A stretch of 64,000 nt of DNA from NCBI GenBank assembly GCA_016209015.1, contig JACQWY010000003.1, positions 124,001 to 188,000 of the forward strand, written 5' to 3'. The notes beneath the pieces were generated by a model that was not told the origin of the DNA, searched no databases, and saw only the letters and a list, made by a program, of their open reading frames with translations. The translations under genes and the position numbers were made by a program. Shown here one piece after another: positions 1 through 64,000 of this stretch; position 1 is the first letter of the stretch, and every line of letters starts with the position of its first letter. This DNA is from Gammaproteobacteria bacterium (GTDB taxonomy: Bacteria; Pseudomonadota; Gammaproteobacteria; Ga0077536).

Positions 1-1
1 C

Positions 2-1156
2 GTTCGCTACACGAACCAGGCGCTGCGCCTCGCCGCGGAGCTGACGCACCGTTACATCAACGATCGGCACCTCCCCGACAAGGCCATCGACATCATCGAC
101 GAAGCCGGTGCCCGGCAGCGCCTCGCCGCGCCCTCGCGCCGCAAGCGCACGATCGGCGCGCTCGAGATCGAGGAGATCGTGGCCAAGGTCGCGCGCATCC
201 CGGCGAAGACCGTCTCGACTTCGGATCGCGAAGTGCTGAAGAACCTCGAGCGCGATCTGAAGATGGTCGTGTTCGGTCAGGACGAAGCGATCAAGACGCT
301 CGCCGCGGCGATCAAGATGTCGCGCTCGGGCCTCGGCAACACCGAGAAGCCGATCGGCTCATTCCTGTTCGCCGGTCCGACCGGCGTCGGCAAGACCGAG
401 GTCACGCGCCAGCTCGCCCGCGTGATGGGCATCGAGCTCATCCGCTTCGACATGTCGGAGTACATGGAACGCCACACCGTGTCGCGGCTCATCGGTGCGC
501 CTCCCGGCTACGTCGGCTACGACACGGGTGGCCTGCTGACGGAAGCCGTCACGAAGCAGCCGCACGCGGTGCTGCTGCTGGACGAGATGGAGAAGGCGCA
601 TCCGGATGTCTTCAACGTGCTGCTGCAGGTCATGGACCACGGCACGCTCACGGACACGAACGGCCGCAAGACGGACTTCCGCAACGTCATCGTCGTCATG
701 ACCACGAACGCGGGCGCGGAGCGCGTGAGCCGCAGCTCCATCGGCTTCGCGACGCAGGATCACTCGACGGATGCGCTGCAGGAAATCAAGCGCATGTTCA
801 GCCCCGAGTTCCGCAACCGCCTCGACGGCATCATCAAGTTCCAGTCGCTGGATCCGGCGACCATCGCGCACGTCGTCGACAAGTTCCTCGTCGAGCTCGA
901 AAGCCAGCTCGATGCGAAGAAGGTCAACATCGACGTCGACACCGCGGCGCGCGGCTGGCTCGCCGAGCACGGCCACGACCTGTTGATGGGCGCGCGGCCG
1001 ATGGCCCGTCTCATCCAGGATCGCATCAAGAAGCCGCTCGCCGAGGAACTGCTCTTCGGGCGCCTCTCGAACGGCGGTCACGTGCTGGTCACGGTGCGCG
1101 GCGACGATCTCGCCGTCGACATCGAAGTCGAAGCGACGGTAGCGGATCCGATCTGA
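2..1156 (+). CDS. clpA: ATP-dependent Clp protease ATP-binding subunit ClpA (C-terminal part)
   Basis: The reading frame is open from base 2, so the gene is cut by the left edge. What remains is the end of the first AAA+ module and the whole second one. The second Walker A (AGPTGVGKTE), Walker B (LLLDEMEKAH), the substrate pore loop (GAPPGYVGYD) and the C-terminal D2-small domain (GARPMARLIQ) are all visible. ClpA unfolds substrates and feeds them into ClpP, which is encoded about 30 kb away here. No ClpS-like gene is visible on the right side, as expected because clpS normally lies upstream of clpA. ClpB is less likely because the middle coiled-coil domain is not seen just before the second module. 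Confidence 0.93.
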   Translation, partial: VRYTNQALRLAAELTHRYINDRHLPDKAIDIIDEAGARQRLAAPSRRKRTIGALEIEEIVAKVARIPAKTVSTSDREVLKNLERDLKMVVFGQDEAIKTLAAAIKMSRSGLGNTEKPIGSFLFAGPTGVGKTEVTRQLARVMGIELIRFDMSEYMERHTVSRLIGAPPGYVGYDTGGLLTEAVTKQPHAVLLLDEMEKAHPDVFNVLLQVMDHGTLTDTNGRKTDFRNVIVVMTTNAGAERVSRSSIGFATQDHSTDALQEIKRMFSPEFRNRLDGIIKFQSLDPATIAHVVDKFLVELESQLDAKKVNIDVDTAARGWLAEHGHDLLMGARPMARLIQDRIKKPLAEELLFGRLSNGGHVLVTVRGDDLAVDIEVEATVADPI

Positions 1157-1192
1157 GTCTCCGCGGGGCGCTCGTCGCGAGCGCCCCGTCCT

Positions 1193-2509
1193 TCAGGCCT
1201 TCCCGAGCGCTTTGCTGAGGACGATCGAGTTGCGGCGGTAGTTGTAGAGCTCGCGCCGCTCGACCGGCAGGTCATCCAGCCCGACTTTCGAGTAGCCCTT
1301 CTCCTGGAACCAGTGCGCGGTGTGCGTCGTCAGCGCGAACACCCGGCTCATGCCCCGGTCCTCCGCCCGCTGCTCGAGCGCCGCGAGCAGCGCATCGCCG
1401 AAACCATTGCGCCGATACTCGGGATGCACGGCGATGCACGCGATCTCGCCCATACCGGCCGCGGCGAAAGGATAGAGCGCGCCACAGGCGACGACCGTGT
1501 CGTCGCGCTCGACGACCGAGAAGCGGTCGATTTCCATCTCGAGCTTCTCCCGCGATCGTTTCACGAGGATGCCCTCCGCCTCGAGCGGCTCGATGAGATC
1601 GAGTATGCCGCCGACGTCCTCGATCCCGGCCGGTCTCAGCCGGTCGAAAGGCGTGCTGCTGACGAGGGTGCCGACGCCGTCGCGCGTGAAGAGCTCGAGC
1701 AGCAGCGCGCCCTCCACTTCCCGCGGCACGAGATGCACGCGCCCGACGCCCGAATTGCAGGCCTCGAGTGCGCACGACATCACCTGGGCGAGCGGCTCTG
1801 GGAGCGTCAGCGCCGCCGCCTCCTGTGCCGTCAGTTCGCGCAGCACCGCGCCGTCGGGCCCGGCCACGCCCGGACCATCACACAGCACGATGAGCTTCGC
1901 GGCTTTCAGTTCCGCGGCTATCGACGTCGCGAGGTCCAGCGCGTTCAGGCTGAAGACCTCGCCCGTCGGCGAATACGCGAGCGGCGAGACGAGCACGAGA
2001 TCGTCCTGGTCGATCAGGCGCCGGATGGCGGAGGCATCGACCTTGCGGACCTCGCCCGTGAATTGGAGGTCGATGCCGTCGACGACGCCGGCCGGGCGGG
2101 CGACGACGAAGTTGCCGCCGACGATGCGCAACGGCGTGCCGCCGAACGGTCGGTTGACCGTGGCGTGCGAGAACTGCGCCTCGACGGTGATGCGTGCCGC
2201 CGCGACGGCGAGCTTGACCTCGGCGAGCGCGGCCGCATCCGTCACCCGGATGTGCCGGCACCAGGTGCTCGCGATGTTCGCGGTGGCGAGCCGCGCATCG
2301 ATCTGGGGGCGCGCGCCGTGCACGAGCACGAGCTTCACGCCGATGCCGTGCAGCAGGGTCAGATCCTGGACGAGGTGCGGGAAGCGCGCGTCCACGAGCG
2401 CCTCGCCGCCGAGATGGACGACGAACACGTGATCGCGATGCGCGCGGATGTAGGGCGAAGCCTCGCGCATGCCGCGTACGAAGGATACCGCTTCTTGCTT
2501 CTCGAACAT
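1193..2509 (-). CDS. argA: N-acetylglutamate synthase ArgA
   Basis: This 438-residue protein makes N-acetylglutamate from acetyl-CoA and glutamate, the first step of arginine synthesis. It has the classical ArgA layout: an amino-acid-kinase-like domain first (residues about 20-280, with LVLVHGARPQ near residue 62) and a GNAT acetyltransferase domain last (about 290-438, with the acetyl-CoA loop EYRRNGFGDALL). The length matches the E. coli type. The ATG at 2509 is preceded by GGGTGA. It is divergent from ilvD across 155 bp, and argG for a later step lies at 57.5 kb, so arginine genes are scattered. Feedback inhibition by arginine is known for the family but is not shown here. Confidence 0.95.
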   Translation of the reverse strand: MFEKQEAVSFVRGMREASPYIRAHRDHVFVVHLGGEALVDARFPHLVQDLTLLHGIGVKLVLVHGARPQIDARLATANIASTWCRHIRVTDAAALAEVKLAVAAARITVEAQFSHATVNRPFGGTPLRIVGGNFVVARPAGVVDGIDLQFTGEVRKVDASAIRRLIDQDDLVLVSPLAYSPTGEVFSLNALDLATSIAAELKAAKLIVLCDGPGVAGPDGAVLRELTAQEAAALTLPEPLAQVMSCALEACNSGVGRVHLVPREVEGALLLELFTRDGVGTLVSSTPFDRLRPAGIEDVGGILDLIEPLEAEGILVKRSREKLEMEIDRFSVVERDDTVVACGALYPFAAAGMGEIACIAVHPEYRRNGFGDALLAALEQRAEDRGMSRVFALTTHTAHWFQEKGYSKVGLDDLPVERRELYNYRRNSIVLSKALGKA

Positions 2510-2664
2510 GATTCACCCGGATTGCCGGCGGGCCCGCGCGGCCCGGCCGCATTCTACACGCTACGCCCCCGAGCCGCTTCGACGGCGCCGGTGCGAGCCG
2601 GTATGATCCGCGCTCCCGTCGAGCCGCCCACGCCGGCGCTCGCAGCCCGAACCAGGAGACAACG

Positions 2665-4344
<1,680 letters not shown>

Positions 4345-4357
4345 TCCGAGCCGCCGT

Positions 4358-4384
4358 GCGCGGCCGGCACTGCGCCGGTCGCGC
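4358..4384. terminator. GC-rich hairpin between convergent genes
   Basis: An 11-bp inverted repeat (GCGCGGCCGGC against GCCGGTCGCGC, one G-U pair) with a 5-base loop lies 13 bases after the ilvD stop and just before the stop of the convergent transglycosylase gene. There is no T-run, so it may act as a Rho-assisted or bidirectional terminator. That function is inferred. Confidence 0.4.
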
Positions 4385-4392
4385 CGTCCCCG

Positions 4393-4983
4393 CTACATCA
4401 TCTTCTTGTAGTCGTTGTAATACTTGAGCACCCGGCGCACGTAGGTCTGGGTCTCTTCGATGTTCGGGATCTGGCGCCCGCTCGCGATTACCGTGTTCTC
4501 GCCCGCGTTGTAGGCGGCGAGCGCGAGCGTCACGTCGTTGTTGAACATGCCGAGCAGGTCTTTGAGGTACCGCGTCCCGCCCGCGACGTTCGCGGCCGGG
4601 TCGTGGCGGTCGCGCACGCCGTAGCGCTCCGCGGTCGCCGGCATGAGCTGCATGAGACCGACCGCGCCGGCGCGGGAAATGGCGTCGGGGTTGTAAGCGG
4701 ATTCTGCGGTGATGACGGCGTGCAGGAGCGCCATCGGCAGTTGGTGGTTCTTCGCAGCGAGCTCGATTGTCGGCCCGAAGCGTTTGCGGTTGCGTTCGAG
4801 GTCCCGGTAGGAAATCGTCGATTCGGTCCAGCCCTTCCAGGTCTTCACGAGGCGCTTGTAGCCGGCATGATTCGGCTTGTCCGTGAGATACACGCGCCCG
4901 CGCTGGTCGACGAACTTATAGATGTCGGCGGCCGCGACGAGGGGCAGCAGGATCAGCACGGCTACGCCGAAATATCTTTTCAT
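4393..4983 (-). CDS. Small lytic transglycosylase with DUF4124-type N-terminus
   Basis: This is a periplasmic murein lytic transglycosylase of the Slt/MltE-like GH23 fold. From the ATG at 4983 it has 196 residues: a signal peptide (residues 1-18, ending VAAA), a short DUF4124-like segment (IYKFVDQRGRVYLTDKP), then the SLT domain with the catalytic glutamate in ITAESAYNPDA and the downstream motifs GLMQLMPATA and ALAAYNAGE. A GTG at 41 residues'-worth upstream position 5004 would add seven residues before the signal peptide and is less likely. It is the last gene of a leftward run after the VKOR fusion and pgpA. The DNA just upstream is unusually AT-rich and may hold its own promoter. Confidence 0.88.
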   Translation of the reverse strand: MKRYFGVAVLILLPLVAAADIYKFVDQRGRVYLTDKPNHAGYKRLVKTWKGWTESTISYRDLERNRKRFGPTIELAAKNHQLPMALLHAVITAESAYNPDAISRAGAVGLMQLMPATAERYGVRDRHDPAANVAGGTRYLKDLLGMFNNDVTLALAAYNAGENTVIASGRQIPNIEETQTYVRRVLKYYNDYKKMM

Positions 4984-5048
4984 ACGAGTACTTACCGAAA
5001 TCACTTGGGCTTATTGCTTATTCTTAATGTATATTATCTGGAATGGTT

Positions 5049-5546
5049 CTAACTCCATGATATATATTCGAATAGTGTGAGTCCAGCCCCCGCGTAAATT
5101 GCCGCCGCCACATCGTCCAGCATGATGCCGAGGCCGCCACGCACGTTCGCATCGCAGACGCGCACCGGCCAGGGCTTCCAGATGTCGAACAACCGGAAGA
5201 GCGTGAAGCCGACGGCAACGCTCGCGAGCCCGTGGCCCCCGCAACCGAGCGTGACCAGGATTCCGACGACTTCATCCCACACGATGCCCGGGTGATCGTG
5301 ACACCGCAGCGCGCGCGCCGTCCTGGAACATATCGGCACTCCGACGACAAACAGAACTGCGCAGAACGCGAAGTACCAGGGTCGATCGAGCCCGGCCAGC
5401 GGCCAGTACACGAGAAGCCCGGCGAGCGTGCCGAACGTGCCCGGCGCGCGCGGCGCAAGGCCCGCGCCGAAGCCTAGCGCGAGAAAGTGTCCCGGGTCGC
5501 GCAGCAGCGCGACGGGTACGCGGGGCTGCGGGCCCACCGTCCTCAT
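5049..5546 (-). CDS. pgpA: Phosphatidylglycerophosphatase A
   Basis: PgpA removes the phosphate from phosphatidylglycerophosphate to give phosphatidylglycerol at the inner membrane. The 165 residues show the family motifs APGTFGTLAG (near residue 33), a PGIVWDEVVG segment, RLFDIWKPWPV and the C-terminal GGLGIMLDDVAAAIYAG, with several hydrophobic segments between them. The ATG at 5546 has GAGGAG upstream and lies 12 bases after the stop of the VKOR fusion gene, so the two are probably cotranscribed. Many proteobacteria place pgpA after thiL; here that neighbour is absent. Confidence 0.93.
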   Translation of the reverse strand: MRTVGPQPRVPVALLRDPGHFLALGFGAGLAPRAPGTFGTLAGLLVYWPLAGLDRPWYFAFCAVLFVVGVPICSRTARALRCHDHPGIVWDEVVGILVTLGCGGHGLASVAVGFTLFRLFDIWKPWPVRVCDANVRGGLGIMLDDVAAAIYAGAGLTLFEYISWS

Positions 5547-5558
5547 CAGGGCTACTCC

Positions 5559-6431
5559 TCAGTGCGATTCGGGCGCCGCGAAACCCGAGAGCTGGGCGAG
5601 CTGGTCGGGCGGCATGGCGCGTTCGAAGCGATGGCCGCTGATGATCCACGTCGGATAGGTCCGGATCTCGAGCACCTGGCAGTCAGTCGCCTGGGGAGTC
5701 CCCGGACCGTTCGGCGAGCATTCGACGTAGGGCAGGCGCTTCGCCGCTGCCGCGAACAGCGCTTTCTGCTGCTGGCAGTGCGGGCACCAGTACGCGCCGT
5801 AGAACTTCGCGCCCGTCTTCTCGAGATGGCCCGCGAGCGCGGCGAGGCGCGGATCCTCCGGGCCGGCGGCCGGATCGAAGAGGCCCGAGTAATGGAGATG
5901 CAGCGCCGTCACGAGCATGAGCGCAGCCGCGCCCGCACCGAGTCGCCAACGCTCGAAACCCGGCGCAGGCGCCGGGAAGACGAGTGCCGCGAGCGTACAC
6001 CAGAGCCCGAGCGAAGCGAGGCAGTACAGACAGAACGCGTGCAGCGAGAGGCGTACCGTCACGGTCAGGTAGACGCTGATGGCGAGCCCTGCGAGCACGA
6101 GGAACGTGAGCCGTTTCCAGCGCGCGACCGGCCGATTCTCGAAGAACGCGGTCGCCGCCACGACGGCGTAGAGACCGAAACCCCAGACCGCGAGCGGCAG
6201 GCCGAGCAGCGTCGACCAGCGGCTGTTCTGCACGACGTCGCAACCTGATCCCGCCGGGCAATAGGGCAGCGCGGATTTCTGGAACGCGACACCGCTCAGG
6301 ATCGCCGTGAGCAGCATGCCGGCGAGCGCAGCGCACACGATGAGCTTCTCGCGCAGCGGCCGCGGTGCGCGCACGACGGGATCGGCAACGGATTTCGCCG
6401 GGCTCTGACGGGGCTTCTTCTTCTTGCTCAT
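5559..6431 (-). CDS. VKOR domain - thioredoxin-like fusion protein
   Basis: This membrane oxidoreductase probably drives disulphide bond formation in the periplasm in place of, or beside, DsbB. The 290 residues hold an N-terminal vitamin K epoxide reductase domain with four or five membrane helices, loop cysteines C58 and C64 and the quinone-side pair C134/C137 (FCLYC). A soluble thioredoxin-like domain follows with the redox motif CPHC (C216, C219) and a cis-proline segment (TYPTW). The ATG at 6431 starts a very basic N-terminus (KKKK); longer in-frame extension to 6932 would run into lpxD and looks spurious. It is divergent from lpxD and followed closely by pgpA. Confidence 0.9.
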
Positions 6432-6567
6432 GGACGCGTCTCGCTGCGGGTGGGCGGTCTCTGGCGTGCGGCTCGCTGCCACCGGAGCGGCGGCGAGGCA
6501 AGGGTATACCATTCCCGAAGCGCATGCGTCACCATGTGCGCGGCCTGCGCCCCGAGAGGAGAAGAAG

Positions 6568-7554
6568 GTGTACCGACTCGACGAGATCGCTGAACGCTTC
6601 GGATTCGAACTGCAGGGCGATCCGGCCCTCGTCGTCGCGGGACTCTGCGGCCTCTCGGACGATCTGCCCGGGCATCTTTCCTTCGTCGGTGCCCCGAAGC
6701 ACGCCGCTGCCGCGCAGCGCTCGAACATTCCCGCATTCGTCACCCGCGCGGAGCTCCCGATCGAAGGCAAGGTCTGTCTCTTCCACCCGCATCCGGAATA
6801 CGCAATCGCCCTCGTCGGCCAGCTCTTCGAGCGCTCCAAGCTGACGCAGGTCGCCCGCATCCACGCCAGTGCGGACATCCACCCCAGCGCGGAGCTCGCC
6901 CCCGACGTCGTCATCGGCGCGAACGTCGTCATCGGTCAGGATACGCGCATCGGGCCGCGGACCCGGATCATGCCCGGATCGGTGGTCATGGATCGCGTCC
7001 AGATCGGAGCGGACTGCCTCGTGTATCCGAACGCGGTGGTGCGCGAGGATTCGGTGCTCGGCGATCGCGTGCTGGTGCAGCCCGGGGCCATCATCGGCGG
7101 CGACGGCTACGGCTTCGTGCAGTACGAAGGCCGGCACGTGAAAATCCCGCAGCTCGGCCGGGTCGTGCTCGAGGACGACGTGGAGATCGGTGCGAACACC
7201 ACCGTCGATCGCGGACGCTTCACGGAGACGCGCATCGGCCGCGGCACGAAGATCGACAACCTCGTCATGCTGGCCCACAACGTGCGCCTCGGCGAGAACT
7301 GTCTCATCTGCGCGCAGAGCGGCATCTCCGGCAGCACGCGCCTGGGCGACCGGGTGACTTTCGCGGGGCAGGTCGGCGTCGCCGGCCACATCGACATCTG
7401 CAGCGACGTCACCGTGCTCGGCAAGTCGAGCGTGACGAAGGGCGTGCGCACGCCCGGAGTGTACGCCGGGATCCCGTTCCGGCCCGTGGAGCGCTGGCGC
7501 AAGGCCGTCGCCCGTTTCTATCGCGACATCGATCACGAACGGGACAAGGACTGA
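6568..7554 (+). CDS. lpxD: UDP-3-O-acylglucosamine N-acyltransferase LpxD (stand-alone copy)
   Basis: LpxD adds the N-linked 3-hydroxyacyl chain to UDP-3-O-acylglucosamine in lipid A synthesis. From a GTG at 6568, preceded by GAGAGGAG, it has 328 residues: an N-terminal uridine-binding domain, about 25 hexapeptide turns forming a left-handed beta-helix, and a C-terminal helix. The catalytic histidine is in MLAHNVRLG, followed by AQSGISGST. In most Gram-negatives lpxD sits in the bamA-skp-lpxD-fabZ-lpxA cluster. Here none of those genes flank it, so it is either a relocated gene or a second copy. An upstream in-frame ATG at 6424 would add 48 atypical residues and is rejected. Confidence 0.9.
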
Positions 7555-7589
7555 CCCCTGCCCGCGCGGATCCGACCGGACAGCGCGTC

Positions 7590-8498
7590 TCAAGCAGTTC
7601 GGATCGGCGGAAAAAGGCTCGCCCTGCTGACGGCTGCCGGCAGCTTCGCTCCCAGAGGCCCTTCGAGCCAGTGCGCGGTCGCGACGAGCGCGGCGAGATC
7701 GATGCCGGCGTCGTAGCCCATGCGCTGGAACAGATAGAGCAGATCCTCGCTCGCCACGTTGCCCGTCGCGCCCGGCGCGAACGGACAGCCGCCCAGGCCG
7801 CCGACGCTCGCATCGAATATCCGCACGCCGGCCGCGAGCGCCGCACAGACGTTCGCCACCGCGGTGTTCCGCGTGTTGTGGAAATGCAGACGCAGCGGCG
7901 TCCCGCCGAGTACCGGCTGCACGAGCTCGATCATGCGAGTCACGTCCGAGGGCACGGCAACGCCGATCGTGTCGGCGAGCGCGATCTCGTCGACACCGCT
8001 GTCGACGAGCGCGGCCACCATGTCGCGTACTTTCATGGGCTCCATCTCGCCTTCGAACGGACAGCCGAAGGCCGTCGCCACGGTGACGCCGAAGAAGCGC
8101 CCCGCGGCCTTCGCGCGCGGCGCGAGCCCGGCGATCAGCGCGAGCATCTGTTCGGGCGTGCTGCCCTGGTTCCTGCCGCAGAACGTCGTGCTCGCGACGG
8201 CCGCACAGTTCAACTGCTCGATGCCGCTCGCGAGCGCCCGCTCGAAGCCCTGCGCATTGAGGACGAGCCCGATGTAGCGCACGCCCGGCGCACGCGGCAG
8301 CCGTGCGACGACCGCGTCCGCGTCCGCCATCTGCGGGACGCGTTTCGGACTCACGAAGCTCGCCGCTTCGATGCGCCGCACGCCGGCCGCCACGAGCCGC
8401 GTGATCAGCTCTATCTTCGTATCGGTGTCGAGAAGGGTGGGCTGGCTCTGCAGGCCGTCGCGCGGGCCGACCTCGACGATTTCGACTGACTGGTTCAT
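7590..8498 (-). CDS. mvaB: Hydroxymethylglutaryl-CoA lyase
   Basis: This TIM-barrel enzyme cleaves 3-hydroxy-3-methylglutaryl-CoA to acetyl-CoA and acetoacetate, the last step of leucine catabolism. The 302 residues start with EVGPRDGLQ (substrate and metal-binding arginine and aspartate), then HFHNTRNTA with the metal-binding histidines, and the family signature with catalytic cysteine in GGLGGCPFAPGATGN. The ATG at 8498 follows GGGGAGAG. No other leucine-degradation genes adjoin it, though the fadJ/thiolase pair at 15-18 kb could take up the products. Confidence 0.92.
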   Translation of the reverse strand: MNQSVEIVEVGPRDGLQSQPTLLDTDTKIELITRLVAAGVRRIEAASFVSPKRVPQMADADAVVARLPRAPGVRYIGLVLNAQGFERALASGIEQLNCAAVASTTFCGRNQGSTPEQMLALIAGLAPRAKAAGRFFGVTVATAFGCPFEGEMEPMKVRDMVAALVDSGVDEIALADTIGVAVPSDVTRMIELVQPVLGGTPLRLHFHNTRNTAVANVCAALAAGVRIFDASVGGLGGCPFAPGATGNVASEDLLYLFQRMGYDAGIDLAALVATAHWLEGPLGAKLPAAVSRASLFPPIRTA

Positions 8499-8642
8499 GG
8501 CGCTCTCCCCTGGATTTGCCCGGATTCTAATGAGCCGCCGGCCGCTGCGCCACGCCGCCCGCCTGCCCGACGCGCGCCGCCATGACGCCCCGGGACGCAT
8601 CCATTATCCTTGGCCTCCTGACAGCATGCGGAGCGAGAACAC

Positions 8643-9995
8643 ATGGCGGCCTACGACTTCGACCTGTTCGTGATCGGCGCGGGATCCGGCGGCGTGCGCG
8701 CCGCACGCATGGCGGCGGGCTTCGGGGCGCGAGTCGCCGTCGCCGAGGACCGCTACTTCGGCGGCACCTGCGTGAACGTCGGCTGCATCCCGAAAAAGCT
8801 GCTCGTCTACGCCGCGCACTATCCGCACGCCGTAGCCGCGGCGCGCGGTTACGGCTTCGAGACGGCAGCCCCGAAGTTCGACTGGCCGACGCTCATCGCG
8901 AACAAGGACCAGGAAATCGCGCGTCTGAACGGCGTCTACGAGCGCGTCCTCACGAACGCGGGTTGCAAGATTCTGAACGGCCGCGCGACGCTCCTGGATC
9001 CGCACACCGTCGAAGTGAACGGCGTGCGCCACAGCGCGGCGAACATCCTCGTCGCGACCGGCGGTTGGCCCTACGTTCCCGACATCCCGGGACGCGAGCA
9101 CGCAATTACGTCGAACGAGGCATTCCATCTGCCTGCGCTGCCGAAGCGCGTCGTGATCGTCGGCGGCGGCTATATCGCGGTCGAGTTCGCGGGCATCTTC
9201 CACGGCCTCGGCGCCGCGACGACGCAAATCTACCGCGGCCCGCTCTTCCTGCGCGGCTTCGACGGAGAGGTCCGCACGTTCCTCGCCGCCGAGATGCGCG
9301 CTCGAGGCGTGAAGCTGCTGTTCGACAACGACGTGAGCTCCATCGTCGAAGAAGGCGGCGAGCTCGTCCTCTCGCTCAAGGACGGCACGCGCCTCGCCTG
9401 CGATGGCGTGCTCTACGCGACCGGCCGGCGCCCGAACAGCGGCAAGCTCGGGCTCGCCGAATGCGGCGTCGAGCTCGATGCCGACGGTGCGATCCGCGTC
9501 GATGCGAACTACCGCACGGCATGCCCGTCGATCTACGCCGTCGGCGACGTCACGAACCGCGTGAACCTCACGCCCGTCGCGCTCGCCGAAGGCATGGCGC
9601 TCGCCCGTGCGCTCTTCGGCGGTATGGACCGGCAGGTCGATTACGACTACATCCCGACCGCCGTGTTCAGCACGCCGCCGATCGGTACGGTCGGCCTCAC
9701 GGAGGAGCAGGCACGCGACGTCTACGGCGACGTCGCCGTGTACACCTCGAGCTTCACGCCGCTCCGCTACACCATCTCGCCCGTCAAGGAACGCGCATTC
9801 ATGAAGCTCGTCGTCGACAAGGCGAGCGACCGCGTCGTCGGCGCGCACATGTGCGGTGAGGACGCCGGTGAAATCGTGCAAGGATTCGCCGTTGCCATGC
9901 GCGCGGGTGCGACGAAGGCGGTATTCGATTCGACGATCGGCATCCATCCGACGGCCGCGGAGGAATTCGTGACGATGCGGGATCCGGTGCGGTGA
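8643..9995 (+). CDS. gor: Glutathione-disulfide reductase
   Basis: This FAD- and NADPH-dependent enzyme regenerates reduced glutathione. It has 450 residues with an N-terminal FAD dinucleotide fold ([11 protein letters not shown]), the redox-active disulphide [13 protein letters not shown] (near residues 41-53), a second nucleotide fold ([12 protein letters not shown]), the FAD segment AVGDV and the C-terminal dimer interface with the catalytic GIHPTAAEE. The CxxxxC spacing and C-terminus fit Gor better than lipoamide dehydrogenase. The gene is monocistronic. The hairpin after it carries its U-tract on the opposite strand. Confidence 0.93.
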
Positions 9996-10038
9996 AAAAA
10001 ACGCCTGGAATGCAGCGGGAGGCGATGCAATCCAGGCG
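9995..10038 (-). terminator. Intrinsic terminator for the leftward MATE gene
   Basis: A 13-bp inverted repeat with one mismatch (CGCCTGGAATGCA against TGCAATCCAGGCG, 10002-10038, 11-base loop) is followed on the minus strand by seven T residues. Read leftward it is a standard Rho-independent terminator, about 120 bases after the MATE stop codon. The tail overlaps the gor stop codon. Confidence 0.75.
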
Positions 10039-10161
10039 CAGACTGTGGGGACAGAGCCTCTGCGGTGGCGACCCGGAACGTGGGGGGGAGAGGAGTGCCC
10101 GGGTCGTCTTGCAGTTGCAGGACGAATGCTAGCCGCGCAGTGATTGTTCGCTCTAACGGAT

Positions 10162-11553
10162 TTAATCGTGCACTAGAACAGGTTTTCTCGAAAGCTCGCG
10201 CGGCGCATCCAGGATCCGCCGGCGCGCGACCCACACGAAGCGCAGACTCAGCGCGACGGCCGCCGTGCAGAGCGCCGAGGCGAGCCCCGTCCAGATGCCG
10301 ATCGCGCCCGCACCCGCCCGAAAGCCGAGCACCCAGGCGACGCTGAATCCCACACCCCAGTAGATGCATGCATTGATGAGCAGCGGCACGCGCGTGTCCT
10401 TCATCCCGCGCAGCGCGCCCGCCGCCGCGGTCTGAGTCCCGTCGCCGACCTGCAGGACCGCCGAGATCGCGAGCAGCGAGGTCGCGAGCGGCACTACCGT
10501 GGCATCGTGCGTATAGAGGCCGGCGATCGTCGGCGCGAACCACCAGGTGAGCGCTGCCACGGTGCTCGCGATGCTGCCGCAGACCGCGATGCCCGTGACG
10601 CCGAGACGGCGCGCGTGCCGGGGATCGTCGCGGCCGATCGCCTGCCCGACGCACACCGTCGTCGCCATCGCGAGTCCGAGCGGAATCATGAATACGAGCC
10701 CCGCGTAGTTCAGCGTGATCTGATGCGCGGCACCGAACTGCTTGCCGAGCGAGCCCATCAGGAGCGCGAGCGTCGTGAAGAGGCCGGCCTGCAGCATGAG
10801 CGAGAGACCGATGGGGCCGCCCAGCGCGACGAGTCGCGCGAGCGCGTGCCGGTCGGGCTTCTCGAGGCCGGTCCACAACACGAAGCCTGCGTAATGCGGC
10901 GAGCGTCGCATGTGGATCGCGATCATGGCGAACATGCACCAGAACGTCATCGCGCTGCCGACGCCGCTGCCGACCGTGCCGAGCGGCGGGAGGCCGAAGT
11001 GGCCGAACACGAAGCCGAAATTGAGCGCGACGTTGATGGCGAGCGAGATGCCCATGACGATCATGATGGGCACCGTGCGCCCGATGCCCTCGTTCATCTG
11101 GCGCATGACGTGATAGAGGTATACGCCGGGCACGCCGAACGACAGCGCATGCAGATAGCCGCGCGCGATTTCGCTCACCTCGGGCTGGATGCCGATCCAG
11201 GCGAGCACCGGTTCGACGTGATGCATGACGGTGACGACGAGCACGGACATCGCGAGCGCGAGCCAGATCGCCTGCCGCATGTCGTGCCCGATCTCGGCAT
11301 GACGGCCGGCCCCGTAATGTTGGGCGACGGTGGGCCCGAGCGCCATGATGACGCCGAGGCCGGCGAGGAACACGCCGATCCACACGCCGGAGCCTATCGA
11401 GAGCGCCGCGAGCTGCGTCGAGCCGAGGCGGCCGATCATGAGCGTGTCAGCGACGTTCACGCCGATGTTGAAGAGATTGTTCAGGATGAGCGGCCAGCCG
11501 ATCACGCACAGCGCGCGCACGTCGCGGGCCACGTCCGCGGGGCGTGGACTCAA
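10162..11553 (-). CDS. MATE family multidrug efflux transporter (NorM type)
   Basis: This inner-membrane antiporter probably exports cationic drugs or toxic metabolites in exchange for Na+ or H+. The 463 residues fit about twelve membrane helices in two six-helix halves. The first half opens with PLILNNLFNIGVNVADTLM and the typical GSTQLAALSIG segment; the second repeats it around GGPIGLSLMLQAGLF. Length and pattern are normal for NorM-like proteins. Its substrate cannot be read from sequence. The gene starts 43 bases downstream of the tandem ABC ATPase gene's stop, on the same strand, so readthrough is possible, and it ends in a clear terminator. Confidence 0.9.
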   Translation of the reverse strand: MSPRPADVARDVRALCVIGWPLILNNLFNIGVNVADTLMIGRLGSTQLAALSIGSGVWIGVFLAGLGVIMALGPTVAQHYGAGRHAEIGHDMRQAIWLALAMSVLVVTVMHHVEPVLAWIGIQPEVSEIARGYLHALSFGVPGVYLYHVMRQMNEGIGRTVPIMIVMGISLAINVALNFGFVFGHFGLPPLGTVGSGVGSAMTFWCMFAMIAIHMRRSPHYAGFVLWTGLEKPDRHALARLVALGGPIGLSLMLQAGLFTTLALLMGSLGKQFGAAHQITLNYAGLVFMIPLGLAMATTVCVGQAIGRDDPRHARRLGVTGIAVCGSIASTVAALTWWFAPTIAGLYTHDATVVPLATSLLAISAVLQVGDGTQTAAAGALRGMKDTRVPLLINACIYWGVGFSVAWVLGFRAGAGAIGIWTGLASALCTAAVALSLRFVWVARRRILDAPRELSRKPVLVHD

Positions 11554-11596
11554 GATCGATCCTTAGTGGTCGGGATTGGGGGACGGCGCGCCTATC

Positions 11597-13243
11597 TTAG
11601 CAGGCCGCCGCGCCGGCCGCCGCGCCGGCGGGCAGACTCGGCCCCGCGGCCAGCAGCTCGCGCGTGTAGTCGTGCGCCGGCGCGCCGAGCACCCGGTCGA
11701 CGCTCCCGTATTCGACGATGCGGCCGCGGTACATCACCGCGACCTCGTGGGCGAGATAGGCCACGACGCCCAGGTTGTGGGTGATGAAGAGATACGACAA
11801 ACCGCGCTCGCGCTGCAGTTCGCGGAGCAGCGCGAGGATTTGCGCCTGGACGGAGACGTCGAGCGCGCTCGTCGGCTCGTCGCAGACGAGGAGCCGGGGA
11901 TCGACGGCGAGCGCGCGGGCGATGCAGATGCGCTGGCGCTGACCGCGACCGCCCGAGAACTCGTGGGGATAACGGAATTTGTGCCCGGGCTCGAGGCCCA
12001 CCGCCGCGAGCAGCGCATCGACCCGCGCGAGACGCCCGGCGGCGTTCATGGCGCGATGCTGGGCCAGCATGCCTTCCTGGATGATGTCGGAGACGAGCAT
12101 GCGCGGATTCATCGAAGCGTAGGGATCCTGGAAGACGACCTGCAGATGAGCGCGCCGCCGCCGCAGCGCGGCGGCGTCGAGACGCGCGAGATCCTCGCCC
12201 TCGAAGCACACGCGTCCCGCCGTCAAGGGCAGCAGGCGCAGAATGCCGCGGCCCATGGTGGTCTTGCCCGAGCCGGATTCGCCGACGAGCGCGACGGTGC
12301 GCCCGCGCCGCACTTCGAGGCTCACGCCGTCGACGGCCTTCACCGCGCCGACGACACGCCGGAACACGCCGCGGCGGATCGGGTAATGGACTTTCAGATC
12401 CTCCACTGCGAGCACGACCTCGGTCTCGGCCGTCTCCGGACCCGGCCCCTCGGCGCGACGCTTCGCGGCACTCGGCAGGGCCGCGAACAGCGCTTTCGAA
12501 TACGCGTGCCGCGGCGCGGCGTAGAACGCATCGCGCGCCCCCTCCTCCACGATCCGGCCTTCCTTCATCACCACCACGCGATCCGCCACGCTGTGCGCCA
12601 CGCCCAGATCGTGCGTGATGAACAGCATGCCCATGTGCCGTTGCCGCTGCTGCGCCCGGAAGAGCTCGAGCACCTGCGCCTGCAGCGTCACGTCGAGCGC
12701 CGTCGTCGGCTCGTCGGCGATGAGCAGCTCGGGCTCGCCGGCGATCGCGATCGCGACCATCGCACGCTGTTTCATGCCGCCCGAAAACTGGTGCGGATAC
12801 TCACGCGCCCGGCGCGCGGGCTCGGGAATGCCGACGGAGTCGAGCAGCTCCGCGACCTTTGCGTTCAGCGCCCGGCCGCGCAGCCCGCGATGCCGGGCGA
12901 GCACTTCGCCGATCTGCGCGCCGACGGTCATCACGGGATTGAGCGCCGTCTGCGGCTCCTGAAAGACGAAGCCGACGCGCGCGCCGCGCACGTCGCGCAT
13001 GCGCACCTCGGGCAGCGCGAGGAGCTCGGTGCCCCCGAGCCGGATGCTGCCCGCGGAGATGCGCGCGGCCGCCGGCAGCAGGCGCATGATCGCGAGCGCA
13101 GTCATCGATTTGCCGCTGCCCGATTCGCCGACGAGCACGACGGTCTCGCCGCGCGCCACACCGAGGTTCACTTCGTGGACCACCGGCGCGGCCGCGCCGA
13201 AGCGCACCGTCAGACCCGCGATGTCGAGCAGTGTGTCCGACAT
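11597..13243 (-). CDS. yejF: Peptide ABC transporter, tandem ATPase (YejF type)
   Basis: This cytoplasmic protein powers uptake of oligopeptides or related solutes. The 548 residues hold two complete ABC ATPase domains: Walker A GESGSGKS and GESGSGKTT, signatures FSGGMKQR and FSGGRGQRQ, Walker [10 protein letters not shown] and LLVCDEPTS, plus the oligopeptide-transporter C-terminal extension after each. This fusion is typical of YejF, and matching permeases and a binding protein are encoded at 18.4-23.0 kb, about 5 kb away, rather than adjacent. The ATG at 13243 is 5 bases after the GNAT gene stop, so those two form an operon. Confidence 0.9.
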
Positions 13244-13248
13244 GCCGA

Positions 13249-13695
13249 TCAGCGCAACGACAGCCGCAGCGGGACCATCGCCGAGCGTGTGAAGCCGCGG
13301 CGCCCGTAAAAGCGGATCGCGCCGACGTTGTCGGCGTCCGTCAACAGCGTGATGCGTGCGCAACCGGCAGCGCGGCAATGCGCGATCGCGCCTTCGAGCA
13401 GGCGGCCGCCGAGACCCCGATCGCGCGCGCGCGGATGCACGACCATGTCCTCGAGGATCGCGGCGCGTGCGCCCTCGGCCGTGCTCACGGTCCACAGCAG
13501 ATTCACCATCGCCTCGATGGCGCCGTCCTCGCGCCAGACCAGGATGTCGCCGACAGCCGGATCCTCGACGATCATCGAGACCCCGCGCGTCTGGCGCGGG
13601 CGGTCCGGCGTGAAGTCGGCCTCCTGGGCGAAGAGCACGCACAGCAATTCGACGAGCTCGGGAATGTCTGCGGACGTGGCGACGGCGATACCCAT
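13249..13695 (-). CDS. GNAT family N-acetyltransferase
   Basis: This is a 148-residue acetyltransferase of unknown substrate. The acetyl-CoA-binding motif A is visible as VHPRARDRGLGGRLLEGAI (about residues 87-105), followed by the usual NVGAIRFYGRRGF near the C-terminus. The ATG at 13695 has CAGGAG upstream. It precedes the yejF-type ATPase gene by 5 bases and is divergent from the LLM oxidoreductase gene. A role in modifying an imported peptide or a toxic amine is possible but only a guess from context. Confidence 0.85.
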   Translation of the reverse strand: MGIAVATSADIPELVELLCVLFAQEADFTPDRPRQTRGVSMIVEDPAVGDILVWREDGAIEAMVNLLWTVSTAEGARAAILEDMVVHPRARDRGLGGRLLEGAIAHCRAAGCARITLLTDADNVGAIRFYGRRGFTRSAMVPLRLSLR

Positions 13696-13819
13696 CGTGG
13701 GCTCCTGTGATCTGGCTCGGAAGCAGCTTACCACCGCCGACGACGCGCGGGCCGGGCCCGTTCCTTTTCCGCACGCGATCCTTTCAAATAGCGCGACGAC
13801 GTTCGCGAGGGGAAATCGC

Positions 13820-14854
13820 ATGACGGACAAGAAGCGCTATTGGGGCCTGGTATCGCCCTATCTGCCGGCCCGGGAGATCGCCGCCCTCGCGAAGCGCCAG
13901 GAGGACATGGGCCTCGAGGGCACGTTCGCCGCCCAGGTCTACGGCCCGCCGTTCCTGCCGCTCGTCGCCGCGGCCTGCGGCACGCAGCGCCTGAAGGTCG
14001 CGACCGGGATCGCGATCGCGCTCACACGCAGTCCCTTCGAGACGGCGATGGCCGCCATCGACATGGATCGCATGAGCGGCGGGCGTTTCGTGCTCGGCCT
14101 CGGCGCTTCGATCAAGACCTGGACCGAAGGACTGTTCGGCATGCCTTATGGCAAGCCGACCGAGCATCTGCGCGAGGCCGTGCTCGCGATCCGCGAAATC
14201 ATCCAGAAGGCGCACACCGGCGAGCTCAAGCGCATCAAAGGTCAGTATTACGATCTCGATTTCTCGGAGCTTCAGCCCGTCGTCCCGCCGCCGCGCACGG
14301 ATCTGCCGATCTGGGTGTCGGCGCTGCGCGGCCCGATGATCAGGCTCGGCGCCGAAGTCGCCGACGGCGTGATCGGCCATCCGATCTGGTCCGTGAAGTG
14401 GGTGACCGACACGGTCGCGCGCGAGCTCGGCCGCGGCCTCGACAAGGCGGGCCGCAAGCGCGGCGACATCCACGTCAACTGCTGGTTCTGGGCGACGCCG
14501 AATCGTGACGCGCAGCAGTCGGTCGAGGATGCGAAGGGCTGCGTCGCGTTCTATGCGGGGATGGCCCAATACGAGCCGTATTTCGCCGCGCACGGCTTCG
14601 GCGCCGAATGCAGGAAGCTGCAGGAAGGCGTGAAGGCCGGCAACTTCATGTCGACCGCCCATCTCGTGCCGGACGAGATGGCGAGCACGTTCGTGCTGAC
14701 CGGCACGCCCGACGAAGTGCGCCGCAAGCTCGCGCCGGCCTGGGACGTCGCCGACTCGATGACGCTGATCCCGCCGATGCTCTCGCTCGCCCCCGAGCAG
14801 AGTGCCGCTTACGAACAGACGCTCGCCGAGACGTTCTACGCCGGTCTGCGCTGA
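13820..14854 (+). CDS. LLM-class flavin-dependent oxidoreductase
   Basis: This is a 344-residue bacterial-luciferase-like monooxygenase or reductase. Family features include the early GLVSPYLPAREIAALAKRQED strand-helix, the segment TGIAIALTRSPFETA, the RMSGGRFVLGLG motif and a later LPIWVSALRGPMIRLGAEVADGV. The closest remembered families use either FMN or coenzyme F420. Nothing in the window encodes F420 synthesis, so the cofactor is uncertain. The ATG at 13820 is preceded by GAGGGGA. It stands alone between the divergent GNAT gene and a convergent fadJ-like gene. Confidence 0.85.
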   Translation: MTDKKRYWGLVSPYLPAREIAALAKRQEDMGLEGTFAAQVYGPPFLPLVAAACGTQRLKVATGIAIALTRSPFETAMAAIDMDRMSGGRFVLGLGASIKTWTEGLFGMPYGKPTEHLREAVLAIREIIQKAHTGELKRIKGQYYDLDFSELQPVVPPPRTDLPIWVSALRGPMIRLGAEVADGVIGHPIWSVKWVTDTVARELGRGLDKAGRKRGDIHVNCWFWATPNRDAQQSVEDAKGCVAFYAGMAQYEPYFAAHGFGAECRKLQEGVKAGNFMSTAHLVPDEMASTFVLTGTPDEVRRKLAPAWDVADSMTLIPPMLSLAPEQSAAYEQTLAETFYAGLR

Positions 14855-14976
14855 GGCGCGCAGGCCGCCGCCCTTCGCGGGGTAGCCTCGCGGAACCGGC
14901 ATTGCGGATCAGCGTGCGCAGCGCGTCGCGCGATCGACCCTGCACGATCGCCGATGCGCTCCGCAGCGTGACTGAG

Positions 14977-15004
14977 GGAAGCTCTGAATGGGTTCAGAGC
15001 TTCC
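14977..15004. repeat. Solo 28-bp palindrome related to the 34.2-kb element
   Basis: Two perfect 12-bp arms, GGAAGCTCTGAA and TTCAGAGCTTCC, flank a 4-base loop. The right arm touches the stop codon of the fadJ-like gene. The arms are identical to the terminal inverted repeats of the element at 34176-34338. It would form a strong hairpin in the fadJ-like transcript and may now act as a terminator or mRNA-stabilising structure; it lacks a U-tract. It could be a deletion derivative of the larger element. Confidence 0.75.
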
Positions 15005-17101
15005 TCACGAGAAGCAGGACTCAAAGCCCGGATGCGGCTCGAAGCGCGCGCCGTAACGTCCCGCGAGCTCCACGAGTCGCGCCCGCGCGGCGTCGCTGCC
15101 GCGTTCCCGCGCGTAAGCAATCGGCCCGCCGCGGAAGGGGGCGAAACCCGTGCCGAACACCATGCCGACGTCGAGCAGATCCGCATCCGCGACGACGCGC
15201 TCGTGCAGGCAGGCGACCGCCTCGTTCACGAGCCGCAGCACGAGCCGGTCGATCACGTCGGCAGCGGGCAGCCCGCCGTCGCCCGCCTCGCGCGGCGCAA
15301 GCTTCTTCCCGCTCCGGTAGCGGTAGAAGCCCGCGCCGCTCTTGCGGCCGAGGCGTCCCGCCGCGACCTGCCGGCCGAGCACTGCGGGGACCGTCGCACC
15401 GCTCGCGCCGGCGAGGACCTTGCCGACCGCGAGACAGACATCGAGACCGACGACGTCCGCGAGCTCGAGCGGGCCCATCGGCATTCCGAACGCGAGCGCG
15501 GCGCGATCGACGGCTGCGAGCGGCACGCCTTCCTCGTGGAGCTGCATCGCTTCCTGCAGATACGGCGCGAGGATGCGGTTGACGAGAAAGCCCGGCGCGC
15601 TCGCGACCGGCAGCGGCAGGCGGCCGATCCGACGGACGAAACCCGCCGCCCGCGTCGCCGCGTCCGGGTCCGTCTGCGGCGTCGTGACGATCTCCACGAG
15701 CTGCATGCGATCGACGGGATTGAAGAAGTGCACGCCGACGAGCCGCGCGGGCACCGGCAGTTCTTCGGCGATCGCGGCGAGCGGAATGCTCGAGGTGTTC
15801 GTGGCGAGCAAGGCCTCGGGCCGTGCCGCCGCATTCACGTGCGCGAACAGCGCGCGCTTCGCCGCGAGATCCTCGACGATGGCTTCGACGACGATGTCCG
15901 CGCGCTCGAGACCGTCTCCCGCAAGATCGACGACGAGCCGATCGATCGCCGCGGCGCGTGCATATGGATCGCGCAGCCGCCGCCTGAACGCCTCGTGAGC
16001 GCGGGCGATCGCGGGCGCGACGAACTTCGCCTCGCGATCCGCGAGCGTCACGCGGCAGCCGCGTAACGCACACCACGCCGCGATGTCGCCCCCCATCGTG
16101 CCGGCACCGATCACGTGGACGCGCGGTGCGTCCTGCATTTCCGCCGTCTTGCCGAAGGTCTTCAGCCGCTCCTGCAGGAAGAAGAGCCGCTGGAGCTGGC
16201 GGCTAGTGGGCGTGAAGAAGAGCCGCGCGATCGAGGCGGCTTCGGCACGCAGCATCGCCGCGCGATCGCCGCCGTGGCGCTCCCAGAGCTCGATCAGTGC
16301 ATACGGCGCGGGATAGTGTTCCGGTCGCGCACGCTTCGCGACCTGCGCGCGCAGCAGGCGCGCGACGAGCGGCCGCGCGACCGAGGTGGCCGCGATCCCA
16401 TTCCACCACGGGGGCCGGCGTACGGCCGGCGCGTTCATGATCAAGGCGCGCGCCGCGCGATCGAGATGGCGCGCCGGCACGACGCGATCGACGAGGCCCA
16501 GACGCTGCGCACGGCGGGCATCGAGTTGGCGGCCGGTCAGCATGAGATCCATGGCCGCGGCGACGCCGAGACGCTCGATCGCGCGCACCGTGCCGCCTGC
16601 GCCGGGATGGAGGCCGAGCAGGATTTCAGGCAGCCCGAGCGTGGTCTCCGCATCCTCGAGCGCGACGCGATGACGGCAGCACAGTGCGAGCTCGAGTCCG
16701 CCGCCGAGGCAGGGCCCGTGGAGGCGCGCGACGGTCGGGAAGGGCAGCGTCTCGAGGCGCGCAAAGAGCGCGTGCACGCGCAGGATCTCGCGCTCGGCTG
16801 CGGCCGGATCCGCGAAGTGCTCGAACTCGCGGATGTCGGCGCCGACGAGGAAACCCTGGGGCTTGCGGGAGTGAATCACGAGGCCGCGCGGCGCGCGAGC
16901 GGCGATCGTCTCGAGCGCGGCGCCGAATTCCTCCAGCACTTCCGCGCACAGCGAGTTCGCGCTCTCGTCCGCGCGGTCGAGCCCGAGCCAGACGATACCG
17001 TCGGCATCACGGAGCGCCTGCCAGTGGCGCGCGCCCGGGAGGGCGATCGGTTCACCGCTCACGGTGCTCGTCGGCGCTTCGAGTTCGGATTTCATCGGCA
17101 T
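15005..17101 (-). CDS. fadJ: Multifunctional enoyl-CoA hydratase / 3-hydroxyacyl-CoA dehydrogenase
   Basis: This protein carries out the hydration and oxidation steps of fatty acid beta-oxidation. The 698 residues have an N-terminal crotonase domain (oxyanion and catalytic segments GGGLELAL and LPEILLGLHPGAGGT), an NAD-binding Rossmann fold starting HVIGAGTMGG, and a dehydrogenase domain with the catalytic histidine in VGVHFFNPVDRM. It resembles FadJ and FadB equally by eye. The ATG at 17101 overlaps the thiolase stop in TGATG, so the two subunits are translationally coupled, with thiolase first as in fadIJ. A shared repeat palindrome lies right after its stop. Confidence 0.9.
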   Translation of the reverse strand: MPMKSELEAPTSTVSGEPIALPGARHWQALRDADGIVWLGLDRADESANSLCAEVLEEFGAALETIAARAPRGLVIHSRKPQGFLVGADIREFEHFADPAAAEREILRVHALFARLETLPFPTVARLHGPCLGGGLELALCCRHRVALEDAETTLGLPEILLGLHPGAGGTVRAIERLGVAAAMDLMLTGRQLDARRAQRLGLVDRVVPARHLDRAARALIMNAPAVRRPPWWNGIAATSVARPLVARLLRAQVAKRARPEHYPAPYALIELWERHGGDRAAMLRAEAASIARLFFTPTSRQLQRLFFLQERLKTFGKTAEMQDAPRVHVIGAGTMGGDIAAWCALRGCRVTLADREAKFVAPAIARAHEAFRRRLRDPYARAAAIDRLVVDLAGDGLERADIVVEAIVEDLAAKRALFAHVNAAARPEALLATNTSSIPLAAIAEELPVPARLVGVHFFNPVDRMQLVEIVTTPQTDPDAATRAAGFVRRIGRLPLPVASAPGFLVNRILAPYLQEAMQLHEEGVPLAAVDRAALAFGMPMGPLELADVVGLDVCLAVGKVLAGASGATVPAVLGRQVAAGRLGRKSGAGFYRYRSGKKLAPREAGDGGLPAADVIDRLVLRLVNEAVACLHERVVADADLLDVGMVFGTGFAPFRGGPIAYARERGSDAARARLVELAGRYGARFEPHPGFESCFS

Positions 17102-18402
17102 CACTCCCGCTCGAGCAGCATCGCGCCGCCCTGCCCGCCGCCGATGCAGATGGCCGCGATCCCGCGTCGCGCGCCGCGTGCCGCGAGCACGTGGGCGAGG
17201 TGCAGCACGATGCGCGCGCCGCTCGCGCCTACCGGATGGCCGAGCGCGATCGCGCCGCCATCGACGTTGAGCCGCGCGGCATCGATCGTTCCGAGCGCCT
17301 GCTCGAGCCCGAGCGCGCCGCGGCAGTAGTGCGGATCGGCGGCCGCGGCGAGACAGGCGAGCACCTGTGCCGCGAACGCCTCGTTGATTTCGAGGTATTC
17401 GACATCCTCCAGCGAGAGCGCACGGCGCGCCAACAGCGGCGCGATCGCGTGGACGGGGCCGAGGCCCATCTGACGCGGATCGAGACCGGCCCATTCCACG
17501 TCGACGAGGCGTGCGAGCGGCGTCAGGCCGTGCTTCGCGAGGGCCTCTTCCGACGCCAGCAGCAGCCAGGCCGCCCCGTCCGTGATCTGTGCGCTGTTGC
17601 CGGCGGTCACGAGACCGAACTCGCGATCGAATACGGGCTTCAACTTCGCGAGCTTCTCGACGCTCGAATCGGGGCGTACGCCGTCGTCGTGATCGTGGAC
17701 GCGGCCACGCGCGTCGATGATGGGCACGATCTCACCGAGCCGGCCGGCGGCCTGGGCCGCCGCGAGACGCTCGTGACTCGTCACCGCGTAAGCGTCGAGC
17801 ATGGCGCGCGTGAGCCCGAAACGCGCGGCGAGTATTTCGGCGGTCTGGCCCATCGAGAGCCCGACCACGGGATCCGTCAGCCCGCGCAGGAGGCCGATCA
17901 CCGGCTTCATGTAGCCCGGCCTGAATCCCGCGATCGCCTTTGCGCGTTCGAGCGGCGATCGCGCACTCGAGACGCGCCCGAGCCAGGCGACGGCCGGCGT
18001 GTCCCACAGTACGGGCGCGTGACTCATCGCCTCGGTACCGCCGGCGAGAACGAGCTCTGCGCGACCGCCCGCGATCGACTGCGCGGCGCTGTCGAGCGCC
18101 TGCATGCCGCTCGCGCAATTGCGCTGCACCGTCCACGCCGGCACGCGATCGCCGCAATCGAGCCGGAGTGCCGCGACACGCCCGATGTTCACCTCGTCCG
18201 CGGTCGGCGCGATGCAGCCGAGGATCACCTCGTCGAGCGCGGCCGGACCGAAGGGCTGGCGCGCGAGCAGCGCCTGGCCGGCCCATACCGCGAGATCCGA
18301 TGCCCGGAACGGCCCGGGCTCCGTGCGCGCCTTGATGAACGGCGTACGCGCGCCGTCGACGAGATAGACGGCCCGGCCCGCGAGCTTCGTACGTCCGTTC
18401 AT
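17101..18402 (-). CDS. fadI: Acetyl-CoA C-acyltransferase (thiolase)
   Basis: Thiolase releases acetyl-CoA from 3-ketoacyl-CoA in beta-oxidation. The 433 residues show the nucleophilic cysteine in QRNCASGMQAL, the NEAFAAQ histidine-loop motif, the HPVGASGAR motif and a C-terminal CIGGGQGGAM with the second catalytic cysteine. The length matches FadI rather than the shorter FadA type. The ATG at 18402 follows GGAGGTGA. It begins 19 bases after the yejE-type stop, so it may be cotranscribed with a peptide importer, an unusual pairing. It is coupled to the fadJ-like gene. Confidence 0.9.
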   Translation of the reverse strand: MNGRTKLAGRAVYLVDGARTPFIKARTEPGPFRASDLAVWAGQALLARQPFGPAALDEVILGCIAPTADEVNIGRVAALRLDCGDRVPAWTVQRNCASGMQALDSAAQSIAGGRAELVLAGGTEAMSHAPVLWDTPAVAWLGRVSSARSPLERAKAIAGFRPGYMKPVIGLLRGLTDPVVGLSMGQTAEILAARFGLTRAMLDAYAVTSHERLAAAQAAGRLGEIVPIIDARGRVHDHDDGVRPDSSVEKLAKLKPVFDREFGLVTAGNSAQITDGAAWLLLASEEALAKHGLTPLARLVDVEWAGLDPRQMGLGPVHAIAPLLARRALSLEDVEYLEINEAFAAQVLACLAAAADPHYCRGALGLEQALGTIDAARLNVDGGAIALGHPVGASGARIVLHLAHVLAARGARRGIAAICIGGGQGGAMLLERE

Positions 18403-18421
18403 GTGCTCACCTCCATTCGTT

Positions 18422-19840
18422 TCACCCGATGTCGCGTCGCAGGCGTGGATCGAACGCATCGCGCACGGAGTCCGCGAAGAGATTCGCCGCGAGCACGAGC
18501 GCGAACATGAAACAGAAAGCCGCAGCCAGCGGCCACCACACGACCGGCTCGCGCGCGAGCTCGAGGCGCGCGCTGTTGATCATGTTGCCCCAACTCTCCA
18601 TGCTCGGATCGACGCCGATGTTGATGTAGGTCAGCGCGGCTTCGGCGAGCACGAGACCGCTGAAGTCGAGCACGACGGAGATCATCACGATGTGCATGAC
18701 GTTCGGCGCGAGATGGCGGGCGAGGATCGCGCCGTGGCGCACGCCGAGCGCGCGCGCGGCATCGACGAACTCGACTTCGCGGAGCTTCATCGCCTCGCCG
18801 CGCAGCAGCCGGCAGAGCCCCGTCCAACCGGTGATGCCGAGGATCACGCAGAGCGCGAGCAGCCGCAGATCGGCACGGGCCGCGAGGCTGCCGAATTGGT
18901 CGGCGTGCTTCGCCATGTGGACCTGGAGCACGAGCGCCGCGGCCGCGATCAGCAGCACGCCCGGGATGGAGGACAGCGTCGTGTAGAGATACTGGATCGC
19001 ATCGTCCACCCAGCCGCGGAAGTAGCCCGCGGCGATGCCGAGCGCGAACGCGAGCGGCAACGTCACGACCGTCGTGAGCGTGCCGATGACGAGACCGGTG
19101 CGCACGCTCTTCAGCGTCTGGTAGAGCACGTCGGTGCCGATCTTGTCGGTGCCGAAGACGTGATAATGGGGTCCGAGCGCGGCCGCGATCCCGGCGAATG
19201 CGCACAGCGCGGCGCCCACACCGAGCATGGCCCGCCACGGCAGTCCCGCGCCGCCCGTCGCGACCAGACGCGCAGCCGCGCCGACGCTCGAGCGACGCCG
19301 CCGGGCGATCGCGACGATCACGAGACAGGCGATGCCCGCCTCGGCCGCGAGACCCGCCGCGAAGCCGATCGTGCTCCGGCGCAGGACGTCGCGGCGATGC
19401 TCGCGCGCCGGATCGCCGAGCCCGGCGCCGCCGTAGCGCAGCCGTGGGTACTCGCGCGCGATGCCGCCGCCCGGCAGGTCGACCGATTCCTTCTCGTAGG
19501 CGTAGCTCGCGAGCGGCGCGGAATACGTCGCCTCGACGTGCGTCTTGAGCGGCATGACGAGGACGTCGAAAGCGCTCACCGCTTCCGCCGCCAGGGCTGC
19601 CTTGCCGCCGCTCTCGACGCGCGGAAAGAAGTGCACGGAATCGAGCAGCGCAACGGCCGCGTAGGCGGCGAGCACCACGGCACCCGCCATGCCGAGCGGA
19701 CGCTTCGCGACCTCGCGCCACGGCGCGCGCAGGTGCTCCTGCCGGCCCGCGTGCCAGGCATAGGCGGCGACGATCGCGGCGAGCAGCCAGAGCAGCACGT
19801 CGGTCGCGAGGAAGACGAAGCGCACGCCGAAGAGCGTCAT
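18422..19840 (-). CDS. yejE: Peptide ABC transporter permease (YejE type)
   Basis: This is the second inner-membrane permease of an oligopeptide importer. The 472 residues have an N-terminal helix pair, a periplasmic insert (about residues 70-150, with EKESVDLPGGGI), and a C-terminal transport domain with the GTDKIGTDVLYQTLKS entry motif and the ATPase-contact loop EFVDAARALGVRHGAILARHLAPN. The ATG at 19840 overlaps the yejB-type stop in ATGA. It is longer than the usual 340-residue YejE because of extra N-terminal membrane and loop sequence. Confidence 0.9.
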   Translation of the reverse strand: MTLFGVRFVFLATDVLLWLLAAIVAAYAWHAGRQEHLRAPWREVAKRPLGMAGAVVLAAYAAVALLDSVHFFPRVESGGKAALAAEAVSAFDVLVMPLKTHVEATYSAPLASYAYEKESVDLPGGGIAREYPRLRYGGAGLGDPAREHRRDVLRRSTIGFAAGLAAEAGIACLVIVAIARRRRSSVGAAARLVATGGAGLPWRAMLGVGAALCAFAGIAAALGPHYHVFGTDKIGTDVLYQTLKSVRTGLVIGTLTTVVTLPLAFALGIAAGYFRGWVDDAIQYLYTTLSSIPGVLLIAAAALVLQVHMAKHADQFGSLAARADLRLLALCVILGITGWTGLCRLLRGEAMKLREVEFVDAARALGVRHGAILARHLAPNVMHIVMISVVLDFSGLVLAEAALTYINIGVDPSMESWGNMINSARLELAREPVVWWPLAAAFCFMFALVLAANLFADSVRDAFDPRLRRDIG

Positions 19841-20814
19841 TCGAGCCGCACCCGGGGATCGGCGAGCGTGTACGAGACGTCGGTCATGAGCAGGCCCACG
19901 ATGTAGAGCACGGAACCGAGGAACACCATCGTGCGCACGATCGCGAAATCCTGTTCGCGGATCGCGTCGACCGTATAGCTGCCGAGCCCCGGGATCGCGA
20001 AGAACGTCTCCGTGATGAGGCTGCCGAGGAAGAGCAGCGGCAGCAGGACGACGACGCCGGTGAGGATCGGGATGAGGCCGTTGCGCAGCACGTGTCCGAA
20101 GAGCACGCCGCGTTCGGTCAGCCCTTTCGCGCGCGCGGTGCGTACGTAGTCCTTGCTCATCTCCTCGAGAAAGATCGCGCGATACCAGCGCACTTCGCCG
20201 CCGAGCCCGCCGACGACGCTCACGATGACGGGGAGCACGATGAACTTGAGTGCGGCGAGGCCGTGGTCGTAACCGGAAATCGGCACGAGGCGCAGCAGTT
20301 TGCCGACGAGATACTGGCCGCCGATGATGTAGAAGAGGCCGGATATCGACATCATCGCGACGCAGATCACGACCGCCCAGGTGTCGAGGTAGCTGCCGCG
20401 GAAAAACGCGACGACGAGCGCGAGCGTCACCGCGAGCAGTAGCTCGACGAGCAGGACGGGCACGGCGATCGCGAGGCTCGGCCACATGCGCTGGCGGATG
20501 TCGTAACCGATGTCGCGGCCGCTGTCCGACTGGCCGAAGTCGAAACGGAACAGCCGGCTCGTGTTCTGGTAGAAGATCGTCTCGGTGAGCGCGGCGGCGC
20601 CATGCGCGCCTGCATTCCAGAGCAGCGGCCGGTCGTAGCCGTGATCGGCTTTCCACTTCTCGATGGCCTCGGCCGTCACACGCCGCTCGCCGAGTTGCAG
20701 CCGCGCCATGTCGTCCGGGGAATTGACGACGAAGAAGAGGAAGAACGTGAGCAGGTTGACGCCGAGCAGGATCGGCACGGCGTAGAGCAGGCGCCGGACG
20801 AGATAGGCGATCAC
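19837..20814 (-). CDS. yejB: Peptide ABC transporter permease (YejB type)
   Basis: This is the first permease of the oligopeptide importer. It has 325 residues, about six membrane helices, the N-terminal AYLVRRLLYAVPILLGVN of the DppB/YejB family and the ATPase-contact EAA loop (KDYVRTARAKGLTERGVLFG). Start choice: a GTG at 20814 overlaps the stop of the binding-protein gene in GTGA and places the conserved N-terminus at residue 2. A longer in-frame version to 21054 would only extend into the upstream gene. Both permeases are about 5 kb from the tandem ATPase gene. Confidence 0.91.
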   Translation of the reverse strand: MIAYLVRRLLYAVPILLGVNLLTFFLFFVVNSPDDMARLQLGERRVTAEAIEKWKADHGYDRPLLWNAGAHGAAALTETIFYQNTSRLFRFDFGQSDSGRDIGYDIRQRMWPSLAIAVPVLLVELLLAVTLALVVAFFRGSYLDTWAVVICVAMMSISGLFYIIGGQYLVGKLLRLVPISGYDHGLAALKFIVLPVIVSVVGGLGGEVRWYRAIFLEEMSKDYVRTARAKGLTERGVLFGHVLRNGLIPILTGVVVLLPLLFLGSLITETFFAIPGLGSYTVDAIREQDFAIVRTMVFLGSVLYIVGLLMTDVSYTLADPRVRLE

Positions 20815-23030
20815 AGCGCACCCGCCCGTTGCCGGCGGCGATACGTGAACCAGGCCGGGATCGCGCTCGCCATCATCACGAGCAGCACGACGATGACCGG
20901 CCCGACACGCGGCGCGTTCCATGCCCGCCGCTGCTGCTCGCGCAAATCCGGATCGAGCGTGCGGTACTTGAGCGAGTTGCGCGCCATCATGTTCGGCTTG
21001 GCATTGCCGTACCACGCGTGATAGAGCGCGTAGGACTTGGGGTGGAAGCCCCACAGCCAGGGTGCTTCGTCGCGGACGATCGCGAGCATCTCGTCGATGA
21101 CGGCCTGGCGTTCCGGTCCGCCCGGCAGGCTGCGCATCTTCAGGAACAGGGCGTCGAAGCGCGCGTTCTGATAGTTCGAGGCGTTCTCGCCCTGGAACTT
21201 CGCCTTGCCGTTCGGACCGTAGAGCAGGAACAGGAAGTTCTCGGCATCGGGATAGTCCGCGTTCCAGCCCCAGCCGTAGATCTGCGCGTCACCCTTCAGC
21301 ATCTTTTCCTGGAAGCGGTTGTAATCGGTCGCGCGGATCACGAGCTGGATGCCGAGCTTCGCGAACTGCTTGCGATACCAGTTCAGCAGCGGCTTCGTGT
21401 CGACGCCGGAGTCGATGGCGTCGAAGTAGAGCACGAGCGGCGCCCCGCTCTGCGCATCGCGGCCCTCCGGATAGCCGGCCGTCGCGAGCAGGCGGCGCGC
21501 GTCCTCGATACCGCGACGCCGGGGCCGGCGGCCGTCCCAGGTGTAAACGACCGGATTGATGCCGGCCGCACCGTCGCGATGACCGAAGATGCCGGGTGGA
21601 ATCGGCCCTTGCGCCGGCTCGCCGCGGCCATTCGCGAAGATCGAGATCATCTCCTCGTAATCCACCGCGATCGACAGGGCCTGGCGCAGCAGCCGCGCAC
21701 GCGGCTCCGCGCCGCCGATCACCGGATCGAGCATGTTGAAGCCGACGTAGGAGATCGATGGCTGCACGGACGTGAGCAGGCGGATGTCCCGCTCGCGCAT
21801 CGCATCGGTGAGCTCCGGTTGTCCGTCCGGGCTCAGCCGGATCGCCTGATCGAAACTATCGGACGAGACGCCCGCGGTGTCGTAATAGCCCTGCAGGAAT
21901 TTCGTCCATTCCGGAATGTCCTCCTTCTCGAGGCTGAAATACGCCTCGTCGATGAAGGGCAGCGTCTTGCCGCGCGCGGCGAGCCAACCCTGCGCCTCGT
22001 CGCCGGGCTCACCTGCTTCCGGATAAGTCTCGCCGCGATAGTTCGGATTGCGCATGAGGATCATGCGCCGGTTCGGATTGTTCTCGGTCAGCATGTAAGG
22101 ACCGGTGCCGAGCGGGTACCAGTCGAGCGTGAGATTGCGCTCCTTCATGCCGGGCTGGCTGAAGAACGCATCAGCCTCCCAGGGCACCGGCGCGAAGAAC
22201 GACATCGCGAGCCAGTAGACGAATTGAGGATACTTCTCCTTGAGGCGGATTTCGTAAGTGTGCGCATCGATGACGCGCGCGCCCGGCAGCGTGTAGGCGC
22301 GCAGGTCGACGAAGCCCCGATTCGTGCCCTGCTCCTTCGCGAGCTTCTGCGCGAGCTCGTCGAGCCCTTCGATGTAGCGCCCGAGAAAAGACGCGACGGG
22401 CGAATGCAGATGCGGATGCGCGAGCCGCTTGATCTCGTAGACGTAGTCCTCGGCCGTGAGCTCGCGCGTGCCGGTCTCGGCGAAATCGGCGAGCGTGTGG
22501 CGGCGCGCGATCTCCTCGGGGCGCAAGGCATGATAGACGTAGCTGCCGTCGGCGCCGCGCGCGAGCGCGGGATGCGGCTGAAAGCGGATCCCGGGTTTGA
22601 TCGTGATGCGATAGACGACTTCCGCGATGGCGTCGTCCGGCGCCCCGTCCGGCAGGGGATTGCCGTCCTTGCCGAAGTAGCGTGGCGCGGGCACGGCGGT
22701 CGCCGTCAGCGGCACGAGCTCGTAGGGGCGTTTCAGGAAGTGATATTGAACGACCGGCTCGTAGACCTGGCCCGTGAAGAGTGCTTCGTCCTCGCTATAG
22801 GACGAGACGGGATCGAGGTGCTTCGGACGCTGCTGGAAAACCGAGTAGTAGATTTTCCGCGCCCCCGTGTCGGCCTCGTAGGGATCGTTCCAGGGGCGCT
22901 CGCCGCAAGCGACGAGCCACAGGCAGGCGAGGCAGCCCGGCAGCGCGCGAAGCAGCAGGCGTCCGATCAAGACTGTCCGCGCCGGGAGGTCATGGCCCAG
23001 GATTATAAACTCGGGCCGGACCCTGTACAC
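20811..23030 (-). CDS. Peptide-binding lipoprotein of the ABC importer, with C-terminal membrane segment
   Basis: This SBP_bac_5 family extracellular solute-binding protein should capture peptides for the yejB/yejE permeases downstream. It has a lipobox-like LWLVACG, the binding-protein signature [23 protein letters not shown], and late [20 protein letters not shown]. Unusually, the C-terminus has a strong hydrophobic helix ([18 protein letters not shown]) followed by RRRQR, which would anchor it a second time. The GTG at 23030 gives 739 residues and a 42-residue leader; a TTG at 22970 gives a more normal 21-residue lipoprotein leader. It is divergent from fabI. Confidence 0.87.
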
Positions 23031-23079
23031 TTTGCGCCCGTACGAAGGTCAATCCTCATTGGTCACGGAGCAGTGCGTC

Positions 23080-23868
23080 ATGGGAATTCTCGAAGGCAAA
23101 AGGGCGCTCATCGTCGGTGTCGCCAGCAACAAGTCGATCGCGTGGGGTGTGGCGCAGGCCATGCGACGCGAAGGCGCGGAGCTCGCGTTCACGTACCAGA
23201 ATGATCGACTGCGCTCGCGCGTCGAGGACTTCGCGGCGGAATGCGGTTCGGAAATCACCGTGCCCTGCGACGTGCAGAATGACGAGGAAGTGCAGGGCGT
23301 GTTCGAGCACATCGACGACTATTGGGATCACCTCGACATCATCGTCCACTCGGTCGCCTACGCGCCGCGTGAGGCACTGCAGGGCGAGTATCTCGAATCC
23401 CTGACGCGCGAAGGTTTCCGCATCGCGCACGAGGTGAGCTCCTACAGTTTCAGCGCGCTCGCGAACGCCGGCCGTCCGCTGATGCGCGGCCGCAAGGGTG
23501 CCCTGCTGACGCTGAGCTATCTCGGGGCGGTGCGCACGATGCCGAGTTATAACGTGATGGGCCTCGCGAAGGCGAGCCTCGAGGCGAACGTGCGCTACAT
23601 GGCGGAGAGCCTCGGTCCCGAGGGCATCCGGGTGAATGCCGTCTCGGCGGGCCCGATACGCACGCTCGCCGCGTCCGGCATCAAGGACATGCGCAAGTTC
23701 CTCGATTACGTGGAGCACACGGCGCCGCTGCGCCGTAACGTGACCATCGAAGAGGTGGGCAATGCCGCGGCATTCCTGTGCTCGGATCTCGCCTCGGCGA
23801 TCACGGGCGAGATCACTTACGTGGATTGCGGCTTCAATATCATGGGAATGGCCGGCAGCGGAGCCTGA
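23080..23868 (+). CDS. fabI: Enoyl-[acyl-carrier-protein] reductase (NADH)
   Basis: FabI reduces enoyl-ACP in the last step of each fatty acid elongation cycle. The 262 residues match the family length exactly. Motifs: the cofactor segment [11 protein letters not shown], the catalytic tyrosine-lysine pair in [17 protein letters not shown] (Y and K six residues apart), and [17 protein letters not shown] for the substrate loop. The ATG at 23080 gives the conserved N-terminus [12 protein letters not shown]. Earlier in-frame starts would add atypical residues. It is convergent with ppiD, separated by two hairpins. FabI is the target of triclosan-type inhibitors. Confidence 0.95.
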
Positions 23869-23886
23869 GCAGCCGCGCCGAGTGCT

Positions 23887-23925
23887 GCCCCGGCGCGAGG
23901 CCGGGGCCATTGAATCGGCAATGGA
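23887..23925. terminator. Hairpins between convergent fabI and ppiD
   Basis: A perfect 8-bp inverted repeat (GCCCCGGC / GCCGGGGC, 5-base loop, 23887-23907) is followed by a smaller one (CCATTG / CAATGG). Together they could stop transcripts from both sides. No T-run is present, so the function is inferred from position. Confidence 0.45.
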
Positions 23926-23946
23926 CAGGCCGCGGCGCGGCCGGCG

Positions 23947-25854
23947 TCACAGCCGATCGACGTGGGTCTCCACTTTCGCGCTCTCCTTGAGCGCGGTGAC
24001 GTAATCCTTCCAACCGAGCATCGCACGGTCCTGCATCAGCGCCTTGCGCTGTTGTTCGACCTTGCTGCCCGCGATCTTCTCGGCGGGTGGAAGCTGGCGG
24101 TTCGTGATCTGCATGACGGCGAAATCACCCGTGCCGAGCGCGATGCCGGCGTAGCTCGGCGCGCTGGCATCCGGGGCCTTCGCGCGGAAGGCGGCACGCA
24201 GGACGGCGCGATTGACTTCCGCGGACTCGCGACCAGCGCCTTTCGCTTCTTTCCATTCGAGCTTGTCGCCGGCGATGACCGCTTTCGGATCCTCGCCCTT
24301 CTTCATGCGCTCGAGCAGCTCGTTGCCACGAGCCGCGGCGAGCTCGCGCGCATGCTGATCGCGCAGCGTCGCCTCGACCTCGGTCTCGACCTCGTCGAGC
24401 TTGCGCAGCCGGGACACTTCGTGCGCCGTGACGCGGAACGCGACGGTCTTCGTCTCGGAGACTTCGACGGGCGTGCTGTTCATGCCCTGGGTGAGTACTT
24501 CGCCCTCGAACACCGCATCGATCGCCGAGGGCGCGAATTTCTCCGCGATCTCCCCGCGCGTCAGCGGCCCGGCCGTCTGCACCTGGAGATTCAACGCGCC
24601 CGCTGCGTTGTCGAGGGAATCGGGATGTTCGTAGACCGCGTTGTTGAACTGCTCGACGTGCTCGGCATAGAGCGTGTCGGCCTGCTCCGTGCGAAAGGCG
24701 GTTTCGACGTCGGCACGGACTTCGGCAAAGGGCTTCACGCCGCCGGGCTTGATCTCCTTCACGCGGATCACGTGGTAGCCGAACTGCGTCTTCACCGGCT
24801 CGCTGATTTCGCCCTGCTTGAGCGCGAAAGCCGCGGCTTCGAACTCGGGCGCCATCACGCCTTTGCCGAACGGTCCCGTCTCGCCGCCGTCGGCGCGGGA
24901 ACCGACGTCGTCGGATTCCTTCTTCGCGACTTCCTCGAAAGCCTCGCCCCCGCTGACGCGCGCGCGGATCGCCTGCGCCTTCTCGAACGCGGCCTTCTCC
25001 TCCTCGGCGCTCGCGCCTTTCTTGAGCTTGACGAGTATGTGGTTGACGTTGCGCTGGTCTTCGACCGTGTACTTCGCGGTGTGCGTGTCGTAGTAGGCCT
25101 TGAGCTTCTCGTCGTCGACCTGCACCTGCGGCATCAGGGCGTCGCGCGAGAGTTCGAGATACTGGAGCGTGACCTTCTCGTCGGTGCGGTACTGCTCCTG
25201 GTGTTCGTCGAAGTACTTCCGGACCTCGTCGGGCTTCAGCTCGACCTTCGCTTTGAACGGCTCCATCGGCAATACGGCGTAGCCGACGTCGCGCGTCTCC
25301 TCGCGGAGCTGAGCGAGCTGCTGCGCTTCGGACTCCGTGACGAACGCGGACATCGCGACGCCGGCGCGCAGTTGCTGGATCGCCATGTCCTCACGCGCCT
25401 GCTGCTCGAAACCTCGCTCCTTGAAGCCGAGCATGCTCAGCACCTGGGCATAACGTTCCTTGGAGAACTTGCCGTCGACCTGGAACTGCGGCGCCTGCAT
25501 GAGTTGCCCCAGTACCTGCTGATCGCTGACGCGGATGCGGCCCTTCTCGACGACGTGCTCGAGCAGCTTCTGCTCGACGAGAAAATCGAGCGCCTTGGAC
25601 TTCGTGCTCTCCTGCGCCCACTGCTTCGCGTCGAAGGCCTGACCGAGCTCGGCCTGCGCGCGCTGGCGCAAGCGCTGGAACGAAGTCTGGTATTCCTGCA
25701 ACGTGACTTCTTCGCCATCGACTTTCGCGACCGCGACGGTGTGACCGGAATCCAGATATTGCTGTATGCCCCATAACGCGAACGTCAGGCACAGCAGGAG
25801 GACGATGACACCTGCAACCAGGCCCTGGGCGCGATCACGAATAGACTGCAGCAT
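23947..25854 (-). CDS. ppiD: Periplasmic chaperone / peptidyl-prolyl isomerase PpiD
   Basis: PpiD is anchored in the inner membrane and helps newly exported proteins near the Sec translocon. The 635 residues begin with a short cytoplasmic part and one membrane helix (AGVIVLLLCLTFALWGI), then a SurA/PpiD N-terminal chaperone region (VDGEEVTLQEYQTSF), a parvulin domain at about residues 265-365 (RNVNHILVKLKKGAS ... FGYHVIRVKEI) and a C-terminal chaperone region. The length is normal. It follows tRNA-Asp, tRNA-Val, hupB and lon on the same strand, the conserved gammaproteobacterial order. Confidence 0.94.
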   Translation of the reverse strand: MLQSIRDRAQGLVAGVIVLLLCLTFALWGIQQYLDSGHTVAVAKVDGEEVTLQEYQTSFQRLRQRAQAELGQAFDAKQWAQESTKSKALDFLVEQKLLEHVVEKGRIRVSDQQVLGQLMQAPQFQVDGKFSKERYAQVLSMLGFKERGFEQQAREDMAIQQLRAGVAMSAFVTESEAQQLAQLREETRDVGYAVLPMEPFKAKVELKPDEVRKYFDEHQEQYRTDEKVTLQYLELSRDALMPQVQVDDEKLKAYYDTHTAKYTVEDQRNVNHILVKLKKGASAEEEKAAFEKAQAIRARVSGGEAFEEVAKKESDDVGSRADGGETGPFGKGVMAPEFEAAAFALKQGEISEPVKTQFGYHVIRVKEIKPGGVKPFAEVRADVETAFRTEQADTLYAEHVEQFNNAVYEHPDSLDNAAGALNLQVQTAGPLTRGEIAEKFAPSAIDAVFEGEVLTQGMNSTPVEVSETKTVAFRVTAHEVSRLRKLDEVETEVEATLRDQHARELAAARGNELLERMKKGEDPKAVIAGDKLEWKEAKGAGRESAEVNRAVLRAAFRAKAPDASAPSYAGIALGTGDFAVMQITNRQLPPAEKIAGSKVEQQRKALMQDRAMLGWKDYVTALKESAKVETHVDRL

Positions 25855-25980
25855 CGGCTTTCAACCCTGTGAAACGATATTCTCGAGGATCAGGCTCCGG
25901 CGGAGACCCGCAGGACCGCGGTGCAAGATGCACATACGAAGAAGGCGCCCCGTTACCGGCGCGCCTTCTCTTCGGTCATT

Positions 25981-26057
25981 TGGCGGAGCGGACGGGGCTC
26001 GAACCCGCGACCCCCGGCGTGACAGGCCGGTATTCTAACCAACTGAACTACCGCTCC
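25981..26057 (-). tRNA. tRNA-Asp (GTC)
   Basis: A 77-base gene with encoded CCA end. The acceptor GGAGCGG pairs with CCGCTCC, the T-loop has GGTTCGAGCC, and the anticodon loop reads CTGTCAC, giving anticodon GTC for aspartate. It lies between hupB/tRNA-Val and ppiD. Confidence 0.96.
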
Positions 26058-26071
26058 ATTGATCATCTCGG

Positions 26072-26147
26072 TGGTGGGTGCTGAGGGGCTTGAACCCACG
26101 ACCTTCGCCTTGTAAGGGCGACGCTCTCCCAGCTGAGCTAAGCACCC
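26072..26147 (-). tRNA. tRNA-Val (TAC)
   Basis: A 76-base gene with encoded CCA end. The acceptor GGGTGCT pairs with AGCACCC, and the anticodon loop CTTACAA gives anticodon TAC for valine. It is 14 bases upstream of tRNA-Asp and directly follows hupB, so the three are probably cotranscribed. Confidence 0.96.
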
Positions 26148-26157
26148 GAAGGGGCCG

Positions 26158-26430
26158 TCAGTTTAGGGCATCCTTCAGGGCTTTTCCAGGCTTGAAGCCG
26201 GGGACATTCGAGGCCTTGATGTCGATCGTCTCGCCGGTGCGGGGATTGCGTCCTGCGCGCGCTTCGCGCTTGCGGACACTGAACGTACCGAAACCGACCA
26301 GGCTCACCTGCTCATCGTTCTTCAAGGCCTTGGTGATGGCGTCGGTCAGGGCATCGACGGCGCGTGTGGCGGAAGCTTTGGAGAGTTCGGCAGCTTCGGC
26401 AACGGCGTCGATCAATTCGGCTTTGTTCAT
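26158..26430 (-). CDS. hupB: DNA-binding protein HU-beta
   Basis: HU is a small nucleoid protein that bends and wraps DNA. The 90 residues have the family length, the helical N-terminus MNKAELIDAVAEAA and the DNA-contacting beta-arm signature GFGTFSVRKREARAGRNPRTGE. The ATG at 26430 follows AGGGGA. Its position right after lon, before tRNA-Val, is the classical hupB location in gammaproteobacteria. A candidate promoter lies about 90 bases upstream. Confidence 0.96.
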   Translation of the reverse strand: MNKAELIDAVAEAAELSKASATRAVDALTDAITKALKNDEQVSLVGFGTFSVRKREARAGRNPRTGETIDIKASNVPGFKPGKALKDALN

Positions 26431-26518
26431 GCGAGAGTCCCCTCTGATTCTTTGCTTGGGCGTTCGCTCGACACGGACGACAACGCTGCCTGGGCAAGGC
26501 CGGCCCGTGACGAGGGCG

Positions 26519-26524
26519 CTTATA
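26519..26524 (-). promoter_or_regulatory. Candidate -10 element upstream of hupB
   Basis: The minus strand reads TATAAG in an otherwise GC-rich gap, about 90 bases before the hupB start and after the lon stop. The -35 partner is weak (TTACGT, 16-base spacer). A separate hupB promoter in this gap is usual in this gene order, but this exact site is a guess. Confidence 0.35.
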
Positions 26525-26593
26525 CTACTCGCGGCAGCGAACGTAACGCAACCTGCCGCGACGCACTTCGCGAGCGCAGTCGCGACGAGGCCA

Positions 26594-29002
26594 TCAATGC
26601 GGGCGGATGATGTCGGACTCGTTCTCGGCGTCGAGCTTTTCCTGCTGTTGTTTCGGATCGGGTTCGACGTCGTGCGGAATCGGTTCGGGCATGTGCTGCA
26701 ATGCGACCGTCAGTACTTCGTCGATCCAACGCACGGGCTTGATCTCGAGACCCTGCTTGATGTTGCCCGGAATCTCCTTCAGCTCTCGCTCGTTCTCGAT
26801 CGGGATGAGCACCGTCTTGATGCCGCCGCGCAACGCCGCGAGCAGCTTCTCTTTCAGACCGCCGATCGGCAACACTTCCCCGCGCAGCGTGATTTCGCCG
26901 GTCATCGCGACGTCGGCACGCACCGGGATGCCGGTCAGCGCGGACACGAGTGCGGTGCACATGCCGACGCCCGCGCTCGGACCGTCTTTCGGCGTCGCAC
27001 CTTCCGGCACGTGGAAATGCACGTCGTACGTGCGATAGAAATCCGATCTTATCCCGAGCGAATTCGCGCGGCTGCGCACGACGGTGAATGCCGCCTTGAT
27101 CGATTCCTGCATCACGTCGCCGAGCCGGCCCGTGTAAGTCTCCTTGCCCTTGCCGGGGACGATTGCCGCTTCGATCGTGAGCAGATCGCCCCCGACCTCC
27201 GTCCACGCGAGACCCGTGACCTGACCGACACGATCCTCCTCTTCCGCCAGACCGAAGCGGAAGCGCTTCACGCCCAGGTACTTGTCGAGCGCTTTCGGCG
27301 TCACGGAGATCATGTGATCGACCGGCTTCTGCAGAACACGCTTGACGACCTTGCGGCACACGGTCGCGATCTCGCGCTCGAGATTGCGCACGCCCGCTTC
27401 GCGCGAGTACGAGCGGATCACCTCGCGAATCGCCGCCTCGTTGAACTGCACCTCGGAAGCCTTCAGGCCGTTGTTCTGGATCTGCTTCGGTATGAGGTAC
27501 TTCGTCGCGATGTTGATCTTCTCGTCCTCGGTGTAACCCGAGAGCCGGATCACTTCCATGCGATCGAGCAGCGGCGAGGGAATGTTCAGGCTGTTCGCCG
27601 TCGTCACGAACATCACTTCGGAAAGATCGTAATCGACCTCGAGATAGTGATCGTTGAACGTGCCGTTCTGCTCCGGGTCGAGCACCTCGAGCATTGCCGA
27701 GGCAGGGTCACCGCGGAAATCCATCGCCATCTTGTCGATCTCGTCGAGCAGGAAGAGCGGATTGCGGGTACCGACCTTCGCCATGTTCTGCAGAATCTTG
27801 CCCGGCAGTGATCCGACGTAGGTGCGACGGTGTCCACGGATCTCCGCCTCGTCCCTCACCCCGCCGAGCGACATGCGTACGAACTTGCGGTTCGTGGCAC
27901 GCGCGATCGACTTGCCGAGGGAGGTCTTGCCGACGCCGGGCGGCCCGACGAGGCACAGGATGGGCCCCTTCATCTTCTTCACGCGCTGCTGGACCGCGAG
28001 GTACTCGAGAATGCGCTCCTTGACCTTCTCGAGTCCGTAATGGTCCTCGTCGAGGATCGTCTCGGCATGATTCAAATCGATGCTGATCTTCGAACGCGAC
28101 TTCCACGGCACGTTGAGGATCCAGTCGATGTAGTTGCGCACGACCGTCGCCTCGGCCGACATGGGTGACATCATGCGCAGCTTCTTGAGCTCCGATTCGG
28201 CCTTCTTGCGCGCTTCCTTGTGCATACCGGAACGCGCAATGCGTTTCGCGAGCTCGTCGAACTCGTTGCCGCCCTCTTCGAGCTCGCCGAGTTCGTTCTG
28301 GATCGCCTTCATCTGCTCGTTGAGGTAGTACTCGCGCTGGCTCTTCTCCATCTGCTTCTTGACCCGACCACGCAGACGCTTCTCGACCTGCAGCAGATCG
28401 ATTTCCGACTCCATGAGCGCAATCAGGTGCTCGAGACGCTCGCGCAGAGAGACGAGCTCGAGGACCTGCTGCTTGTCCTGCAGCTTGATCGACATGTGAG
28501 CCGCGATGGTATCCGCGAGCCGCGACGGATCGTCGATGCTCGTCAGGGACGAGATGATCTCTGGAGGAACCTTCTTGTTCAGCTTCACGTACTGATCGAA
28601 CTGCCCCATGAGCGAGCGGGTCAGCACTTCCGATTCGCGCTCGGAAATGGGCTCGGGTTCGACGGTCTCGACGGCGGCCGAGTAGTACTGCTCGTTGTCG
28701 AAGAACTCGGTGATGCGGGCGCGCTTCACGCCTTCGACCAGCACCTTGATCGTGCCATCCGGCAGGCGCAGGAGCTGCAGGATGTTCGACACCGTCCCCA
28801 TGGTGTGGATGTCGTCGACCGCGGGATTGTCTTCCGCCGCGCTCCGCTGGGCGACGAGGAGGATCTGTTTCGCGTCCTCCATCGCCGTCTCGAGCGCCTT
28901 GATCGACTTGTCGCGCCCGACGAAGAGCGGGATGACCATGTGGGGATACACCACCACGTCCCGCAGCGGCAGTACCGGGATGATGTTCTTGGGTTCGTTC
29001 AT
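26594..29002 (-). CDS. lon: ATP-dependent protease Lon
   Basis: Lon degrades misfolded and regulatory proteins in the cytoplasm. The 802 residues have the substrate-binding LON domain ([21 protein letters not shown]), a coiled-coil region, an AAA+ module (Walker [11 protein letters not shown], Walker [11 protein letters not shown]) and the C-terminal protease domain with the serine-lysine dyad ([11 protein letters not shown] and GGLKEK). The ATG at 29002 follows AAGGAG; an upstream start at 29032 would add ten residues. It follows clpX with a 150-bp gap that holds a hairpin and probably its own promoter. I could not find a convincing heat-shock promoter there by eye. Confidence 0.97.
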
Positions 29003-29074
29003 GTCGGCAGCTCCTTCAGGCGCGAATACCATTTCTGACGGTGCGCCCTCGGATAGGTTCGATGAAATGCGCGA

Positions 29075-29092
29075 CGGGTCCCGAGGGACCCG
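29075..29092. terminator. Hairpin in the clpX-lon gap
   Basis: Perfect arms CGGGTCCC and GGGACCCG form a compact hairpin 63 bases after the clpX stop. It could reduce readthrough from clpX into lon. No T-run follows on the minus strand. Confidence 0.4.
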
Positions 29093-29154
29093 CGGATGTG
29101 GACCAGGAAGTTGATTGCGCGGTACGGACGGCCTCTAACCGCGGGATCGTCATC

Positions 29155-30438
29155 TCAATCCGACGCAGCCTTCGGCATGTCGGTGCTCTCGTAGATGACG
29201 AGCGGCTTGGATTCGCCGTCAATCGCGCCCTCGTCCACCACGACTTTGGAAACGTTCTTCAGCGCGGGCAGCTCGTACATCGTGTCGAGCAGATTCTGTT
29301 CGAGAATCGAGCGCAGACCGCGGGCTCCCGTCTTGCGTTCGACGGCCTTGCGGGCAACGGCGCGCAGCGCCTCCTCGCGGAACTCGAGCGTGCAGCCTTC
29401 CATCTCGAAGAGGCGTCCGTACTGCTTCGTCAGCGCGTTGCGCGGCTCGACGAGGATCTGCACGAGTTGGTCCTCGTGGAGTTCGTCGAGCACCGCAACG
29501 ACCGGCAGGCGCCCGACGAATTCGGGAATCAGGCCGTACTTGATCAGATCCTCGGGCTCGACCTGATGCAGCATCTCACTCGTCGTCTTCTTGTCCGCCT
29601 TGCTCTTCACCTCGGCCGAGAAGCCGATGCCGCCCTTCTCGGAGCGCTCGCGGATGATCTTGTCGAGACCGGCGAACGCGCCGCCGCAGACGAACAGAAT
29701 GTTCGAGGTGTCGACCTGCAGGAATTCCTGCTGCGGGTGCTTGCGGCCACCCTGCGGCGGTACCGAGGCAATCGTGCCTTCGATGAGCTTGAGCAGCGCC
29801 TGCTGCACGCCTTCGCCCGACACGTCCCGGGTAATCGACGGGTTGTCCGACTTGCGCGAGATCTTGTCGATTTCGTCGATGTAGACGATACCGGTCTGCG
29901 CCTTCTCGACGTCGTAGTCGCACTTCTGGAGCAGCTTCTGGATGATGTTCTCGACGTCCTCACCGACATAGCCCGCTTCCGTGAGCGTCGTCGCGTCGGC
30001 AATCGTGAACGGCACGTTGAGCAGGCGCGCGAGCGTTTCGGCGAGCAGGGTCTTGCCGCTGCCGGTCGGACCGATCAGGAGCACGTTGCTCTTCGCCAGC
30101 TCGACGTCGCTCTGCTTCACGCGCGAGTCGAGGCGCTTGTAGTGGTTGTAGACGGCAACGGCGAGAATCTTCTTCGCGTGCTGCTGACCAATCACGTACT
30201 CGTCGAGGATGTGCTTGATCTCCTGCGGAATGGGCAGCTTGCTGCCGACCCCGCCGGCGGACTTGTCCTGGATTTCCTCGCGGATGATGTCATTGCAGAG
30301 CTCGACGCACTCGTCGCAGATGAACACCGATGGACCGGCAATCAGCTTACGGACCTCGTGCTGGCTCTTGCCGCAGAACGAACAATACAAGAGCCGATCG
30401 CTGTCGCCGCCTTTGGAGTTTTTCCCGTCACTACTCAT
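29155..30438 (-). CDS. clpX: ATP-dependent Clp protease ATP-binding subunit ClpX
   Basis: ClpX unfolds tagged proteins and feeds them to ClpP. The 427 residues begin with the zinc-binding domain ([13 protein letters not shown] and [10 protein letters not shown], four cysteines), then one AAA+ module with Walker [11 protein letters not shown], Walker [10 protein letters not shown] and the pore loop segment GYVGED, and the ClpP-contact loop region near LPVVAVL. Length and order are normal. It starts 54 bases after clpP and is cotranscribed with tig and clpP in most relatives. Confidence 0.97.
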
Positions 30439-30492
30439 TCGCGATTCCTCAAAATAACGTGTCTGCAGTCAGGCGCGGAGGAGGTCGGCGCT

Positions 30493-31143
30493 TCAACGCG
30501 CCGAGTCGCCCGACTTCACTGCATCGCGACTCGTCAGCACCCCATCGATGATGCCGTAGTCCTTCGCGTCCTCGGCACTCATGAAGTTGTCCCGATCCGT
30601 ATCCTGAGCGACTTTCTCCAGTGACTGCCCGGTGTGCTTGGACATGATCTCGTTGAGCCGGTCACGTGCCTTCAGGATCTCGCGGGCGTGGATGTCGATG
30701 TCGGTAGCCTGACCCTGGAAGCCGCCGAGCGGCTGGTGAATCATCACCCGGGAATGCGGCAACGCGTAACGCTTGCCGGCCGTTCCGCCGCAGAGGAGCA
30801 GCGCACCCATGCTGGCGGCCTGCCCGACGCACAAGGTGCTGACGGCCGGCTTCACGAATTGCATCGTGTCGTAGATCGCGAGCCCGGCCGTGACCACACC
30901 GCCCGGGGAGTTGATATATAGATGTATGTCCTTGTCCGGATTCTCGGATTCGAGGAACAGCAGTTGCGCCACCACGAGGTTCGCCACGTGGTCATCGATC
31001 GGACCCACCAGGAAGATGACGCGCTCCTTCAAAAGGCGCGAATAAATGTCGTAGGCGCGCTCGCCGCGGGCGGACTGTTCGACCACCATCGGTACGAGAT
31101 TAAGTGCGCGGATTTCCTGGGTTTTCATATTGGTTGAGTCCAT
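30493..31143 (-). CDS. clpP: ATP-dependent Clp protease proteolytic subunit ClpP
   Basis: ClpP is the serine peptidase chamber used by ClpX and ClpA. The protein has 216 residues from the ATG at 31143. The catalytic serine is in [12 protein letters not shown], the histidine in [10 protein letters not shown], and the aspartate in [11 protein letters not shown] short N-terminal propeptide precedes the mature [24 protein letters not shown] at 31152, only 2 bases after the tig stop, would add three residues and cannot be excluded. Its partner ATPase genes are clpX next door and clpA at the left edge. Confidence 0.96.
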
Positions 31144-31154
31144 CGCCTGCAAAC

Positions 31155-32489
31155 TTAAGTTCCCCCGCCGGCTTTGTGGTCAGTCTGCCCTGGATTCATG
31201 AGGTCGTCAAACGACAGACTGACTTCGGAAACCTGTGCCTTGGAGGCTATCCAGGCCACTGCTTCGTCCTCCAGACAGAGCGCTTCGATTTCCTGCAGAC
31301 GTCGCGGATCGGCGTAGTACCACTTGACGACCGCATCCGCGTCTTCGTAGCTCGCAGCCATGCCCTCGACCAACGCGCGGACCTTGCCCGGATCGGCAGC
31401 GATACCGGCGTGCCTGATCATTTCGGCCATGACGAGGCCGAGCTTTACCCGTTTGGCAGCAGGGTCGGCGTAGAGTTCGGGACCGCCGGCTCCGATCTGC
31501 TGCGGGTTCAGGCCACGCATCATCAGCGCCTGCTGATTCTGGGCCTGCATGCGTTGCATCTCAGCCTCGACGAGTGCCTTCGGCAAATCGAGCGTATGAG
31601 CTTCGCTCAGTTTGCCGAGCACTCCGGAGTTGAAGCGGCGTTGCAGGGCGCGGTCGCGCTCGCGGATCATGTTGTCCCGGACCTCCTCACGGAACGCAAC
31701 GAGCCCGCCGGCGGTCACGCCGAACTTCTCGAAGAAGGCCTCGTCCAGCGCCGGCAGTTCCGGCTCGGAGACGCGCTTGAGCTTGATCTTGAACTCGACC
31801 GCCTTGCCGGCGAGTTCGGCATTGCGATAAGCCTCCGGGAAACTGAGGTTGAGCGTGACGTCGTCACCTGCCGAGCGGCCGACCAGGCCGGACTCGAAGC
31901 CCTCGATCATGCGGTTGTCCCCGAGCACGAGATCGAAGTCCGTGGCGGTACCGCCCGGGAACACCGTACCGTCGATGCTGCCTTCGAAGTCGATGACGAC
32001 CTGGTCGCCGTTCTGCGAGGGGCGCGCGACTTCCTTCCACTGCTTGTGCTGACCGCGCAGGACTTCGACCATCTTGTCGATGTCGGCCTCACCGACCTCG
32101 CAGATCGGACGCTCGATCTGCAGCGCCTCGATGGCGGCGAGTTGGACCTCGGGATAGATCTCGAACGACGCCGTGTACGACAGGCCCTGGCCCGGCTCGG
32201 CGCTGAACGACCCGATTTCCGGATCGGACACAGGACGCAGTTTCTCCGCCTGCAGGGCTTCGGCATAGGAGCTGCGCAACAGGTCGGAGACCACTTCTTC
32301 GCGCACCCGCGGCCCGTAGCGACGCTCGACGACTTTCGCCGGGGCTTTGCCGGGACGGAAACCGTCGACCTTCACTGACTTCGTCAGTTCCTGCAGGCGT
32401 TCGCTGACCCGCGTGGCGACACGTTCTTCGGGGATCTGGACGACCAGACGGCGCTCCAGCGCTCCGGCATTTTCTACTGATACTTGCAT
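31155..32489 (-). CDS. tig: Trigger factor
   Basis: Trigger factor is the ribosome-bound chaperone that meets nascent chains. The 444 residues include the N-terminal ribosome-binding segment ([19 protein letters not shown], related to the GFRxGKxP signature), the FKBP-type isomerase domain (about residues 155-245, [15 protein letters not shown]) and the long helical C-terminal domain. The length is normal. It heads the tig-clpP-clpX-lon-hupB block and lies just downstream of tRNA-Leu on the same strand. Confidence 0.96.
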
Positions 32490-32580
32490 AGTCTCACTGC
32501 ATGGAAAGTTGGGGTTGGGTCTGACTCGTCACGCCGACGGTCCGCTGTGAATCGCGCCGGTCCGAATCCGGAGCGCTCCC

Positions 32581-32665
<85 letters not shown>

Positions 32666-32920
32666 GTGAGCGATGCCACCGGCGGGGACCTCGCAGCCAC
32701 TGACCGGAAAGCGATACGTGTAGGACGGGAGGCGATTCAGACGGGACGTCTTCAGCGACACTGATATTCATATCGGCTTGCGCCGTGGCATTATATTCGC
32801 AGCCCCCCTGGTTTGATACCCCTGGGGCCGTCCCGCCCGGCGCCGCAGCGCGATGCGATGACTCATCGTGTAGAGCGCGCCGCGAGGTTTCCGCACAGTT
32901 CGCGCAGGAGGTCCCGAGGT

Positions 32921-33508
32921 ATGAAGGCCAGGATTGCTTTGGCGCTGGTGGTCGCGCTGACGGGCCTCACCGCGGTTCCGGTGCGCGCGGTCACGGTGGT
33001 CGAATGCGTGGACAAGCATGGCGCGAGCACCTTCCAGGATCGCTGTCCGCCCGGCACCGTCAAGAAGTCGGAGAAGCAGATTCGCGCGCCGCGCAAAGAC
33101 GCGGACGCGAACGCCCGGGAAGCAGCGAAGAACAACCCCGTCGTGCTCTACGCGGTAGCGAGTTGCGAGGCCTGCGATCTCGTCCGCAAGCAACTCTCGG
33201 CCCGCAAGATCCCGTTCGTCGAGAAAACCGTCGACGAAGACGCCGACGCGCAGGCGACGCTGAAGAAAGCGGCCGGCCAACTGACGGTCCCGACCGTCAC
33301 GGTCGGCACACAGGTCTTCACCGGTTACAGCAAGGACGCGCTCGAGCAGGGACTCACGCAGGCCGGCTATCCCGAGGACAAGGGGGTCCCGCCGCCGGTC
33401 CCCGCCGCCGAGGCGCCGGCACCGGCGAGCGAAGCGCCTCCAGCGCCCGAAGCGCCGGCCCCGGAATCGACGCCGGCCGACGAAGCGCCTCCGGCAACGG
33501 AATCCTGA
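32921..33508 (+). CDS. Periplasmic glutaredoxin-like protein with DUF4124-type N-terminus
   Basis: This 195-residue protein is probably exported and redox-active. It has a signal peptide (residues 1-26, ending VPVRA), a DUF4124-like segment (VVECVDKHGASTFQDRCPPG), a glutaredoxin-fold domain at about residues 70-145 with the motif CEAC and a cis-proline segment TVPTVTVG, and an alanine/proline/glutamate-rich tail of about 45 residues. The ATG at 32921 has CAGGAGGT upstream; a longer N-terminus to 32813 is rejected because it hides the signal peptide. Its electron donor is unknown. Confidence 0.82.
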   Translation: MKARIALALVVALTGLTAVPVRAVTVVECVDKHGASTFQDRCPPGTVKKSEKQIRAPRKDADANAREAAKNNPVVLYAVASCEACDLVRKQLSARKIPFVEKTVDEDADAQATLKKAAGQLTVPTVTVGTQVFTGYSKDALEQGLTQAGYPEDKGVPPPVPAAEAPAPASEAPPAPEAPAPESTPADEAPPATES

Positions 33509-33526
33509 CCGGCACGGCGATCAGCC

Positions 33527-33949
33527 TTGGCGTTCCCGAGTCCGGAGTCGGCGGAAGCCGCGTTCTACGGCGCTTTCGCGGCGGCTGACACCGAGGCCAT
33601 GATGCACGTCTGGGCAGACCTGCCCGACATCCTCTGTGTACATCCCCTCGGTGGCGTGCTCGTCGGCGCCCCAGCCATTCGCGCGAGTTGGGATGAACTC
33701 TTCGCCGATCCCTTCCGCCGCAATTTCGTCGTCGAGCTCGCTGCGAGCCATCACGGTGCCGAGTTCGCGAGCCGCACCGTCTACGAATCGATCCTCATCC
33801 CGGCCTCCGGACAGCGCTTCAGCCCGATGCTCGCGACGAACGTCTACCGTCTGGTCGACGGCGGCTGGCGCATGGTCGTCCATCACGCGAGCCCGGCGGG
33901 TGAGCCGCTCGCCACGTTGCGTGGACCGGGGCCCGCCACGCGGCACTGA
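33527..33949 (+). CDS. SnoaL/NTF2-like small protein
   Basis: A 140-residue protein with the cone-shaped NTF2-like fold pattern: helix ESAEAAFYGAFAAADTEAMMHVWAD, then VHPLGGVLVGAPAIRASWDELF and a C-terminal strand pair ending GGWRMVVHHASP. Such proteins act as small enzymes or ligand-binding units; the function cannot be assigned. It begins with a TTG at 33527, 18 bases after the glutaredoxin-like gene, so the two are likely cotranscribed. The start is uncertain because no strong ribosome site is visible. Confidence 0.75.
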   Translation: MAFPSPESAEAAFYGAFAAADTEAMMHVWADLPDILCVHPLGGVLVGAPAIRASWDELFADPFRRNFVVELAASHHGAEFASRTVYESILIPASGQRFSPMLATNVYRLVDGGWRMVVHHASPAGEPLATLRGPGPATRH

Positions 33950-34058
33950 ACGCTCACGCCACGCCGCGTGGCGCGGAGCTCCGCGTCATGCGATCCGGGA
34001 TGTCCAAGGAACGGAAGCGGGAAGTCCGGGCGTTCGAGCCGGACTCGTCATACTGAAG

Positions 34059-34134
<76 letters not shown>

Positions 34135-34175
34135 GTCGAAAACGGGAGCCGCGTGCGGCGCGCGGCGCATTCTAA

Positions 34176-34338
34176 GGAAGCTCTGAACAAGTTCAGAGCT
34201 TCCGGCGGCACAGGGATGTGCCGCCGTGAACAGTGGCGTAAGCCATTGTTCACGTAAGGTCGGCAAGAACCACGCTTCTTGCCGACCGTGCTCTGAAAAG
34301 TCCAGGATGGATCCAGGATGGACTTATTCAGAGCTTCC
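34176..34338. repeat. MITE-like hairpin-rich element between tRNA genes
   Basis: The element is bounded by GGAAGCTCTGAA and its exact inverse TTCAGAGCTTCC. Inside, five hairpins follow each other: 34176-34203 (13-bp perfect arms), 34204-34225 (9-bp arms, GGGA loop), 34226-34253 (12-bp arms, one mismatch, GTAA loop), 34258-34287 (12-bp perfect arms) and 34290-34334 (arms GCTCTGAA/TTCAGAGC around two copies of CCAGGATGGA). The tetranucleotide CTAA flanks both ends directly (34172-34175 and 34339-34342), as a target duplication would. It has no coding capacity. Related pieces occur at 14977 and about 50457. Confidence 0.8.
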
Positions 34339-34346
34339 CTAATATT

Positions 34347-34423
34347 TGGGGTGAGCGATGGGAATCGAACCCACGACCACAGGAGCCACAATCCTGTGCT
34401 CTACCAACTGAGCTACGCTCACC
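34347..34423 (-). tRNA. tRNA-His (GTG)
   Basis: A 77-base gene with encoded CCA and the extra 5' G that histidine tRNAs carry, opposite C73. The acceptor GTGAGCG pairs with CGCTCAC and the anticodon loop TTGTGGC gives anticodon GTG. Confidence 0.95.
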
Positions 34424-34508
34424 ATAACTCTGCGGTCGCCCACGGGCGTCGGAGCGTCCGCCGGTAACCGGTGCGCGGAGGCCGGTCTCGATGCCTCGCG
34501 CGCGAGAT

Positions 34509-34585
34509 TGGCGCGCCTGGCAGGACTCGAACCTGCTACCCTCGGCTTAGAAGGCCGATGCTCTATCCGGATGAGCTACAGGCGC
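34509..34585 (-). tRNA. tRNA-Arg (TCT)
   Basis: A 77-base gene with encoded CCA. The acceptor GCGCCTG pairs with CAGGCGC and the anticodon loop CTTCTAA gives anticodon TCT, which reads AGA and AGG codons. These codons are rare in the surrounding GC-rich genes. Confidence 0.94.
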
Positions 34586-34614
34586 CTTCGTCCCCGCCAT
34601 TCTTCCGCGGGATT

Positions 34615-34691
<77 letters not shown>

Positions 34692-34863
34692 CAGCGACGC
34701 CTCGATCCAGCTCGACCGCGGAAGGTCGGCAATCATACGCAGGCAACCCCGGAGGGTCAATTCTCGCCCACGGCGGCGGCGGGCCGCGGGCTTGCGCAAA
34801 TCGGCGCATGGGTTAGTGTAAGCGCCCCGGCGGCTCCGCCACGACAGACAGCGAGCGAAAACC

Positions 34864-35364
34864 ATGACCGCGAAGATCCTGATGACCACGAACAAGGGCC
34901 CGATCACCATCGAACTGGACAGCGCGGCCGCGCCCGAAACGGTCGAGAATTTCCTGCAGTACGTCCGCGACGGCTTCTACGACGGCACGATTTTCCACCG
35001 CGTGATCGACGGCTTCATGATCCAGGGCGGGGGATTCGATGCGAGCATGCGCCAGAAAGCGACGCGGGCGCCGGTACGCAACGAGGCGAACAACGGCCTC
35101 ACGAACGCGACCGGCACGATCGCGATGGCGCGCACGAACGACCCGCACTCCGCGACCGCGCAGTTCTTCATCAACATCAACGACAATACCTTCCTCGATC
35201 ACCAGAACCAGACACCGAGCGGCTGGGGCTACTGCGTGTTCGGGCACGTGACGGACGGAATGGACGTCGTCAACGCCATCAAGGACGTGAAGACTACGAG
35301 CCACGGTCAGCATCGCGACGTGCCGGCCGAGACGATCGTCATCGAAACCGCGGTCGTCGCCTGA
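34864..35364 (+). CDS. ppiB: Cytoplasmic cyclophilin-type peptidyl-prolyl isomerase
   Basis: PpiB speeds cis-trans isomerisation of prolyl bonds. The 166 residues have the cyclophilin core: [15 protein letters not shown] with the catalytic arginine, [13 protein letters not shown] and [12 protein letters not shown]. There is no signal peptide, so it is the cytoplasmic PpiB rather than PpiA. It is 16 bases upstream of lpxH, the same order as ppiB-lpxH in E. coli. Confidence 0.95.
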
Positions 35365-35380
35365 TCGCGGGGCAGCGCGC

Positions 35381-36121
35381 TTGGCGACGCTCTTCCTCTC
35401 CGATCTGCACCTGAGCGCGGTCCGTCCCGACAAGCTCGGCCTCTTCTTCGCGGTGCTCGCCGCGGCGCCTTACAAGGTCGCCACGGTCTACGTGCTCGGA
35501 GATCTCTTCGAGTTCTGGCTCGGCGACGACGACGACACGCCCGAATATGCCGAAGTCGTGCGGCGCCTCGGCGCGCTGACCCGCCAGGGCGTGGCGCTCA
35601 AGGTCACGCCCGGCAACCGCGACTTCCTGCTCGGCGAACGCTTCGCGGCCGCGACCGGTGCCGAAATCCTGCCCGATTACCACGTCGCCGAGCTCGACGG
35701 CGAACGGCATCTCCTGGCCCACGGCGACCTGCTGTGCACGCGGGATCTGAACTATCAGGCGTTCCGGCGGTATGTCTGGGATCCGCAGAACCGGCGCACC
35801 TACCTCGCGCTGCCGCTCGCCGCACGCCGGCAGATCGCGGCCGACACCCGCAACGGGACGGTCAGTTCGATGCTCACGAAGGACGAGAACATCATGGACG
35901 TGGACGAGGACACGGTGCAGGCGGTAATGCGCGAGCACGGCGTGCGCCGGTTCGTCCACGGCCACACCCATCGTCCGGCGATCCACGACTTCGACCTCGA
36001 CGGCGCGCCGGCCCGCCGCTTCGTCCTCGGCGAGTGGTACGGCGGCAGCGTGCTCGGGCTGCACGCCGGCGGCGAGTTGCGGCTGCTGAGCGCCGAGGAA
36101 TTCATCGCCGCGCCGGCCTGA
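35381..36121 (+). CDS. lpxH: UDP-2,3-diacylglucosamine diphosphatase LpxH
   Basis: LpxH hydrolyses UDP-2,3-diacylglucosamine to lipid X in the fourth step of lipid A synthesis. The 246 residues show the metallophosphoesterase motifs in order: LFLSDLHLS, LGDLFEFWLGDDD, GNRDFLLG (where most phosphoesterases have GNHD, as is usual for LpxH), HGDLLCT and HGHTHRPAIHDF. It starts with TTG at 35381, with GCGGGGC upstream, giving the conserved N-terminus. It is closely spaced after ppiB and convergent with ampD. Confidence 0.95.
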   Translation: MATLFLSDLHLSAVRPDKLGLFFAVLAAAPYKVATVYVLGDLFEFWLGDDDDTPEYAEVVRRLGALTRQGVALKVTPGNRDFLLGERFAAATGAEILPDYHVAELDGERHLLAHGDLLCTRDLNYQAFRRYVWDPQNRRTYLALPLAARRQIAADTRNGTVSSMLTKDENIMDVDEDTVQAVMREHGVRRFVHGHTHRPAIHDFDLDGAPARRFVLGEWYGGSVLGLHAGGELRLLSAEEFIAAPA

Positions 36122-36127
36122 GGCGCG

Positions 36128-36712
36128 TCAGCATCCGTCGGCGAGCGCCGCGCGGTAGCGTTCCCAGTCGAAATGCGGTCCCGGATCGGTCTTGCGGCCC
36201 GGCGCGACGTCGCTGTGCCCGACGATCCGAGCCGGCGTGATGCGGGGGTGCGCCGTCCTCACCGTCCGCGTCAACCCGACGAGGCCGGCGTACTGGGCCG
36301 CCGGGAACGAGGTGTCGTCCGTACCCTCGAGCTCGATGCCGATCGAGAAGTCGTTGCAGCGCTCCCGCCCTTCGAATCGCGACACGCCGGCATGCCACGC
36401 GCGTTCGAGCGTCGAGACGTACTGCGTGATGCGGCCGGCGCGATCGACGAGGAAATGCGCCGACACGCGCAGCCCGGCGAGCCCCGCGAAATAAGGATGC
36501 GCGGCGGTGTCGAGGCGATCGAGGAACAGCGCGTCGATGTACGGACCGCCGAATTCACCGGGTGGCAGGCTGATGGCATGGATCACGAGCAAATCGACGG
36601 CAACGCCCGCGGGCCGCGCATCGCAGTTCGGGGAGCGCAGGATGCGCGCGCCCCGGCACCAGCCGTCGGCGGCGTCGAGCTCGCAATGCAGCGCTTCGTC
36701 GGCGTCCTTCAT
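36128..36712 (-). CDS. ampD: 1,6-anhydro-N-acetylmuramyl-L-alanine amidase AmpD
   Basis: AmpD is a cytoplasmic zinc amidase that splits anhydro-muropeptides during cell-wall recycling and so lowers the signal that induces AmpC-type beta-lactamase. The 194 residues carry the zinc ligands in LLVIHAISLP, GHSDVAPGRKTDPGPHFDW (histidine and aspartate) and the central NDFSIGIELEG. The ATG at 36712 gives the conserved N-terminus; the longer frame to 37156 crosses nadC and is rejected. It is divergent from nadC, the usual neighbour in gammaproteobacteria. No ampE follows. Confidence 0.93.
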   Translation of the reverse strand: MKDADEALHCELDAADGWCRGARILRSPNCDARPAGVAVDLLVIHAISLPPGEFGGPYIDALFLDRLDTAAHPYFAGLAGLRVSAHFLVDRAGRITQYVSTLERAWHAGVSRFEGRERCNDFSIGIELEGTDDTSFPAAQYAGLVGLTRTVRTAHPRITPARIVGHSDVAPGRKTDPGPHFDWERYRAALADGC

Positions 36713-36809
36713 GGTGGCGATTATCGGGGAATTCGGCGCCGGACTCGACGCCCGGCCGGCGTGGCATAATCGGCGCCGCCGCTCACCCACCGCTCCGCAG
36801 GTATTCGCC

Positions 36810-37688
36810 ATGACCCAGCCCGCTACCGCTTCCATCGGCTCCGATGCACCCGCCGTCGTTCCGCTCGCCGACGTCGAGCTCGGCGTCCGCCGCGCGCTCG
36901 ACGAGGACGTCGGTGTCGGGGATCTCACCGCCGAGCTCATCCCCGCCGCGCAGCCGGGCCGCGCCCGCGTCATCACCCGCGACGAAGCGGTGCTGTGCGG
37001 GCAGGCCTGGTTCGAGCGATCGTTCACGATGCTCGACCCGCGCGTCCAGGTCCGCTGGTCGAAGCGCGACGGGGAGGCGATGCAGCCCGGCGACGTCGTC
37101 TGCGAAATCGACGGCCCGGCGCGTGCGCTCGTCACCGGCGAACGCACCGCGCTCAATTTCCTGCAGACGCTGTCCGGAACCGCGACCGTCGCGCGGCGCT
37201 ACGCGGATTGCCTGACCGGCACGCACACGCGACTGCTCGATACCCGCAAGACCATTCCGGGGCTGCGCGCCGCCCAGAAGTACGCGGTGCGCTGCGGCGG
37301 CGGCCGCAATCACCGCCACGGCCTCTACGACGCGATTCTCATCAAGGAGAACCACATCGAGGCCGCGGGCTCGGTGCCGGCCGCGATCGCGGCGCTGCGC
37401 GCCGCGCACGGTGCGCTGCCGATCGAGACCGAAGTGGAATCGCTCGCCGAGCTCGCGGCGGCGATCGAAGCCGGCGCGGACATCGTGCTGCTCGACAACT
37501 TCACGCCGGCCATGATGCGGGAGGCCGTGGCCCTCGCCGTCGGCCGCGTGAAGCTCGAGGCGTCCGGCGGTTTCACGTTCGAGGATTTGCGCAGCGTCGC
37601 GGAGACCGGCGTCGATTACATCTCCGTCGGCGGCCTGACGAAGCACCTGCGCGCGGTCGATTTCTCCATGCGCTTCCTGCGGGACTGA
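36810..37688 (+). CDS. nadC: Nicotinate-nucleotide pyrophosphorylase (carboxylating)
   Basis: NadC turns quinolinate and PRPP into nicotinate mononucleotide in NAD synthesis. The 292 residues contain GERTALNFLQTLSGTAT, DTRKTIPGLRAAQKYAVRCGGGRNHR (the quinolinate and PRPP site), ILIKENHI and the phosphate-binding SGGFTFEDLR ... VDYISVGGLTKH. The ATG at 36810 gives a normal N-terminus. It is divergent from ampD across 97 bp and convergent with fchA. Confidence 0.95.
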   Translation: MTQPATASIGSDAPAVVPLADVELGVRRALDEDVGVGDLTAELIPAAQPGRARVITRDEAVLCGQAWFERSFTMLDPRVQVRWSKRDGEAMQPGDVVCEIDGPARALVTGERTALNFLQTLSGTATVARRYADCLTGTHTRLLDTRKTIPGLRAAQKYAVRCGGGRNHRHGLYDAILIKENHIEAAGSVPAAIAALRAAHGALPIETEVESLAELAAAIEAGADIVLLDNFTPAMMREAVALAVGRVKLEASGGFTFEDLRSVAETGVDYISVGGLTKHLRAVDFSMRFLRD

Positions 37689-37698
37689 AGCGCGCCGC

Positions 37699-38349
37699 TC
37701 AGAGCCTGGCGCGGACGATCGCGTAGATCTCCGGCGTCGCGGCCTCGCCCGCGGCGACGAGTGCCTCGATCTCGTTGCGCGCGGCCGTCGCGAACGCCTC
37801 GTCCTTCAGCGCGCCGACATTGATGTAGACGTTCAGCGCCGCGCTCTTCAAGCCCGCGTAGGCTGCCATGACGGCGACACCCGCATCGCTGATCACGTTC
37901 GGATTGCCGAGCTCGGCCGCGCGGCGCGACAGCGCGATCGCGGCAGCACAACTGCGCGCGCAGGCAAGCGGCACTTCGGTCGCAGTGCGCAACGCGGTCT
38001 GGATCGCGGCCGTGCGCGCCGCCTTCTCGGCGTCGTCACCCTTCGGCAGACCGTAAGCCGCCATCACCTGATCGAAGGCCTGCACGTCCGCGTTGACGTG
38101 AGCGGTGAGATCGGCACGCAAGTTCTCCGACTCCGCAACGAGCGCTTTCATCTCGTCTTCGACCGCGGCGTACTTCTCCTTGCCGATCGTCAGATTGCAC
38201 ACCATCGACACGAGCGCCGCGCCCATCGCGCCCATGATGGCCGCCGCGCTGCCGCCGCCGGGCGTCGAGGCCCTGCTCGCGAGCTGATCGAGGAATGCGG
38301 CAACGGATTCGTCTTTGATCATGGCGTTCACCACCGGCTGGAAGGACAT
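37699..38349 (-). CDS. fchA: Methenyltetrahydrofolate cyclohydrolase (methylotroph FchA type)
   Basis: FchA interconverts methenyl- and formyl-tetrahydrofolate. The 216 residues belong to the cyclodeaminase/cyclohydrolase family and carry stretches that I recall almost unchanged from Methylobacterium FchA: STPGGGSAAAI, GAALVSMVCNLTIGKEKY, AYGLPK, EVPLAC, NVISDAGVAV and AYAGLKSAALNVYIN. The ATG at 38349 places the conserved N-terminal helix normally; MIKDESVAAF, ten codons later, is an alternative start. It is divergent from mtdA, so the two H4F enzymes share a 167-bp control region. A glutamate formiminotransferase-linked cyclodeaminase role is less likely given mtdA. Confidence 0.92.
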   Translation of the reverse strand: MSFQPVVNAMIKDESVAAFLDQLASRASTPGGGSAAAIMGAMGAALVSMVCNLTIGKEKYAAVEDEMKALVAESENLRADLTAHVNADVQAFDQVMAAYGLPKGDDAEKAARTAAIQTALRTATEVPLACARSCAAAIALSRRAAELGNPNVISDAGVAVMAAYAGLKSAALNVYINVGALKDEAFATAARNEIEALVAAGEAATPEIYAIVRARL

Positions 38350-38516
38350 TGGGGCAGGATTATAGCGAGGCGCCGAGCACCCATCGCAAGCGTATGCGCT
38401 GGCCGCGATCACATACGGTGCCGCACAGTTGTCGCGGCGTTTTGCGTGGGTTAACGTGCGCCCGCTCGAGCCGCGAACGCGGCGGAATCATCATGCGGGA
38501 ACCCACTGGGGGAACT

Positions 38517-39389
38517 ATGAAAAAACTTCTCTTCCAACTCGACACGGACCCCATCCCGAACACCTTTGACACAGTCGTAGCGTATGACGGTGGAGCCGAC
38601 CACGTTACCGTGCATGGCGGGATTACTCCGGAGAACGTCGGCAAGATGGTCGACGGCGCGATCTTCACGCGCGCACCGTCGTACAAGAAATACACGGCGC
38701 TGTTCGTCACCGGCAGCAACATGGCGGAAGGCGAAGCGGTCTTCGCGGCGATCAAGAAGCACTACTTCGGCAACTTCCGCGTCTCGGTGATGCTCGACAG
38801 CAACGGCAGCAACACGACCGCGGCCGCCGGCGCCGCCTACATCATGAGTCACATCGACGTGCGCGGTAAGCGCGTCGTGATCCTCGCCGGCACGGGTCCG
38901 GTGGGCCAGCGCGCCGGCGTGATGCTCGCGTCCGAGGGCGCCGAGGTCATTCTCACCTCGCGCAGGCTCGATCGCTCGGAAGCGGCCTGCGCGGGGATGA
39001 AGAAGAGCTTCAACGTCGATCTCGTCCCGGGCGAGGCCGCGAGCCCCCCGGCGGTCGACAAGGTGCTCGAAGGCGCGCACATCGTGATGGCGACGGGTGC
39101 CGCCGGCGTGCAGCTCCTCGCCGAGGAACAGTGGCGCGACCACCCGACGCTGCAGTTCCTGATCGACGCGAACGCCACGCCGCCGCTCGGTATCGGCGGC
39201 GTCGAGGCCCTCGACAAGGGGACGTTGCGCCACGGCAAGATCTGCTTCGGTGCGCTGGGCTTCGGCGGGCTCAAGCTCGAAGTCCACCGCGCCTGCGTGG
39301 AGAAGATGTTCGAGTCGAACAAGCAGAGCTTCGACGGTCAGGAAATCTTCGCACTCGCCCGCGAGTTGCTCGCCGAACAGCAGGAATGA
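38517..39389 (+). CDS. mtdA: NADP-dependent methylene-tetrahydrofolate (/methanopterin) dehydrogenase MtdA
   Basis: MtdA oxidises or makes methylene-H4F in the C1 pathway of methylotrophs and can also use the methanopterin derivative. The 290 residues show the methylotroph family pattern: LLFQLDTDPIPNTFDTVVAYDGGADH at the N-terminus, MLDSNGSNTTAAAGAAY, a nucleotide fold VVILAGTGPVGQRAG, a basic loop TSRRLDRS that could select NADP, and the C-terminal GALGFGGLKLEVHRACVEKMFES. MtdB is a less likely alternative because fchA, the H4F partner, is adjacent. The ATG at 38517 follows GGGGGA. This type is not the FolD found in most heterotrophs. Confidence 0.92.
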   Translation: MKKLLFQLDTDPIPNTFDTVVAYDGGADHVTVHGGITPENVGKMVDGAIFTRAPSYKKYTALFVTGSNMAEGEAVFAAIKKHYFGNFRVSVMLDSNGSNTTAAAGAAYIMSHIDVRGKRVVILAGTGPVGQRAGVMLASEGAEVILTSRRLDRSEAACAGMKKSFNVDLVPGEAASPPAVDKVLEGAHIVMATGAAGVQLLAEEQWRDHPTLQFLIDANATPPLGIGGVEALDKGTLRHGKICFGALGFGGLKLEVHRACVEKMFESNKQSFDGQEIFALARELLAEQQE

Positions 39390-39525
39390 GCCGTCCGGGC
39401 CGCGGCCCGGCGCCGCGGCCCGTCCCCTCCCGACGCGGAGCCCGATGCCGCGTCGCATAATTGCGCCCGACCTCTTAGAATGCCTGGAGCATTGTTCGCA
39501 CCAGAGCAGGACTGTCGGCGCACCG

Positions 39526-40260
39526 ATGACGCTATTCGAGGAACTCCTGACCGCCCCCGGCGAAGATCTGCTGAAGATCCTGCTCAAGGCTGCGGCCCGG
39601 ATTCGGAATCCGAGCGAGCCGAACCGCCCCGCGCGCGACATCGCGAAAGCGCTCGGCCTCACGCACGCCCAGTTGGTCTGCGCCTGCGGTTTCAACCCCG
39701 CGATACGGGAGCTGCCCGACGTCCTCGAAATCCTCGGCTTCCCGGGTTACGACGCGCTCGCCCAGACGCGCAACCGCTACTTCACGACCGACATCTACGA
39801 CCGGCTCGGCATCAAGGACGTGCTCGCCGTCTACCTCCACGTGCCGAAGGACATGAAGCTGCTGCAGGTCATGCAATACCTGCTCGGCACCCGCCTGCAA
39901 CACATCGAGGAGCGGATCGAGGCCACCGTCAATTCGCTGATCATCGAGCGCTACAAGAAGGAGATGCGCTCGATTTACAACGACGGCGCCGCACAGATCG
40001 AGTTCGCCGAGGAGCGGCTCGCGAACACGCACAGCGGTTTCCGCGCGCTCCTGAACGAAGTGACGATGATCGTCGAGAGCCGCCTCATCCCGATCGGCGA
40101 CATCTTCTTCCGCGACAACATCCTGCCCGAGGAGAAGCGGCGACTCATCATCAAACGCCTCATCCCCCGCGCGCTCGTCCAGACCCGGCTGAAGGATCCG
40201 GGCATCTCGAATCAGGAACGCAAGATGCTCGAGGAACAATTGCTGCTGATCGAGCAGTGA
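39526..40260 (+). CDS. Conserved-looking protein of unknown function downstream of mtdA
   Basis: I do not recognise this 244-residue protein. It is soluble by eye, with no signal peptide or membrane helix, and mostly helical. The first 100 residues resemble a small helical DNA- or ligand-binding unit (RDIAKALGLTHAQLVCACGFN looks helix-turn-helix-like), and the C-terminal half is charged (IEATVNSLIIERYKKEMRSI, LPEEKRRLIIKRLIPRALV). The start is uncertain; ATG 39526 has no strong ribosome site. It lies 136 bases after mtdA on the same strand. Codon use is normal for the region, so it is probably a real gene. Confidence 0.75.
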   Translation: MTLFEELLTAPGEDLLKILLKAAARIRNPSEPNRPARDIAKALGLTHAQLVCACGFNPAIRELPDVLEILGFPGYDALAQTRNRYFTTDIYDRLGIKDVLAVYLHVPKDMKLLQVMQYLLGTRLQHIEERIEATVNSLIIERYKKEMRSIYNDGAAQIEFAEERLANTHSGFRALLNEVTMIVESRLIPIGDIFFRDNILPEEKRRLIIKRLIPRALVQTRLKDPGISNQERKMLEEQLLLIEQ

Positions 40261-40272
40261 AGCCCCCGCCGC

Positions 40273-41154
40273 TCACTTCTTCTTCACCGCATACGTCACC
40301 AGGAAGCGGATGTCCTCGACATCCCGGAAGTGCGCGACATACTCGCCGGGTTTGACCGGAACGAGATCGCCCAGCGCGCCCGTGAAGAGGATCTGCCCGG
40401 GCTGCAGCGTCCAGCCCTGGCCGACGAGCTTGTTGATGAGCCAGAGCAGGGCCTCGTACTGATCGTCCATGACGTTGCGGCCCTTGCCGCGATCGACGAC
40501 GTCGCCGTTGCGCGAAAGCTCGACCAGCACCTCGTTCAGCGCCGCGTGCTGCTTGTCGTCGAGCGGGCGGCCGAGGATGTAGGTCGTCGCGCCGAGGTTC
40601 GTCGCGACGAGGTCGCTCGCGAGCGGCGGCGGGCCGGGTTCGAAGCGCTGGTCGGTGATGACGATTGCCGGCATCGCGGCACGCACGAGACCGGGGATCC
40701 TGCTCGAGTCCGGGAGCGGCAGGCTCACCGCCTCGTCGAGCACGATCGCGAGCTCGACGCTCATGATCGCCTGCTGGTAGTCGGCGAGATTGACGACCTG
40801 ATCGCGCGGGATGCGGCCGGCCCGCGGCACGACCGCCGAGAGCGGCTCCGTGGCGTGGTACTTGTACTGCGCGAGCCGGTTGACGAGCGCCGCGCGGAAG
40901 CCGGCGATGTCGGCCGGCGGATAGTTCGCCTGGACGAGACGACGCTGCAGCCGGTAGGCGGTCGGCAGATCGAACTGTGCGCCGTAGCTCGACAGCACGG
41001 GGAACGTGTCGTGGCGGCGCGTGACGACGGTGAGCACGTCGCCCCATTCCTCGGTCGCGTCCCAGGCGTGGGCCGGAGACCTGGCGGACGACGCGAGCAG
41101 CACGCAGGCGACGCATGAACGCAGGATATTCGAGTAGCGCGAGATCAATGGCAC
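40273..41154 (-). CDS. Exported 2-keto-4-pentenoate hydratase-like protein (FAH superfamily)
   Basis: The 293-residue protein starts with GTG at 41154 and has a signal peptide (about residues 1-30, ending SPAHA). The rest resembles MhpD-type hydratases of the fumarylacetoacetate hydrolase superfamily: AYRLQRRLV, VELAIVLDEAVSLP for the metal-binding glutamates, PAIVITDQRF, GATTYILGRPLD, ALLWLINKLVGQGWTLQPGQILFTGAL. The family is normally cytoplasmic and degrades aromatic ring-cleavage products; an exported form is unusual and may bind rather than hydrate its ligand. A candidate promoter lies about 85 bases upstream. Confidence 0.8.
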   Translation of the reverse strand: MPLISRYSNILRSCVACVLLASSARSPAHAWDATEEWGDVLTVVTRRHDTFPVLSSYGAQFDLPTAYRLQRRLVQANYPPADIAGFRAALVNRLAQYKYHATEPLSAVVPRAGRIPRDQVVNLADYQQAIMSVELAIVLDEAVSLPLPDSSRIPGLVRAAMPAIVITDQRFEPGPPPLASDLVATNLGATTYILGRPLDDKQHAALNEVLVELSRNGDVVDRGKGRNVMDDQYEALLWLINKLVGQGWTLQPGQILFTGALGDLVPVKPGEYVAHFRDVEDIRFLVTYAVKKK

Positions 41155-41239
41155 GGAGTACTTCGCTCTGCGACGGCGCCTGGTTCCGGCTGGCTTGACG
41201 GCCGGGATCCGGCGCCTTGTAATGGATTCGAGGCGCCGC

Positions 41240-41267
41240 ATTGTAATGGAGATCGCGACGCTGTGAA
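41240..41267 (-). promoter_or_regulatory. Candidate sigma-70 promoter for the exported hydratase-like gene
   Basis: On the minus strand TTCACA (-35) and TACAAT (-10) are 16 bases apart, each one mismatch from consensus. The -10 lies in one of two copies of CCATTACAA spaced 24 bases apart (41217-41225 and 41241-41249), flanked by inverted arms CGGCGCCT/AGGCGCCG at 41210-41238. The repeats could be an operator. This is by eye only. Confidence 0.4.
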
Positions 41268-41317
41268 GGCCGGCCGATCCGGCCTGCCGTGATGCCGACC
41301 CGGAGCCCAGCCCCCCC

Positions 41318-42706
41318 ATGCCGAAGACCCCGCCGCCGATTACCACGCGCTTCGCCGAATTCGCAGCCGGCCTCGACCCTGCATGCCTCCCGCCCGAGGC
41401 GGTGGCGCGCGCGAAGCTCGCGGTCCTCGACACGCTCGGCATCGCGCTCGCCTCGACGAGCTACGACTTCGCGCATCGCACGGCGAGCGGCGTCGCGGCG
41501 CTCGGCGGTCCGGGCGACAGTCCCGTGATCGGCCTCGGCCTGAAGCTGCCGCTCCGCGACGCGGTGCTGCTGAACGCGACGCTGGCCCACGGCCTCGATT
41601 TCGACGACACCCACACCGCGAGTACCTCCCATTGCTCGGCGAGCGCCGTCCCGCTCGTGCTCGGCATGAGCCTCGCGACGCGCGCGAGCGGGGCGCGGGC
41701 GATCGCCGCCTACCTGCTCGCCGTCGAGGTCACGGCACGCATCGGCGCGGCGGCCCGCGGCACGCTGCAGAAGCGCGGCTGGCATCCGACCGGCATCGTC
41801 GGCACGTTCGGCTGCGCGGCCGCGGCCTCGTATCTGCTCGATCTGCCGCCGGCGCAGTTCGCGCACGCGCTCGGCGTCGCCTGGAGCGTGACTTCCGGCA
41901 ATTTCGAGTTCGTCGCCGACGGCGCGTGGACGAAGCGCATGCATCCGGGCTGGGCCGGCGTCGGCGGCATCACCGCTGCGCATCTCGCGAAAGGCGGCTT
42001 CGTCGGCCCGGGCCGGCCGCTCGAAGGCCGCTTCGGCTTGTTCAATCTCCTCCTCGGCGCGGATTTCCCGGTGGACCCGGAGGCCGTGACCGCGAAGCTC
42101 GGCGCGCCGTTCGAGGTGATGAACATCGCGATGAAGCCCTACCCGGCCTGCCATTTCATCCACGCCTTTGTCGACTGCGCGCTGGCGCTCCGCGAACGGC
42201 ATGGTCTGACCGCCTCGTCGATCGCCGGCATCAAGGCGCTGATCCATCCCGATCCCGTCAACGTCGTGTGCGAGCCCGAGGCCGCGAAGCGCCGGCCGGG
42301 CAACGCCTACGAAGCGCAGTTCTCGATTCATTACGTCATCGCGGCGAGCCTCGTGCGCGGCCGCTTCGGCCTCGGCGAGCTCGACGCTGCCGCGCTCGCG
42401 GACCATGAAATCCTCGAGCTCGCCGCACGCGTCGGCTATGGCCACGATCCCGACTCCGCGTTCCCCGCCGCCTACTCCGGCGCGCTGGAGGTGACGCTGC
42501 ACGACGGCCGCGTGCTGAAGCATCGGGAGCAGATCAACCGCGGCGCGGCCGACAATCCGCTGTCCGACGCCGAGGTGCACGCGAAGTTCTTCGACAATGC
42601 GACGCGTGCCGTGAGCCGGGCGCGGGCCGGGCGCATCCTCGCGCTCGTCGAGACGCTCGACACGGCGCCGGACCTCACGGCGCTCGGCGCCGCGCTCGCC
42701 GGCTGA
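41318..42706 (+). CDS. MmgE/PrpD family protein
   Basis: Members dehydrate 2-methylcitrate or isomerise related acids such as cis-aconitate derivatives; this one cannot be assigned to one substrate. The 462 residues have the all-helical N-terminal domain with LDTLGIALAS and HGLDFDDTH, a typical early motif, then GWHPTGIVGTFGCAAAAS, a lid domain with MKPYPACHFIHAFVD, and C-terminal strand pairs. No prpB or prpC is near, so the methylcitrate cycle is not implied. It is divergent from the exported hydratase-like gene. Confidence 0.88.
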   Translation: MPKTPPPITTRFAEFAAGLDPACLPPEAVARAKLAVLDTLGIALASTSYDFAHRTASGVAALGGPGDSPVIGLGLKLPLRDAVLLNATLAHGLDFDDTHTASTSHCSASAVPLVLGMSLATRASGARAIAAYLLAVEVTARIGAAARGTLQKRGWHPTGIVGTFGCAAAASYLLDLPPAQFAHALGVAWSVTSGNFEFVADGAWTKRMHPGWAGVGGITAAHLAKGGFVGPGRPLEGRFGLFNLLLGADFPVDPEAVTAKLGAPFEVMNIAMKPYPACHFIHAFVDCALALRERHGLTASSIAGIKALIHPDPVNVVCEPEAAKRRPGNAYEAQFSIHYVIAASLVRGRFGLGELDAAALADHEILELAARVGYGHDPDSAFPAAYSGALEVTLHDGRVLKHREQINRGAADNPLSDAEVHAKFFDNATRAVSRARAGRILALVETLDTAPDLTALGAALAG

Positions 42707-42752
42707 AACCGCCGGCGACGCCCGACAAGACACCGACAACGGGGGAACCGTC

Positions 42753-43580
42753 ATGGCGATCCACGACAATCCGTATCAGACGCCGCAGTCCGTGCTGACG
42801 AGCGACGTCGATGCCGGCCACAACGGCAACCTCGACGATGCGCTGGCCGGGCGTTACGACTTCGACATCCGCGCCGTGCTCGAGGAGGCGTGGTCGAAGG
42901 TGCCGGGCACGAAGCGGGTGTTCGTGCTCGCGGGGGTCGCCATCTTCGTCTTCGTCATGGTGGCGACGGTCGTGCTGAGGTTCGTCATCCCGGGCGCTCA
43001 GGCCGAGCATCCGGGCTTCTTCGCTCAGGTGACGATGCAGCTCGCACTGACGGTCGTGATCTACCCCTTCATGGTCGGCATGAACATGCTCGGCATCCGG
43101 CGCGCCGCCGGTCTGCCCATCGACGTCGCCCAGGCCTTCGGCTATTTCCATCTCGTCGTGCCGGTGGCGATCGCCGCCGTGCTCGTCACGGTGTCGACCA
43201 TGATCGGCTTCGCGCTGCTCGTACTGCCGGGCATCTATCTGAGCTTCGCGTATCTCTTCACGCTGCCGCTCATCGCCGACAAGAATCTCACGCCCTGGCA
43301 GGCGATGGAGGCCTCGCGGCGCGCGGTCACGCATCACTGGTTCAAGGTGTTCGGTCTCATGGTGATCGTCGGGCTCGCAATCGCGATTCCCGCCATGGTA
43401 GGTTTCGCGCTGTTCGTCGTCGCGGCGAAAGGCGGCATGATCTTCGGCATGCTGGGCCTCGCCTTCCTGCTCGTGCTCTTCGCCGCGATGCTATGGGCCG
43501 GACCGCTCCTCATGATCGCCATCGGCATCCTCTACCGCATCATCTTCGGCATCGAAGAGGAGACCCTGCGTGCCTTCTGA
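42753..43580 (+). CDS. Integral membrane protein, YciC/BPSS1780-like
   Basis: A 275-residue protein with a soluble N-terminal part of about 55 residues (NPYQTPQSVL start, common in this group) and about six membrane helices, including FVLAGVAIFVFVMVATVVL and FGLMVIVGLAIAIPAMVGF. The stretch between helices 4 and 5 (PLIADKNLTPWQAMEASRRAV) is the recognisable family motif. The role is unknown; relatives have been linked to envelope homeostasis. It is 47 bases after the MmgE/PrpD gene and 27 bases before the next gene, so it is part of a rightward run. Confidence 0.82.
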   Translation: MAIHDNPYQTPQSVLTSDVDAGHNGNLDDALAGRYDFDIRAVLEEAWSKVPGTKRVFVLAGVAIFVFVMVATVVLRFVIPGAQAEHPGFFAQVTMQLALTVVIYPFMVGMNMLGIRRAAGLPIDVAQAFGYFHLVVPVAIAAVLVTVSTMIGFALLVLPGIYLSFAYLFTLPLIADKNLTPWQAMEASRRAVTHHWFKVFGLMVIVGLAIAIPAMVGFALFVVAAKGGMIFGMLGLAFLLVLFAAMLWAGPLLMIAIGILYRIIFGIEEETLRAF

Positions 43581-43607
43581 TCCCGCCCCTTGCCCGCCCC
43601 GCCGCTG

Positions 43608-44393
43608 ATGCGCTGCCTCGTCCTGATCTGCCTGCTGCTCGCCGCCGCCGTCGCGGACGCGCGCGTCAAATCCGTCTACGGCGCGCCCGCCGCGGAGGCA
43701 CGGACCACGGCCCCCGCGACACCGGAGGAGATCGTACCCGCCGCGCCGGCGCCGGCGGCAGCCGCGAAGCCGCTCCCCCCGCCACCCGCGACGCCCATGA
43801 CCCCCATGACGCCTGCGCCCGCCGCCGTCGACCCGGACGCACCGCCGCCGCCGCCCCCCGCGCCACCCGGTCTCGCGCTCGATGCGCTCGAATACCAGAT
43901 CGTCGCCGCCGTGCTCAAGCAGGGCCTCGAACCCGGCCAGACGCACGTCGTGCTCGCGGGGACGACCGTGCCCGGCCCGGGCCGGCTCGTGAAGAACGCC
44001 GAGGAAGTCGCGAAGGTCGCGAAGCAGCTCGAAGTGCCGCCGGATCTGCTCGACGACTGGGCGAGCCGCAACGCGAAACCCGCGCGGCTCGAGACCGGTC
44101 AGGCGCTCGGCGTCGCCTACGAGCTCATCGGTTTCGAAGACCAGCGGCGATTGTTCTCGAGCGCGGATCCGGCCGCGGGCTGGGCGGCGTTCCACCATCG
44201 CTACCCGCACGCTCCGCTGCTCATCCGTGTCTCGCGCGCGGGCTTCGACGCGGCGCTCACGCATGCCCTGGTTTACGTCGAGTTCGAGTGCGGGGCAGAA
44301 TGCGGCTCCGGCCGCCTCGTCACGCTGCTGCGCACACCGGGCGGCGGTTACGCGGTCAAGGACGGCGCGCTCATCTGGATGACATCACCGTAA
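43608..44393 (+). CDS. Exported proline/alanine-rich protein of unknown function
   Basis: The 261-residue protein has a signal peptide (residues 1-19, ending VADA), a low-complexity alanine/proline linker of about 60 residues, and a C-terminal domain of about 170 residues. The domain includes [27 protein letters not shown] and two nearby cysteines in [11 protein letters not shown] do not recognise the domain. The ATG at 43608 is chosen over an upstream TTG at 43590, because it puts the signal peptide at the very start. It ends 5 bases before the LOG gene and is likely cotranscribed. Confidence 0.78.
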
Positions 44394-44398
44394 AGAAC

Positions 44399-44947
44399 AT
44401 GAAAAAGATCTGTGTCTTCTGCGGCGCGCGCTCCGGTGCGCGTCCGACCTATGTCGCCGCCGCGCGCGCCTTCGGCCGTCTGCTCGCCGATCGCGGCCTC
44501 GGCCTCGTCTACGGCGGCGGTCGCGTCGGCCTCATGGGCGAGCTCGCGCAGGCCGCGCTCGATCACGGCGGCTACGTCACCGGCGTCATCCCGAGCTTTC
44601 TCAGCCAGCGCGAGCTCCAGCATCCCGGCCTCCACACCTGTCACGTCGTCACCGATCTCATGGAGCGCAAGGCGATGATGATGGAGATCGCGGACGCCTT
44701 CGTCGCACTGCCGGGCGGCATCGGTACGCTCGACGAGGTGCTCGAAGTAATGGCCTGGCGCGGTCTGAAGCGCGTCGACAAACCGATCGGCTTCTTCAAC
44801 GTCGACGACTTCTTCGAGCCCTGGCGCACGACGCTCGGTTACCTCGACCAGGAAGGCTTCGTCGAATCCGCCGAGCTCGGCAAGCTCGTCTACGAGACGG
44901 AGCCGGAGCGGCTGCTCGAGCGCCTCGGCTTCGGCCCGGTCCGCTGA
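44399..44947 (+). CDS. LOG family nucleoside 5'-monophosphate phosphoribohydrolase
   Basis: LOG enzymes remove the base from nucleoside monophosphates (cytokinin nucleotides in plants, AMP-like substrates in bacteria). The 182 residues start [10 protein letters not shown] and contain [10 protein letters not shown] and the defining PGGIGTLDE motif with the catalytic glutamate, plus the upstream MERKAMM arginine motif. The length is normal. It lies in a run with two HAD phosphatases and a macrodomain protein, which suggests a role in nucleotide clean-up. Confidence 0.92.
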
Positions 44948-44965
44948 GCTCGACAGAGGACGGAC

Positions 44966-45625
44966 ATGCACCAGGCGGTGATCTTCGACATGGACGGCGT
45001 GCTGATCGATTCCGAGCCCGTCTTCCGCGTCGCCGCGCAGCGCGCGAGCAGCGCGCTCGGCCATACCCTCACGGACGAGTTCTATGCCGAGTTGATCGGC
45101 CTCCCGAACGCCGAGATCGCCGCGGCGCTCGTCGCGACTTTCGGCCCGACGTTCTCGCTCGACGACTTCCGCGGCGCGTTCGAGCAGAACTTCCGGCGCC
45201 ACGTCGCGGCGCACGGCCTCGCGCAGAAGCCGGGCGCTCGCGAAATCCTCGTCGAGCTGTCGAGCCGCGAGATCCCGCGTGCCGTCGCGACCTCGACGCG
45301 TTCGCCGCACGCCCAGTACTCGTTGCGCGTCGCCGGCCTCATCGAGCTCCTGCCGATCGTCGTGACGGGCGATCAGGTTTCGCGCGGCAAGCCTGCGCCC
45401 GACATCTTCGTGCGCGCGGCGGATCTCGCCGGCACCGAACCCGCGGCCTGCATCGCAGTCGAAGATTCTTCCGTCGGTGCCCGCGCCGCGGTCGCGGCCG
45501 GGATGTACACGATCCTCGTGCCGGATTTGAAACAGCCGGACGCGGAACTCGCCGGGCTCGTGGACGCCGTCGTCCCCGACATGCCGGCCGCGAGTGCGCT
45601 CATCCGGCAGATGCTCGCGCTCTGA
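44966..45625 (+). CDS. HAD family hydrolase (beta-phosphoglucomutase-like)
   Basis: A 219-residue phosphatase or phosphomutase. The nucleophile motif [12 protein letters not shown] (aspartates 8 and 10), a helical cap, motif II VATSTRS, motif [11 protein letters not shown] and motif [12 protein letters not shown] are all present. The cap type is that of subfamily I, which includes phosphoglycolate phosphatase and beta-phosphoglucomutase; the substrate cannot be told. It starts 18 bases after the LOG gene. Confidence 0.9.
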
Positions 45626-45675
45626 GCCGACGCGGCGCGCGACGGCCGCCGCGACCACGAGGACTCACCCGTAAC

Positions 45676-46209
45676 ATGAAGGCCCTGCTCCGCAAGCTCG
45701 AAGCCGTCGACGCCGACATCACGCGGCTCGAGGTCGATGCGATCGTCAATGCCGCGAACGAAAGCCTGCTCGGCGGCGGCGGCGTGGATGGTGCCATCCA
45801 TCGCGCGGCGGGTCCGGAGCTGCTCGCGGAATGCGGCACGCTCGGCGGCTGTCCCACGGGTCGTGCGAAGATCACCGCCGGCTACCGCCTGCCGGCCCGC
45901 TACGTCATCCATACCGTCGGCCCGATCTGGGCGGGCGGCGATCACGGCGAGCCGGCGCTGCTCGCGTCCTGCTACCGCGAGTGTTTCGCACTCGCCGCGG
46001 CGCATGCCCTCACGAGCGTCGCTTTCCCGGCGATAAGCTGCGGCGTCTACGGCTATCCCCTGGAGCAGGCGGTCGAGGTCGCGCTCGACACCACGCTCGA
46101 GTGCCTCGCCGCCGAGCCGCGCCTCGAACGCGTCGTCTTCGCCTGCTTCGGGGCCGCCATGCTCGAGATCTACCGCACGCGCCTCGCGGCGCTCGGACGT
46201 TCGTCATGA
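45676..46209 (+). CDS. Macrodomain protein, O-acetyl-ADP-ribose deacetylase type (YmdB-like)
   Basis: This 177-residue macrodomain binds ADP-ribose and probably hydrolyses O-acetyl-ADP-ribose or removes ADP-ribose from proteins. Motifs: [27 protein letters not shown] (the adenosine and ribose site), [26 protein letters not shown], and [17 protein letters not shown] with the diphosphate loop. It is translationally coupled by an ATGA overlap to a HAD gene. Confidence 0.93.
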
Positions 46210-47102
46210 CGACGAAACGCCGCACCGCGAAGAAGCCGCAGCCCGCGGCGCGCAACGTGCTCGCGATGATCTACGACTTCGACGGCACGCTGACGCCGCA
46301 GCCGATGCAGGAATACACGGTCCTGCCGCAGCTCGGCATCAAGGGCGAGAAGTTCTGGAGCGAGGTGAACGCCGAGGTCGCGCGCACCGGCGGCGATCCG
46401 ATCCTCACCTACATGCGTCTGCTGGTGGAGAAGATCGAGGCGAACAAGGCGCACCTCTCGCGCGAGGTGCTGCGGGACCTCGCGCGGAGCATCGAATACT
46501 TCCCGGGCGTGGAGAGCTGGTTCGAACGCGTCGAGGACTACGTGCGCGAGCGCTCCGGCGACACCGTCGAGGTCCGTCACTACATCATTTCCGCCGGGCT
46601 CGGCGAGATCCTCGAGGGCATCAGCATCAAGCACCACTTCGAGCGCATCTACGCTTCGCAGTACTACTTCAATCATCACGAGGTCGCCTGCTTCCCGACG
46701 ATCGTCATCAACGACACGAGCAAGACCCAGTACATCTTCCGCATCAACAAGGGGCGCGAGGAAGCGGGCCAGTCCATCAACGAATACATGCCCGAGGACG
46801 AGCGCCCGATCCCCTTCGGCCACATGCTCTACCTCGGCGACGGCATGACGGACGTGCCGTGCATGACGGTCACGAAGAACTACGGCGGCTTCGCCATCGC
46901 CGTCCACAACCCGCGGCACGCCGCCTCGCTCGCGGTTTGCAGACGCCTCGCCGCGGCGAACCGCATCGACTATTTCGCGCCCGCCGACTACCGGCCCGGG
47001 CGCGTACTCGAGAAACGCGTGCGCACCGTGCTCGATCTGATCATCGCCCGCATCCGCTTCGAGCACGAACGCCACGCCTTCCGCCGCGAGCTCGCCCCCT
47101 GA
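46206..47102 (+). CDS. HAD family phosphatase with long C-terminus
   Basis: A 298-residue haloacid-dehalogenase-like hydrolase. The nucleophile motif [11 protein letters not shown] is at about residue 23, the cap carries [13 protein letters not shown], and the late motif [11 protein letters not shown] supplies the magnesium aspartates. It resembles phosphoserine-phosphatase-like HADs but is longer, with a C-terminal helical tail rich in arginine. The substrate is unknown. The ATG overlaps the macrodomain stop. Confidence 0.88.
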
Positions 47103-47132
47103 GCGCGGCCCGACCACGAGGATTCGAATTCA

Positions 47133-47687
47133 ATGATCTCCCGCCTGTCTCTCGCCCGCACGTTCCAGGCCGCCGTGCTCGGCGGCGCGCTTCTCGCACT
47201 CGCCGGCTGCGGCGTGACGAAGAGCGTCACGAAGGTCTTCCATGACGACGCGCCCGCGCCGGCGAAGCCCGCGCCGGCCGAAGTCCCGGCCGACTCGCCG
47301 CTCACGCCGCGCGAGCTGCTGACCGCCCGCCTGATCAACGCCCGGGCGGAAGCAAACGCCCCGGCCATCACGGTCGGCAAGTTGATCGAATTCGCGGACC
47401 GCTCGCTCGCCTGCGACTGCGCCGGCACGCGCTTCGTGAAGTCCTGGGAGCGGCTCGACGGCGGCTATCAGCTCAATACGAACGCGTCCTCCGTGCGGCC
47501 GTTGCGCTTCATGTGCGCCCGTGACGCTCAGGCGCTGAGCTGCTACCTGCAGGACATCGACCGCGGCGCGGCGGTCACGCCGCTCGAGCAGCGCTTCATG
47601 TCCGGCTCGGAATTCATCCAGTCCATGTACGAGCGGGGCCTGAACTGTCCGCGCACGGAGCCTTGCGCCGAACCCCCGCCCCGGTGA
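47133..47687 (+). CDS. Lipoprotein of unknown function with several cysteines
   Basis: A 184-residue protein with a lipoprotein signal (ALLALAGC, lipidated cysteine near residue 28), an alanine/proline spacer, and a domain with seven more cysteines, including ACDCAG, FMCARDAQALSCYL and LNCPRTEPC. The cysteines could form disulphides in the periplasm. I do not recognise the family. It follows the HAD gene by 30 bases and ends the rightward run that begins at 42.7 kb. Confidence 0.75.
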   Translation: MISRLSLARTFQAAVLGGALLALAGCGVTKSVTKVFHDDAPAPAKPAPAEVPADSPLTPRELLTARLINARAEANAPAITVGKLIEFADRSLACDCAGTRFVKSWERLDGGYQLNTNASSVRPLRFMCARDAQALSCYLQDIDRGAAVTPLEQRFMSGSEFIQSMYERGLNCPRTEPCAEPPPR

Positions 47688-48044
47688 TCCCGGCGGCCGG
47701 TACGCCAGGTCGTGAACTGTTTCGCGCACGGCCGTATTGCGGTCCGGCGCCAGGAATCGTCTGATGGCAGGTGCCGCAAGGGATCGCTACAGTCCCGGGC
47801 ACCGTACGGCGTTGGAACGCCGACCCGCGGACAATCGACAAATGGGCTGAGCCGGGCAATCAGGGTCAGGGGGGAATTGGCGGGACGATCGCAAGGGCGT
47901 CGGGTGGCGATGCCTCTGCACTGCAGCGCTGTCGAGGTGCTGCGACCCGTCCTGCGCCGACCCTCTCCGCTACGCGATCCACGCTGCCGCCGGCTTTCGG
48001 GCGACCGGTTCACATTGACATCGCGAACAACGAGGAATTAATCC
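47688..48044. other. 357-bp gap without a gene
   Basis: No ORF with normal codon use, tRNA or clear hairpin terminator is visible. The last 25 bases before 48045 include GAGGAA, a ribosome site for the next gene. The region must hold that gene's promoter, but I could not pick one with confidence. Confidence 0.5.
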
Positions 48045-48641
48045 ATGACATCCTTCGACAGCACCCGCCGCGGCCTCGGCGCCATGATGGCCCTGGGCCT
48101 TTTCGCCTCTGCGCTGCCGGCCGCACAAGCCGCGACGATGAGCCTCGTCGCCGAGACCGACTCGGCCGCCCAGGGCGGGGTCGTTTCCTATTCGCTGGTC
48201 GCCGACTTCGGCACGATCCTGCTCGGCGGTGCAGCCGACGTCACCTGGGACAGTGCAGTCCTCGAATTCAAGTCCTTCGCGTTCGACGCGGGCTTCGGCG
48301 TGCCGCCCCGCGATACGACCTTCGATGTCACGGAGCTGCAGACGCCGGGATTGTTCTCCGTCGGCTTCGGCAATTTCGGCGGTCTGACGACCACCCCGGG
48401 GCAGACGCTCGGTCATCTGGCGTTCACCGTGACCGCGGCGCAGGGCGCGACGGACATCGGTATCGCCGACAGCCAGAAGTGGGGGCACTTCTTCGATCTC
48501 AACGCCCAGGACGTGATCGTCACCTACACGGGTGCGACAGCGACGGTCATTCCGTCCGCGGTGCCGCTGCCCGGCGCGGTCGTGCTGATGCTGCCGGCGC
48601 TCGCCGGACTCGGGATGCATCGCAGGCGCCGCGCCGCCTGA
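48045..48641 (+). CDS. Exported protein with VPLPA-CTERM-like sorting signal
   Basis: A 198-residue secreted protein. A signal peptide (about residues 1-29, ending AAQA) is followed by a beta-rich cohesin-like domain (SLVADFGTILLGGAADVTWDSAVLEFKSF) and a C-terminal tripartite tail: VPLPG, a hydrophobic helix (AVVLMLPALAGLGM) and RRRR. This tail matches the PEP-CTERM/VPLPA-CTERM class of exosortase-processed signals. No exosortase is in the window. Such proteins are usually exported together with exopolysaccharide. It is convergent with the M17 peptidase gene. Confidence 0.85.
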   Translation: MTSFDSTRRGLGAMMALGLFASALPAAQAATMSLVAETDSAAQGGVVSYSLVADFGTILLGGAADVTWDSAVLEFKSFAFDAGFGVPPRDTTFDVTELQTPGLFSVGFGNFGGLTTTPGQTLGHLAFTVTAAQGATDIGIADSQKWGHFFDLNAQDVIVTYTGATATVIPSAVPLPGAVVLMLPALAGLGMHRRRRAA

Positions 48642-48660
48642 AGCGCGCGCCGCCCGCGGC

Positions 48661-50172
48661 TCAGCCCAGCGTGAGCCCGCGGTCCAGCAGCAGACTGCAG
48701 GTGTAGCGCACGCCGAATCCCGTCGCATCCGTCGGCACGTGCGCGAGCCCGCCCTTGCGGTGCGCGGCCGCGAGATCGAGATGGATCCAGGGCAGCTCGC
48801 TGCCGACGAAGCGCGACAGGAAGCGTGCGGCGAGGATCTGATCCGCATCGCCTTCCACGGCGCATTGCTTCACGTCCGCGATCGTGCTCTCCAGCGACTT
48901 GTCGTAGTCCGCGTCCTGCGGAAACGGCCACACGCGCTCACCGCTCGCCCGCCCCGTCTCGACGAGCAGCGGCAGCCAGTCCTCGCGATTCGTGAACACG
49001 CCGCTGTAGCTGCGGCCGAGCGAATAAATACACGTCCCGGTGAGCGTCGCGTAGTCGATGACGAGGCGCGGCTTCGTGCGTGCGGCGAGCGCGAGCGTGT
49101 CGGCGAGCACGAGCCTGCCCTCGGCATCGGTGTGGACGATTTCGATGGTCGTGCCGTCGACCGCGGTGACGATGTCGTGGGGCTGATAAGCCTCGGGCCC
49201 GATGTGGTTCGCGGCGATCGCGAGCCAGGCATCGACGGCGAAATCGACCTCCAGCTTCGCGAGCGCGAGCAGCGTGCCGAGCGCGATCGCGCTGCCCGCC
49301 ATGTCCTCGTGCATGTCGAGCATGTGGCGATGGGATTTCAGATTCACGCCGCCGGTGTCGAAGCAGATGCCCTTGCCGACGAGTGCGACGGGGGCGCCGC
49401 GCCGGCCGCGCGCCGGCCGGTAGGAGATCTTCGCGATGCCGGCATCCCCGGCCGGGCTGCCGCGTACGACAGCGAGGAAGGCGCCCGCGCCGCGCCGCTT
49501 CAGCGCCGCGACATCGAGGAACTCGAAACCGAGCCTCTGCTCTGCGGCGAGCCCGGCCAGGAATTCGCGATAGTGTCCCGGCGTGAGCTCGTTCGGCGGC
49601 AGCGCGGCGAGATAACGCGCGACCGCATTGCCCCCGGCTTCGGCGAACGCGCGCGCGAACGCAGGCGACGCGTCGCAGCCGAAGAGCCGCAGGCGCAGCG
49701 TGCGCGCCGGCCGGCGCTCGCGTTTGTAGCAGGGCATGGGCGCGGCCTTCGCGAGCAGCGCGCTGAGCACGATTTCCATGATCCGTTCGCCCGCCTCGCC
49801 CCAGCCCTCGACGCTCACGCCGACGTCCTGGGCGCCGGTGTCCCAGACCAGACCGACGAGCCGGCGGGCGAGACCGAGCAACTCGAACGTGCTCGCCTCG
49901 GCGCGGGCCGCGGCGAGCACGGCGCGCGTGCCGCGCGCGTTCGGCAGATCGAGCGTGCACGGTTCACCCGCGTCCTCGCTGCCCGGCCGGCGCAGGCGTC
50001 TGCCGAGCAGCGCGCCGTAGGGCAGATCCGGCGAGCGCCGCCGCCGCCGCGTGCGCTCGCACGAGAGCACGATCCATGCGCCGAGCCGATCTACGGCCGC
50101 GCGATCGGCGGGCGCCGTGCTCACGTCCATCTTCGTCGGCGGCAGCATCGCCGCGTCGTGCTTCGGACTCAT
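48661..50172 (-). CDS. M17 leucyl aminopeptidase family protein
   Basis: This two-metal aminopeptidase trims N-terminal residues from peptides. The 503 residues have a divergent N-terminal domain and a normal catalytic domain: VGKGICFDTGGVNLK (metal-binding lysine and aspartate), MHEDMAGSA (aspartate) and HTDAEGRLVLADTL (aspartate, glutamate and catalytic arginine). The classical signature is NTDAEGRL; here the first residue is histidine. It resembles the PepB/PepA-like branch rather than canonical PepA. The ATG at 50172 follows CGAGGT. It is divergent from aceE. Confidence 0.9.
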   Translation of the reverse strand: MSPKHDAAMLPPTKMDVSTAPADRAAVDRLGAWIVLSCERTRRRRRSPDLPYGALLGRRLRRPGSEDAGEPCTLDLPNARGTRAVLAAARAEASTFELLGLARRLVGLVWDTGAQDVGVSVEGWGEAGERIMEIVLSALLAKAAPMPCYKRERRPARTLRLRLFGCDASPAFARAFAEAGGNAVARYLAALPPNELTPGHYREFLAGLAAEQRLGFEFLDVAALKRRGAGAFLAVVRGSPAGDAGIAKISYRPARGRRGAPVALVGKGICFDTGGVNLKSHRHMLDMHEDMAGSAIALGTLLALAKLEVDFAVDAWLAIAANHIGPEAYQPHDIVTAVDGTTIEIVHTDAEGRLVLADTLALAARTKPRLVIDYATLTGTCIYSLGRSYSGVFTNREDWLPLLVETGRASGERVWPFPQDADYDKSLESTIADVKQCAVEGDADQILAARFLSRFVGSELPWIHLDLAAAHRKGGLAHVPTDATGFGVRYTCSLLLDRGLTLG

Positions 50173-50536
50173 GTGACCTCGCGTCTGCTGTGATTTCCCG
50201 TCGCGATCCCGCACCGCGCGCGTGCCGGTGCACCGTGGCCCCGTGCATTATGAACCAGTTGAGTGCAGAGCCTTCAGCGCCACGCGTGGCCGCCGGCGTC
50301 GCTCGAAAATCGGGTAAGCTAGGTTCGTCACCGTATGGACACCGGAACGCGCGTGGCGCGTTCCCGAGGCGTTGGACCGGTGCGGTGCTGCCGGCGACAC
50401 GACGAGGTGTCGTCGCGAACGAGGGCGCGCAACGAACCGGGGGGCGCGCCGGGCGGAAACCCGCTTCTTGCCGACCGCACTCCGGGGATCCGGGATGGAT
50501 TCCGCGAAGTTTGCCCAACACGAGAACTGGAGCGTC
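50173..50536. other. 364-bp gap upstream of aceE, with a decayed repeat
   Basis: This region separates the divergent M17 peptidase gene and aceE. It holds a degenerate fragment of the 34.2-kb element near its right end and must hold the aceEF promoter, which I could not locate with confidence. A GGAG ribosome site lies 5 bases before the aceE start. Confidence 0.5.
50457..50502. repeat. Decayed fragment of the 34.2-kb hairpin element
   Basis: Sixteen bases (CGCTTCTTGCCGACCG, 50462-50477) are identical to 34273-34288. The following part keeps the block GGATGGAT at a similar distance. The left partner arm and the outer GGAAGCTCTGAA ends are not seen, so this is a remnant. It would be transcribed in the aceE leader. 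Confidence 0.55.
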
Positions 50537-53185
<2,649 letters not shown>

Positions 53186-53201
53186 AAGGGCACGAAGAGA
53201 C

Positions 53202-54881
53202 ATGAGCGGACAGGCGGAAGTGGAAGTGCGGGTACCGGACATCGGCGATTTCGACGCGGTCGACGTCATCGAGATCCTCGTCAAACCCGGCGACGAGGTG
53301 AACGCGGAAGACCCGCTGATCACGCTCGAGAGCGACAAGGCGACGATGGACATCCCGGCGCCGCAGGCCGGCCGCATCGTCTCCTTGAAAGTGCAGCTCG
53401 GCGACAAGATCGGTGAGGGCGCGGTGATCGCGGTGATCGAACCGGCGGGCGGCGCACCGGCGACGCCGGCTCCGGCGACGCCGGCTCCGGCGACGCCGGC
53501 TCCGGCGGCGCCCGCTCCGGCGCCGGCTCCGGCGCCGCGTCCGCAGCCGACGGCTGCCGCGCCGGTTGCAGCGCCGGCAGCGACCCCGGCTCAGCACCCG
53601 AAGCCCGCAGCACCCGCCACCGGCGGCACGAAGCAGATCGTGGTGCCCGACATCGGCGATTTCTCCGCCGTCGACGTCATCGAAATCCTGGTCAAGCCCG
53701 GCGACGTCGTGAGCGAGGAAACACCGCTCGTCACGCTCGAGAGCGACAAGGCGACGATGGACATCCCCTCGCCCGTCGCCGGCGAGATCCTGTCGATTTC
53801 CGTGAAGCTCGGCGACAAGGTGTCGGAGGGCACGGTGCTCGCGGAAGTGCGCACAGCAGCCCCCGCGGCTCAGCCCGCGCCCGCCGCGGCGCCCGCTACC
53901 CCGGCGCCGCAGCCGGCGGCCCCTGCGCCCGGGCCGGCCGCCGCCGCGCCGGTGGCGAGTGACGCGGAGGCCCCGCGCGCCGCACACAATTACGCCTCGC
54001 CCGCCATGCGCAAATTCGCGCGCGAGCTCGGCGTCGATCTGCGCGAGGTGAAGGGCACGGGCCGCAAGGGCCGCATCGCGAAGGACGACGTCGCGGCCTA
54101 TGTAAAAGGCGCGCTGCAGAAGCGTGCGGCGGCGAGCGTCGGCCCGGCGATCCCGGAGCTGCCCGCAATCGATTTCTCGAAGTACGGTCCGATCGAGACG
54201 AAGCCGCTGTCGAAGATCCGCCGCTCGACCGGCCTCGCGATGCATCGCTCCTGGGTCTCGATCCCCCACGTCACGCAGTTCGACGAAGCCGACATCACCG
54301 AGCTCGAGGCCTTCCGCAAGTCGAAGATCGAGGACGCCCAGCGCCAGGGCGTGAAGCTCACGCTCGTCGCGTTCCTGTTGAAAGCCGTGACGGTCGTGCT
54401 GAACCGCTTCCCGGACTTCAATGCCTCGCTCGGCCCGGACGGCACGGCGCTCGTGTACAAGAACTATTTCCACGTCGGCGTCGCCGTGAACACCGAGCGC
54501 GGCCTGCTCGTGCCGGTCGTACGCGACGTCGACAAGAAGGGCCTGTTCGAAATCGCGCGCGAAGTCCGGGATCTCAGCCACAAGGCGCGCGACGCGAAGC
54601 TCACGCCGGGCGAGATGCAGGGCGGCTCGTTCACCGTCTCGAGCCTCGGCGGCATCAGCGGCACGGGCTTCACGCCGATCATCAACATGCCCGAGGTCGC
54701 GATCCTCGGGGTCTCGCCGGCCGCGATGAAGCCCGTGTATCGCGAGGGCGAGTTCAAGCCCCGGCTCATCCTGCCCTACGCGCTCTCCTACGATCACCGC
54801 GTGATCGACGGCGTCGCCGCCGCGGAATTCACGCGCTACCTCAGCATCGTGCTGAGCGACATCCGGCACATCCTCCTGTGA
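53202..54881 (+). CDS. aceF: Dihydrolipoamide acetyltransferase (pyruvate dehydrogenase E2)
   Basis: AceF is the structural core of the pyruvate dehydrogenase complex. The 559 residues contain two lipoyl domains (lysine in ESDKATMD, near residues 44 and 184), each followed by an alanine/proline linker, a peripheral-subunit-binding domain (ASPAMRKFARELGVDL) and the catalytic domain ending with SYDHRVIDG (histidine and aspartate). The two lipoyl domains are nearly identical at their cores, as after a recent internal duplication. The E3 gene (lpd) does not follow; the next gene is a Nudix hydrolase. The ATG at 53202 follows GAAGAGA. Confidence 0.96.
   Translation: MSGQAEVEVRVPDIGDFDAVDVIEILVKPGDEVNAEDPLITLESDKATMDIPAPQAGRIVSLKVQLGDKIGEGAVIAVIEPAGGAPATPAPATPAPATPAPAAPAPAPAPAPRPQPTAAAPVAAPAATPAQHPKPAAPATGGTKQIVVPDIGDFSAVDVIEILVKPGDVVSEETPLVTLESDKATMDIPSPVAGEILSISVKLGDKVSEGTVLAEVRTAAPAAQPAPAAAPATPAPQPAAPAPGPAAAAPVASDAEAPRAAHNYASPAMRKFARELGVDLREVKGTGRKGRIAKDDVAAYVKGALQKRAAASVGPAIPELPAIDFSKYGPIETKPLSKIRRSTGLAMHRSWVSIPHVTQFDEADITELEAFRKSKIEDAQRQGVKLTLVAFLLKAVTVVLNRFPDFNASLGPDGTALVYKNYFHVGVAVNTERGLLVPVVRDVDKKGLFEIAREVRDLSHKARDAKLTPGEMQGGSFTVSSLGGISGTGFTPIINMPEVAILGVSPAAMKPVYREGEFKPRLILPYALSYDHRVIDGVAAAEFTRYLSIVLSDIRHILL
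53457..53516 (+). repeat. 15-bp tandem repeat in the aceF linker
   Basis: Three exact copies of CCGGCGACGCCGGCT and one variant encode repeated Pro-Ala-Thr-Pro-Ala units in the first flexible linker. Copy-number change would keep the frame and alter linker length. Confidence 0.85.
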
Positions 54882-54924
54882 TCGCGTCCGGGAAGAGGCG
54901 CGCGCTTCTTCCCGGCACCGCCGT

Positions 54925-55386
54925 GTGAGCCTGCGACCGCCGAAAGCCCGCTTCTCGATCTGCGTGATCGCCGACGACGCGAACCGTCTGCTGTTCCTGA
55001 AGCGCGCGCCGCATTTGAAGCTCGGCCCCGGACAATGGGGCTTTCCTGCCGGGCACATCGAAGACGGCGAGTCGCCGACGGCCTGCGCCCTGCGTGAAAT
55101 GGACGAAGAGATCGGCACGGCGCGCGAGCTCGAGTTCGTGCGCGCGCTCGGCCCGGTGCGCGACACCTGGTTCGGCGGACAGTACGAGGTCCATCTCTTC
55201 CACTACCGCTGGCGCGGCGGCAGCATCGAGCTCAACGACGAGCACACCACGTTCGCCTGGATCGCGCCCGCGGAGTATGCCGGACTCGAGGTCATGGCCG
55301 GCATCGACGAAGACCTGCTGCTGCTCGAGGTGTGGCCTTACGAGGTGTTGAATCCCGCGCGCCTGCCGCCGTCGCTGCGGCGCTGA
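54925..55386 (+). CDS. Nudix hydrolase
   Basis: A 153-residue Nudix pyrophosphatase. The Nudix box GHIEDGESPTACALREMDEEIG fits GX5EX7REUXEEXGU except for one spacing-neutral change and supplies the metal-binding glutamates. Earlier KRAPHLKLGPGQWGFPAGHI resembles bacterial pyrophosphatases acting on sugar nucleotides or oxidised nucleotides; the substrate cannot be told. It starts with GTG at 54925, 43 bases after aceF. Confidence 0.88.
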   Translation: MSLRPPKARFSICVIADDANRLLFLKRAPHLKLGPGQWGFPAGHIEDGESPTACALREMDEEIGTARELEFVRALGPVRDTWFGGQYEVHLFHYRWRGGSIELNDEHTTFAWIAPAEYAGLEVMAGIDEDLLLLEVWPYEVLNPARLPPSLRR

Positions 55387-55486
55387 ACGTCGCGCCGGAA
55401 TGGCTCGCATGGCGCAACGCTGCGGGCCTCTTTAGAATCCCCGCTCGATTGTCCCCCCCAAGCGCCCGAGTCCAGGAGACACGCGC

Positions 55487-56656
55487 ATGACCCCAGCGAT
55501 CGACGCCTTGTTCCGCTCCGCCATCGAAGCCGGGGAAGTGCCCGGGGCCGTCGCGGCCGTCGCCACCGACCGCGGTCTCCTCTACGAAGGCGCTTTCGGC
55601 CAGTGCGACCGCGAAGCGGGCACGCCGATGCGGCTCGACACGCAGTTCCGCATCGCGTCCATGACGAAGGCCGTGACCTCGGTCGCCGCGATGCAGCTCG
55701 TCGAACAGGGCCGGCTCGGTCTCGACATGCCGGTGGAGGCGATCATGCCGGAGTTCGGCGAGCTCGAGGTGCTCGTCGGCTTCTACGGCGACACACCGGC
55801 GCTGCGCAAGCCGGCGCGGCCCGCGACCATCCGCGAGCTCATGACGCATACCGCCGGGCTCGCTTACGAGTTCTGGAATGCGCCGATGCTGAAGTACCTG
55901 ACGGTCACCGGCACGCCGAGCATGCTCGCGGCGCGCAATGCCTCGCTGACGACGCCGCTCTGCTTCGATCCGGGCTCGTGCTGGAACTACGGGATCCACA
56001 CCGACTGGCTCGGCCGCGCCGTCGAGACGGTGAGCGGCCAGACGCTCGACGCCTACCTGCAGGAATGGATCCTCGAACCGCTCGGCATGCGCCAGACGAC
56101 GTTCGCGCCGGACGACGCCCAGCGCGCGCGCCTCACGCCGATCTACGGCCGGACCCCGGACGGCGGCCTCGCGCGCGTCGAATTCGACTGGCCGACGGAG
56201 CGCGATTTCTGGAACGGCGGCCACGGGCTCCACTGCGAAGCCGGCGACTACGTGCGCTTCCTGCGCATGTTCCTGAACGGCGGTTCGCTCGATGGCGTGC
56301 GCGTGCTGGAGCGCGAGACCGTCACCGAGATGTGCCGCAATCACATCGGCGATCTGTGGGTCACCTGCCTGCCGGCGACGCTGCCCGCGTATTCGCTCGA
56401 TGCCGAGTTCTTCCCCGGTGAGCCGAAGAAGCACGGCCTCGGCTTCATGATCAACTGCAATGCCATCCCCGGCATGCGCGCCGCGGGCAGTCAGGCCTGG
56501 GCCGGCATCTTCAACAGCTACTACTGGTTCGATCCGGCCTCGAAGCTCTGCGCGGTGCTCATGCTCCAGACGCTGCCGTTCGCGGACGGCCCGTCGATCA
56601 CGCTGTTCGAGCGCTTCGAACGCGCGGTCTACGCGAGCTTCGGCCGCGCGACGTGA
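55487..56656 (+). CDS. Serine hydrolase of the class C beta-lactamase fold
   Basis: A 389-residue esterase or peptidase of the penicillin-binding-protein-like family. The nucleophile motif SMTK (in FRIASMTKAVTS), the tyrosine motif YGIHTDWL (YxN-like position) and a late KHGLGFMIN are present. It has no signal peptide, so it is probably cytoplasmic and not a resistance beta-lactamase. Relatives act on small esters. Its stop overlaps the start of the next hydrolase gene by 4 bases (GTGA). Confidence 0.88.
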   Translation: MTPAIDALFRSAIEAGEVPGAVAAVATDRGLLYEGAFGQCDREAGTPMRLDTQFRIASMTKAVTSVAAMQLVEQGRLGLDMPVEAIMPEFGELEVLVGFYGDTPALRKPARPATIRELMTHTAGLAYEFWNAPMLKYLTVTGTPSMLAARNASLTTPLCFDPGSCWNYGIHTDWLGRAVETVSGQTLDAYLQEWILEPLGMRQTTFAPDDAQRARLTPIYGRTPDGGLARVEFDWPTERDFWNGGHGLHCEAGDYVRFLRMFLNGGSLDGVRVLERETVTEMCRNHIGDLWVTCLPATLPAYSLDAEFFPGEPKKHGLGFMINCNAIPGMRAAGSQAWAGIFNSYYWFDPASKLCAVLMLQTLPFADGPSITLFERFERAVYASFGRAT

Positions 56657-57435
56657 GCCCGCTCGAGCTCCACGCGGAGATCACGGGCGAGGGACCGCCG
56701 GTCGTCATCCTGCACGGCCTGTTCGGCTCGAGCCGCAACTGGGCCGGCGTCGCGCGCAGCCTCGCGCCGCGCCATCGGGTCTGGGCGCTCGATGCGCGCA
56801 ATCACGGTCAGTCGCCGCACTCGTCCGCCATGGACTACCGCGTGATGGCGGCCGACGTCGCACGTTTCCTCGAGCGTCATTCCCTGCAGGGCGTGACGCT
56901 CGTCGGCCACAGCATGGGCGGCAAGACGGCGATGACGCTCGCGCTCCTCGACGATACGCGTCTCGCCCGCCTCATCGTCGTCGACATCGCGCCGCTCGCG
57001 TATGACGACGAGCACACGGCGATCGTCGACGCGATGCTCGGCCTGCCGCTCACCGAAGTGAAACGCCGCGGCGATGCCGACCGGCTGCTCGCGGCGGCCG
57101 TGCCCGATCCGGAAATCCGCCTCTTCCTGCTGCAGAACCTGCGCTTCGAGCACGGCACGACGACCTGGCGCCTGAACCTGCCGGCGCTCCGCGCCGGCAT
57201 GAAGAACCTCGTCGGCGAGCTGCCGGTCGCACCCGACGCGCGCTCCGGCAAGCCCGCGTACTTCATCCGCGGCGGTCGCTCGACGCGCGTCGCGGACGGC
57301 GCGCCCGCAGCCTCGATCGCGCCGCACTTTCCGCGCGCCGCGCTGCTCACGATCCCCGAGGCCGGTCACTGGCCGCACGCCGAGCAGCCGGCCGCGTTCA
57401 TGGCGCTGCTCGACGAGATCCTGGCCGGTCCCTGA
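56653..57435 (+). CDS. Alpha/beta hydrolase (YbfF-like esterase)
   Basis: A 260-residue alpha/beta-fold esterase. It has the oxyanion segment LHGLFGSSRNW, the DARNHGQS motif, the nucleophile elbow GHSMGGKTAM (serine near residue 88) and the catalytic histidine in EAGHWPHAEQP. This set matches YbfF-type acyl-CoA/ester hydrolases. The GTG at 56653 overlaps the upstream stop, indicating coupled translation with the serine hydrolase. Confidence 0.9.
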   Translation: MSPLELHAEITGEGPPVVILHGLFGSSRNWAGVARSLAPRHRVWALDARNHGQSPHSSAMDYRVMAADVARFLERHSLQGVTLVGHSMGGKTAMTLALLDDTRLARLIVVDIAPLAYDDEHTAIVDAMLGLPLTEVKRRGDADRLLAAAVPDPEIRLFLLQNLRFEHGTTTWRLNLPALRAGMKNLVGELPVAPDARSGKPAYFIRGGRSTRVADGAPAASIAPHFPRAALLTIPEAGHWPHAEQPAAFMALLDEILAGP

Positions 57436-57510
57436 GCGCCCGGCTCCCTGGACGGGCCCCCTTGCCGCAGGGCACAATGCGGCCCCGCTTTTCCGCACAG
57501 AAACCAGCAC

Positions 57511-58725
<1,215 letters not shown>

Positions 58726-58731
58726 CCGCGG

Positions 58732-58758
58732 CGGCGGCGGGGCCGGGCTCCGCCGCCG
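58732..58758 (+). terminator. GC hairpin after argG
   Basis: Perfect 9-bp arms CGGCGGCGG and CCGCCGCCG with a 9-base loop begin 7 bases after the argG stop. No T-run follows, so Rho-independent activity is doubtful. Confidence 0.45.
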
Positions 58759-58937
58759 TCACACTTCCTTGCACTTGCCTTCCCGTACCGTGAAGGCAAT
58801 CACGGTCGCTCGCCGCTGCCTGTGCGCAACGTCACAGGCGCCTACAGCCGCTTTCTCGCGCCTCACGCTAACCTGAATTCCGTGAGCCGTCGCCCATACG
58901 GCGCGCCGGCCCGCTACGCCAATTCAGGAAGTGGAGC

Positions 58938-61346
58938 ATGGCAGAGACCCTCGAGCGGCTCGGATCGCGCATTGCGGATCACCGGGGGACGGAACGGTCG
59001 GACGGCGACTCTCCTCTCGGCCTCGAGAGCTGGTATGCGCGCCGCTATGCCCTGTACTGGTCCGTCGTCAATCTCGCCACGCTCATCCTTCTCGCGACCC
59101 TCGTCCAGCACGCCGTCCCGCCGCGCACGCTCGCCGCTTGGGGCGTCTTCGTCGCGCTGAACGCGCTCGCCTATCCCGCGCTCGCCCGCCTCACGCCGTC
59201 CGCGACCGGCCGGCATGCCGCGGCGAGTCACGCGCTGCAGGTCGGCCTCGCCGCGGTATTCGGCGCAGCCTGGGGTTCCGCCGCGATGCTCTTCGCGCCC
59301 TCGCTCGCGACCGACACGTTGAGCGCGCTCGCGCTGCTCTGTGTACTCGTCGCGTTCGCCGCGATCCCGGTGTTCAGCGTCTACCGCTACGCCTTTGCGG
59401 CGTTCCTCGTCGCCTTCGGCCTGCCGCTCTGCTATGCGCTGTTCGGGGACGCGGGGGATGCGGGCGCGGCGCTCGCGGTCGTCGTGCTCGCACTGCTCGC
59501 GCTCGCTGCGGGTGCGTTCGAGCGGATGCTGGTGCGGCCGCTGCGGGCGCTGCGGCGGCTCGTCGGCGCGCTCGAAGGCGCCGGCATCCGGCCGGAGGAC
59601 GCCGCGGCGCTCGACGCCGATTTCGCGCGCCGCGCGGATGCGCACGCCGCGGCGCTCGAGAGCTGGTTGCGCGATCAGGCCGCAGATCGCCAGGCGCTCC
59701 ACGATCTGCCCGAAGCGCTCGTGCGCACCGATGCGCGCGGTCTCGTCGAATACATGAATCCGGCGGCCGAGATTCTGACCGGCCTCTCGCTGCGCAATGC
59801 CCGCGGCGAGCCGCTGGAGCGCGTCGTGCGCCTGCAGTCGCCCGGCGAGACCTCGCTGACGCGCCGGCTGATGGAATGCTGTGCGCGCGGCGGCAGCGCG
59901 CAGGCGGGCGACGTCGCGCCCGTGCTCGTGAAGGCCGACGGCACGCAGTGTGCGGTCGAGGTTCTCGTCGCGCCGCTGCGCGGCGAGCATCCGGGCCTCC
60001 TGTGCGCGTTCCACGACGCGACGGCGCGGCGCCGCAAGGAAGAGGCCGCGCAATTGCTCGCGACGCACGATCCGCTGACCGGGCTCGCGAACCGCTTCGA
60101 GTTCGCCGCCGCGCTGAAGAAGCTCGTCGCCGATCCGGAGGCCGCGCCCGGGACCCGCCATGCCGTGTGCCTGTTCGATCTCGATCAGTTCATCCAGCTC
60201 AACGACACGTTCGGCAGCGCCGCGGGCGACGCCGCGCTCGAGCACGTCGCCGAGCTCCTGAAGCGCAAGGTGCGCGGTGTCGATCTGCTCGCCCGCACCG
60301 GCGACGACGAGTTCGGGGTCCTGCTCTACGGTTGCACGCTCGAGAAAGCGCGCACGCTCGCCGAGGGTCTGTGCCGGCAGATCGCCGGGCAGCCGCTCGT
60401 GTGGCGCGACACCGAGCTGACGATGCGCGCGAGCGCGGGCGTCGTCGAAGTGAGCCCGCTGACGTCGCGCCTCACCGACATCCTCGGCGCCGTCGAGAGC
60501 GCCTGCGCCGCGGCCCATCGCGCCGGTGGCAACCAGGTGCAGATCTTCGGCGCGGACGACGAATTCATGCGCGGACGCAACGAGCGGCACACGCGCGTGC
60601 GGCTCGTGCAGAGCGCGCTCGAGGACGAGAACTTCGAGCTCCTGTTCCAGGCCGCCGCACCGCTGAGCGGCGGCGCGCCCGGCGGACGTTACGGCGAGCT
60701 GCTGCTGCGCCTGCGGCTCTCGAACGGCGATCTGCTCAGGCCCGCGGAATTCCTGCCCGTCGCCGAACGCTATCATCTGCTGCCTGACATCGACCGCTGG
60801 GTCCTGAAGTCGGCGCTGCAGGCGATGCACTGGGGCGATCCGACGCTCGCCGGGTCGGACGTCGTCGCCTTCAACGTTTCCGCGCAGACCGTGCGCGACG
60901 AGTCGTTCGTCGATTTCGTGCGCGCGTCGGCCGAGGAGTTCGGGGTGGCGGGCGAACGTCTGTGCTTCGAGATCGCGGAAGACGAGCTCCAGGCCGGCGC
61001 CGCGCGCGCCTTCTATTTCGTCGCCCGGCTCACGGATTTCGGCTGTCAGGTCGCGCTCGACGATTTCGGCGCCGGCGCGAGCTCGTTTCAGCTCCTGAAG
61101 CGCATGCACGTCGATTACGTGAAGCTCGGTCCCGAGCTCGTGCACAACCTCGCGCAGAACGCCGTCGACTACGAGATCGCGCTCGGCATCTGCCGCATCG
61201 CAAAGCAATTGCGCGTGCGCGTGATCGCGGAAGGCGTGAACAACGACGCGACGCGCAAGGCGCTCGCCGGCCTCGGCATCGATCTCGTGCAGGGCCATCT
61301 CTTTAAACGGCCGGAGCCGCTGCTGTTCAATCCGAAGCTGAGCTGA
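58938..61346 (+). CDS. Membrane PAS-GGDEF-EAL protein with altered catalytic motifs
   Basis: This 802-residue protein should sense a signal and act on cyclic di-GMP. The N-terminal 200 residues have about six membrane helices, then a coiled linker, a PAS domain (about 255-365), a GGDEF domain (about 370-540) and an EAL domain (about 560-800). The GGDEF site reads GDDEF (455-459). The EAL site reads ELL (587-589), while N645, E678, D708/D709 and K729 are kept; the loop AEGVE reads AEGVN. Cyclase activity is doubtful and phosphodiesterase activity uncertain. It may be a c-di-GMP receptor. Its end overlaps the convergent hvfC by 20 bases. Confidence 0.9.
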   Translation: MAETLERLGSRIADHRGTERSDGDSPLGLESWYARRYALYWSVVNLATLILLATLVQHAVPPRTLAAWGVFVALNALAYPALARLTPSATGRHAAASHALQVGLAAVFGAAWGSAAMLFAPSLATDTLSALALLCVLVAFAAIPVFSVYRYAFAAFLVAFGLPLCYALFGDAGDAGAALAVVVLALLALAAGAFERMLVRPLRALRRLVGALEGAGIRPEDAAALDADFARRADAHAAALESWLRDQAADRQALHDLPEALVRTDARGLVEYMNPAAEILTGLSLRNARGEPLERVVRLQSPGETSLTRRLMECCARGGSAQAGDVAPVLVKADGTQCAVEVLVAPLRGEHPGLLCAFHDATARRRKEEAAQLLATHDPLTGLANRFEFAAALKKLVADPEAAPGTRHAVCLFDLDQFIQLNDTFGSAAGDAALEHVAELLKRKVRGVDLLARTGDDEFGVLLYGCTLEKARTLAEGLCRQIAGQPLVWRDTELTMRASAGVVEVSPLTSRLTDILGAVESACAAAHRAGGNQVQIFGADDEFMRGRNERHTRVRLVQSALEDENFELLFQAAAPLSGGAPGGRYGELLLRLRLSNGDLLRPAEFLPVAERYHLLPDIDRWVLKSALQAMHWGDPTLAGSDVVAFNVSAQTVRDESFVDFVRASAEEFGVAGERLCFEIAEDELQAGAARAFYFVARLTDFGCQVALDDFGAGASSFQLLKRMHVDYVKLGPELVHNLAQNAVDYEIALGICRIAKQLRVRVIAEGVNNDATRKALAGLGIDLVQGHLFKRPEPLLFNPKLS

Positions 61347-62115
61347 GCCGTCTGGCCCCGAGCAGCACTTCGCCCTTCAGCAGGTCATCCAGCATCGCCG
61401 CACCCGCGGCGGCGAGCGTGGCCGGATCCGCGCCGAGCTCTCTCGCCACCTCTGCCACGAGCGCGCTCCCCGCGCGCTCCGGCGCCGTCGCGACGAGCTC
61501 GACGAGCCGTGCGGTGGCCGGCGTCAGCGTCATGAACGTCACGGCGTCGCTGCGCGTGCGCAGGACCGCGAGATACGTCGGCGTCTCCGGCGCGGTCTCC
61601 GGAACGTGCCCGGGACCGAGGCGATGCACGGGCCAGCGATACGCGCCCAAGCGCACGGTCGGATTCAGGACCGGCGCGCCACGCTCGCAATCGACGTCAG
61701 CGTCGATCGCAATCCCCTCGAGCTCGCTCTCGTCGAACGAGACCTCGAGCTCGAGCCACTCGTACGTCACGAGCTCGGCGAACCACGGCGGCAGATCCGC
61801 CGTCCCGCGCGCGGCGAGCCACCGCGCGAACTCCTGCGGCAGGCGCGGGAACGACACCGTCGTCGCGCGATGCTCGCGCAGCCAGTCCTCGAGCAGCACG
61901 TGCCAGCGCGTCTCGCCGAGCAGCGCGCGCGCGACGGGATAGCAGTTCGACATGAAGGATTCGACGTTGTCGAACACGAGCTCGCGATAGACCGCGAGGC
62001 GGCGCGGTTCGACGCCGGCAGGCGCCGGCGCACTCCGCGGATCGCGCACCCAGGCCGCGAAACCGGCCTGGATCGCGGCGTAGTCGTCGGGCGCCTCAGG
62101 CACGCCGCTTCGCAT
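61327..62115 (-). CDS. hvfC: HvfC-like DUF2063 partner protein
   Basis: This 262-residue DUF2063 protein is the usual partner of DUF692/MNIO enzymes and is thought to bind or present the precursor peptide, like MbnC in methanobactin synthesis. It has the family N-terminus (QAGFAAWVRDP, then RRLAVYRELVFDNVESFMSNCYPVARALLGE) and a middle segment PPWFAELVTYEWLELEVSF. The name putative DNA-binding domain used in databases is misleading. ATG 62115 overlaps hvfB by 20 bases; a GTG at 62103 is an alternative. It is the last gene of the hvfABC operon; no DoxX-type hvfD follows. Confidence 0.88.
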   Translation of the reverse strand: MRSGVPEAPDDYAAIQAGFAAWVRDPRSAPAPAGVEPRRLAVYRELVFDNVESFMSNCYPVARALLGETRWHVLLEDWLREHRATTVSFPRLPQEFARWLAARGTADLPPWFAELVTYEWLELEVSFDESELEGIAIDADVDCERGAPVLNPTVRLGAYRWPVHRLGPGHVPETAPETPTYLAVLRTRSDAVTFMTLTPATARLVELVATAPERAGSALVAEVARELGADPATLAAAGAAMLDDLLKGEVLLGARRLSSASD

Positions 62116-62944
62116 TCCGCTCGTTGCCCGCGGCCTGCGCCGCACCGATGCGCTCCACTTCGTCGAGCAGTACGCCGAGCGGCGGCAGATTGAAATCACG
62201 CTCGAGCAGCGTCGGGAACACGCCGAGCCGTGCGTAAGCCTCGTCGAGCAGCGCCCACACCGGATCGACGATCGGCGCGCCGTGCGTGTCGATCAGCAGA
62301 TCGGGCGCGCGAACGTGATGCCCGGCGATGTGCGCATAGGTGATGCGCTCGGCGGGCAGACCGCAGAGATAGTCGAGCGCGTCGTAGCCGTGGTTCACGC
62401 TGTTGACGTAGATGTTGTTCACGTCGATGAGCAGATCGCAGTCGGCTTGTGCGATCACGGCGCCGATGAACTCGAGCTCGCTCATCTCCGCACCCGGCGC
62501 GCAGTAGTAGGAGATGTTCTCTATCGCGATGCGCTGACCGAGCACGTCCTGCACCTGCCGGATGCGCGCCGCGACGTGCTTCACCGCGCCCGCCGTGAAC
62601 GGCATCGGCAACAGTTCGTAGAGCTGGCCCTCGTCCGCGCAATAGCTGAGGTGATCGCTGAAGCAGCAGATGCGGTAGTCGACGAGGAAGGATTTGAGGC
62701 GTGCGAGCCAGGCGGTATCGAGCGGCGCCTGGCCGCCGAGGTTCGTGCCGAGCCCGTGCGCGACGAGCGGGACGCGCTCGGCGACGGCCGCGAGACTGCG
62801 CCGGGAGCGACCGCCGAGGCCGGCCCAGTTCTCCGGCGCGAGCTCCATGAAATCGATCGCCGCGGGCCAGGCGGCCGCGAGCTCCTCGAGATGGGGCCGG
62901 CGCAGGCCGAGCCCCTTGCCGTGGACGGGAAACCGGGCCGCCAT
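62096..62944 (-). CDS. hvfB: HvfB-like DUF692 multinuclear non-haem iron oxidase (MNIO)
   Basis: MNIO enzymes use two or three iron ions and oxygen to modify cysteines of precursor peptides. The 282 residues have the TIM-barrel DUF692 pattern with candidate metal ligands H63 (HGLGTNLGG), H98 (SDHLSY), E142 (ENISYY), D174 (DVNNIYVN), H205 (HIAGHH), D219 and H221 (DTHG) and E248 (LLERD). All expected ligand positions are filled, so it looks active. The start at 62944 is 20 bases after the precursor gene stop. Closest by context is HvfB, which converts EGKCG units to oxazolone-thioamide or related copper ligands; the methanobactin enzyme MbnB is a more distant relative. Confidence 0.92.
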   Translation of the reverse strand: MAARFPVHGKGLGLRRPHLEELAAAWPAAIDFMELAPENWAGLGGRSRRSLAAVAERVPLVAHGLGTNLGGQAPLDTAWLARLKSFLVDYRICCFSDHLSYCADEGQLYELLPMPFTAGAVKHVAARIRQVQDVLGQRIAIENISYYCAPGAEMSELEFIGAVIAQADCDLLIDVNNIYVNSVNHGYDALDYLCGLPAERITYAHIAGHHVRAPDLLIDTHGAPIVDPVWALLDEAYARLGVFPTLLERDFNLPPLGVLLDEVERIGAAQAAGNERNAKRRA

Positions 62945-62964
62945 GGGCCGCGTCGCCGGGGAGC

Positions 62965-63234
62965 TCAGCTCCCCTTCTTGTCGGTCTTGTCTTCGCTGCT
63001 GTCTTTCTTGTCGTCGCTCGGCTGGGCGCCGCCGCACTTGCCTTCCTCGCCCTTGCCCATCGACATGCCGCCGCCGCACTTGCCTTCGTCGGCCGCGACG
63101 ACATAGCCCGACTTCAGCGTCTTCGCGCCGAAAGGATTCTCCGCGGCATTCGCCGCCGGCGTCGCGGCGAGCGAAACGGCGAGCGTCGTGCCGAGCACTG
63201 CGGCCACGGTCTTCAGTTCAGAGTTCTTGCCCAT
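62965..63234 (-). CDS. hvfA: HvfA/bufferin-like copper-peptide precursor
   Basis: The 89-residue precursor has a Sec signal peptide (about residues 1-30, ending PAANA), a short spacer, two EGKCGG units (residues 50-55 and 64-69) and a charged tail rich in lysine, aspartate and serine. Only two cysteines exist, both in these units. The EGKCG unit is the known modification site of HvfA from Haemophilus, where the product binds copper. The ATG at 63234 follows AGGAGA. It is the first gene of the leftward operon and faces the pmoC-like gene. Whether this peptide is modified and binds copper here is inference. Confidence 0.9.
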   Translation of the reverse strand: MGKNSELKTVAAVLGTTLAVSLAATPAANAAENPFGAKTLKSGYVVAADEGKCGGGMSMGKGEEGKCGGAQPSDDKKDSSEDKTDKKGS

Positions 63235-63589
63235 GCGTGTCTCCTAGAGTTTGCTCCTGCGCGAAGCGCGATCAGCCCGCACCGCAGCGCGGCCGGCCAG
63301 CCGGCGAGTCGCGGCTCGTGAGCCCCGCGGACGCGGGGCAGGGATGGATCTTCGACGCTGCGCCGCGCCGCTGCAAGCCGGGCGGCGCGGCCGTGCCGTG
63401 CGCCGGTGCAAAGTTCACGATCCTGTTTCGATCCGCACCGAGCCGAAATCATGCGCGCCCGCCCCGCTGAAATGCTGCGGTGCAGAGGTGTGATCCACGT
63501 ATTGACGGCCGGGGATATCCCACATCACCATTGCACCAATTCTGTTGCGGCCCATGTTCTCTAACGCGCACAGCGCAAGGAGTCGATCG
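63235..63589. promoter_or_regulatory. 355-bp divergent control region between hvfA and pmoC
   Basis: No gene is visible. The right part holds TTGACG (63502-63507), the perfect 10-bp palindrome GGGATATCCC (63512-63521) and, close to the start, AAGGAG (63578-63583), the ribosome site of the pmoC-like gene. The left part is very GC-rich, with several short inverted repeats. A good -10 element was not found, and a sigma-54 site was looked for and not found. The region must drive both the copper-peptide operon and the monooxygenase operon. Confidence 0.6.
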
Positions 63590-64000
63590 ATGAGCAGCGT
63601 CCTTCCTCATCCCACGGCGAGCTCGACGGCGAAAGCCGCGGCCACCGACAAACCCATCGTGAACTACAAGCCTGCCATCTTCGGACTGGCCGGCGTGCTG
63701 CTCATCATGGTCGCCTATCGCATCTACCAGCAGATCTTCGCGTTCTCCGCCGGCCTCGATTCGACGGCGCCGGAGTTCGACACCTACTGGATGAATCTGC
63801 TGAAGGGCGAGCTCGTCCTGCTCGTCTGCTCCTGGGCCGGTCTCTGGTCGTACCTGTGGTTCACGCGCGATCGCAACCTCACGGCGTTGAAGCCGCGCGA
63901 AGAGATGCGGCGCTACTTCAGGCTCGTGATGTTCCTGCTGGTCTATGCGTTCTGCGTGTATTTCACGGGCAGCTTCTTCGGCGAAGAGGATGCGTCCTGG
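63590..64000 (+). CDS. pmoC: Copper membrane monooxygenase subunit C (PmoC/AmoC family), 5' part
   Basis: The frame is open to the right edge, giving the first 137 residues of PmoC-like protein (full length about 250-270). Three membrane helices are visible (about 28-48, 72-92, 110-130). The stretches SAGLDSTAPEFDTYWMN (53-69), YLWFTRDRNLTALKPREEMRR (88-108) and FTGSFFGEEDASW (125-137) match particulate methane monooxygenase PmoC as I recall it, with TRDRNL and PREE present; ammonia-type AmoC instead has TRDTEEQL. The copper ligands (D, H, H) lie beyond the edge. Substrate could be methane, a short alkane or ammonia; motifs favour a PmoC type. pmoA and pmoB would follow if the operon is normal. 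Confidence 0.93.
   Translation, partial: MSSVLPHPTASSTAKAAATDKPIVNYKPAIFGLAGVLLIMVAYRIYQQIFAFSAGLDSTAPEFDTYWMNLLKGELVLLVCSWAGLWSYLWFTRDRNLTALKPREEMRRYFRLVMFLLVYAFCVYFTGSFFGEEDASW

Follow-up and report, generated by a model that had tools for sequence, protein, structure and literature searches.

An hvfABC copper-peptide operon beside particulate monooxygenase genes: a conserved gene block probably split by a pmo/cop cassette

The locus considered here, in a 64-kb stretch of a gammaproteobacterial genome (hereafter the window, part of a 229,730-bp contig in a genome of 5.7 Mb and 65 contigs), raises the question of whether a predicted copper-peptide operon and the genes of a copper membrane monooxygenase stand side by side because they work together, as the preliminary description of the locus had proposed, or because of the history of the region. 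Function is often inferred from gene neighbourhood, and this striking case traces to one cassette in a conserved block.

The hvfABC operon and its precursor

The operon occupies positions 61327-63234 on the minus strand, where hvfA, hvfB and hvfC are tightly packed, and it faces pmoC, with divergent transcription. That it is a complete unit of a secreted EGKCGG precursor, an MNIO enzyme and a DUF2063 partner, as first described, is borne out, all three genes being present in order on that strand. The maturase gene hvfB (62096-62944, minus strand; ORF 62096-63079, likely start MAARFPVHGKG) codes for an MNIO (DUF692) RiPP maturase of about 282 residues. This is shown by its matches to Pfam PF05114 (2.1e-97) and to PDB 3BWW (2.1e-72) and by its score of 389.7 bits against the NCBIfam 'HvfB family' model NF003818 (cut-off 360), with the DVNNIYVN, HIAGH, DTHG and ERDFN motifs intact. 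The site-3 ligands of the Haemophilus HvfB are N175, D242 and H244 (PMC13419390), and these would fall in the DVNN and DTH stretches, both intact in the present enzyme. The partner gene hvfC (61327-62115, minus strand; ORF 61327-62199, likely start MRSGVPEAPDD) overlaps hvfB by about 20 nt and codes for a DUF2063 protein of the PME1/RRE type of about 262 residues, which matches PF09836 and NGO1945_C in Pfam searches as well as PDB 3DEE, and passes the NCBIfam 'HvfC family' model NF050145 (251.4 bits, cut-off 142). PADLOC gave no match, so a defence-system reading was dropped.

The precursor gene hvfA (62965-63234, minus strand), recognized from its open reading frame, a motif search and an alignment with the precursors of relatives, codes for 89 residues. 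They begin with a Sec-type signal peptide (approximately residues 1-30, ending ANA/AENPF, the N-terminus being judged by eye) and include two EGKCGG motifs, with Cys53 and Cys67. A search of the window with the back-translated motif gives exactly two matches, both of them inside hvfA, against an expectation of zero in shuffled sequences. In the alignment with the EGKCG precursors of relatives, M1, P34, F35 and C53 are invariant. At E<=0.01 the peptide matches nothing in Pfam or NCBIfam, the HvfA models NF050188 and NF050137 included; these models are one curator's recognizers and do not define the HvfA family, and the homologous HvfA of one relative passes NF050137. On the strength of motif, homology and gene context we therefore take HvfA to be a divergent member of the family, despite the NCBIfam miss. 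As predicted from its sequence, it is an EGKCG precursor of the captophorin type, adjoining its MNIO gene, exported through Sec by its signal and carrying a repeated motif. A perfect palindrome (GGGGAGC-TGA-GCTCCCC, 7-bp stem and 3-nt loop, 62958-62974) spans the hvfA stop codon and could possibly act as an attenuator or mRNA stabilizer between the precursor and enzyme genes; terminator-like matches are no more frequent than in shuffled sequences.

The pmo/cop cassette

On the other side of a gap of about 355 bp (63235-63589) lies what had been called a pmoC-like gene, which proves to be a real pmoC followed by pmoA and pmoB. Its 5' part (63545-64000, plus strand) is cut by the end of the window, the full frame running from 63545 to 64375 in window coordinates, with a likely start at 63590 by comparison with relatives, to which the gap was measured; the assignment is based on PF04896, NCBIfam and an alignment to PmoC from the PDB. 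A consensus scan of the gap revealed no sigma-70-like promoter, and a comparison by eye of the regions upstream of hvfA across the family revealed no obvious common motif.

The cassette that begins with pmoC carries, all on the plus strand, pmoC, pmoA, pmoB, a gene for an esterase-like lipoprotein, a gene for a protein with an HGG motif, copC and copD/cytochrome c, and it extends past the end of the window to approximately 70819, where it is followed by lysS on the minus strand. The span first described (61327-64000) stops short of the remainder of the cassette and of lysS, which are the genes that explain the arrangement. PmoC, PmoA and PmoB match their Pfam families at 3.8e-98, 8.3e-97 and 4.4e-136, respectively, with PmoA, PmoB, CopC and CopD above the Pfam cut-offs. 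In alignments to PmoB and PmoC of Methylococcus capsulatus (PDB), the N-terminal His and the HxH of PmoB are kept, as are the FTPSH and NExGH motifs of PmoC. The pmoCAB genes of this particulate, copper-containing membrane monooxygenase thus look intact in their sequences.

The monooxygenase proteins also pass the AmoCAB_BACT models. A nitrifier ammonia monooxygenase was nevertheless rejected, as no hydroxylamine oxidoreductase (PF13447) was found in the source genome or in two relatives (G003 and G008), the same search being positive in three control genomes bearing amo or pmo (G170, G282 and G355). Four PQQ alcohol dehydrogenases score over the cut-off in the source genome. Together with the missing hydroxylamine oxidoreductase, these make an oxidizer of methane or short alkanes likelier than a nitrifier, and methane or short alkanes are the more likely substrates of the monooxygenase.

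A conserved block around hvfABC

The source genome belongs to an order made up of a single family, here represented by 36 genomes, and to a genus represented by one genome. The hvfABC genes come straight after lysS in ten relatives, which belong to six other genera (G005, G007, G009, G014, G016, G017, G018, G026, G027 and G035), with 79-235 bp between the lysS stop and the hvfA start wherever this could be measured. The surrounding block reads recJ-prfB-lysS-hvfABC-(GGDEF/EAL)-argG in the same orientations, recJ/prfB and GGDEF/EAL or argG being found in several or many of these relatives. By tblastn, the hvf blocks of several have a GGDEF/EAL homologue at the same position, and in five argG lies near hvfC and is 76-89% identical. 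Both halves of this block are kept in the source genome: recJ, prfB and lysS on one side, and on the other hvfABC, the GGDEF/EAL-like gene (58938-61346, plus strand, convergent with hvfC, recognized by its open reading frame and translation and by tblastn synteny) and argG (57511-58725, plus strand). Between the halves, however, lysS and hvfA are 7,598 bp apart, and the intervening stretch is taken up by the pmo/cop cassette, which runs on the opposite strand. The layout of G007 (prfB>lysS>hvfA>hvfB>hvfC>DGC<argG<) is exactly the order to be expected before an insertion.

Since the block is split by the cassette, it therefore seems that the hvf operon is the older in its place and that pmo came beside it in one lineage. 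The simplest history, its direction being given by parsimony, would be an entry of the pmo/cop cassette into the lysS-hvfA gap in the source lineage. No scar of an insertion was found at the junctions, neither a target-site repeat nor a transposase, the longest word common to both ends being 11 bp. We put at roughly 85% the probability that this is an ordinary hvfABC operon (oxazolin/captophorin, Buf_EGKCG) that stands between lysS and argG, its ancestral position throughout the family, with the pmo/cop cassette beside it in the source lineage only.

The reverse history would make the lysS-hvfA gap the ancestral place of the cassette, with loss or relocation in every other genus; it draws on the fact that a single genome with the cassette in this place cannot prove the direction of the rearrangement, and on a similarity of the pmo genes across the family that is high enough for them to be old (PmoC is 66-78% identical in genera g2 and g3). 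It is nonetheless very improbable, as the closed gap common to ten relatives of six genera would call for many parallel losses and relocations, and three of these relatives (G014, G027 and G035) combine the closed gap with pmo elsewhere, a fourth (G015) being visible from the argG side only. Still less credible is an artefact of assembly or binning that joined unrelated sequences. The genome is indeed in 65 contigs, but the junction lies inside a contig of 229,730 bp with the halves of the conserved block flanking the cassette on both sides, and G+C is uniform (0.696 for hvf, 0.695 for the pmo cassette and 0.67-0.69 for the flanks).

The probable insertion of a cassette into the block has a direct bearing on function: because the cassette occupies a gap that is empty in relatives, the neighbourhood of hvf and pmo is poor evidence of joint function. 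It can no longer serve to argue for a copper chaperone peptide dedicated to pMMO.

Distribution of hvf and pmo among relatives

Twelve genomes of the family carry pmoC, namely the source genome and 11 relatives. In none of these 11 does an MNIO gene lie near pmoC (some of their contigs are short) or hvfABC within 10 kb of it. Wherever a contig ends near pmoC, as in G011 and G015, the genome has an MNIO gene on another contig. The same holds beyond the family: none of nine further genomes of the class has an MNIO gene near AmoC/PmoC, the MNIO genes that each of them has lying on different contigs or at a distance of more than 200 kb, in a sample where methanotroph orders are thinly represented (the order around G063 by 2 genomes). 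A scan of contigs with pmoC covered 14 loci, none of them with hvfB or hvfC nearby. The proposed pairing thus fails in relatives that bear pmo and lack the neighbour (0/11 in the family and 0/9 in the class).

Co-occurrence leads to the same result. EGKCG-type hvf operons are present in 4 of the 11 relatives with pmo and in 8 of the 24 without (Fisher p = 1), counting G015 and G025, whose precursor is off the contig, by their place in the MNIO tree and the argG neighbourhood; the presence of this operon is unrelated to that of pmo. The genes upstream of pmoC vary by genus (an ABC transporter and an SDR in g2; SnoaL-like, PPIase and HrpB-like helicase genes in g3), and the family-wide companions of pmo are the esterase-like gene, the HGG-motif gene, copC and copD, not hvf.

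These observations weigh on the proposal that modified HvfA is dedicated to the particulate monooxygenase, for which it would store, buffer or deliver copper, the divergent layout serving co-regulation. In its favour are the 355-bp gap between divergent neighbours, a cassette that has copC and copD along with a monooxygenase that looks intact and keeps its copper-site motifs, and the finding that each of the 20 gammaproteobacterial pmo/amo genomes in the comparison has an MNIO gene somewhere, where 60% of the genomes in the class sample do. We nevertheless regard the proposal as unlikely, as the pairing is absent from the 11 family relatives and from the nine other genomes, EGKCG-type hvf is missing from 7 of the 11 and found in 8 relatives that lack pmo, hvfABC keeps its place by lysS irrespective of pmo, and the copper genes that consistently accompany pmo in the family are copC and copD. 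The identity of hvf as a copper-RiPP operon is upheld by family models and by what has been published on the chemistry of close homologues; for a meaningful pairing with pmo, the relatives and synteny give no support.

The genome-wide trend of MNIO with copper monooxygenases is a question separate from the neighbourhood. MNIO is found in 222 of the 369 genomes of the class sample (60%) versus 10/10 with AmoC/PmoC (p = 0.007), and within the family in 11/11 relatives with pmo versus 14/24 without (p = 0.015), both comparisons ignoring relatedness and genome size. On these figures, MNIO copper peptides may be of general use to copper-rich bacteria, without dedicated pairing. It would be bolder to suppose that the placement of the cassette beside hvfABC was selected, a two-thiooxazole peptide buffering periplasmic copper for the monooxygenase in the source lineage and the 355-bp gap containing a shared copper-responsive control, and, more broadly, that MNIO copper peptides may be near-universal, non-adjacent companions of gammaproteobacterial copper monooxygenases; we hold this to be unlikely.

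Proposed working and known relatives of the operon

By analogy with characterized homologues, HvfC would recruit HvfA, and HvfB, an iron MNIO, would turn both EGKCGG cysteines into 5-thiooxazoles in the cytosol. The modified peptide would then be exported by Sec and would bind periplasmic copper as a buffer or sequestrant. HvfA is thus probably a small member of the HvfA/oxazolin/captophorin family, with two 5-thiooxazoles for periplasmic copper buffering. For EGKCG homologues, both the 5-thiooxazole chemistry and the binding of copper have been described (PMC13097082), the mechanism of HvfB/HvfC has been characterized (PMC13419390), and EGKCG peptides are viewed in the literature as agents of copper sequestration or protection (PMC12452194, PMC13097082). 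The data are explained with no need for specific delivery to the monooxygenase; a pMMO-specific role of the peptide is possible but unlikely.

Methanobactin (mbn) operons, which occur in methanotrophs, also make a copper peptide with an MNIO enzyme. A methanobactin operon was rejected here on the score of HvfB against the MbnB model TIGR04159 (43.3 bits, cut-off 325) and on the Sec-type precursor; the present operon is moreover without mbnC, and its product is probably a thiooxazole rather than an oxazolone-thioamide.

The preliminary description knew of no described pairing of an hvf or bufferin operon with pmo. We found none beside pmo in the literature, the coverage of which is incomplete, and the neighbourhood may indeed not have been described before; nor is it conserved. 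MNIO-DUF2063 (DUF692-DUF2063) clusters in methanotroph genomes were already known from 2021, when a role in metal chelation was proposed for them (PMC8692599). Those of USC-gamma (UBA7966) and Methylocapsa gorgona resemble the present operon as MNIO-partner clusters in bacteria bearing pmo, but their precursors are of a six-Cys type and adjacency to pmoCAB is not reported for them (PMC8692599). The bufferins Buf1 and Buf2 (PMC12452194) share the MNIO and PME1 partner and a Sec-exported periplasmic copper buffer (here predicted), and differ in their precursor families (DUF2282; six-Cys). Separate loci of the bufferin kind occur in the source genome, on contigs C44 and C65.

The closest likeness is to HvfABC/oxazolin of Haemophilus influenzae and to the captophorins fontiphorin and gonophorin, which have a Sec signal and EGKCG precursor, an MNIO of the HvfB subfamily and a DUF2063 (PME1) protein in the same order (PMC13097082, PMC13419390). 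Unlike these, the present operon is without a DoxX gene, its HvfA falls below the NCBIfam HvfA models, and its modification and copper binding are predicted. It has two EGKCGG motifs, 14 residues apart, where fontiphorin has seven modified sites and oxazolin six. As the fontiphorin enzymes require two repeats for activity (PMC13097082), HvfA with its two motifs just meets this need, and such a two-motif precursor would naturally serve HvfBC enzymes as a minimal substrate.

The hvf operon in the window and in relatives

Downstream of the hvf operon, two relatives from the same family (G026 and G035) carry a gene resembling FMN-binding/glutamate-synthase proteins and a DoxX-like gene, as judged from their translations (loci L084, about 1800-4130, and L085, about 6750-8965), whereas the operon of the window is without either. 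The stop codon of hvfA in the window is overlain by a perfect 7-bp palindrome (62958-62974), possibly an attenuator between the precursor gene and the enzyme genes.

Copper monooxygenase contigs under unrelated titles

Near-identical pmo/copC/copD contigs were found in a MAG titled Bradyrhizobium (L027) and in another titled Ca. Sulfotelmatobacter (L028). As these titles are unrelated, the match suggests mis-binning of a pmo contig.

MNIO loci and their precursors

The genome of the window harbours five MNIO loci, on contigs C28, C36, C44 and C65 (two on C65), with HvfA-like, BufA2-like and two-cysteine precursors among them. The C44 peptide is BufA2-like (NF050166, 88 bits, exceeding 60 bits), and its MNIO cluster is preceded by an ECF sigma-like gene. 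At four other loci (L087, L089, L091 and L093) the precursors contain repeated KCGN-ICGG-like motifs with 8-9 cysteines, and in the MNIO tree these loci make up a separate clade next to the EGKCG type.

The C36 locus (L010, about 7000-8900) represents a further type of MNIO-DUF2063 cluster, found at about 20 loci in the family (L010, L094-L111 and L116). In the loci read closely, the cluster is preceded by a Sec-type precursor with two cysteines only (...KDPAVCGTFxGxSCSM...). This peptide, for which no NCBIfam match was obtained, differs from the EGKCG, BufA1, BufA2 and CxxxxC classes and may represent an undescribed precursor class.
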